Positions 1-37,815 of a stretch of DNA of 37,815 nt are shown here, in pieces; the first letter of the stretch is position 1; every line of letters starts with the position of its first letter. Below the pieces are notes generated by a model. It ran no database searches. It was not told where the DNA came from and worked only from the letters and a program-made list of their open reading frames with translations. This stretch comes from Lysobacteraceae bacterium (GTDB lineage Bacteria > Pseudomonadota > Gammaproteobacteria > Xanthomonadales > Ahniellaceae), in contig JAJTHZ010000139.1 in assembly GCA_021299185.1 (NCBI GenBank), positions 1-37,815 on the forward strand, written 5' to 3'. Position numbers and translations under genes: made by a program.

Positions 1-117
1 GCCAAACGCAGGGCACGTGGATTCACCCGCCTGTCCACGATCCGAACCGTCATTTTCCTGATCGCCGGAAAGCTCGACTTCTACTCGGTCAACCCGCATG
101 TCGCTCGCCCGGCATAA
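1..117 (+). CDS. C-terminal end of an ISL3-like transposase (partial)
   Basis: The reading frame is open from base 1 and ends at TAA 115-117, giving the last 38 residues of a protein that starts outside the window. The tail holds KRRARGF followed by TVIFLIAGKLDF, which resembles the C-terminal end of ISL3-family DDE transposases as I remember them. The stop codon lies one base before a candidate terminal inverted repeat, as expected for a transposase at the end of its element. The family call rests on a short tail only; another DDE family is possible. Confidence 0.5.
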   Translation, partial: AKRRARGFTRLSTIRTVIFLIAGKLDFYSVNPHVARPA

Positions 118-140
118 CCCACTTGAATTTCAACAGACCC
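1..140. mobile_element. Right end of an insertion sequence inserted in htpX
   Basis: The segment consists of the transposase tail and a candidate terminal inverted repeat at 118-140, which read on the minus strand begins GGGTCTGTTGAAAT. The boundary at 140/141 is set by the break in htpX: the minus-strand frame from 212 reads as HtpX to codon 24 (bases 143-141) and then turns into unrelated sequence. ISL3 elements usually make 8-bp target duplications, so bases 141-148 (CAGGTTGA) are the predicted duplication. The other end lies outside the window. Confidence 0.55.
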
Positions 141-212
141 CAGGTTGAAGATGATGGACACGACCACCAGCACGGCGATGTTGGTGGCGAGGAACAGCGC
201 GATCCGCGTCAT
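81..212 (-). pseudogene. htpX: htpX N-terminal fragment, interrupted by the insertion sequence
   Basis: HtpX is an inner-membrane zinc metalloprotease that helps degrade misfolded membrane proteins. From ATG at 212 the frame reads MTRIALFLATNIAVLVVV and continues to codon 24, matching the conserved first transmembrane helix of HtpX. From codon 25 it runs into the inserted element and stops at TAG 81-83, so the chimeric product would be 43 aa and lack the HExxH catalytic site. An AGGAG ribosome binding site precedes the start, so the fragment may still be translated. The rest of htpX, if present, lies beyond the element outside the window. Only 24 residues support the name, but the match is characteristic. 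Confidence 0.7.
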
Positions 213-345
213 GGCGAAAGGGCTCCTGGGGGATGGGTAGGCCGCGTGCTGCTTGCCACGCGGCCGGGCTCACGGTGCACTATGTCGGGGATGATGGGCG
301 AATTTCAACCGCAGCTTGTCGTGTGTACCGTTGTGGAGCGTTGAC

Positions 346-1248
346 GTGAATTTCTCGTCGACGCCACGTAACCCGGCGCCGTATCGGGGCCGCTTCGCGC
401 CCTCGCCCACCGGCGACCTGCATTTCGGCTCGCTGCTCGCCGCGGTCGGCAGTTGGGTGCGGGCGCGGACCGCCGGCGGCACCTGGCTGCTGCGCATCGA
501 AGACCTCGACCCACCGCGCGAAGTTCCCGGCGCCGCCGTGCGCCAGATCGAGGCGCTGGCGCGCTTCGGCATGCCGGCCGACGAACCGATCGAGTACCAG
601 TCGCAGCGCACCGGCCTGTATCGCGCCGCGCTGGCGCGCCTGCGCGCCGACGGCATCGCCTTCGACTGCCGCTGCAGCCGCGCCGACCTGGGTCCCGGCG
701 GCATCCACCACCAATGCGTGGCCGCCGATCCGTCGCGACCGGCGGCGGTGCGCGTGCGGGTGCCGGACGCCGAGATCGGCTTCGAGGACCTGCTGCAGGG
801 CCGCTTCGCGCAGCGCCTCGCGCAGGACGTGGGCGACTTCGTGGTCTGGCGGGTCGAGGGCTGGCCCGCCTACCAACTGGCGGTGGTGGTCGACGACGCC
901 GAGCAGGGCATCACCGAGGTCGTGCGCGGCGCGGACCTGCTCGACTCCACGCCGCGCCAGCTGTTCCTGCAGCGCGCGCTGGGACTGCCGACGCCGGACT
1001 ACCTGCACCTGCCGCTGGCGCTCGGCGCGGACGGCGCCAAGCTGTCGAAGTCCAGCCACAGCCTGCCGGTCGACCCGCTCGATCCGATGCCGGCCCTGCG
1101 CGCCGCGCTGGCCTTCCTCGGCTGGCCGACGGCGCCGTTCCGCGAGCTGCGCTCCCCGGAGGCCGCGCTCGCCCTCGCCTGCCTCGACTTCGACCCCGCG
1201 CGCCTGCCGCGCGTGCGCGCCCTGCCGGCGCCCGACCCGCCCGCCTGA
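346..1248 (+). CDS. gluQ: Glutamyl-Q tRNA(Asp) synthetase
   Basis: GluQ-RS is a shortened glutamyl-tRNA synthetase paralogue that attaches glutamate to queuosine in tRNA(Asp) rather than to a tRNA end. The 300-residue product has the class I synthetase start RFAPSPTGDLHFGSL, with the HIGH-like HFGS at residues 26-29, and KLSKS from K232 as the KMSKS equivalent. The anticodon-binding half of GluRS is missing, and a CRC...C cluster near residues 108-125 is the likely zinc site, both typical of the family. I chose GTG 346 because GGAGC lies about 7 bases upstream; an in-frame TTG at 316 lacks such a site. It lies divergent to the broken htpX. Confident by family. Confidence 0.9.
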   Translation: MNFSSTPRNPAPYRGRFAPSPTGDLHFGSLLAAVGSWVRARTAGGTWLLRIEDLDPPREVPGAAVRQIEALARFGMPADEPIEYQSQRTGLYRAALARLRADGIAFDCRCSRADLGPGGIHHQCVAADPSRPAAVRVRVPDAEIGFEDLLQGRFAQRLAQDVGDFVVWRVEGWPAYQLAVVVDDAEQGITEVVRGADLLDSTPRQLFLQRALGLPTPDYLHLPLALGADGAKLSKSSHSLPVDPLDPMPALRAALAFLGWPTAPFRELRSPEAALALACLDFDPARLPRVRALPAPDPPA

Positions 1249-1273
1249 CGGCACGGCCGACCCGCGCGGCCGC

Positions 1274-1279
1274 TACAAT
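1274..1279 (+). promoter_or_regulatory. Candidate -10 element for phaB1
   Basis: TACAAT lies 41 bases before the phaB1 ATG within CCGCTACAATGCGCG. No good -35 is visible at 16-18 bases. A similar CCGCTA-type -10 (TAAGAT, 2697-2702) lies at nearly the same distance before phaB2. Tentative. Confidence 0.4.
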
Positions 1280-1320
1280 GCGCGCCGGTCGCAGGTCGCG
1301 GCCATCCTTGGGAGGGGAAC

Positions 1321-2061
1321 ATGACGTCTCGCGTCGCACTCGTCACCGGCGGCACCGGAGGCATCGGCACCGCCATCTGCCAGCGCCTCGCCCGGATGGG
1401 CCATCGCGTGGCCACCAACTACCGCGACGAGGCCAAGGCCCGCGCCTGGCAGCAGAAGCTGAAGGAGCACGGCACCGACGTCGCCATCGTGCCCGGCGAC
1501 GTCACCTCGGTGGAGTCGGCGGCGGCGATGGTGCGCGGCGTCGAACAGGCGCTCGGCCCGGTCGAGATCCTGATCAACAACGCCGGCATCACCCGCGACG
1601 GCACCTTCCACAAGATGACGCCGCCGCAGTGGATGGACGTCATCAACACCAACCTGAACTCCTGCTACAACGTCACCCGCCCGGTGATCGACGGCATGCG
1701 CGAGCGCAAGTGGGGCCGGATCATCCAGATCTCCTCCATCAACGGCCTCAAGGGCCAGTACGGCCAGGCCAACTACGCCGCGTCCAAGGCCGGCATGCAC
1801 GGGTTCACCATCTCGCTCGCGCGCGAGAACGCCAAGCTCGGCATCACGGTCAACACCGTCTCGCCCGGCTACGTCGCCACCGACATGGTGATGGCGGTGC
1901 CGGAGGAAGTGCGCGCCAAGATCGCCGCCGACATCCCCACCGGCCGCCTCGGCACGCCGGAGGAAATCGCCTATGCCGTGGCCTTCCTGGTCGCCGAGGA
2001 AGCCGCGTGGATCACCGGCTCCAACCTCGACATCAACGGCGGCCACCACATGGGCTGGTGA
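1321..2061 (+). CDS. phaB: Acetoacetyl-CoA reductase (first copy)
   Basis: PhaB reduces acetoacetyl-CoA to (R)-3-hydroxybutyryl-CoA, the second step of polyhydroxybutyrate synthesis in the cytoplasm. The 246-aa product is a classical short-chain dehydrogenase: TGGTGGIG nucleotide loop at 9-16, NNAG at 86-89, and catalytic S139, Y152 and K156 (YAASK). The C-terminal NGGHHMGW matches PhaB rather than the related FabG. After the second beta strand it reads NYRDE (33-37), with a basic residue and no acidic end, fitting NADPH use. GGGAGGGGAAC sits directly before the ATG. phaR and a second phaB follow; no phaA or phaC is in the window. Confidence 0.92.
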   Translation: MTSRVALVTGGTGGIGTAICQRLARMGHRVATNYRDEAKARAWQQKLKEHGTDVAIVPGDVTSVESAAAMVRGVEQALGPVEILINNAGITRDGTFHKMTPPQWMDVINTNLNSCYNVTRPVIDGMRERKWGRIIQISSINGLKGQYGQANYAASKAGMHGFTISLARENAKLGITVNTVSPGYVATDMVMAVPEEVRAKIAADIPTGRLGTPEEIAYAVAFLVAEEAAWITGSNLDINGGHHMGW

Positions 2062-2160
2062 CGGCCGCCGCCCCCGCGCGGGCGCCATCGACGGCGCCCG
2101 TCCGCCCTTCGCCCCGCCGGCACGAGGCCGGCGGTCCGGCTTCGTGATAACGTCCCCGGC

Positions 2161-2655
2161 ATGGCCAAGACCCGCGTCATCAAGAAGTACCCGAACCGGC
2201 GTCTCTACGACACCGAGATCTCGAGTTACATCACCATCGAGGACGTGCGCCAGCTGGTGATCGACGGCGAGACGTTCGAGGTGCGCGACGCCAAGTCGGG
2301 CGAGGACATCACCCGCTCCGTGCTGCTGCAGATCATCGCCGAGCACGAGGAGCACGGGCAGCCGATGTTCTCCACCAACCTGCTCTCGCAGGTGATCCGC
2401 TTCTACGGCGACTCGCTGCAGGGCTTCATGGGCTCCTACCTCGAGAAGTCGCTGCAGACCTTCCTCGAGCAGAGCCAGCAGTTCCGCAGCCAGCTCAACA
2501 GCCTGATCGGCCAGAGCCCGTGGACCATGCTCAACGAGATGACCGAGCGCAACCTCGAGATCTGGAAGACCACGCAGGCGCGGATGATGCAGGGCACGAA
2601 CCTGCCCAAGCCCCCGGAGCGCCCGGCGGCGCCAAAAGCCGGCGAAAAGAAGTGA
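2161..2655 (+). CDS. phaR: Polyhydroxyalkanoate synthesis repressor PhaR
   Basis: PhaR binds both DNA and polyhydroxybutyrate and represses phasin and its own gene until granules form. The 164-aa product begins with the signature KKYPNRRLYDTEISSYIT (residues 8-25), the N-terminal DNA-binding domain, followed by the PHB accumulation regulatory segment around 66-115 (QVIRFYGDSLQGFMGSYLE) and a helical, charged tail. No Shine-Dalgarno sequence is visible before the ATG. TGATAA at 2145-2150 could be a -10 close enough to give a very short leader, which is inference. It sits between the two phaB copies, as expected for a PHA locus. Confidence 0.93.
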   Translation: MAKTRVIKKYPNRRLYDTEISSYITIEDVRQLVIDGETFEVRDAKSGEDITRSVLLQIIAEHEEHGQPMFSTNLLSQVIRFYGDSLQGFMGSYLEKSLQTFLEQSQQFRSQLNSLIGQSPWTMLNEMTERNLEIWKTTQARMMQGTNLPKPPERPAAPKAGEKK

Positions 2656-2696
2656 GCCGCGGCGCGCGGCCCGTGGCCGGCGCGCGGATCCGCCGC

Positions 2697-2702
2697 TAAG
2701 AT
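2697..2702 (+). promoter_or_regulatory. Candidate -10 element for phaB2
   Basis: TAAGAT lies 48 bases before the phaB2 ATG in the context CCGCTAAGATCGCGG, closely resembling the candidate before phaB1. This suggests the second copy has its own promoter in addition to read-through from phaR. No convincing -35. Confidence 0.35.
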
Positions 2703-2750
2703 CGCGGTTTGTTGCGGCGCACCACGCGCCGCTCCCGCGAGGACACCCGA

Positions 2751-3497
2751 ATGAACCAGCGCCTGGCCGTGGTCACCGGAGGCATCGGCGGCCTCGGCGT
2801 CGAGATCTGCCGCCAACTGGCGCGTGCCGGTCGCCGCGTGGTCGCCGCCGATCTCGCCGTGCGCACCGATCGCATCGCGCAGTTCGAGGCCGAGGTCGCC
2901 GACCTCGGTGGCGCGGTCACCTTCGAGCCGGTCGACGTCGCCGATTTCGACTCTTGCGCCGACCTCGTGCGCCGGGTGGGCGAACGCCTGGGCCCGGTCG
3001 ACGTGCTGGTCAACGCCGCCGGCATCACGCGCGACGGCACCCTGCGCAAGATGAGCCCCGAGCAGTGGCGCGGCGTGCTCTCGGTCAACCTCGACGGCGT
3101 GTTCAACATGTGTCGCCAGGTGGTGGAGCCGATGTGCGAGCGCGGCTTCGGCCGCATCGTCAACGTGTCGTCGGTCAACGGGCAGACCGGCCAGTTCGGC
3201 CAGGCCAACTACGCGGCGTCCAAGGCCGGCATCCATGGCTTCACGATGTCGATGGCGCGCGAGGTCGCGCGCAAGGGCGTCACCGTGAACAGCGTCTCGC
3301 CGGGCTATTGCCGCACCGCGCTGGTGTCCGCCATCCCCGAGAGCGTGCGCAACGAGATCATCGCCCGCATCCCGGTGGGACGCCTCGGTGAACCGGCGGA
3401 GATCGCGCGCACCGTGGTGTTCCTGACCGCCGACGAGGCCGGCTTCATCACCGGCGCCAACATCCCGGTCAACGGCGGCTACTTCATGGATTTCTGA
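2751..3497 (+). CDS. phaB: Acetoacetyl-CoA reductase paralogue (second copy)
   Basis: This 248-aa short-chain dehydrogenase is a clear paralogue of the phaB at 1321, sharing AGITRDGT, GQANYAASKAG and the NGG C-terminal signature. The nucleotide loop is TGGIGGLG at 9-16 and the catalytic residues are S141, Y154 and K158. Unlike the first copy, the second beta strand ends in VVAAD with an acidic D34, a feature that in this superfamily usually favours NADH over NADPH. The start at 2751 is supported by GAGGA 7 bases upstream; a TTG at 2709 in the same frame lacks support. It may be a cofactor-specialised PhaB or another beta-ketoacyl reductase. Confidence 0.88.
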   Translation: MNQRLAVVTGGIGGLGVEICRQLARAGRRVVAADLAVRTDRIAQFEAEVADLGGAVTFEPVDVADFDSCADLVRRVGERLGPVDVLVNAAGITRDGTLRKMSPEQWRGVLSVNLDGVFNMCRQVVEPMCERGFGRIVNVSSVNGQTGQFGQANYAASKAGIHGFTMSMAREVARKGVTVNSVSPGYCRTALVSAIPESVRNEIIARIPVGRLGEPAEIARTVVFLTADEAGFITGANIPVNGGYFMDF

Positions 3498-3514
3498 GGA
3501 CACGGCCCGCGAGC

Positions 3515-4930
3515 ATGGAATTCGCCCGCACCCTGGTCGACGGCCTGCGCCTGGTCGCGCTGCGCCGGCCTTCGCACCGCTGGCGGCGCATCGGGCCCGG
3601 CGAGTTCTGGCTGGCGGCGGTGCTGCTGCTGGCGGTGAACTTCGTCGAGGCCTTCCTGTCGGTGCCGGGCCCGCGCCAGTTCGACCTCGACGCGCTGCGT
3701 GGCCTGTCCTTCTACGTCCTGCTCGCGCTGCTGGTGGCCTGGGCGACCTGCGTCGCGCTGCGCCGGCCGGCGCTGTTCTGGCCCTTCGCCACCCTGGTCC
3801 TGCTGGCCGAAACCCTGGTCGGCACCGCCGTGCTGCTGCTCGACAATACGCTGATCGACTGGCTGTGGCCGGGCCGCGATCCCGACCAGGACCAGACCGC
3901 GCTGCTGCTGTGGCTGGCCTGGACCCTGCTCGCCGTGCGCCGCCTGTTCGACCACCTCGAGCCGCAGCGGGACTGGCCGCAGCGCAGCCTCGCCGCGCTG
4001 CTGGTCACCGCGGCGATCGCCCTGCCCGCCTGGTTCATCGAGCGCGGCAGTTTCTTCTACCCGGCCGACTGGGACGCCGCGCCACCCGAGGTCGCCGACG
4101 CACCGGTGCTCACGATCGAACCCGAAGACCTGATGCTCGCCCAGCCGGCGCGGCTCGACGCGGCGCTGGCCGCGCTCGAACCGCAGCGGCCGGGCGTGGT
4201 GGATCTCTACGTGATCAGCTTCGGCAGCGACGGCAGCGAGCGCGTGTTCCGCAACGAGACCCTCTACGTGCGCGCGCTGTTCGAGCGCCGCTTCGGCGCC
4301 GGCGGCCGCGTGCTGGCGCTGTCGAACGATCCCGACCTCGCCGCCGTCCTGCCGCTCGCGATCCGCGCCAACCTCGGTGCCGCGCTGCGCGGCGTCGCGT
4401 CGAAGATGGACCCGGCGGAGGACATCCTGCTGCTGTTCGTCACCTCGCACGGTTCGGAGGCGCACGAACTCCAGGTCACGCTCGACCCGCTGCCGCTGGC
4501 GCAGGTCGATCCGGCGTGGCTCGCCCAGGCGCTGGACGACACCGGCATCCAGCATCGCGTGGTCGCGGTGTCGGCCTGCTTCTCGGGCGGCTTCCTGCCG
4601 GCGCTCGAAGACCCCCGCACGCTGGCCTTCACCGCCGCCCGCGCCGATCGCCCCTCCTTCGGCTGCGGACCCGACTCCGACATCACCTTCTTCGGCCGCG
4701 CGTGGCTCACCGAAGCCCTGAACGAAACCGCCGACTTCGTCGACGCCTTCGAGCGCGCCAAGGTCGCGATCGCGCGGCGCGAGAAGGCCGCCGGCTACGA
4801 CCCGTCGGAGCCGCAGGTCGCACGCAGCGCGGCGGTCGAGGCACATCTCGCGCGCTGGCGAGAGGGCATCACGCCGGGGCCAGCGGTGCCGTTCGATCCG
4901 GAGGGATTGGTGGCGGAGGCGGTGCGCTGA
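3515..4930 (+). CDS. Membrane-anchored C13 (legumain-like) cysteine peptidase
   Basis: The 471-aa product has two parts. Residues about 30-175 contain roughly five hydrophobic segments; residues about 190-440 resemble peptidase family C13 of the caspase-like fold. The catalytic dyad is visible: H312 in FVTSHGSEAHE and C355 in VSACFSGGF, each after a hydrophobic strand, as in legumain and GPI-transamidase subunit 8. The conserved ADRPSFGCG segment follows. The substrate is unknown; the catalytic domain is probably periplasmic. The gene starts 17 bases after phaB2 with GAGGA somewhat far upstream, so it may be cotranscribed. Bacterial C13 proteins of this layout are known but mostly uncharacterised. 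Confidence 0.8.
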   Translation: MEFARTLVDGLRLVALRRPSHRWRRIGPGEFWLAAVLLLAVNFVEAFLSVPGPRQFDLDALRGLSFYVLLALLVAWATCVALRRPALFWPFATLVLLAETLVGTAVLLLDNTLIDWLWPGRDPDQDQTALLLWLAWTLLAVRRLFDHLEPQRDWPQRSLAALLVTAAIALPAWFIERGSFFYPADWDAAPPEVADAPVLTIEPEDLMLAQPARLDAALAALEPQRPGVVDLYVISFGSDGSERVFRNETLYVRALFERRFGAGGRVLALSNDPDLAAVLPLAIRANLGAALRGVASKMDPAEDILLLFVTSHGSEAHELQVTLDPLPLAQVDPAWLAQALDDTGIQHRVVAVSACFSGGFLPALEDPRTLAFTAARADRPSFGCGPDSDITFFGRAWLTEALNETADFVDAFERAKVAIARREKAAGYDPSEPQVARSAAVEAHLARWREGITPGPAVPFDPEGLVAEAVR

Positions 4931-4940
4931 GCGCCGTTCG

Positions 4941-5092
4941 GAGGGCCCAGGGCCCAGGGCTCAGGGCCCAGCCGAAGGAATCGATGCAGCGGCGTTGCAA
5001 CGCTCGACGGCAACCACCGTCCTCGCAACGCCCAAACGCCGCGATCCTGCGTTTCGGGCCCTGGGCCCTTGGCCCTGGGCCCTCAGCCCTCA
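4941..5092. repeat. GGGCCC-rich inverted repeat between convergent genes
   Basis: The left arm (4941-4971) repeats GGGCCCAGGG units. The right arm (5056-5092) carries the complement, built from GGGCCCTGGGCCCTTGGCCC. Together they could fold into a long imperfect hairpin around about 85 bases, which also contain a small AAACGC/GCGTTT stem (5034-5054). It lies between the end of the C13 peptidase gene and the end of hisIE, so it may help terminate both. Nothing else coding is seen in the 194-bp gap. Confidence 0.5.
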
Positions 5093-5124
5093 GCCATCAC
5101 ACCGCAGCAAAGCACCCACCGCAG

Positions 5125-5742
5125 CTACCCCGCCGGCGAATGCCGCTTCGCCAACTCAGCCACCACGTTGGCCAATGACAGCCCGCGCGCGCGCAGCAGC
5201 ACCAGCAGGTGGAACACGAGGTCGGCGGCTTCGCCGGTGAGCGCGGCCTCGTCCTGGGCCACCGCGGCGAGCGCGGTCTCGACCCCCTCTTCGCCCACCT
5301 TCTGGGCGATGCGGCGCACGCCGCCCTCGAACAGCTTCGTGGTGTAACTGCCGGCCGGGCGCTCGCGTTCGCGCGCGGCGACCAGGGCATCCAGCGCGGC
5401 GAGGAAGGCATAGGTCGGCTGCGGCGCGGGATCGAAACAGGTGGCCGTGCCGCGATGACAGGTCGGTCCGTGCGGGCGCGCCAGCACGCGGATCGTGTCG
5501 TCGTCGCAGTCGGCGTCCACCGACACCACTTCGAGGTGGTGGCCCGTGGTCTCGCCCTTGGTCCACAAACGCCCCTTGCTGCGCGAGAAGAACGTCACCT
5601 TGCCGCTGGCGCAGGTGGCGTCCAGCGCCGCGCGGTCCATGAAGCCCACCATCAGCAGCACGCCGCTGTCGGCGTCCTGCACCACGGCGGGCACCAGGCC
5701 ACCGGCCTTGGCGAAGTCGATGCGGTCGGGTTCCAGGCTCAT
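5125..5742 (-). CDS. hisIE: Bifunctional phosphoribosyl-AMP cyclohydrolase / phosphoribosyl-ATP pyrophosphatase
   Basis: HisIE carries out steps two and three of histidine synthesis, turning PR-ATP into PR-AMP and opening the purine ring. The 205-aa fusion has HisI in residues 1-112 ([18 protein letters not shown], the DADCDDDT metal site and the cysteine pair in CHRGTATC) and HisE after it ([11 protein letters not shown], then KVGEEGVE). It is the last gene of the operon; its ATG overlaps the hisF stop by four bases, which implies coupled translation. Length and domain order match the enterobacterial HisIE. Confidence 0.95.
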
Positions 5743-6506
5743 GGGCGGATGGCGATCCCTTCGGCGCGCAGGTACTGCTTGAGGTCCGGCACGCTGATGG
5801 TGCCGGCGTGGAACACGCTGGCGGCCAGCGCGCCGTCGACGTCGGCCTCGACGAATACGTCGCGGAAGTGCTCCGGGGCGCCCGCCCCGCCGGAGGCGAT
5901 CAGCGGCACGCGGCAGATCGCGCGCACGGCCTTCAGTTGCGCGATGTCGTAGCCGCGGCGCACGCCGTCGCTGCCCATGCAGTTGAGCACGATCTCGCCG
6001 GCGCCGCGGCGCTGCGCTTCCGCCACCCAGTCGAGCGTGGGGCGGGCGAGCTCGCGCGAACGGCTTGGATCGCCGGTGTACTGATGCACGCGCCAGTCGC
6101 CCTCGGGTCCGCTGCTGTCGACGCCGACCACGATGCACTGCACGCCGAACTCGGTCGACAGTTCGTCGATCAGTTCCGGGCGCTCGAGCGCCGGCGAGTT
6201 GATCGAAATCTTGTCCGCCCCGGCGGCCAGCGTGCGGCGCGCCTGCTCCACGCTGCGGATGCCGCCGGCGACGCAGAACGGGATGTCGAGGTGGCGCGCG
6301 AGGCGTTCCACCCAGGCCACGTCGGCCGAGCGGCCCTCGGGACTGGCGGTGATGTCGTAGAACACCAGTTCGTCGGCGCCGGCGTCGCGGTAGCGCAGCG
6401 CGAGTTCCTCGATCCCGCCCATCACCACGTGGTCGCGGAAGCGCACGCCCTTGACGACTTGTCCGTCCCTGACGTCGAGGCACGGGATGATGCGTCGGGT
6501 CAGCAT
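5739..6506 (-). CDS. hisF: Imidazole glycerol phosphate synthase cyclase subunit
   Basis: HisF receives ammonia from HisH and with PRFAR makes imidazole glycerol phosphate and AICAR. The 255-aa (beta/alpha)8 barrel starts [15 protein letters not shown] with catalytic D11, and has the phosphate-binding segments [11 protein letters not shown] and IASGGAG. The second catalytic aspartate is probably in VGVDSS. It overlaps the end of hisA by 7 bases and hisIE by 4. Confidence 0.96.
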
Positions 6507-7237
6507 GTGAGCAGCTCCGCGATCGTCATGCGGCTTTCGAGCAGCGCCTTGCCGACGATCGCGCCGCCGCAGCCGGCCGCGCGCGCGGCGGCCACGTCGG
6601 CGACGTCGCGAACGCCGCCCGAGGCCTGGATGGCGAGCGTCGGGTACTTGGCGCAGATCAGGCGGTACAGGCCGATGTTCGGCCCGCCGAGCATGCCGTC
6701 GCGATCGATGTCGGTGCACAGCACGTGGCGCGCGCCCGGGCTGCCCGCGAAGAAGTCGAGCAAGCGCAGCAAGGGCACGCCGCTGGCGTGGGTCCAGCCG
6801 GCAACCGGCAGCTCGAACGCGCCGTCGTCATTGGCGCGCGTATCCAGCGCCACGCAGATGCGCCCGGGACCGAACTCGCCGATCCAGGCCGCGACCTCCT
6901 CCGGCTGGCGCACCGACACACTGCCCACCACCACCCGCGCCACGCCGGCGTCGAGCAGCGCGAGCACGTCGTCGCGCGAACGCACGCCGCCACCCGCTTG
7001 CACCGACAGCCCCGGCACCGCGACCAGGCGCCGCAGCACGTCGAACTGGGTGAAGCGGCCGAGCCGCGCGGCATCGAGGTCGACCACGTGCAGCCAGGTC
7101 GCGCCCGCGGCGGCATACGCGGACGCCACCGCCAACGGGTCCCCGGTGTAGCGGGTTTCGCGATCGTAGTCGCCCTTCTCGAGGCGCACCACGCGCCCCT
7201 CGCGCAGGTCGATGGCGGGATAGACGGTGAAGGTCAT
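6500..7237 (-). CDS. hisA: ProFAR isomerase
   Basis: HisA opens the ribose of ProFAR to give PRFAR, the fourth step of histidine synthesis. The 245-aa barrel starts [16 protein letters not shown] with the catalytic aspartate of AIDL, and has QAGGGVRS in the first half and the second acidic site in CTDIDRDG, followed by ASGGVRD. Like HisF it is a two-fold repeated barrel. Start 7237 overlaps the hisH stop by four bases. Confidence 0.96.
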
Positions 7238-7833
7238 GGGCCGAGGAAATTGCGGATGAGGGTGGCGCCGACCGCGGCCGAGCGCTCGGGATGGAACTGC
7301 GCGCCGAAGAAGTTGCGGTGCTGGACCACCGCCGCGAACGGCCCGCCGTAGTCGCAGGTCGCGAGCGTGTGCGGCCCGACCTCGGCGTGGTAGGAGTGCA
7401 CGAAATAGGCATAGGCCTGCGCGCCGAAACCGCGCACCAGCGGGTCGTCGCGCAGCACCTCGAGCCGGTTCCAGCCCATGTGCGGCACGCGGCCGCAGCG
7501 GGCCTCCTCGAAGCGCCGCAGCCGCCCCGGCACCACGCCGAGGCAATCCACGCCGGCCTCGTCGGTGTGCTCGAACAGCAATTGCATGCCGAGGCAGATG
7601 CCGAGCACCGGGCAGGTCAAGGTCGGGATCACGGCGTCGAGCCCGCGCTCGCGCAGGCGCGCCATCGCGGGCGCGGCGGCACCGACGCCGGGCAGGATCA
7701 CGCGCTGCGCGGCGCGCAGCACCGCAGGATCCGTGCTCAGTCGCGCCGGTGCGTCCAGCCGCGCCAGTGCCGCCATCACCGAGCCGAGGTTGGCCACCCC
7801 GCTGTCGACCACCACCACCTCGCGCACGCTCAC
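7234..7833 (-). CDS. hisH: Imidazole glycerol phosphate synthase glutaminase subunit
   Basis: HisH hydrolyses glutamine and feeds ammonia to HisF. The 199-aa class I amidotransferase shows the full triad: C80 in [12 protein letters not shown], and H181 and E183 in QFHPERS. The N-terminal [13 protein letters not shown] and the PHMGWN segment at 117-122 are typical of HisH. It overlaps hisB and hisA by four bases each, so the HisH:HisF pair is made from adjacent positions in one message. Confidence 0.96.
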
Positions 7834-8900
7834 AGCACGCCCTTGGTGCTCGGCAGTTCGCTGCCTTCGCGGCGGATCGCCATCCGCAGCGCGCGCGCCG
7901 TGGCCTTGAAGCAGGCCTCGACCTGGTGGTGGGTGTTCTCGCCGTCGACCTTGAGGTGCAGGTTGGCGCCCAGCGACTCCGACAGGGAGCGGAAGAAGTG
8001 CGGCACCATCTCGGTCGGCAGGTCGCCGACGCGATCGCGGCCGAACGCGCCTTCGAACACGAAGTACGGTCGGCCGGACAGGTCCAGCAGGGCCTCGGCG
8101 CGCGTTTCGTCCATCGGCAGCGCGAACCCATAGCGACCGATGCCGCGCTTGTCGCCCAGCGCCTTGCGCAGCGCCTCGCCGAGCGCGAGACCGCAGTCCT
8201 CGACCGTGTGGTGCTCGTCGACGTGGGTGTCGCCGGCGCAGGTCAGGGTCAGCGCGAAGCCGCCGTGGCGACCGATCTGCTCCAGCATGTGGTCGAAGAA
8301 GCCGAGCCCGGTCGCGACCTCGGCCGCCGCCTCGCGGTCGAGGTCCACCGCGACGCGGATGCGGGTTTCCTTGGTCTTGCGCTCCACCGACGCGGTGCGC
8401 GGCGCATCGGCCAGCAGGTGCGCCAGGGTCGGCCAGTCGAAATCGTTCGGGCCGAGCTTGAAGCCGCGCACGCCGAGGTTGCGCGCCAGTTCCAGGTCGG
8501 TGTCGCGATCGCCGATCACCGCGCTGGCCTCGAAGTCGAGGTTGCCGGCGCGCAGGTAGTCGAGCAGCATGCCGATGCCCGGCTTGCGCGTCGGCGCGTT
8601 GTCGGCCGGGCGGTGCACGTCGAAGTGCATCGCCGCGAAGCGGATGCCCTGGGAGGCGAAGACCTGCTCCATCAGGCGCTGCGGCGGCTCGAAGGTCTCG
8701 CGCGGGAAACTCGCCGTGCCCAGCCCGTCCTGGTTGCTGACGATCACGAACTCGAAGCCGGCATCGCGCAGCTTCAGCAGCGCGGGGATCACGCCGTCGA
8801 GCAGGGCGAACTTCTCCAGCGAATCGATCTGCTCGTCGGGTGGCTCGACGATCAGGGTGCCGTCGCGGTCGAGGAACAGGATGCGGCGCTTGGCGCTCAT
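7830..8900 (-). CDS. hisB: Bifunctional histidinol-phosphatase / imidazoleglycerol-phosphate dehydratase
   Basis: HisB performs steps six and eight of histidine synthesis. The 356-aa fusion has an N-terminal HAD phosphatase (FLDRDGTLI, nucleophile D11 and general acid D13) and, from about residue 165, the IGP dehydratase with manganese-binding clusters [14 protein letters not shown] and DEHHTVED. The fused form is restricted to some proteobacteria and fits the gammaproteobacterial assignment. It overlaps hisC and hisH by four bases. Confidence 0.96.
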
Positions 8901-9973
8901 GCGGCCTCCCGGGTTGCTGCCAGCGCGGCGAGCACGGCGTCGTTCTCGGCCGGGGTGCCGATCGAGATGCGCAGGCAGTCGGCCAGTCCCGGGTAGTGCG
9001 AGACGTCGCGCAGGACGATGCCGCGCGCGAGCAGCGCCCTGTAGGCGTTGGCCGCGTCGTCGAGCCGCACGGTCAGGAAATTGGCCTGCGAGGGGAACAC
9101 CTCGCGCACGCCGGGGATCGCCGGAAGATCGCCGCGCAGGCGCTCGCGTTCACGCACCAGGCTGGCGACACGCAGCCGGGTCGCTGCGAGCGCGTCCGGC
9201 GAAAGCGCGCGCTCGGCGGCCAGCACGCAGGGCTGCGGCAGCGGGTACGGCGCCATGATGCGCCGGCACAGGCCGATGATCGCGGGATCGGCGATCAGCA
9301 CGCCGATCCGCGCGCCGGCCAGCGCGTGCGCCTTCGACAGCGTGCGCAGCACGGCCAGGTTGCCGCCCGCGAGCGCGGCCTCGGCGGCGAACGACGGCGC
9401 ATCGGCGAACTCGGCGTAGGCCTCGTCGACCACCACCAGGGCGCGGCCTTCGAGCGCGGCGGCAAGCCGCCGCACGTCGGCGACGGGCACGAGGTCGCCG
9501 GTCGGGTTGTTCGGCGTGCAGACGTAGACGATCTTCGTGTCCGGACGGACCGCGGCCAGCACGGCATCGACGTCGAGCGCGAAGCCGTCGCCCGCGCGCA
9601 GCGGCACGCGGATCACCGCGGCACCCTGCACTTCGGCGCAGACCGCGTACATGCCGAAGGTCGGCGGCGAGACCAGCACGCTGTCCACCCCTGCGCGGCA
9701 GAACGCGCGCGTGAGCAGGTCGATCGCCTCGTCGCTGCCGCGCCCGACCAGCAGCGCGTCCTCCGGCGCGCCATACAGGCCGGCCAGCAGCGCACGCAGG
9801 CGGGCGGGCTGCGGATCGGGGTAGCGGTTGAGCGCGCCGTCGTGGTCGGCGGCGGAGGCCCACGGCGATTCGTTGGCATTGAGCAGCACGCGGCCGCCGC
9901 TGGCCTCCATGCGCGCCGAGGAATAGCCCTTGAGCGCGCGCAGTTCGGGACGTGCGCGATCGAGCAGGCTCAC
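8897..9973 (-). CDS. hisC: Histidinol-phosphate aminotransferase
   Basis: HisC transfers the amino group of glutamate to imidazole acetol phosphate. The 358-aa fold-type I PLP enzyme shows LNANESPW at the substrate arm, CTPNNPTG, D183 and Y186 in VVDEAYAEF, the Schiff-base K214 in [14 protein letters not shown], and R222. I chose GTG 9973 because it overlaps the hisD stop in a GTGA arrangement identical in style to the other junctions in this operon. An alternative ATG at about residue 22 would remove conserved N-terminal sequence. Confidence 0.94.
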
Positions 9974-11277
9974 GCCGCGTCCTCCATAGCAGCCAGGCGC
10001 AGCGACACGGCGCGCTCGTGCGCGCCCAGGCCTTCCGCCCGCGCCAGGGTCATGGTGCACGGACCGATCGTCGCGAGCCCCTCGCGCGAGAGTTCCTGCA
10101 CCGTGATTGCCTTGACGAAACTCGCCACCGACACCCCGCTGTAGGCGCGCGCGTGGCCGTAGGTCGGCAGCACGTGGTTGGTGCCGCTGCAGTAGTCGCC
10201 CACCGATTCCGGCGTCCACGCACCCAGGAACACCGAGCCCGCGTTGGACACGAGCGGCAGCCACTGGCGTGGCTCGCGCACCTGCAGGATCAGGTGCTCC
10301 GGCGCGTACTCGTTGGACACCGCGAAGGCCTGCGAAAGATCGGCAACCACGACCGCGCGGCTGGCCGACAGCGCGCGCAGCGCCGTCTCGCGGCGCGGCA
10401 GGACCGCGACCTGCGCATCCACCGCGGCCAGCACGGCATCGACCTGCGCCGGCGTGTCGGTGACCAGCACGACCTGCGAGTCCGGCCCGTGCTCGGCCTG
10501 CGACAGCAGGTCGGCGGCGACGAAACGCGGATCGGCATGCGCGTCGGCGATCACCAGCACTTCGGAGGGACCCGCCGGCATGTCGATCGCCGCGCCTTCG
10601 GCGTCCAGCGAGACCTGCTGCTTGGCCTCGGTGACCCAGGCGTTGCCGGGCCCGAACAGCTTGTCGCACTTCGGCACGCTGCCGGTGCCGTAGGCCATCG
10701 CCGCGATGGCCTGCGCGCCGCCGAGCTTGAACACGGCCTCGATGCCGCAGCGACGCGCGGCGTACAGCACCGCCGGGTCACACGTGCCGTCGGCACGCGG
10801 CGGCGAACACAGCACGACCTGCGCGCAGCCGGCGATGCGCGCCGGCACGCCGAGCATCAGCGCGGTCGACGGCAGCGGCGCGCTGCCGGCCGGCACGTAG
10901 AGCCCCACGCGGTCGATCGGGCGCAGGATGCGCTCGCAGCGAACGCCCGGCGCGGTTTCCACCGACACCGGCTGCGGCGCGGCGGCGCGGTGGAACGCTT
11001 CGATGCGCGCGGCAGCTTCGTCGATCGCCGCCTTCAGGTCGGGGGACAGCGCCGCGATCGCGGCGTCGAACTCCGCCGCCGTCACCCGCAGCTCGCCGAC
11101 TTCCACGCCGTCGAAGCGCCGCGTCAGCGCGCGCAGGGTGGCGTCGCCGTCGGCGCGCACCTGGGCGATCAGGCGCGCGACGTCGGCGCGCAGGGTCGCG
11201 GCCTGCGCCACCGCGGGCCGCGCCAGCGCCTCGCGGCGGCCCGCCGCGTCCAGTTGATTCCAGTCGATCCGCTTCAT
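9970..11277 (-). CDS. hisD: Histidinol dehydrogenase
   Basis: HisD oxidises L-histidinol to L-histidine in two NAD+-dependent steps and is a zinc enzyme. The 435-aa product carries the family signature in [12 protein letters not shown], the [10 protein letters not shown] zinc/active-site segment, NEYAPEHL with the catalytic Glu-His pair, and GTNHVLPT. The ATG at 11277 overlaps the hisG stop by four bases; the reading frame extends further upstream but that part lies inside hisG. Confidence 0.96.
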
Positions 11278-12170
11278 GCCAGCATCTTTTCCACAGGAAG
11301 GACCAGCAGCGAACGCGCGCCGGCTGCCTTCATCGCTTCGAGGTGGTTCCAGGTCACCGCGCCCAGGCACACCGCCTGCAGCGCCACGTCGTCACTGCCT
11401 TCCAGCGGCATCACGCTGGGGCGCGCGTCGCCGGGCAACAGGCGCGCGATCGCCTCCACCGCATGCCGCGGGGCGTGGAGCATCACCAGTTTCGAATCCT
11501 TCACCGCCAGCACGCCGTCGAGGCGGCGCAGCAGCAGGTCGAGGAACTCGCCGCGCGCATCCGCCGGCGGCGTCGCGGTGCCGGCGAGCACGGCCTCGCT
11601 CTGCAGGATGGTCGCCACCTCGCGCAACTGGTTGGCCGCGAGCGTGCCGCCGGACGACACCAGGTCGCAGATCGAGTCCGCGGTGCCGAGGCGCGGCGCG
11701 ATCTCGACCGAGCCGTTGAGCATCACCACCGAGGCCTCGACGCCGTGGGCCGCCAGCCACTGGCGCAGCAGGTTCGGGTACGAGGTGGCGATGCGCTGGC
11801 CGGCGAGGTCGGCGGGCGACTCGTAGCGGTCCTCGTTCGGCACCGCGATCGACAGCCGGCAGCCGCCGAAGCCCAGCGCGCGGATCTCCGCCAGCGGCGC
11901 CAGCGCGGGATCGCGCGCCAGTTCGCCGGCCTGCTCGGCCAGCACGTTGCGGCCGACGAAACCGAGGTCGGCGACGCCCTGCGCGATCATGCCCGGGATG
12001 TCGTCGTCGCGGACCAGCAGCAGGTCCACGGGCAGGGTCTCGCCGTAGCAGAACAGCTTGTCGCGGCTGACGCGGAACTTCAGCCCGCATTGCGCCAGCA
12101 GCGCCTGCGAGGGTTCGGTCAGGCGGCCGCTCTTCTGCATCGCGATCCGCAGTCGGTCTCGGGTGGTCAT
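11274..12170 (-). CDS. hisG: ATP phosphoribosyltransferase, long form
   Basis: HisG condenses ATP with PRPP, the committed and histidine-inhibited step. At 298 aa this is the long form with its own C-terminal ACT-like regulatory domain, so no HisZ partner is needed. Seen are MQKSGRL near the start, DLGFVGRN, and the PRPP-loop region around [19 protein letters not shown] lies 6 bases before the ATG, inside the end of the upstream regulator gene, whose stop is 1 base away. The regulator and hisG are therefore probably cotranscribed. Confidence 0.95.
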
Positions 12171-12171
12171 C

Positions 12172-12519
12172 TCAGGCTCCGCGCGAGGCGCTCGCGCGCA
12201 CGCGCTGCTTGCGGGGTCGGTCCAGGGTGCGCTCGGCCGCCGTGCGATAACCGCCGCTGCCCTGCAGCAGGCAGCGCGCGACGCGCCCGATGGTGGTCAC
12301 GCTGACCCCGGTGTGGTCGTGGATCTCGCGGTACGGCATGCCCTGGCGCAGGAACGGAATGACCGCCCAACGATCGGACAAGGCCTCCAGCTCCGCCGGC
12401 GTGCACAGGTCGCGGAAGAACGCCCGCAACTCGTCCACCGAGCGCAGGCTCAGCAGCGCCTCGTACAGCGCCGCCTCGGGATCGAGGCCGGTGTCGGGTT
12501 GGACGGATTTGCGCTTCAA
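12172..12519 (-). CDS. TrpR/YerC-family regulator heading the his operon
   Basis: The 115-aa product is a small helical DNA-binding protein of the TrpR/YerC(YecD) family. The core (about residues 15-95) includes [24 protein letters not shown] and a helix-turn-helix, [22 protein letters not shown]. The tail is arginine-rich. TrpR itself represses tryptophan genes with tryptophan; homologues in front of his operons are thought to control histidine synthesis, possibly with histidine as corepressor (inference). TTG 12519 is the only in-frame start that keeps the domain. It is one base from hisG and downstream of an ACTAGT palindrome, so self-regulation together with the operon is likely. Confidence 0.85.
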
Positions 12520-12552
12520 CGGGGTGGCCGGGGCCTGCGAGGGCGCATAGTG

Positions 12553-12570
12553 TAATGTACTAGTGCGTTA
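12553..12570. promoter_or_regulatory. Candidate TrpR-type operator (ACTAGT palindrome) before yerC-his
   Basis: TAATGTACTAGTGCGTTA is an 18-bp palindrome with 14 of 18 positions symmetric around ACTAGT. The E. coli trp operator carries the same ACTAGT element. On the minus strand a TTGTTG (-35) and TACATT (-10, 12559-12554) with 16-bp spacing overlap it, so a bound repressor would block RNA polymerase. The likely transcript start near 12547 gives a leader of about 28 bases. Confidence 0.6.
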
Positions 12571-12712
12571 ATACGCAACAACAGCCGGCTAAATCGATCG
12601 CCGCCCCCTCATACGCCGCTGCTTTACTGCAATGCCTCGGCGCGAGCGCGGGTAGACTGTCGCTTCCATCCCTGACTCCGCCCTTGATTCCGATCGCCGG
12701 AACGCCAGAACG

Positions 12713-13882
12713 ATGCGATGGCTCACCTCCAGGTTCGAAACACCCGCAGAAGCGGCGCAGCGCACGCGAACGATCGCGACGATCGACGAGTGGTGGAGAT
12801 CATTCCGTGCGGCAATCCCTCGGCTGAACGAGCTGTTCTCCCCGCGCAACGCCCAGAACGGCATGGACCTGCCGCATTGGATGGCGCAGCATCTCGGCGC
12901 GATCGATGACCGACTGATGTGGGAGTTCGGACCTGCCCTCAAGGAGGGGCGGCATCGACTCGTCATCACGCCCGAAAGCGCTCGCCATCTGCGTCCTCTC
13001 TGCGACGAGATTCTGAGGCGAGCGCCTGCGTGCGAATTCGAGTTCTACGGGGAGCGTCCCCCGGAGTCCATTGCAGAGGGGCTCTCCATGGCGAGATCCC
13101 GGACCGAGTGCGAGATTCTGGTCACGGGAATCGAATGCAGGCCAGGAAAGGGAAACAGGGTCGACCTGAACGTGACGGCCAACGCGTCAGCCAGCAGCCA
13201 TGATCTCGACCGCGCCTGGTCGCAGGCGATCATCATCTGCAGCACATGGCTGGGTGAGGCGGTCACGGATCGCTGGCTCGGGTACATCGACGTTTCCGCA
13301 TCTTCTACGTGCGGCCCGGCGCTGGAGACCCTGCATGCACAATTCGAGTCCGCCGTGAACCAGTGTCTGCGCGCTCGTCATCCGCGACCGTACCTTGAGG
13401 TTGCGGCCAGTTCTCAGTGGTCGATTGTTGAGTTGAAGCCCAATCCCGGTCAGGAAATCACCCGACGATCCGACCTCTTTGTCTATCGGACAATGGACCT
13501 CGGGGTCGCGGACACCCTGTTCCGGCGGCTTCCGTTCTACTCCGATCGATTCAGCTCCCATGGAGAGCGATTCTGCTATCTGATGCTGGACGGCAAAGGC
13601 GCATCTATGGAGGGTTTTGAAGACAAGTCCCAGATCGAGGACGCCCTTGATGCGGCGTTGACCCAGCAGGGACTCGGCGCGGTGATGGGCAGCGGAACGG
13701 GCCTCCGATACAGCTACATCGACCTGGCTCTCTCGAATCTCGACAACGCCTCAGACACGATCATCCAGGTCCTGCGCCAGGGAGGGATCGTCACGAACGC
13801 ATGGCTCCTCTTCCACGACGACGAATGGCATGACGAGTGGATTGGTATTCACGACGATACGCCAGCACCGCCACCCGCGTAG
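12713..13882 (+). CDS. Hypothetical protein, family not recognised
   Basis: I do not recognise this 389-aa protein. It has no signal peptide or membrane segment and should be cytoplasmic. An N-terminal part rich in W and R (WWRSFRAAIPRLNELFSP) is followed by HRLVITPESARHLRPLCDEIL and FEFYGERPPES (about 83-118), a central mixed region, and an acidic C-terminal part with GTGLRYSYIDLALSN and FHDDEWHDEW. GC content is clearly lower than in the flanking genes and codon use is less biased, suggesting transfer. It is divergent from yerC, 143 bases away from its operator, and starts the accessory segment. No clear ribosome binding site; start chosen as the first ATG of an otherwise convincing frame. 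Confidence 0.65.
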   Translation: MRWLTSRFETPAEAAQRTRTIATIDEWWRSFRAAIPRLNELFSPRNAQNGMDLPHWMAQHLGAIDDRLMWEFGPALKEGRHRLVITPESARHLRPLCDEILRRAPACEFEFYGERPPESIAEGLSMARSRTECEILVTGIECRPGKGNRVDLNVTANASASSHDLDRAWSQAIIICSTWLGEAVTDRWLGYIDVSASSTCGPALETLHAQFESAVNQCLRARHPRPYLEVAASSQWSIVELKPNPGQEITRRSDLFVYRTMDLGVADTLFRRLPFYSDRFSSHGERFCYLMLDGKGASMEGFEDKSQIEDALDAALTQQGLGAVMGSGTGLRYSYIDLALSNLDNASDTIIQVLRQGGIVTNAWLLFHDDEWHDEWIGIHDDTPAPPPA

Positions 13883-13963
13883 TCACCGGCTCGAGCCGGC
13901 GGCATCCTTGATGCGCATGCCCTCGTCCACGCAGTGGGCCAACACGACGGTTGGCGCCCACTC

Positions 13964-14080
13964 ATGAACCCCGACCATACCGACTCCGCACTCGCCCGGC
14001 GCTCCATCCTGGCCTACGCCTCGGCCCTGGTGGGCCTCCTCGCCCTGCTCGGCGTGCTGTGTCGACGCCCCCGCCCTTGA
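13964..14080 (+). CDS. Small single-pass membrane ORF
   Basis: A 38-aa frame starts MNPDHTDSALARRSILAYAS and continues with one hydrophobic segment (about residues 15-33, LVGLLALLGVL) and a short basic end, CRRPRP. This fits a small membrane protein with its N terminus outside or a vestigial anchor. The Shine-Dalgarno sequence is weak. It sits in the 245-bp gap between the unknown 389-aa gene and the HNH gene, which holds nothing else I can identify. It may be chance. Confidence 0.3.
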   Translation: MNPDHTDSALARRSILAYASALVGLLALLGVLCRRPRP

Positions 14081-14127
14081 GTACCGGGCGCGTGCAGGAC
14101 GCTGATCGCAGCACCCGGCATCGGGCG

Positions 14128-15012
14128 TCAGCCCTTGAACACGTTCTCGCGATGCCAGCGAAGGTACGTCCGATGGGGCTGGTGCGCTGCCGAGTCGGTG
14201 TCCAGCAGGCGACGGCCGGGCAGGATCAGGCGCTCAAGGTCGTTCGGCAAACCGTGGGGCGACAGCAAAATCCGTCGGTCGTCGTCAACTGAAACCAGCC
14301 CACGATCGAACAACCAGTGGAACGTGCCGGTGAGCGCAAGTCCGTTGCGGACCGTGTCCGGACCATCGGCTTCCACCGGCTTGATGTGGGCTGCCTGGAC
14401 CTCCGGACGACCGCCACCGTTGAGCAGGTGCAGGCCGGTCATCGCGCATCGATTGCCGTAGGCCATCCGCACACGACGTCGGAATGCGATGTCGCGGAAC
14501 CTGCGGGACACAAGAACCTGCTCGACCTCACGCATGGGGTCGGTCGGCAGCACGTCCTGCACCCGATCCTGGAGTTCCCAAGGCTCCAGTTCGTGCGCGA
14601 ACCCTGCGGCGACGATCTGTCGGAACTCCGAATCCGGCAGGGTTCGCACCGAACGCCCGAACGCGCCCTTGTTCGTCGAGCCGTCGGCCTTGAGAAGCGC
14701 TGACTCGTAGTACGACTCGCCGAGTCGAAACGGGACCGCGTGATCGAACTCGGTGTAGTCGGCGACATAGGCATACCAGTGGCCGGCGCGACTCGCATCC
14801 TGGACGATGCGCGCAACCCGTGCCGTCGCGAAGTAGGCCTGCCGACCGGTCGCACTGTGCGGGCCAGAAGTTCGCCGCGGCTCGTAGTACACGATCCAGT
14901 CGCCCTCGGAAGCACGTGCAGCGGCAAGATACGTGCTGGGAAAGTGGTACCGGAGCTCCGGCTGGTCGTCGAACGACGAACTCTCGGAGTATGTGAATAC
15001 CGCCTTGGCCAT
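14128..15012 (-). CDS. HNH endonuclease with N-terminal EVE/PUA-like region
   Basis: The 294-aa product ends in an HNH_2-type nuclease: C189 and then H209 (AAHIKP), N223 (NGLAL) and H232 (FHWLFDRG) form the metal-binding core. The N-terminal 100 residues (GDWIVYYEPRR, GRQAYFATARV, then YVADYTEFD) resemble EVE/PUA-like folds that read modified bases, an arrangement seen in modification-dependent restriction enzymes. No methyltransferase is adjacent, which fits a standalone enzyme attacking modified DNA (inference). The start at 15012 has GGCGGA upstream; an ATG at 15033 is possible. GC content is lower than in neighbours, so recent acquisition is likely. Confidence 0.75.
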   Translation of the reverse strand: MAKAVFTYSESSSFDDQPELRYHFPSTYLAAARASEGDWIVYYEPRRTSGPHSATGRQAYFATARVARIVQDASRAGHWYAYVADYTEFDHAVPFRLGESYYESALLKADGSTNKGAFGRSVRTLPDSEFRQIVAAGFAHELEPWELQDRVQDVLPTDPMREVEQVLVSRRFRDIAFRRRVRMAYGNRCAMTGLHLLNGGGRPEVQAAHIKPVEADGPDTVRNGLALTGTFHWLFDRGLVSVDDDRRILLSPHGLPNDLERLILPGRRLLDTDSAAHQPHRTYLRWHRENVFKG

Positions 15013-15128
15013 GGGTTCATCCGCCGTGCGCATCCAGGTTACGACGGTTGCTGCCCGGACAGAAGGGCGGCATAAAGGACAACGGAGCTTTCTCTAGCCC
15101 CCGCCCGAGGCTCGGCTTATACGGCCCG

Positions 15129-17027
15129 TCAGCCTTGTGTCCCCAGCCGCTCCCGCACCAACCCACACACTGCCCTCACCTCCCCATCCATCGCCCGATC
15201 CCGCTGCATGAACGGCGCGACCTTCCGCACCTCGGCCAGGGCTTCGCGCACCGCCGTGCCGGCGTGGAAGTCCTCCGAGTCGGCGAGCGCCGCGCACAGG
15301 GCTTCGACCTCGCGCAGGAACTGCGGATGGTCCGGGTGGCCGGGCGACGGGGCGCCGGCGATCTTCGAGGCGATCAGGTCGACGCGGCCGCGGCGGGCGA
15401 CGGCGCGCGCGGCGTTGAGCATGTCCTGGCGGTACTCCAGGGCCTGGGCGGCGGTGTAGAGCTCCAGCGCCAGCACGTCGGACAGGTCGTCGCACATCTC
15501 CAGCACGTGGCGGGCTTCGTTGGCGCCCATCGAGACGTGGTCTTCGGCGTTCGCGCTGGTGGGCACGGAGTACACCGACGCGGGGTGCGCGCGGCTGGCG
15601 AGGTCGTTGACCAGGGCGGCGGCGGTGTACTGCACGATCATGAAGCCGGAGTCGGTGGCGTCCTCGTTGCCGATCAGGAACGGCGGCAGGCCGTCGTTGG
15701 TGGCGGGGTCGACTAGTTTGTTGAGTCGGCGCTCGCTGATCGAGGCGAGCACCGGGATCGCGGCCTTGACGTAACTCATCGCCAGCGCGAGCGGCATGCC
15801 GTGGAAGTGGCCGGCGCTGACCACCTGGTCTTCGATCGCGCGGGCGTCCGGCGCATCGGGGAAGACCAGCGGATTGTCGGTGACGGCGTTGAGTTCGATC
15901 TCGAGCACGCGCGCGGCCTGCGCCAGCGCGTCGCGCACGGCGCCATGCACCTGCGGAATGCAGCGCAGCGAATACGCGTCCTGCGGCTGGTGCTTCTTGC
16001 CGCCCTTGAACGGCAGGAATCGCGTGTAGAAGGCCTCGCGGCCGTGGCGCTGGCCCGGCGGCACCCAGTCCCAGGCGATGTCGAAGCGATGCCCCTGGTC
16101 GGCCGGATCGTCCCAGGCCTGGGCGAGCCACGGCTTGAAGCGCGGCACGAGGTGGTAGGGAATGTCGATCAGCGTCGAGCCGTCGAGCAGTTCGCGCAGG
16201 CGGCGCGCGGTGTCAACCTGGCCCGGATGCGGGCGCAGCGCGTGCACCTCGGCCTTGAAGGCACCGCTGCGGCCGGCGAACGCATCGAGGCTCATCGCGG
16301 CGGCGAGGTCGGCCAGCGCGACCAGCGACTCCAGCCGATCCACCGCCAGCACGCCGCAGGCGAGCATCTGCGCGGTGCCGTTGTTGAGCGCCAGGCCTTC
16401 CTTGTGCGACAGGCGCACCGGAGCCAGCCCGCATCGTGCCAGCGCCTCGGCGCCCGGCATGCGCACGCCGTCGACGAAGGCCTCGCCGCCGCCGAGCAGC
16501 ACGATGGCCAGGTGCGACAGCGGCGCCAGGTCGCCGCTCGCGCCGACCGAGCCCTTGCGCGGCACCACCGGCACGATGCCGGCGTTGAACATCGCCGCCA
16601 GCGCTTCGACCGTTTCCGCGCGGATGCCCGAATGCCCGCGCAGCAGGGTGTTGATGCGGATCGCCAGCATCGCGCGCACGACCTCGGGCGCGAAGGGCTC
16701 GCCCACGCAGACCGCGTGGGTGATCACGAGGTTGTGCTGCAGTTCCTCCAGCAGCGTGCCCTCGCGCTGCTCCGGATTGCCGCCGGGCAGCTCGTCGCGC
16801 GCGCGGTGCGCGCCGAGCAGGCGGTCGGCGTTGCTGCCGAAGCCGGTGGTGACGCCGTAGATCGGCTCGCCGCGGCCGGCGCGGTCGGCCAGGAAGTCGG
16901 CGGCGCGGCGCACGCGCGCGAGCGCTTCGGGGTCGAGCGCGATGCGCACGCGGGCGTGCGCGGCGGCGACCAACTGGGCGCGGGTGAGGCTGCGCCCGTC
17001 CAGCAGCAGGGTGTCGGTGGCTTGCAT
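15129..17027 (-). CDS. hutH: Histidine ammonia-lyase family enzyme, long variant
   Basis: Members of this family eliminate ammonia from histidine, phenylalanine or tyrosine with an MIO cofactor formed from an Ala-Ser-Gly triad. That triad is visible at 163-165 (GSVGASGDLAPLSHLA), with Y57 in YGVTTGFGS, N216 in LNNGTAQ, and Y352/R355 in QDAYSLRC. The selectivity position reads T103-H104, aligning with the Ser-His of histidine-specific enzymes rather than the His-Leu of tyrosine lyases, so histidine is the likelier substrate. At 632 aa it is about 120 longer than usual, with an insertion around 300-348 (IAWDWVPPGQRHGREAFYTR). No hutU, hutI or hutG is nearby. AAGGA precedes the ATG by about 6 bases. 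Confidence 0.8.
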   Translation of the reverse strand: MQATDTLLLDGRSLTRAQLVAAAHARVRIALDPEALARVRRAADFLADRAGRGEPIYGVTTGFGSNADRLLGAHRARDELPGGNPEQREGTLLEELQHNLVITHAVCVGEPFAPEVVRAMLAIRINTLLRGHSGIRAETVEALAAMFNAGIVPVVPRKGSVGASGDLAPLSHLAIVLLGGGEAFVDGVRMPGAEALARCGLAPVRLSHKEGLALNNGTAQMLACGVLAVDRLESLVALADLAAAMSLDAFAGRSGAFKAEVHALRPHPGQVDTARRLRELLDGSTLIDIPYHLVPRFKPWLAQAWDDPADQGHRFDIAWDWVPPGQRHGREAFYTRFLPFKGGKKHQPQDAYSLRCIPQVHGAVRDALAQAARVLEIELNAVTDNPLVFPDAPDARAIEDQVVSAGHFHGMPLALAMSYVKAAIPVLASISERRLNKLVDPATNDGLPPFLIGNEDATDSGFMIVQYTAAALVNDLASRAHPASVYSVPTSANAEDHVSMGANEARHVLEMCDDLSDVLALELYTAAQALEYRQDMLNAARAVARRGRVDLIASKIAGAPSPGHPDHPQFLREVEALCAALADSEDFHAGTAVREALAEVRKVAPFMQRDRAMDGEVRAVCGLVRERLGTQG

Positions 17028-17094
17028 TGGAATCCTTGCCGCGCGACGCCGGGTCCGGCAGTGTTCGCGCTGGGTCGCATTTGGGAAGGACGCC

Positions 17095-17100
17095 ATGATA
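17095..17100 (-). promoter_or_regulatory. Candidate -10 element for hutH
   Basis: Minus-strand TATCAT lies about 68 bases upstream of the hutH ATG, in the gap shared with the divergent ligase-like gene. The -35 position at 17-bp spacing reads TCCGCA, only a partial match. Confidence 0.3.
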
Positions 17101-17116
17101 GTGGCTGCATCGGCGG

Positions 17117-18253
17117 GTGCGGATGCGCACGCGCGCTGAGCCGGTGCCTGCGTTGGCCAGCCTGTCCGCGCTGTGCGCTTTCGCCCTGCTGCAGTCGGCC
17201 GATCCGCTGGCGGCGGCCGCCTTGCCGGCACTGGTCGTCGGGGCGGCCATCGCGCTGCTGCGGGGCGAGCTCGACTTTGCGCGTCGCGCCGAGGCCGCAC
17301 AGTGGGCCTTCGGCGCGCTGCTGCTGACTTGGTGCCTCGCCACTGCGTTCGCGCCGGACCCACGCATCGGGCTCGCGCTGTCGGTGCCACCGCTCGCCGC
17401 GGCGATCGTGCTGGTGCTCGCGGCACGCGCGCACTGGACGCCGGCCGCGCGGGATGCGCTGCTCGTCGGCCTGTACGCGACCGCTGGCGTGCAGTGCATG
17501 CAGGTTCTGCTCGCGCTCGCGGGCGGTGCGGCGGCGGGACCTGCAGCGGTCCAAGCGGCGGCGGTGCCCTGGCTGGTGGCGCCCAACGATCTCGCATGGT
17601 GCACCTGCCTGCTGGCGTTCCTGCCGGGCACCTGGGCGCACGCGCGAACCTCGGTTGCACGTGCGGCGTGCGTGCTCTGGGTCGGCGTGGTGCTGGGCGC
17701 CGCGCTGGCTGCCGAATCGCGCCTCGCCCTGGCCTGTGCGGTGCTCGCGCTGGGCGTGCCACTGCTGCAGCGAAGGCCTGGCGTCGCCGTGCTGGCCTTC
17801 ACTGCCGCGGCCGCGCTGCTGGCCGTGGCCTGGGGCAAGGGCCTCGCATCGCTGGCCAGCCGCACCGAACTGTGGGCGGCCGCGATCGAACTCGGTGCGG
17901 CCCGGCCATGGACCGGCATCGGACCTGGGGGCTTCATGGCCGCGCTGGAGACGACCCTGCCCGCAGCCAGCCGCATCGACCCACGCGGCATGCCCTGGCC
18001 GCATAGCCTGCCGCTCGAGGCCTTTGCGGTGCTCGGTCTACCGGGGCTGGCTGCGCTCGCTGCCGTGGGACTGGCGTGTCTGCGGCGCATCCCGAACCGC
18101 AACGCGGCGAGCTTCGGTATCATGCTCGCCGCTAGCCCGCTGGTGCTGCTGGAGGCCTCCTTGCTGCGCACCTGGGTCTGGTTCATGCTTGCCCTGCTGT
18201 GCGGCCTCCCGGCCCGCGCAGACTCACCCCGCGCCATGGAAGGTTCCCGATGA
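17117..18253 (+). CDS. O-antigen ligase-like polytopic membrane protein
   Basis: The 378-aa product has about ten hydrophobic segments and, near residues 255-275, SRTELWAAAIELGAARPWTGIGPGGF. This matches the conserved periplasmic loop of the Wzy/WaaL/PglL-type ligase family (R...W...PxxGxGxG). Such enzymes join or polymerise lipid-linked glycans in the periplasm, or O-glycosylate proteins. A conserved PHSLPLEAFAVLG follows, another hallmark. The start may be GTG 17117 or ATG 17123. The stop overlaps the next start in ATGA, so it is coupled to the secreted protein downstream. No polysaccharide genes surround it, so the target is unknown. Confidence 0.7.
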   Translation: MRMRTRAEPVPALASLSALCAFALLQSADPLAAAALPALVVGAAIALLRGELDFARRAEAAQWAFGALLLTWCLATAFAPDPRIGLALSVPPLAAAIVLVLAARAHWTPAARDALLVGLYATAGVQCMQVLLALAGGAAAGPAAVQAAAVPWLVAPNDLAWCTCLLAFLPGTWAHARTSVARAACVLWVGVVLGAALAAESRLALACAVLALGVPLLQRRPGVAVLAFTAAAALLAVAWGKGLASLASRTELWAAAIELGAARPWTGIGPGGFMAALETTLPAASRIDPRGMPWPHSLPLEAFAVLGLPGLAALAAVGLACLRRIPNRNAASFGIMLAASPLVLLEASLLRTWVWFMLALLCGLPARADSPRAMEGSR

Positions 18254-19092
18254 CCCGCCTCCTGTTCGTGGCCCTGCTCGGACTTGCTGCCGCCGCGAGC
18301 CTGCTCGCCCCGCAGTGGAGTCGCGCACAGTCGCTGGCGGGCTACTACCACGACCTGGTCACGCGGCTGCGCGGCCCGACCACCGTGCAGGCCGCCGGCA
18401 GCACGGTGGTGCTGCCGGCTGACGTGTTCAACACCGGGCTCGGCACGGCGAACGCGCCGACCTTGCTGCTGTCGGCCGGCGACGATGCGCTTGTGCTCGC
18501 GACCTCCGGCTGCCGCGATTCGCCCGCGCCGCTGGCGGCCTGCCGCCTCGCTGCTCCGCTGCAGCCTGCAGGCTCGGCGGTGGCCGAATACATCGTGCGC
18601 ATCGCGCCCTCGGCGCGCAACGTGGTGGTGGTCGGGCTCACAGCGACCGCCGACGGGGTCGATGCGCAACCGGAGAACAACGAGTCCTTCGCAGTGATCG
18701 CCGTCGTCAGGCGCGTGGCGCTGCAGGCGCGACTGCTCTCGCGCACCACGTTTCCGGATGGAAACCAGTCCGTGCTGGTGCGCATCGAGAATACCGGGCC
18801 CAGCGACACCCAGGAGTTGCGTGTCGACTGGCAGGTCAGCCCCGGATCGCTGCCGGTAAGCGCGCAGTGCAGCGTCATCGGGACCGGCCGCTGTCCGGGC
18901 AACACGCAGTTGGGGCGCCTCGACCCGGGCGCGTCGCTGGTCTACAGCTTCGCCTTCCCGCCGTTCACCGCGCAGACCCCGAACATGGGCCTCATGCTGT
19001 CGGCGACGACCTCCGACGCCAGCGAAACCGGCAACGGCAACACGCTGTCGCTGTCGTGGTCCGATCCGATCAGCAGCGACGGATTCGAGTAG
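18250..19092 (+). CDS. Secreted protein with beta-sandwich repeats and DGFE tail
   Basis: The 280-aa product has a signal peptide (MTRLLFVALLGLAAAASLL, cleavage probably after SRAQS). Two domains of about 110-120 residues follow, resembling DUF11/CARDB-type extracellular beta sandwiches: conserved VFNTG...TANAPTLLLS in the first and VRIENTGPSDTQELRV in the second. It ends DPISSDGFE. A terminal DGFE tail is, from memory, common on secreted proteins of Lysobacterales and may be a sorting or processing signal. GGAAGG lies 6 bases before the ATG, which overlaps the ligase-like gene's stop; the pair may form an enzyme and substrate. Function unknown. Confidence 0.65.
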   Translation: MTRLLFVALLGLAAAASLLAPQWSRAQSLAGYYHDLVTRLRGPTTVQAAGSTVVLPADVFNTGLGTANAPTLLLSAGDDALVLATSGCRDSPAPLAACRLAAPLQPAGSAVAEYIVRIAPSARNVVVVGLTATADGVDAQPENNESFAVIAVVRRVALQARLLSRTTFPDGNQSVLVRIENTGPSDTQELRVDWQVSPGSLPVSAQCSVIGTGRCPGNTQLGRLDPGASLVYSFAFPPFTAQTPNMGLMLSATTSDASETGNGNTLSLSWSDPISSDGFE

Positions 19093-19098
19093 GCCGCC

Positions 19099-20478
19099 TC
19101 AGCGGCCCTTCATCGCCGCGGCCTGCTCGATCTCCACCCGCAGGGTCTTGACCAGATCCGCGCGTGCGACCTCGAATTGGTCCTGCTTGCGCAGGTCCTT
19201 GATGGTGACCACGCCCTTGGCCAGTTCGTCGGTACCGAGCACGGCGACGAAGCGGATGCCCGCGCGGTCGGCGTAATGGAACTGCTTGGCCAGCTTGCGC
19301 GGCTCCATCTGCACCTCGGTCGGGATGCCGGCCGAGCGCAGCAGGCCCGCGAGTTCGAGGTACTTCGGCAGGTCCGCCTCGTCCATCTGCGTGACCAGCA
19401 CCTGCACCGTGCTGTCGGCGGTGCCGATCAGCTTCGCCTCGCGCAACTGCCAGAACAGACGCGTGGCGCCGATCGAGATGCCCACGCCCGGCAGTTTCGA
19501 CTTGGTGTAGTGGCTGGCCAGGTTGTCGTAGCGCCCGCCGGAGCAGATCGAACCGATCTGCGGGAAGTCGGTGAGGTGGGTCTCGTAGACCGTGCCGGTG
19601 TAGTAGTCCAGCCCGCGCGCGATCGAGAAGTTGAGCGCGTAGTGGGTCTCGGGCACGCCGAAGGCGCGCACCAGGGTGAGCACCTCGCGCAGTTCGTCGG
19701 CGCCCTGCGCCAGGGTCTGGTTGCCGCGGCCGAGGCGTTCGAGGCAGGCCAGCGCGTGGTCGTGGCCGGTCGAGCGCGTGGAGACGAAGTCCATGATGCG
19801 CGCCACCACTTCGGCGGGCAGGCCGAAGCCTTCGCCCTGCAGCGTGGCGCGCACCGCGTCCGCGCCGCGCTTGTCGAGCTTGTCGACCTCGCGCAGCACC
19901 AGCATCTGGCGCTCGCCTTCGGCGATGCCGAGGTCCTCGAAGAAGCCGCGGATGAGCTTGCGGTTGTTCAACTGGATCTGGAACGGGCCGATGTCCAGTT
20001 CGCGGAACACGCTGTGGATCACCGCCGGCATCTCGGCGTCGTAGCGGATCGACAGGTGATCCTTGCCGATCACGTCGATGTCGCACTGGTAGAACTCGCG
20101 GAAGCGCCCGCGCTGGGCGCGCTCGCCGCGGTAGACGCGCTGGATCTGGTAGCGGCGGAACGGGAACGACAGTTCGTGCTCGTGCTCGGCGACGTAGCGG
20201 GCGAGCGGCACGGTGAGGTCGAAGCGCAGGGCGAGTTCGGGCGTGCCGCCCTGCTCCAGCGCGCCGGTCGACTGCACGAAGTAGACCTGGCGCTCGGTCT
20301 CGCCGCCGGACTTGGTGAGCAGGACCTCGCTGAACTCCATCACCGGGGTTTCGACCGGCAGGAAGCCGAAACGCTCGTAGTTGCGCCGGATGGTGTCGAG
20401 CATGCCCTGGAACGCGATCTGGTCCAGCGGCAGCAGTTCCAGCACGCCGGGCATGGTGCGCGGCTTGATCGAAGACAT
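19099..20478 (-). CDS. hisS: Histidyl-tRNA synthetase
   Basis: HisRS charges tRNA(His). The 459-aa class II synthetase shows motif 2 ([23 protein letters not shown]), the histidine-specific [13 protein letters not shown] segment, SGGRYDNL, and motif 3 in [12 protein letters not shown]. The C-terminal anticodon-binding domain starts near residue 360 ([10 protein letters not shown]). I chose ATG 20478, with GGAA 8-11 bases upstream; ATG 20484 is also possible. It ends 6 bases after the convergent secreted-protein gene, with no obvious terminator between. Confidence 0.95.
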
Positions 20479-20554
20479 GGGCATTCCGGCGCGGTGCGAA
20501 GACCGCCAAGAATACCGGAGCCGGCGGCGGCGCGAGCCCGGCCGCCCGCGGCGG

Positions 20555-20583
20555 TTGCCATCGGGGGCCCGCGTCACTATCAT
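20555..20583 (+). promoter_or_regulatory. Promoter of the tRNA-Pro gene
   Basis: TTGCCA (20555-20560) and TATCAT (20578-20583) are separated by 17 bases, with a GC-rich stretch directly after the -10, as in growth-rate-controlled stable RNA promoters. The start of transcription is expected near 20590, about 35 bases before the tRNA. This is the best sigma-70-like promoter in the window. Confidence 0.65.
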
Positions 20584-20624
20584 GCGCGGCTCGCTTCCGG
20601 CCGTTTTGCGGCCGCAGCTCCCGT

Positions 20625-20701
<77 letters not shown>

Positions 20702-20724
20702 ATTCAGCCTCTGAACCAGCCATG

Positions 20725-20793
20725 CGGAGCCAACACTCCGTCAGCCGAGGCAGCCGTCACCACGAAAAAGCCCGCCTCAATGGCGGGCTTTTT
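20725..20793 (+). repeat. Direct repeat copy 1, containing a terminator
   Basis: This roughly 70-bp unit, from CGGAGCCAAC to the end of the T-run, recurs at 20918-20987 with a few substitutions. Each copy carries GGAG...CTCC, then a hairpin flanked by A and T runs. The copies are 193 bases apart, suggesting a local duplication. Confidence 0.7.
20765..20793. terminator. Rho-independent terminator after tRNA-Pro
   Basis: AAAAAGCCCGCC, loop TCAAT, GGCGGGCTTTTT: a perfect stem with A and T runs on both sides, so it can work in both directions. It ends the tRNA-Pro transcript. Confidence 0.9.
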
Positions 20794-20917
20794 CGTTCCA
20801 TGCCCCTCGCGCGCCGCCCCACCGGACCCCCAGTCCCCACAAACCCCAGTCCCCACCCCGCGAATCCAGCCGTTTCCCCAAGGCCCACTCGCGCGATCCA
20901 CCGCACCCACGGACCCA

Positions 20918-20987
20918 CGGAGCCAACGCTCCTTCAGCCAAGGCACCCGTAACCACGAAAAAGCCCGCCTCAATGGCGGGTTTTTTT
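20918..20987 (+). repeat. Direct repeat copy 2, containing a terminator
   Basis: Second copy of the unit at 20725-20793. The hairpin core is kept; one closing C is replaced by T, extending the T-run to seven. The 124 bases between the copies are C/A-rich and show nothing recognisable. Confidence 0.7.
20958..20987 (+). terminator. Second rho-independent terminator
   Basis: AAAAAGCCCGCC, loop TCAAT, GGCGGG followed by seven T. It is nearly the same as the terminator at 20765 and would catch read-through. Confidence 0.8.
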
Positions 20988-21094
20988 CCTTCTCCCCTTG
21001 CGGGAGAAGGTGGCCGAAGGCCGGATGAGGGGGCGCCGAGCCGTGCGGCAAGGCACCCCCTCTCCCCAACCCCTCTCCCACGAGGGGAGAGGGG
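20988..21094. repeat. Palindromic intergenic repeat element
   Basis: The unit contains several nested palindromes: CCTTCTCCC/GGGAGAAGG (20988-21010), GGCCgaaGGCC (21012-21022), GAGGGGG...CCCCCTC around 21027-21063, and a perfect 10-bp stem CCCCTCTCCC/GGGAGAGGGG (21070-21094). Sequences of this type are scattered between genes in many high-GC proteobacteria. The last stem is followed by CTTTGCT and might terminate weakly. With the two terminators it fills most of the 489-bp gene-free stretch before the DUF2339 gene. Confidence 0.7.
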
Positions 21095-21154
21095 CTTTGC
21101 TCAAGCGCTGTCGAGGCGGCAACCATGCCCCTAACGCTTCCCGACCCCCCCGCC

Positions 21155-21160
21155 GCTACA
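21155..21160 (+). promoter_or_regulatory. Candidate -10 element for the DUF2339 gene
   Basis: TACACT in CCGCTACACTCCC lies 31 bases before the proposed ATG and resembles the CCGCTACAAT sequence before phaB1. No clear -35. Confidence 0.3.
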
Positions 21161-21190
21161 CTCCCTTCACCTCCCCCACCCCGGCACCCC

Positions 21191-23911
21191 ATGCCCTGGA
21201 TCTTCGGGATACTCGGCGCACTGTTCGGAGCCTTCCTCGCCGACGTCGAGCGCGCCCTGTTCGGGCTGCTCGCCGGCGCCACCCTCGGGGTCCTGCTCGG
21301 ATCGCACTGGGCGCTTCGCCAGCGGGTGGATGAACTCTCGCGCCGACTGGCCGATGTCGCGCGCGATGCACGGATCGCCACGCCGCCGGTGCCACGCCCC
21401 GATCGCGAAGCGCCCGCTGCATCGCCGATGCCGCAGCCCGCACCGCGGGTCGTGCCCGAAACGACGCCGTGGCCGGATGCGGCGCCTGCCGCCGCCCCGC
21501 CGCCACGTCCGGCGCCAGCACCGCAGCCGATCGCGGATCTCGCCGCCGCGCGCTCGATGGACACCGCACCGGAGCCGGTCGTGGCGCAGGCCGCGCACGC
21601 GGTGGAACCCACGCTGGACGAGCGCATCACCGCCACCCTCAAGCGGTGGCTGTTCGAAGGCAACCTGCCGGTGAAGATCGGCGCGCTGCTGATCTTCCTC
21701 GGCGTCGGCTACCTGCTGAAGCTCGCCGCCGACGAAGGCTGGTTCGCGCTGCCGATCGAATTCCGCTACCTCGGCGTCGCCACCGCCGCGCTCGGCGCGC
21801 TCGCCTGGGGCTGGATGCAGCGCAGCGCGAAGCCGGCGTTCGGCCTGAGCCTGCAGGGCGCGGCACTCGGCGTGCTGCTGCTGGCCGTGTTCGGCGCCTT
21901 CCGCCTGCATGACCTGCTGCCGGCAGGCGCCGCCTTCGCGCTGGTGGTGGTGCTGGTGGCCGGCGGCGCGCTGCTGGCGGTGCTGCAGCATGCGATCGCG
22001 CTCGCCGTGCTGGCCTTCACCGGCGGCTACCTCGCGCCGGTGCTGATCAGCACCGGCAGCGGCGACCACGTGGCGCTGTTCTCGTACTACGCGGTGCTCA
22101 ATCTCGCGGTGCTCGGCATCGCCTGGTTCCGACCGTGGCGTGCGCTGAACCTGGTCGGTTTCGCATTCACCTTCGCGATCGGCACGCTGTGGGGCTATCG
22201 CTACTACCGGCCGGAACTGCTGTCCACGGTGCTGCCGTTCCTTGCCGGATTCTTCCTGTTCTACGTCGCGATCCCGGTGCTGTACGCGCTGCGCGGCGAA
22301 GGCACGCGCCGCGGATTCGTCGACGGCACCCTGGTGTTCGGCACGCCGCTGCTGGCGTTCCCGCTGGCCGCCGCGCTGCTGGCCGACGACCGCATGGGAC
22401 TCGCGTACTGCGCGCTGGCGGTGGCCGTGCTCTACGTCGCGCTGGCGGCATGGCTGATCCGGCGCGACGGGATGCGCCTGCTGGCGCAGTCGTTCGGCGT
22501 GCTGGCGGTGGGCTTCGCCACCCTGGCCGTGCCGCTGGCGCTGTCCACGCGCTGGACGGCGGCGGTCTGGGCGCTGCAGGGCGCGGCCCTGGTCTGGCTC
22601 GGCCTGCGCCAGGCGCGCTGGCTGCCGACCCTCACCGGCTGGCTGCTGCAGGGGCTCGCCGCGGTTGCGTGGTTCTGGGGCATCGTCGACGACGGCTGGA
22701 TGGCGCGCGAGCCCGAATGGCCGCTGCTCAACGGCCATGCGCTCGGCATGCTCTGCATGGCGCTGGGTGCGCTCGCCGTGGCGTGGCTGCACGAGCGCGC
22801 CGGCGGGCGCCGCTGGAGCGTGTGGCCGCCCTTCCTGCTCGGCCTGTTCTGGTGGTTCATCGGCGGCCTGCGCGAGATCGACGTGCACGCCGACGCCTGG
22901 CGCGACGACGCGCCGTGGGTGGCCTTCGCCGCGGTGACCCTGGCGCTGGCGGCACTGCTGCGGCGCGTCCTGCCGTGGCCGCGCCTCGGCTGGCCGGTGG
23001 TGGGGCTGCTGCTCGGCGGCGCGCCGCTGGTGCTGGCCAGCCTCGAAGCCTCGCCACAGGGCCCCCTGCTGCTGCCCGACGGCGGCGCGTGGTTCGCCTG
23101 GCTGCTGGCGGCGCTGTTCGCACTGCACGGCATCGCGCGGGACCCGTTGCAGCGTGGGCTGTCATGGGCGCACGTGGGCCTGCTGGCGAGCGTCGCCGCG
23201 CTGGCCGGCGCGCAACTGTGGGCGATGGGCCGGCAGTCGCTGGACGACGGCTGGAGCCAGGCCGCGGCTGTGCTGCCGCTGCTGGTGCTGGCGTGGCAGG
23301 CGGCGTGGCGGCCGCGGTCGGTGGGCTGGCCGGTGGCCGGGCACTTCGAGTCCTACGCGGGCCGCTGGCTCGCGGTCGCCTGGCTCGGACTCGTCGCGTG
23401 GTGGGTGGTTGCCCTGGGTTCGGCGGGCGACACCGCGCCCCTGCCCTTCGTGCCGCTGCTCAACCCGCTGGAACTGCTGCAGGTGCTGGTGCTGCTGTTC
23501 GCGCTGGGCCTGCTGCGCGGCGGCCTCGCGCCGGACGGGCTGCGCATCCTGCTGCCGATCGCCGGCTTCGTGCTGCTGACGACGATGACCCTGCGCGGCG
23601 TGCACCACGCCACCGGCGCGCCGTGGTCGCCGGCGATCCTCGATTCCTTCGTCGCCCAGACCGCGCTGACGGTGGCCTGGAGCGTGGCCGGCGTGACGGC
23701 CTGGATCGCGGGCTCGAAGCGCCGCTCGCGGCCGCTGTGGACCGCGGGCGCGGTGCTGATGGGCCTGGTGCTCGGCAAACTCGCGCTGGTCGACCGCAGT
23801 TACATCGGCGACCTGCCCGGCATCGTGTCCTTCCTCGCGGTGGGCGTGCTGCTGGTGCTGGTCGGCTGGTTCGCGCCCTCGCCGCCGCGTCGTGAATCGG
23901 AGCCCGCATGA
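21191..23911 (+). CDS. DUF2339 polytopic membrane protein
   Basis: The 906-aa product begins with two hydrophobic segments (WIFGILGALFGAFLA and ALFGLLAGATLGVLLG), then a coiled, proline/alanine-rich linker to about residue 155. The DUF2339 signature follows: RWLFEGNLPVKIGALLIFLGVGYLLKLAAD. More than twenty further hydrophobic segments run to the end. The family is widespread in proteobacteria with no established function. I chose ATG 21191 because the family starts MxW(I/L); no Shine-Dalgarno sequence is visible. An upstream ATG at 21125 would add a proline-rich extension without family support. It overlaps the DUF3999 gene by four bases, the usual pairing. Confidence 0.85.
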   Translation: MPWIFGILGALFGAFLADVERALFGLLAGATLGVLLGSHWALRQRVDELSRRLADVARDARIATPPVPRPDREAPAASPMPQPAPRVVPETTPWPDAAPAAAPPPRPAPAPQPIADLAAARSMDTAPEPVVAQAAHAVEPTLDERITATLKRWLFEGNLPVKIGALLIFLGVGYLLKLAADEGWFALPIEFRYLGVATAALGALAWGWMQRSAKPAFGLSLQGAALGVLLLAVFGAFRLHDLLPAGAAFALVVVLVAGGALLAVLQHAIALAVLAFTGGYLAPVLISTGSGDHVALFSYYAVLNLAVLGIAWFRPWRALNLVGFAFTFAIGTLWGYRYYRPELLSTVLPFLAGFFLFYVAIPVLYALRGEGTRRGFVDGTLVFGTPLLAFPLAAALLADDRMGLAYCALAVAVLYVALAAWLIRRDGMRLLAQSFGVLAVGFATLAVPLALSTRWTAAVWALQGAALVWLGLRQARWLPTLTGWLLQGLAAVAWFWGIVDDGWMAREPEWPLLNGHALGMLCMALGALAVAWLHERAGGRRWSVWPPFLLGLFWWFIGGLREIDVHADAWRDDAPWVAFAAVTLALAALLRRVLPWPRLGWPVVGLLLGGAPLVLASLEASPQGPLLLPDGGAWFAWLLAALFALHGIARDPLQRGLSWAHVGLLASVAALAGAQLWAMGRQSLDDGWSQAAAVLPLLVLAWQAAWRPRSVGWPVAGHFESYAGRWLAVAWLGLVAWWVVALGSAGDTAPLPFVPLLNPLELLQVLVLLFALGLLRGGLAPDGLRILLPIAGFVLLTTMTLRGVHHATGAPWSPAILDSFVAQTALTVAWSVAGVTAWIAGSKRRSRPLWTAGAVLMGLVLGKLALVDRSYIGDLPGIVSFLAVGVLLVLVGWFAPSPPRRESEPA

Positions 23912-25281
23912 CGATCCGTCCCGCCCTGCTCGCCCTGCTGCTCGCCGCCGCCTCGCCGGTCGCGTCCGCCGCGCACGCGGTGCGTTTCCCGCTCGAGGTC
24001 GACCCGCAGCGCGCCGGCGCCTGGCGCATCGATCTGCCGCTGGCGGTGTATCGCGAGGCCGCGCACGGCGACCTGCGCGATGTCGAGGCGCGCAACGGCC
24101 GCGGCGAGCCGGTGCCGCTGGGCCCGGTGCCGCTGCGCTACGGCGCGCCGGCCGCCAGCGCGCTGGAAACCGTGTCGCTGACGCCCTTCGCCCTGCCCCC
24201 GCTCGGCGGCACTGCGCCGAGCGGCGCGCAACTGCGCTTGCTGGTCGAGCGCGATGCCGGCGGCACGCTGCGCCGGCTCGACCTCAGCGAAAGCGGCGCG
24301 CCTGCCGCGCCGGCCGGCGCCGAGCTGCTGTTCGACGCCGGCAGCGGCGAGGCCTCGCTGCACGCGCTCGACGTGGCGCTGGATCCCGCCGGCGGCCCGG
24401 CCCAGCGCGCGCGCGTGGTGGTGCTGGCCAGCGACGACCTCGACACCTGGCGCCCGCTCGGGCCGTCGCAGGCGCTGCTGCGCATCGAACAGGCCGGGCG
24501 CCTGCTGGAGCGGCGCACGCTCGATCTCGGCGGCCAGCGTGCGCGTTACCTGCTGCTGCGCGGCGCCGATGGCGCGGCCCTGCCGCCGGTGGCGCAGGTC
24601 GCGCTGCGCCTGCGCCATCAGCCGCCGCTGGTGGCCGACTGGCCGCAATCGCAGTCGATCGACGCGGCCTTCGTGCGCGGCGGCGCGGCCGGGGAATTCA
24701 TCTACCGCGCGCCGGGCGCGATCCCGGTCGACGGCCTCGAGGTGGTTCCGGCCGACCTCAACAGCGTGGCCGAGGTGGTGGTCGAAAGCCGCGCCGCGGA
24801 CGATCGCCCGTGGGTGCGCCGCCAAAGCGGCACGGTGTTCCGGGTCGCGATCGATGGCGAGGAGAGCGGCAGCCTGCCGGTGCGCATCGACGCGGTGCGC
24901 GAGCGCGAATGGCGCATCACCACCGATCCGCCGCTGGCGCAGCCGCCGGTGCTGCGGCTGTCGTTCACGCCCGACACCTGGGTGCTGCTCGCGCAGGGTC
25001 CGGGCCCGTTCGAACTGCGCGCAGGCAGCGCCGAGTCGCGGCGCGCGGACTGGCCGCTGGAACGCGCGCTGGACGCGATGGCCGCGCAGTCGGGCCCGGG
25101 CTTCCGCCTGCCGCTGGCCACCGTCGGCGAGGCGGTGCAGCTCGACGGCGTCGCCGCGCTCACGCCAGCCCCCACGCCGCCGCCGTGGTGGCGCATCGCG
25201 CTGTGGGGCGTGCTGCTGCTCGGTGCGCTGGCGGTGGTGGTGCTGGTGCTGCGCCTGCTGCGCGAGCGCGCGCCGGCCTGA
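23908..25281 (+). CDS. DUF3999 membrane-anchored periplasmic protein
   Basis: The 457-aa product has a signal peptide (cleavage near ASAAHA, residue 23), a long periplasmic beta-rich region (YREAAHGDLRDVEARNGRGEPVPLG, later WPQSQSIDAAFVRGG and GLEVVPADLNSV), and one C-terminal membrane helix (WWRIALWGVLLLGALAVVVLVLRLL). This layout and the position directly after a DUF2339 gene identify the DUF3999 family. The two probably act as one envelope complex; the task is unknown. The 207 bases that follow hold no convincing gene. Confidence 0.8.
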   Translation: MTIRPALLALLLAAASPVASAAHAVRFPLEVDPQRAGAWRIDLPLAVYREAAHGDLRDVEARNGRGEPVPLGPVPLRYGAPAASALETVSLTPFALPPLGGTAPSGAQLRLLVERDAGGTLRRLDLSESGAPAAPAGAELLFDAGSGEASLHALDVALDPAGGPAQRARVVVLASDDLDTWRPLGPSQALLRIEQAGRLLERRTLDLGGQRARYLLLRGADGAALPPVAQVALRLRHQPPLVADWPQSQSIDAAFVRGGAAGEFIYRAPGAIPVDGLEVVPADLNSVAEVVVESRAADDRPWVRRQSGTVFRVAIDGEESGSLPVRIDAVREREWRITTDPPLAQPPVLRLSFTPDTWVLLAQGPGPFELRAGSAESRRADWPLERALDAMAAQSGPGFRLPLATVGEAVQLDGVAALTPAPTPPPWWRIALWGVLLLGALAVVVLVLRLLRERAPA

Positions 25282-25488
25282 TCCCCGCGGCACGCGCGTG
25301 ATCACCATCTCGACGCGCCGCGCCGCGGTCGGTACCTTCTGCGTGGCGTCGTCGACCTCGGACTGCGCGCCAGCCGCTGCCGCGAACGACGGCCGCGCCC
25401 CCCGCGCGCACGGCCGGATGACGTCGTCGCGGTGCGTGGCGGGTCGCCGCGACCCCTTGCCCCACCGGACCTGCCGATCGAGACCGCC

Positions 25489-26970
25489 GTGCCCACGAAC
25501 CCGCTGGACCAACTGCAGGCCCCGAGCCTGCTCAAGACCGACGCCCTGATCGGCGGCGCCTGGATCGCGGGCACGGCCCGCGTCGATGTGCTGGACCCGG
25601 CGACCGGCGCGAAGCTCGCCGATGTCGCGCGGCTCGGCGCCAGCGAGGCCACGGCCGCGATCGCGGCGGCGGATGCCGCCTGGCCCGCGTGGCGCGCGAC
25701 CACCGCCAAGGCGCGCGCGGCCATCCTGCGGCGCTGGTTCGACCTCGTGCAGCGGCACGCCGAGGACCTGGCCCGGATCATGACCGCCGAACAGGGCAAG
25801 CCACTGGCCGAGGCGCGCGCCGAGGTCGGCTTCGGCGCCAGTTTCATCGAGTGGTTCGCGGAAGAAGCGCGCCGCGTCTACGGCGAGACCATCCCCACCA
25901 CCGATCCCAACAAGCGCTACCTGGTGATCCGGCAGCCGATCGGCGTGTGCGCGGCGATCACCCCGTGGAACTTCCCGATCGCGATGATCACCCGCAAGGT
26001 CGCGCCGGCGCTGGCCGCGGGCAACGTGGTGGTGGTCAAGCCGGCCGAGGCCACGCCGCTGTGCGCGCTCGCGCTGGCCGAACTGGCGCAGCAGGCCGGG
26101 CTGCCACCGGGCGTGCTCAACGTGCTCACCTCCGACGCGGCAGGCGCGGTGGCCATCGGCAAGGCCTGGTGCGCGAGCAACACGGTGCGCCACCTGTCGT
26201 TCACCGGCTCCACCGAGGTCGGGCGCCTGCTCGCCGCGCAGTGCGCGCCGACGATCAAGAAGCTGGGCCTGGAACTCGGCGGCAACGCGCCCTTCATCGT
26301 CTTCGACGACGCCGACCTCGACAGCGCGGTCGAAGGCGCGACGCTCAGCAAGTACCGCAACGCCGGGCAGACCTGCGTGACCACCAACCGCTTCTACGTG
26401 CAGGCGGGCATCCACGATGCGTTCGTCGAGCGGCTCGCGGCGAAGGCGCGCGCGATCCGCCTCGGCAATGGCTTCGAGCCCGGCGTGGGCCAGGGCCCGC
26501 TGATCGACGCCGAGGCGGTGGCCAAGGTCGAGTCCCACGTCGCCGATGCGCTCGCGCGTGGCGCGCGGTTGGTGGCTGGCGGGACCCGCGCCCAGGAGAT
26601 CGGCGCTGGCTTCTACCGGCCCACCGTGCTGGCCGGGGTCACGCCGGAAATGCGCTGCGCGCGCGAGGAAACCTTCGGCCCGGTGGCTGCGGTGCTGCGC
26701 TTCGAGACCGAAGCCGAGGCGATCGCGCTGGCCAACGCCACCGAGTTCGGGCTCGCCAGTTACTTCTACAGCCGCGACGTCGGCCGCATCTTCCGCGTCG
26801 CCGAAGCGCTCGAGTACGGCATGGTCGGCATCAACACCGGACTGGTTTCGACCGCCGAAGTGCCGTTCGGCGGCGTCAAGCAGTCCGGGCTGGGACGCGA
26901 AGGCGCGCGCCAGGGCATCGACGAGTACGTCGAGACCAAGTACCTCTGCCTCGGCGACGTGCAGGCCTGA
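25489..26970 (+). CDS. GabD-family aldehyde dehydrogenase, candidate sulfolactaldehyde dehydrogenase
   Basis: The 493-aa product is an NAD(P)+-dependent aldehyde dehydrogenase of the succinate-semialdehyde (GabD) branch: N161 in TPWNFPIAM, E262 in LELGGNAPFIVFDDAD, C296 in NAGQTCV, plus PFGGVKQSGLGREG near the end. Enzymes of this branch also oxidise (S)-3-sulfolactaldehyde to sulfolactate in sulfoglycolysis; characterised cases include Pseudomonas putida SQ1 and the Rhizobium GabD homologue. It converges on glpK, 18 bases from the sulfonate operon. No separate sulfolactaldehyde oxidoreductase is in the window, so it is the obvious candidate. Ordinary succinate-semialdehyde oxidation is the alternative. 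GTG 25489 is my best start, without a strong ribosome binding site. Confidence 0.85.
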   Translation: MPTNPLDQLQAPSLLKTDALIGGAWIAGTARVDVLDPATGAKLADVARLGASEATAAIAAADAAWPAWRATTAKARAAILRRWFDLVQRHAEDLARIMTAEQGKPLAEARAEVGFGASFIEWFAEEARRVYGETIPTTDPNKRYLVIRQPIGVCAAITPWNFPIAMITRKVAPALAAGNVVVVKPAEATPLCALALAELAQQAGLPPGVLNVLTSDAAGAVAIGKAWCASNTVRHLSFTGSTEVGRLLAAQCAPTIKKLGLELGGNAPFIVFDDADLDSAVEGATLSKYRNAGQTCVTTNRFYVQAGIHDAFVERLAAKARAIRLGNGFEPGVGQGPLIDAEAVAKVESHVADALARGARLVAGGTRAQEIGAGFYRPTVLAGVTPEMRCAREETFGPVAAVLRFETEAEAIALANATEFGLASYFYSRDVGRIFRVAEALEYGMVGINTGLVSTAEVPFGGVKQSGLGREGARQGIDEYVETKYLCLGDVQA

Positions 26971-26986
26971 GCGCGCTGCGGCGCGC
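26971..26986. terminator. Possible hairpin between convergent gabD-like gene and glpK
   Basis: GCGCGC-TGCG-GCGCGC fills the 18-bp gap between the two stop codons. It has no T-run in either direction, so termination would need to be weak or Rho-dependent. Confidence 0.3.
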
Positions 26987-26988
26987 GA

Positions 26989-28473
26989 TCAGGGCTCGTC
27001 CCAGCCGCGCGCGCGCTCGACCGCGCGCGACCAGCGGCGCATCCGTTCGCCGGCCTCGTCGCGGCTGATCGACGGTTCGAACACCCGCTCGGCCTGCCAG
27101 CCTTCCGCGAGTTGCCCAATGGACGACCACACGCCGATCGCGAGCCCGGCGAGGTAGGCCGCGCCCAGCGCCGTGGTCTCGGTGACCCGCGGCCGCACCA
27201 CCGGCACGCCGAGCAGGTCGGCCTGGAACTGCATCAGGAGGTCGTTCACCGTCGCGCCACCGTCGACGCGCAGTTCGATCAGCGGCTGTTCGGCGTCGGC
27301 GCGCATCGCGGCCAGCACTTCGGCGCTCTGGAACGCGATCGCCTCCAGCGCCGCACGCGCGAGGTGGCCGCGCTGGGTGCCCCGCGTGATCCCGAGCACG
27401 GTGCCGCGCGCATAGGCATCCCAGTGCGGGCTGCCGAGCCCGGTGAAGGCCGGCACCATCAGCACGCCGCCGCTGTCGGGCACGCTGGCCGCGAGCGCCT
27501 CGACGTCGCTGGAGCGTTCGATCAGGCCCAGGCCGTCGCGCAGCCACTGCACCACGGCGCCGCCGACGAAGACGCTACCCTCCAGCGCATAGGATCGCGC
27601 GCCGAGGTCCCAGGCCACGGTCGTGAGCAGCCGGTGGCGCGAGCGCAACGGGCGCTCGCCGGTGTTCATGAGCATGAAGCAGCCCGTGCCATAGGTGTTC
27701 TTGGCCATGCCGGGGCGGAAGCAGGTCTGGCCGAACAGCGCGGCCTGCTGGTCGCCGGCGATGCCGGCGAGCGGTACCTCGTGGCCCTCGATCCGCGCGA
27801 AGAGGCCGGCGCGATTGGCCGACGGCAGGATGCGCGGCAGGCAGGCCGCGGGCACGTCGAACAGCGCCAGCATCTCCGGGTCCCAGCCGCCTTCGAGGTT
27901 CATCAGCAGGGTGCGGCTGGCGTTGCTGGCGTCGGTCACGTGGGCCTGCCCGCCGCTGAGCTTCCACGCCAGCCAACTGTCGACGGTGCCGAAGCACAGC
28001 TCGCCGCGCGCGGCGCGCTCGCGCGCGCCCGGCAGATGGTCGAGCAGCCAGGCGAGCTTGGTGCCGGAGAAGTACGGATCGAGCAGCAGCCCGGTGCGCG
28101 CCGCGACCCGCGCCTCGTGCCCGGCGGTGCGCAGCGCGTCGCAGCGCTCCGCGGTGCGCCGGTCCTGCCAGACGATCGCCGGCGCCACCGGATGGCCCGT
28201 CGCGCGATCCCACAGCACGACGGTTTCGCGCTGGTTGGTGATGCCGACCGCGGCGATCTCCCGGGCCGCGACGCCGGCCCGCGCCAGCACCTCGGCGATC
28301 GTGCTCGCCTGCGAGACCCAGATCTCGTCGGCGTCGTGCTCGACCCAGCCGGGCCGCGGGTAGTGCTGCGCGAACTCGCGCTGCGCGACGGCGACGATGC
28401 GGCCTTCGCGATCGAACAGGATCGAGCGCGAACTGGTGGTGCCCTGGTCCAGCGCGAGGATGTAGCGCGACAT
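26989..28473 (-). CDS. glpK: Glycerol kinase
   Basis: GlpK phosphorylates glycerol to sn-glycerol 3-phosphate with ATP. The 494-aa FGGY-family protein starts [21 protein letters not shown] and shows NQRET in the glycerol pocket, [22 protein letters not shown], and the C-terminal signature [10 protein letters not shown]...[19 protein letters not shown]. It is the last gene of the operon that begins at suyA, 31 bases after glpD. In this setting it would trap glycerol released from sulfoquinovosyl glycerol (inference). Confidence 0.95.
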
Positions 28474-28504
28474 GGCGAGTCTCCGGGTGCGGGCGCCGCC
28501 GCGC

Positions 28505-30010
28505 TCAGGCGCGCTGCGCGGCGATCCAGTGGTCGAGTGTGCCCGCCGCCGCGGGGCCGAGGTGCAGGCCGAGCTTGCTGCGCCGCCACAGGATGTCGTC
28601 GGCGGTGAGCGCCCATTCCTCGCGCATCAGGTATTCGATCTCGGCGGCATGCAGGCCCGGCAGCACCGCCTCGCCGAGGTCCGCGAGGCCCGTCGCGGTG
28701 CCGACGATCTTGCGCATGCGCGTGCCGTAGGCGCGCGCGAGGCGCAGCCGCAGCGGCGCGGGCAGCCACGGCCAGCGCGTTGCGGCCACCTCGAGGAAGC
28801 GCGCGAAGTCGGCCTGCGGCAGGTCGCCGCCCGGCAAGGGTGCGCCGGCGGTCCAGCGCGGGCGGCTGGCGCCCAGCGCGGTCGCGATGCGATCGACCGC
28901 TTCCTCGGCCAGCACGCGGAAGGTGGTCAGCTTGCCGCCGAACACCGACAGCGCCGGCGCGCCGACCTGGTCGAGTTCGAACACGTAGTCGCGGGTCACG
29001 CTGGACGGATCGTCGGACTCGTCTTCGAGCAGCGGACGCAGGCCGGCGAAGCTCCAGACCACGTCGGCGGGGCCGATCCGGCGCTCGAAGTACTGGTTCG
29101 CCATGCCGCAAAGATAATCGACCTCGGCGGCGCCGATGCGCGCCGTGCCGGGCCCGTCGGTGTGCTCGACGTCGGTGGTGCCGATCAGGGTGAAGTCCTG
29201 CTCGTAGGGCAGCGCGAAGACGATGCGCCGGTCCGGCGCCTGGAAGATGTAGGCATGCTCGTGCGCGAACAGACGCCGCACCACGATGTGGCTGCCCTTG
29301 ACCAGACGCACGCCGTTGCGTGCCTTCACCGGCGAGCGATCACGCAGGAACTCGGCCGCCCACGGGCCTGCGGCATTGACCAGCGCGCGCGCGGCGACCT
29401 CGGTGCGGCCGTCCGGACCGGCGAGCACCGCGCGCCAGTGCCGCTCGCGCCGCACCGACTCGCAGCGCGTGCGGGTGAGCACCGTGGCGCCGCGTTCGCG
29501 CGCGTCCACGGCGTTGAGCACCACCAGCCGCGCGTCGTCGACCCAGCCGTCGGAGTATTCGTAGCCGCGGCGGAAGCGCGGCGCCAGCGGTGCGCCGGCG
29601 GGATGCGCGCGCAGGTCGATCCCGCGCGAGCCGGGCAGGCGCCGGCGGCGCGCCAGGTGGTCGTACAGGAACAGCCCGATGCGGATCATCCAGTCCGGCC
29701 GCAGGTGCGCGTCGTGGGGCATCACGAAGCGCATCGGCCACATGATGTGCGGGGCCGCATCAATCAGGCGCTCGCGCTCGGCGAGTGCCTTGCGCACCAG
29801 GCGGAACTCGTGGTGCTCGAGGTAGCGCAGCCCGCCGTGGATCAGTTTGGTGCTGGCCGACGAGGTGTGGCCGGCGAGGTCGTCCTGCTCGACCAGCAGC
29901 ACCTTCAGCCCGCGGCCGGCGGCATCGCGCGCGATGCCCGCGCCGTTGATGCCGCCGCCGACCACCAGCAGGTCGAAGACCTCGTTGCCGATCGCCGCGG
30001 CGTCAGTCAT
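28505..30010 (-). CDS. glpD: Aerobic glycerol-3-phosphate dehydrogenase
   Basis: GlpD is the membrane-associated FAD enzyme that oxidises glycerol 3-phosphate to DHAP and passes electrons to quinone. The 501-aa product has the FAD-binding [19 protein letters not shown] near the start, then [16 protein letters not shown], and a C-terminal DAO_C domain (about 385-490). It starts at ATG 30010, overlapping the yeiH-like stop by 8 bases, so translation is coupled to the sulfonate genes. DHAP is also the non-sulfonated product of the predicted aldolase, so both branches meet here. Confidence 0.95.
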
Positions 30011-31001
30011 AGACCAGGCCCACCAGCGCGAAGGCGAGCGTGCCGATGAACACCGTCGCCGCCGCGCCCAGCGCGAGCGGCCGCCAGCCCTGCGCGCGGA
30101 GCGAACGCAGGTCGGTTTCCAGCCCGACCGCGACGAGCGCGACGGCGAGCAAGGCCTGCGACAGCCACGCCAGCGCGACCCGCGCCGCGTCCGGCAGGAT
30201 GTCCGCGCTGGCGACGCACACCATTGCCACGAAGCCGAAGGCGAACCACGGCACGGGCACCGCGGAAGCGCCACCGCCCGCCCGGCGCGCCAGCACCAGC
30301 CCCAGCAACAGCACCATCGGCGCCAGCATCAGCACGCGCGCGAGCTTGCTCGCCATGCCGTACTGCCCCGCCTCGTCGCCGAGCGCGAATGCCGCGGCGA
30401 CGACCTGCGCGACTTCGTGCACCGACGCGCCGATCCAGACCCCGTAGGCCTGGTCCGTCATGCCCGCCAGGGCACCGACCAGCGGGAAGCCCAGCATCGC
30501 GACGGTGCCGAAGAGCGTGACCACGCCGAGCGCATAGGCCACCGATTCGCTGCGGTCGCGCACCACGGCGTTCATCGCCACCGCCGCCGACGCGCCGCAG
30601 ATCGAGGTGCCCGCCGCGATCAGCATCGACAGCCCGGCGTCGACCCCGAGCAGGCGCCCGATGGCGAGCGTGAAGCCGAAGGTCAGCACCACGCAGGCCA
30701 CCAGCAGCGCCACGCCGGCGGGCGTGATCGCCAGCAGTTGCGCCAGCGTGAGTTGCAGGCCGAGCAGGACGATGCCGATGCGCAACGGACGGCGCAGGCA
30801 GGCGGCGATGCCGGGCCCGGCGGCGGCCGGCACGCCGCGCAGGTTGCGCCAGGCCGCGCCGAGCACGATGGCGAGCATCAAGGCGCCCGGCGCCCACTCC
30901 GGGAAGGCCGCGCGGATTCCGAAGGCGAGCGCCGCCAGCGCACCGGCCAGCGCCAGCCCGGGCAGCAGCGCGGCCGGGCCTGCTGCGCCGGCCGGGCTCA
31001 T
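30003..31001 (-). CDS. YeiH-family putative sulfate/sulfite exporter
   Basis: The 332-aa product has about ten membrane helices and the family core TSICGASAAVAMNAVV, with WIGASVHEVAQVVAA downstream. This is the YeiH/UPF0324 family, often annotated as putative sulfate exporters and repeatedly found beside sulfonate-desulfonation genes. Here it would remove sulfite (or sulfate) released by SuyAB. Transport has not been shown for most members, so the substrate is inferred from context. Its ATG overlaps the slcC stop by four bases. Confidence 0.85.
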   Translation of the reverse strand: MSPAGAAGPAALLPGLALAGALAALAFGIRAAFPEWAPGALMLAIVLGAAWRNLRGVPAAAGPGIAACLRRPLRIGIVLLGLQLTLAQLLAITPAGVALLVACVVLTFGFTLAIGRLLGVDAGLSMLIAAGTSICGASAAVAMNAVVRDRSESVAYALGVVTLFGTVAMLGFPLVGALAGMTDQAYGVWIGASVHEVAQVVAAAFALGDEAGQYGMASKLARVLMLAPMVLLLGLVLARRAGGGASAVPVPWFAFGFVAMVCVASADILPDAARVALAWLSQALLAVALVAVGLETDLRSLRAQGWRPLALGAAATVFIGTLAFALVGLVYD

Positions 31002-31924
31002 CCGGCCAGTCGGGCGGCCACGGCCTGTGCGATCACCGCGCTCACCCGCTCGTTGGATTCGACGGTCACGCCGGCGATGTGCGGCGTCAGCAGGAGATTC
31101 GGCACGCCGGCGAACAGGCGGCCGGCCGCCGCATCGACCGGCTCGCGTTCGAACACGTCGAGCGCGGCGCCGCCGAGGCGGCCGCCGCGCAGGGCGTCGA
31201 CCAGCGCGGCCTCGTCCACCACCCCGCCGCGCGCTGCGTTGATCAGGATCGCGTCCGGCTTCATGCGCGCCAGCGCGGCGGCATCGACGAGACGCGTGGT
31301 CGCCGGCGTCAGCGGCACATGCAGGCTCACCACGTCGCTGTGTGCCAGCAGGTCGGCCAGCGGAAGGTTGCGCACGCCCTCCCACGCCGGATGGTCGGCG
31401 GGCAGGAAGGGATCGTGGGCGGCGATCGACATCCCGAGCGCGCGGGCGTGGATCGCAGTCTGCCTGGCGATGGCGCCGTAGCCGACCAGGCCCAACTGCT
31501 TGCCCGACAGCTCGCGACCCATCAGGCGTTGGCGCGGCCACTCGCCGGCGGCGACCGCGTCGCTCGCGAACCAGGCGCGGCGCAGCAGCACCAGCGCCGC
31601 GGTGACCACGTATTCGGCGACCGCGAGGTCGTTGGCGCCGGTGGCGGGGAACACGGCGATGCCGCGCGCCTCGCAGGCACCGACGTCGATGTTGTCGAGG
31701 CCGACACCGAGGCGCCCGACCACGGTGAGGCGCGCCGCCGCCTCGAGCAGCGCACCGCGCACCTGGGTGCGGTTGCGCACCACCAGCGCGCGCGCGTCGG
31801 CCACCGCCGCGCGCAGTGCATCCGGCTGGTCGACCAGCGTCGGGGCGTAGTGCACGTCGAAGCCGGACAGGTGCGCGCGGATCGCGGCCTCGTCCATGAA
31901 CTCGGTGATCACGATGTCGGCCAT
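30998..31924 (-). CDS. slcC: (S)-sulfolactate dehydrogenase (D-2-hydroxyacid dehydrogenase family)
   Basis: SlcC oxidises (S)-3-sulfolactate to sulfopyruvate with NAD+. The 308-aa product is a 2-hydroxyacid dehydrogenase: Rossmann loop GLVGYGAIA (145-153), catalytic R232 in NAARGGVVDE, a glutamate in DVFEREP, and H282 in TPHIAG. It has VGRLGVGLDNID in the substrate domain. By sequence alone it could be a phosphoglycerate dehydrogenase-like enzyme. The specific name rests on its place between comC and the exporter, an arrangement described for sulfolactate degraders such as Chromohalobacter. GAGGAAGC lies about 7 bases upstream. Confidence 0.8.
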   Translation of the reverse strand: MADIVITEFMDEAAIRAHLSGFDVHYAPTLVDQPDALRAAVADARALVVRNRTQVRGALLEAAARLTVVGRLGVGLDNIDVGACEARGIAVFPATGANDLAVAEYVVTAALVLLRRAWFASDAVAAGEWPRQRLMGRELSGKQLGLVGYGAIARQTAIHARALGMSIAAHDPFLPADHPAWEGVRNLPLADLLAHSDVVSLHVPLTPATTRLVDAAALARMKPDAILINAARGGVVDEAALVDALRGGRLGGAALDVFEREPVDAAAGRLFAGVPNLLLTPHIAGVTVESNERVSAVIAQAVAARLAG

Positions 31925-31953
31925 CGGGCTTCCTCGGAGGCGTTCGCGCGGGC

Positions 31954-32970
31954 TCAGGCCGGCGGCAACAGGGCGCGGATCGCGGCGTGCAGTTCGCCCG
32001 GGACCGTGAGGCCCTCGCGCGCGGCGCGCGCGCGCAGCGCGAGGCGCCGCTCGCCGGGCAGCCGCACCTCGGGCTCGTCGGCGATCGCGTCCAGCAGCAC
32101 GCCGATGCGTTGCGCGTAGGCGCCGCCCGACAGCGGCCCGGGATCCAGCGCGACCAGCACCTGGCCCATGTCGGGCGGACCGCCCTGGTCGTCGAAGAAC
32201 GAACTGGCCTCCCAGCCCCAGGCCGACCCGGTGACCGCGGCGGCGAGGATTTCGACCATCAGCGCCAGCGCCGCGCCCTTCGCGCCGCCGATCGGCGACA
32301 GCGTGCCGGCGAGCGCCGCCGACGGATCGGTGGTCGGCTGTCCCGCCGCGTCCACCGCCCAGCCTTCAGGGATCGGCTCGCCGGCCTTCTGCGCGGCCAC
32401 GATCTTGCCGCGTGCGGCGACCGACAGCGCGAGGTCGATCACCAGCGGCGCACGGGAATCAGTCAGCGGTGCGGCGAAAGCAAGCGGATTGGTGCCCAGC
32501 AGCGGTCGCCGGCCACCCCACAGCGCCATCGCCTTCGGCGTATTGCCGAGCACCAGCCCGACCAGGCCGGCCGCGGCGAGTCGCTCCGCGTGCGCGCCGG
32601 CCTGCCCGAAGTGGTGCGAGCGATGCAGCACGGCCACCGCGATGCCGCTGGTGCGCGCCAGCGGCACCAGCGCCGCGATCGCCGCGTCGATCGCGGGATA
32701 GGCGAAGCCATGGCCGGCATCGACCCGCAGCGCGGCGGCCGCGACCTGCTCCACGCGCGGCACGGCACGACCGTCGACCTTGCCGCAGCGCGCATGCAGC
32801 GCGTAGGTGCTCACCCGCGACAGTCCATGGCCCGCCTGCCCGTCCGCCTCGGCGGCGACCAGGGCCTTCGCGGTGGCGCGCGCGCTGGCGTCCGAAGCGC
32901 CGCTGTGCGCCAGCGCGGCGGCGGCCAGCGCCTCGGCGTCCCCGAGGCTGAGCTGCACCGGATCGACCAC
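31954..32970 (-). CDS. comC: (R)-sulfolactate / sulfopyruvate reductase (Ldh2 family)
   Basis: ComC interconverts sulfopyruvate and (R)-3-sulfolactate. The 338-aa product belongs to the malate/L-lactate dehydrogenase (Ldh2) family, which has a non-Rossmann NAD(P) fold: EADGQAGHGLSRVSTY near the start, the active-site HRSHHFGQAG, and WGGRRPLLGTNPLAFA, IGGAKGAALALMVE. Other family members act on malate, ureidoglycolate or 2,3-diketogulonate; the neighbours make the sulfonate substrate far more likely. I chose GTG 32970, 11 bases after the suyB stop, because the domain begins there and the frame upstream lies inside suyB. Confidence 0.8.
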   Translation of the reverse strand: MVDPVQLSLGDAEALAAAALAHSGASDASARATAKALVAAEADGQAGHGLSRVSTYALHARCGKVDGRAVPRVEQVAAAALRVDAGHGFAYPAIDAAIAALVPLARTSGIAVAVLHRSHHFGQAGAHAERLAAAGLVGLVLGNTPKAMALWGGRRPLLGTNPLAFAAPLTDSRAPLVIDLALSVAARGKIVAAQKAGEPIPEGWAVDAAGQPTTDPSAALAGTLSPIGGAKGAALALMVEILAAAVTGSAWGWEASSFFDDQGGPPDMGQVLVALDPGPLSGGAYAQRIGVLLDAIADEPEVRLPGERRLALRARAAREGLTVPGELHAAIRALLPPA

Positions 32971-32981
32971 GGACGCCGGAC

Positions 32982-34154
32982 TCAGGCGCTGCGGTAGAGC
33001 TTGGTCATCACGAACTCGCGGTGACCCAGCGCCTCGGCGGCGGTCAGGCGACCGTTGGCCGTGTGCACGATCATGTCGATCAGCGCGTCGCCCGCCTGGT
33101 CGATGGTCATCGCGCGGCGCACGATGCCGGAGACGTCGACGTCGACGTGCTCGGACATCAGGCGCACCGTGCGCGGGTTCCCGGTGACCTTGATCACCGG
33201 CATGATCGGGTTGCCGATCACGTTGCCCTGGCCGGTGGGGAAGATGTGCAGCACGTAGCCGGCCGCGGCCTGCAGGGTGCAGCACTCGGCCGCCGCCGAC
33301 GAGGTGTCCATGAAGTACAGCCCGGGGCCCGCGGCCGGCGCTTCGGCCGGCTGCAGCACGTCGATGAAGCTGACCTTCTTGCCGATCTTCTCGAGGTTGC
33401 CGAGGGCCTTTTCCTCGATCGTGGTCAGTCCGCCGGCGATGTTGCCCTTGGTCGGCTGGCTGTCGGAGAGGTCCGAGGTCTTGTGCGCCTCGATCACCTC
33501 GTCCTGGTAGGCCTTCCAGGTGCGCATGAACTTCTCGCGCACCGCCGGCGTGGCGGCGCGCGCGGCCGCGAGGTGCTCGGCACCGGTCAGTTCGGAGGTC
33601 TCGCCGAAGCAGCCGTAGAGGCCGGCCGGGATCAGCTTGTCGTACATGTTGCCGACGGTCGGGCAGGACGCCAGCCCGGTGGTGGTGTCGGACTCGCCGC
33701 ACTTGGCGGCGATCCACAGTTCCGACAGGTCGCACTCGACCCGCAGTTGGCCGGAAGTCTGGTGCACGAACTCCTTGGCCTTGCGCGACGCCGCGGCGAT
33801 GGTGGCGATGTCGCCGTTGCCCTCGATCCAGAAACCGGCCACCGGCTTGCCGGTGGCGGCGATGCCGTCGACGATCCGCTTCGTCCAGCCCGGCTCGATG
33901 CCGATCACGATGCAGGCGGCGACGTTGGGGTTGGCGCCGGTGCCGATCATGGTGCGGAAGTGCAGCTCGAGGTCCTCGCCGAACTGCAGGCGGCCGTAGG
34001 CGTGCGGCAGGGCGATGGTGCCCTGGATGTGCGCGGCAACCGCCTCGCAGGCGGCGTTGGAAATGTCGTCGACCGGCAGGATGGCGACGTAGCTGCGCAC
34101 GCCGACCCGGCCGTTCTCGCGCCGGTAGGCCAAGATCTTGCGATTGCTGCTCAT
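32982..34154 (-). CDS. suyB: (R)-sulfolactate sulfo-lyase, large subunit
   Basis: SuyB is the catalytic subunit of the enzyme that splits (R)-3-sulfolactate into pyruvate and sulfite. The 390-aa product belongs to the UxaA/altronate dehydratase large-domain family: [19 protein letters not shown] at the start, conserved [14 protein letters not shown] and [14 protein letters not shown], and [12 protein letters not shown]...KVTGNP near the end. The cysteines of these segments are probable metal ligands. Length equals known SuyB proteins. AAGGAG lies about 8 bases before the ATG, 19 bases after suyA. Altronate or galactarate dehydration is the alternative, made unlikely by comC and slcC next door. 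Confidence 0.88.
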
Positions 34155-34173
34155 GTGCTTGGGCTCCTTGGGC

Positions 34174-34461
34174 TCACCAGCGCTTGGTCTTGAGGTTGTG
34201 GACATGCACGTGCTCGCCGCGCTTCACCGGGGCGACGATGCGCCCGATGTCCTGTCCGTACTTGATGACCGTGTCGCCGACGCCGAGGTCGGCCAGCGCG
34301 ACCTTGTGCCCGATCGGCACGTCCATCGACACCACGAGGCGGAAGTCGCTGTTGTCGTGGGTGACCACGCACAGCATGTCGGTGCCGGCCACCAGGCCCT
34401 CCACCACCACGACCCCGACGTTGTCGGCCGGGTCGTGCACCAGCAGATGCGGAACGCTCAC
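34174..34461 (-). CDS. suyA: (R)-sulfolactate sulfo-lyase, small subunit
   Basis: SuyA is the small SAF-domain subunit paired with SuyB. The 95-aa product has the UxaA small-domain features: [20 protein letters not shown] in the middle and [16 protein letters not shown] at the C terminus, including the metal-binding histidines of the HVHN motif. The start is GTG 34461, with GGAGG 5 bases upstream. It is the first gene of a seven-gene minus-strand operon and lies divergent to the GntR regulator across 122 bases. Confidence 0.88.
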
Positions 34462-34481
34462 ACGGGCCTCCGGTTGCAGTC

Positions 34482-34510
34482 ATGTAACTCTTGTAGATCA
34501 CATAATACAT
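34482..34510. promoter_or_regulatory. Candidate operator/promoter between suyA and gntR
   Basis: This is the only AT-rich island in the 122-bp divergent gap. It holds ATGTA (34482-34486) and TACAT (34506-34510) as a 19-bp-spaced inverted repeat, and CTTGTAGATCACAT, which resembles the TTGT...ACA sites of HutC-type regulators. A minus-strand -10 (TGTATT/TATTAT, 34509-34502) with TTGCGC 17 bases upstream could serve suyA. The site is proposed by inspection only. Confidence 0.4.
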
Positions 34511-34583
34511 CAGATGCTGGACGCGGGCGCAAGCCAGCGCGTAACCTTCCGCCGTCGCGCCACACAGGTCCAGCCGCCCCGCC

Positions 34584-35303
34584 ATGGATGCCGCGCCCCA
34601 CTACCGCCCGCTGTACCGCCAGGTCTACGACTTCCTGGTCAAGCAGATCGCCGATTCCGTGTGGCGACCCAACGACACCCTGCCCAGCGAGCAGGCACTC
34701 GCCGAGCAGCTGCGCGTCAGCCAAGGCACGGTGCGCAAGGCGCTCGATACCCTGGTGGCCGAGAAACTGATCGAACGCCGCCAGGGCAAGGGCACCTTCG
34801 TCGCCGAACATACGCAGGAGCGCGCGCTGTTCCGCTTCTTCCGCCTCTCCGAGCCCGGCGGCGAGCGCACGGTGCCGACCAGTTCCGACGAATCGGTGAA
34901 GCGCCGCCCGGCGAAGGCCGCCGAACTGCGCAAACTGCACCTCGATGCCGGCGAACAGGTGGTGGAGATCGTGCGCACGCGCAGCGTCAGCGGCCGGCCG
35001 GTGATCTACGAGCGCAGCGTGCTCGCGCTGCGGCACTTCCCCGACATCGACCGCCGGCAGCCGCTGCCGAACACCCTGTACGCGATGTTCCAGCAGCAGT
35101 ACGGCGTCAACATCGTCAGCGCCGAAGAGGAACTGCGCGCCGACCTCACGCGCGCGGAGGACGCACGGCGCCTGCCGCTGGCGGTCGGCGCGCCGCTGCT
35201 GCACATCGAGCGGGTGGCGATCGCGCTGGACGGCAGCCGGGTCGAGTGGCGCGTGAGCCGATGCGACACCTCGCATCTGGTCTACGCCGTCACCCTGTCC
35301 TGA
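34584..35303 (+). CDS. GntR-family (HutC subfamily) regulator of the sulfosugar locus
   Basis: The 239-aa product has a winged helix of the GntR type in residues 8-75 (PLYRQVYDFLVKQIAD, LPSEQALAEQLRVSQGTVRKALDTL, RRQGKGTFVAE) and a UTRA ligand-binding domain in 90-235 (VVEIVRTRSVSGRPVIYERS, then VEWRVSRCDTSH). UTRA domains bind small sugars, phosphates or organic acids, so sulfoquinovose or an intermediate is a reasonable effector (inference). It is first in the plus-strand operon and divergent from suyA, so it probably controls both units and itself. E. coli uses a DeoR-type regulator (CsqR/YihW) instead, so this is a different control system. Confidence 0.88.
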   Translation: MDAAPHYRPLYRQVYDFLVKQIADSVWRPNDTLPSEQALAEQLRVSQGTVRKALDTLVAEKLIERRQGKGTFVAEHTQERALFRFFRLSEPGGERTVPTSSDESVKRRPAKAAELRKLHLDAGEQVVEIVRTRSVSGRPVIYERSVLALRHFPDIDRRQPLPNTLYAMFQQQYGVNIVSAEEELRADLTRAEDARRLPLAVGAPLLHIERVAIALDGSRVEWRVSRCDTSHLVYAVTLS

Positions 35304-35327
35304 CCGGCGGCCGGCGCGGATCGCACC

Positions 35328-36230
35328 ATGGCCGCTGTCGTCCTCTGCGTCGGCCATGCGGTGCAGGACTTCGTGTTCGGCGTGCATGAACTCCCGGTCG
35401 CGGCGCAGAAGCATCGCGCGACCTCGTTCACCAGCGTCGGCGGCGGACCGGCCGCCACCGCGGCCGTCGCGATCGCCCGCCTCGGCGGCCGGGCACGGCT
35501 CGCCGCCCGGCTCGGCGCGGATCCGGTAGCCGACGTGGTCACCGCCGAACTCGCCGGCCACGGCGTCGACTGCACCTTCGTCCGCCGCTTCGCCGGATGC
35601 ACCTCGTCGCTGTCGGCGGTGATGGTGGATGCGGCCGGCGAACGCATGATCGTCAACTACCTCGACCCCTCGCTGCCGCGCGCGGCGGACTGGCTGCCAC
35701 CACCGCGCGCCACCGGCTGCGGTGCCGTGCTCGCCGACACGCGCTGGCCCGAAGGTGCGCTCGCGGCGCTGGCGGCGGCGCGCACGGCGGGACTGCCCGG
35801 CGTGCTCGATGCCGACCGTCCGATCCCCACCGACCGCGCCGTGCTGGCCGCGGCGAGCCATGTCGCCTTCTCGCACGAGGCGCTGGCTGAGTTCACCGGC
35901 GAGCCGGACCCGCGGCGCGCGCTGGAAATCGCGGCGCGCGGCCTCGACGCGTGGTGTTGCGTCACGGTCGGCGCGCAGGGCGTGCACGTGCTGGCCGACG
36001 GCCGCCACCAGCACCTGCCCGGACACCGCGTCGCCGTGGTCGACACGCTGGGCGCCGGCGATGTCTGGCACGGCGCGTTCGCGCTGGCGCTGGCCGAAGG
36101 ACGCGCCGAGCTCGACGCAGTGCGCTTCGCGAGCGCCGCGGCGGCGCTCAAGGTGCAGCGCGCAGGCGGCCGCGCCGGCGCGCCGACCCGCGCCGAGGTC
36201 GACGCATTCATCGCTTCCCTTCCGGAGTAA
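35328..36230 (+). CDS. yihV: Sulfofructose kinase (YihV-like, PfkB family)
   Basis: The enzyme phosphorylates 6-deoxy-6-sulfofructose at C1 with ATP. The 300-aa ribokinase-fold protein is close in layout to E. coli YihV (298 aa): VGGGPAATAAVAIARLG (37-53), SSLSAVMVDAAGERMIVNY (93-111), LADTRW (135-140) and the catalytic D245 in DTLGAGDVWHG. The three residues I recall as contacting the sulfonate in E. coli YihV (K27, N109, R138) align with K28, N110 and R139 here; ordinary fructokinases do not keep this set. It starts 24 bases after gntR and ends 4 bases before the aldolase. An ordinary sugar kinase is possible but less likely. Confidence 0.85.
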   Translation: MAAVVLCVGHAVQDFVFGVHELPVAAQKHRATSFTSVGGGPAATAAVAIARLGGRARLAARLGADPVADVVTAELAGHGVDCTFVRRFAGCTSSLSAVMVDAAGERMIVNYLDPSLPRAADWLPPPRATGCGAVLADTRWPEGALAALAAARTAGLPGVLDADRPIPTDRAVLAAASHVAFSHEALAEFTGEPDPRRALEIAARGLDAWCCVTVGAQGVHVLADGRHQHLPGHRVAVVDTLGAGDVWHGAFALALAEGRAELDAVRFASAAAALKVQRAGGRAGAPTRAEVDAFIASLPE

Positions 36231-36234
36231 CCCG

Positions 36235-37281
36235 ATGCAACTGTCAGCAGGCAAGTACCGCGGCATGCGCCGCCTGGCCGACCGCCAGGGCCGGTTCAAG
36301 ATGACCGCGGTGGACCAGCGACCGCCGATCAAGAACCTGATCCGCGAACGACGCGGCACCGCGCAGGCGCCGTGGGAAGACGTCGCCGGCTTCAAGGAGC
36401 TGCTGATCCGCGAACTGCAGGGCGAGTCCACCGCGATGCTGCTCGACCCGCACTACGCCTACCCGCGCGGCGTGACGATGCTGGATCCCGCGCTGGGCAT
36501 GATCCTGACCCTCGAGGACTCGCTGTTCACCGAGACCCCGGGCGGGCGCCTGTCGGCCGAGATCGACGACTGGTCGACGGAGAAGATCAAGCGCGCCGGC
36601 GGCGACGCGGTGAAGGTGCTGACCTGGTACCGGCCCGACGCCGATCCGGCGGTGTGCGAGGCGCAGCAGGCCTTCACCGCGCGGATCGGCGACGCCTGCC
36701 GCCGCTACGACCTGCCCTTCGTGTTCGAACTGCTGGTCTACCCGCTCGCGCGCGACGCGGAGCAGACCCGCGACTACGTCGAGATGAAGACCAAGCATCC
36801 CGACCTGGTGCTCGACAGCGTGCGCGCGTTCGCCGATCCGAAGTACGGCGTCGACCTGTTCAAGCTCGAGAGCCCGATCCCGGCGTCCGACCTGCCCGAA
36901 CCGGGCAGCGAGGGCGCGCCGCAGGCGCAGGCATTGTTCGACGAACTCGGCCGGATCGCCGGCCGGCCATGGGTGATGCTTTCGGCCGGCGCCGGCATGG
37001 CGCAGTTCCGCCGCGTGCTGCATTACGCCTACGCGGCCGGCGCCTCGGGCTACCTGGCCGGTCGCGCGATCTGGCTCGACGCCTTCCAGCGGTTTCCCGA
37101 CTGGCAGGCGATCGAGGCCGGGCTGCGCGAGCAGGCCGTGCCCTACATGCGGGGGCTGAACGCGCTCACCGATGAAGCGGCCACGCCGTGGCATCGTCAT
37201 CCGTGCTACGGCCCCGAGGGCCCGCGCGTGCTGCCCGCCGATGCATCGTTCCGTCACGTCTATCCCGGATTCGGAGCCTGA
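36235..37281 (+). CDS. Class I aldolase, LacD/YihT family; candidate sulfofructose-1-phosphate aldolase
   Basis: The 348-aa product is a Schiff-base aldolase of the tagatose-bisphosphate aldolase (LacD) superfamily. MTAVDQRPPI at 23-32, LLDPHYAYP, VKVLTWYRPDAD (127-138), probable Schiff-base K210 in VDLFKLESP, and phosphate-site ASGYLAGRAIW (270-280, R277) are seen. E. coli YihT has the equivalent YKVEMP and AGRAVW but is 292 aa, so this resembles the longer LacD type. Placed between a YihV-like kinase and an isomerase, it should cleave sulfofructose 1-phosphate to DHAP and sulfolactaldehyde. Tagatose-bisphosphate cleavage is the alternative. CCGGAG in the kinase stop region is the ribosome binding site. 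Confidence 0.8.
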   Translation: MQLSAGKYRGMRRLADRQGRFKMTAVDQRPPIKNLIRERRGTAQAPWEDVAGFKELLIRELQGESTAMLLDPHYAYPRGVTMLDPALGMILTLEDSLFTETPGGRLSAEIDDWSTEKIKRAGGDAVKVLTWYRPDADPAVCEAQQAFTARIGDACRRYDLPFVFELLVYPLARDAEQTRDYVEMKTKHPDLVLDSVRAFADPKYGVDLFKLESPIPASDLPEPGSEGAPQAQALFDELGRIAGRPWVMLSAGAGMAQFRRVLHYAYAAGASGYLAGRAIWLDAFQRFPDWQAIEAGLREQAVPYMRGLNALTDEAATPWHRHPCYGPEGPRVLPADASFRHVYPGFGA

Positions 37282-37282
37282 C

Positions 37283-37815
37283 ATGGCACTCACCTACGGG
37301 GTCGCGGTGCTCGCGCGACCGACCTTCGATGTTCCCTTCGCCGAGGAAACCAAGGCGCGCGCGTTCGCCGCGCTGGACGCCGCCGGCATCCGCACCGTCG
37401 GCCCGCGCGAGCTGCTGTTCGACCGCGCCGCGGCCGAGCGTGCGCTGGCACAGATCGCCGCCGCGGGCGAGATCGACCTGATGCTGATCCTGCAGGTGAC
37501 CTTCACCGACGCCACGATGACGGTCGAGATCGCGCGGGGCGCCAAGGTGCCGCTGGCGGTCTGGGCGCTGCCGGAGCCGCGCGCCGGTGGCCGGCTGCGG
37601 CTGAACGCGTTCTGCGGGCTCAACCTCGCGGCGCACGCGCTCGGTCGCGCCGGCGTGCCGCACGGCTGGCTGTATGCGGACCCCGACGAGGCGGGACTCG
37701 GCGAACGCCTGCTCGCGCTGGGCGCTCCCGCGGCGGCACCGGCCGACGGTGCGCGCGTCGCGCCGGGCGGTGCGGCGCCGATCGACCGCGCCGCCGCCGA
37801 GCGCGCCCTCGCCGC
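37283..37815 (+). CDS. Fucose/arabinose-isomerase-like protein (partial), candidate sulfoquinovose isomerase
   Basis: The first 177 residues are present and the frame is open at the window end. The sequence (VLARPTFDVPFAEE, LMLILQVTFTDATM, VWALPEPRAGGRLRLNAFCGLNLAAHAL) matches the N-terminal part of L-fucose/arabinose-isomerase-related proteins. These are metal-dependent aldose-ketose isomerases. Proteins of this family called SqvD have been reported to isomerise sulfoquinovose to sulfofructose in sulfo-transaldolase and sulfo-EMP2 pathways, as I recall, replacing the unrelated YihS. The start lies one base after the aldolase stop with CGGAG upstream, so it belongs to the same operon. Catalytic metal ligands are in the missing part. 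Confidence 0.6.
   Translation, partial: MALTYGVAVLARPTFDVPFAEETKARAFAALDAAGIRTVGPRELLFDRAAAERALAQIAAAGEIDLMLILQVTFTDATMTVEIARGAKVPLAVWALPEPRAGGRLRLNAFCGLNLAAHALGRAGVPHGWLYADPDEAGLGERLLALGAPAAAPADGARVAPGGAAPIDRAAAERALA

Follow-up and report, generated by a model that had tools for sequence, protein, structure and literature searches.

The coexistence in one bacterium of both halves of sulfosugar breakdown, sulfoglycolysis and the cleavage of sulfolactate, has been called unusual, and the sole sulfoquinovose example is unexplained (Stewart et al. 2025, PMC12421959). The characterised sulfolactate sulfolyase, SuyAB, is placed in Cupriavidus pinatubonensis JMP134 (review PMC12890257), and Sinorhizobium mexicanum is listed among the organisms with SuyAB homologues (PMC12421959).

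The window analysed here is a stretch of 37,815 nucleotides from a Lysobacteraceae bacterium (contig JAJTHZ010000139.1). The preferred reading, to which we assign a probability of about 0.78, is that its PfkB-family kinase is a 6-deoxy-6-sulfofructose 1-kinase that would feed a tandem sulfoglycolysis and sulfolactate-lyase pathway; the gene very probably encodes a sugar kinase that aids bacterial use of a sulfonated plant sugar. The kinase reading frame is intact and encodes 300 residues with no interruption. The features of the locus are collected in Table 1.

Table 1. Features of the locus, in window coordinates except for the last row, which refers to the adjoining contig
Feature	Position	Strand	Basis or remark
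GabD/SSADH-type aldehyde dehydrogenase, proposed sulfolactaldehyde dehydrogenase; start codon uncertain	25432..26970	+	TIGR01780 682 bits, over cut-off; PDB 8c54 E 2e-167
Glycerol kinase GlpK	26989..28473	-	Named by recognising the translation; homologue (54%) in L031
Glycerol-3-phosphate dehydrogenase GlpD	28505..30010	-	Named by recognising the translation; homologue (57%) in L031 sulfonate locus
YeiH-family putative sulfate/sulfite exporter	30003..31001	-	TIGR00698 162 bits, below cut-off of 233
SlcC-like 2-hydroxyacid dehydrogenase	30998..31924	-	PF02826; recurs beside suyAB in L009, L158
ComC-like sulfolactate dehydrogenase	31954..32970	-	NF040650 183 bits, below cut-off of 500; PF02615
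SuyB-like large subunit of sulfolactate sulfolyase, UxaA family	32982..34154	-	PF20629 and PF04295
SuyA-like small subunit of sulfolactate sulfolyase, 95 residues	34174..34461	-	Sequence; plasmid homologues 64-74% identical beside SuyB homologues
GntR/UTRA regulator, between two divergent gene groups	34584..35303	+	PF07702 and PF00392; same position in L009, L158
PfkB-family kinase, proposed 6-deoxy-6-sulfofructose 1-kinase, YihV-like	35328..36230	+	PF00294 E 2.9e-43; PDB 7ag6 E 4.7e-64; model on 7ag6_A, rmsd 1.4 Å
K28 codon AAG	35409-35411	+	YihV K27; kept in nearly the whole kinase group and Pfk-2
N110 codon AAC	35655-35657	+	YihV N109; column best tracking sulfonate neighbourhood
R139 codon CGC	35742-35744	+	YihV R138; present too in 2RBC-type kinases
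Class I aldolase, LacD/PRK12858 type, proposed sulfofructose-1-phosphate aldolase	36235..37281	+	NF009498 338 bits, cut-off 184; PDB 8tnf E 5e-97
Sulfoquinovose-isomerase-like (SftI/SqvD type) protein, N-terminal part, cut by contig end	37283..37815	+	NF048012 64.9 bits
GH31 enzyme	L005:16214-18217	-	Nearest to YicI-type alpha-xylosidases, rather than YihQ

The top match of the kinase among solved structures is YihV (7ag6_A), to which it is 44% identical in a two-sequence alignment. The sequence-only reading had placed K28, N110 and R139 at the positions of K27, N109 and R138 of YihV, which we take to be the sulfonate-contacting residues of the YihV structure, and the alignment bears this out: all three are invariant, and each of the GGGPAATAAV, GER-I-NY and LAD-RW blocks is present. 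The same three residues are encoded by yihV of E. coli MG1655, as read from the genome (NC_000913.3). Superposition of a predicted model on the YihV complex, which that reading had named as a check, agrees. The AlphaFold2 model (53 related sequences as input, pLDDT 95.4) superimposes on the YihV-sulfofructose complex 7ag6_A with a Z-score of 44.9 and an rmsd of 1.4 Å over 297 residues; its residues 2–300 map to residues 1–299 of YihV with a constant shift of +1, the same at both ends, and the triad is in register. At 44% identity, three given positions would all match by chance in about 8% of cases (0.44 cubed), assuming independent positions. Agreement at K28 and R139 is expected from homology because both are near-invariant across the kinase group, and of the triad residues N110 alone is informative.

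The distribution of the triad was surveyed in 120 fetched and aligned kinases, 80 from species genomes and 40 from further loci, most of the latter found by a phylum-wide search and a few by a class-wide search that used 2RBC as the query. Loci were labelled by marker genes within the fetched flanks, and residues were counted in the 96 loci that span 14 kb or more. Lysine occupies position 28 in 95 of these 96 loci and arginine position 139 in 84. Asparagine is present at position 110 in 39 of the 46 sulfonate-context loci (85%) as compared with 8 of 42 without any marker gene (19%), the latter label meaning that the fetched stretch holds no marker gene, which does not prove another substrate. 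Position 110 is the column that best separates sulfonate from non-sulfonate neighbourhoods in the whole protein. It is nevertheless occupied by Ala, Ser or Gly in seven sulfonate-context loci; Ser or Ala stands there in L012, L020, L029, L030 and L039, all of which have this type of isomerase, and L012, L029 and L039 have SuyB as well. In tree-corrected pairs (five pairs on supported branches of a tree built without the three triad columns) the link between N110 and context is not significant; the association fades when relatedness is taken into account, relatives sharing N110 by descent. In the kinase tree, the window kinase and YihV are placed in separate groups; both groups have weak support and both also contain kinases that lack sulfonate genes.

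Outside the sulfonate-context loci, E. coli Pfk-2 has Lys at the first triad position and Val and Ser at the other two, and the combination is K-P-R in the Agrobacterium kinase 2RBC and its relatives and K-T-R or K-I-R in further groups. The fetched flanks of the K-P-R, K-T-R and K-I-R kinases showed no isomerase, YihT, GH31 or suyB; one of these kinases (L145) has an aldehyde dehydrogenase homologue nearby. K28 and R139 do not mark sulfonate use, because the lysine is common to Pfk-2 and both residues to kinases without sulfonate genes nearby, whereas N110 is a useful marker, although neither a necessary nor a proven one. These counts caution that K27 and R138 by themselves should not be used to identify a sulfosugar kinase. 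They also bear on the earlier proposal, which ranked the triad first among the residue-level evidence for a sulfosugar locus. A role of the locus in handling a sulfosugar is well supported, chiefly by the neighbour genes; the weight given to the triad was not sustained, K28 and R139 being so widespread and occurring also in the non-sulfonate 2RBC-type kinases. The neighbourhood outranks the triad as evidence because two of the three residues are common to kinases with no sulfonate genes nearby.

Other kinase groups were seen in the survey. Kinases from Bosea, Chelatococcus and other Rhizobiales (L010–L011, L013, L015–L017, L019, L021–L022, L024–L025 and L040) are 52–54% identical to the window kinase. 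They have Ser in place of N110, and none of the marker sulfonate genes lies within about 10 kb of them; the neighbour in L011 is an aldose 1-epimerase. Divergent kinases in L152–L156 and L159 have K-N-H instead of K-N-R, and their fetched flanks hold none of the marker sulfonate genes. In L132, L142 and L147, a kinase with the K-N-R triad accompanies a LacD-type aldolase, and neither the isomerase nor suyB is nearby.

On the minus strand, suyA, suyB, slcC and comC together constitute, by homology and gene order, a sulfolactate sulfolyase module. The SuyB-like protein is 66% identical to a C. pinatubonensis plasmid copy and 73% identical to a Paracoccus versutus plasmid copy, and 73–77% identical to the Paracoccus and S. 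mexicanum copies. A search for PF00174 found no sulfite oxidase in the genome, though SuyAB should release sulfite.

On the sugar side, the aldolase and YihT (7ag1, E 1e-18) both belong to Pfam PF01791, but the aldolase is of the LacD type and distant; members from sulfonate loci are 26–28% identical to YihT, and the family matched, NF009498, is named tagatose 1,6-diphosphate aldolase. A YihS-type isomerase is absent from the locus, and an SftI/SqvD-type gene stands in its place. This isomerase scores against the SftI sulfoquinovose isomerase model only, far below its cut-off, and bears an L-fucose-isomerase C-terminal domain; a sequence search with the L009 copy as query found no relative in the PDB. 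Its second half (NF048012, 194 bits) lies at the end of a further contig, C8 (L005), and this end overlaps window positions 37758–37815 in 58 identical bases, and the two contigs are taken as adjacent. Beyond the isomerase, C8 carries genes for the GH31 enzyme, a TonB-dependent receptor and the TRAP transporter components DctQ, DctM and DctP. R301, W304 and Y508, presumably the sulfonate residues of YihQ, are absent from the GH31 enzyme, which has D, F and F at the aligned positions in a stretch that aligns with gaps and is uncertain. GH31 relatives in L020, L023 and L031 have a TRF-F motif where YihQ has its sulfonate residues. The best matches of the aldehyde dehydrogenase are ordinary SSADH enzymes. 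Equivalents of R171 and R289, two arginines for which a part in sulfonate binding by RlGabD has been proposed (PMC10599462), were located by eye in MITRK and YRNAGQTC, and they are found also in the aligned SSADH sequences.

An isomerase of this kind and suyB occur together in 13 of the 120 fetched loci. The nearest kin of the kinase, in L158 (62% identity), L009 and L031, all have both. L009 (Woeseia) and L158 (a gammaproteobacterial genome) resemble one another in a divergent layout, suyA-suyB-comC-slcC on one side and gntR-kinase-isomerase-TRAP on the other, and the window shares with them the divergent suyAB/gntR/kinase arrangement. Neither the LacD-type aldolase nor GH31 was found in the flanks of L009 or L158, which carry genes of the Gfo/Idh/MocA-like oxidoreductase family (family search on L009 alone); this family is related to the NAD-dependent glycosidases of GH188 and GH109, and the distribution of GH188 sulfoquinovosidases reportedly complements that of GH31 (PMC10755693). 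L031 has nearly the whole set, including the aldolase, GH31, the aldehyde dehydrogenase, glpK and glpD. Among 10 genomes of its own family, a close match to the kinase is found only in the genome of origin. It seems somewhat probable that these are one conserved locus type of gamma- and alphaproteobacteria, in which kinase-aldolase sulfoglycolysis is coupled with sulfolactate sulfolyase; one bacterium would then degrade a sulfosugar glycoside completely, to sulfite and central metabolites, with no sulfolactate excreted for others. Both halves in one locus would shift who is expected to release sulfite.

We infer every substrate and reaction of the proposed pathway from gene content, gene order, homology, fold and residue alignment. 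The TonB receptor and TRAP transporter would take up a sulfosugar glycoside, from which the GH31 enzyme would free the sugar for conversion to the ketose by the SftI/SqvD-like isomerase. The kinase would transfer phosphate from ATP to C1 of 6-deoxy-6-sulfofructose, and the LacD-type aldolase would cleave the product to dihydroxyacetone phosphate and sulfolactaldehyde. The latter would be oxidised to sulfolactate by the aldehyde dehydrogenase, the SlcC/ComC pair would convert S-sulfolactate to R-sulfolactate, and SuyAB would release pyruvate and sulfite from the R form. GlpK and GlpD may serve to metabolise the glycerol set free from a sulfosugar glycerol. In favour of this pathway are YihV as the closest solved relative of the kinase, the nearest kin in like loci, the SuyA and SuyB homology and the join to C8; against it stand the YicI-like GH31, the isomerase below the SftI cut-off, the distant aldolase, the SSADH-like dehydrogenase and the near-tie with 2RBC.

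The kinase might instead act on another sulfonated ketohexose, such as sulfotagatose derived from sulfofucose, in a similar pathway that also ends in SuyAB. The GH31 without the YihQ sulfonate residues, the aldolase of tagatose-bisphosphate type and the fucose-isomerase domain of the isomerase would suit this substrate, and a kinase/aldolase pair of these families lies beside suyAB in a sulfofucose degrader; that pair, however, was not induced by sulfofucose (Stewart et al. 2025, PMC12421959). At the triad positions the kinase matches YihV, and homologues of the isomerase (42–43% identical) occur in yih-type loci of Serratia and Yersinia (L046, L052 and L055) together with YihU and a 76–77% identical YihQ homologue. 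We consider sulfotagatose unlikely, and the isomerase homologues beside YihQ and YihU homologues speak in favour of sulfoquinovose as the candidate sugar.

Action on a phosphorylated hexose, as a tagatose-6-phosphate kinase or a Pfk-2-like enzyme paired with the LacD-type aldolase, is very improbable. Pfk-2 too has the lysine of K28, and the name of the aldolase family fits, but the kinase is 43% identical to YihV as against 23% to Pfk-2 and recurs across loci with suyAB and the sulfoquinovose-isomerase homologue. Just as little probability attaches to an ordinary kinase of an unsulfonated sugar, of ribokinase or 2RBC-like type, that lies beside sulfonate genes by chance: 2RBC comes close to YihV in fold and shares the lysine and arginine, and for many kinases of the group the surrounding 10 kb or so is free of sulfonate genes, yet 2RBC has proline at the N110 position and the nearest kin all lie in the same kind of locus. 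The 2RBC/ribokinase group was rejected as the family of the kinase on neighbourhood.

Taken by itself, the kinase is an ordinary further member of a known family; of more interest is the variant formed by the combined locus. The kinase resembles E. coli YihV (PDB 7ag6, 7agh, 7agk) in its PfkB fold (rmsd 1.4 Å), 44% identity and K/N/R triad. The partners of YihV are YihS, YihT, YihU and YihQ, whereas those found here are a LacD-type aldolase, an SftI/SqvD-like isomerase, an aldehyde dehydrogenase and SuyAB. The Agrobacterium sugar kinase 2RBC has the same fold (Z 44.0 versus 44.9 for YihV), 36–38% identity and the same K and R, but P in place of N, and most of its fetched relatives have no sulfonate genes nearby. 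As in the sulfo-EMP2 and hybrid sulfo-EMP1/2 loci (PMC12890257, PMC13372026), two sulfo-EMP enzyme sets are mixed in one locus; the described end products of those loci, sulfolactate or DHPS, are excreted, whereas here SuyAB is encoded in the same locus. The tandem sulfofucolytic-sulfolactate sulfolyase pathway of Paracoccus wurundjeri likewise combines sulfosugar breakdown with SlcC, ComC and SuyAB in one organism, but its route is Entner-Doudoroff-like and acts on sulfofucose (PMC12421959), in contrast to the kinase, aldolase and isomerase set of the present locus.
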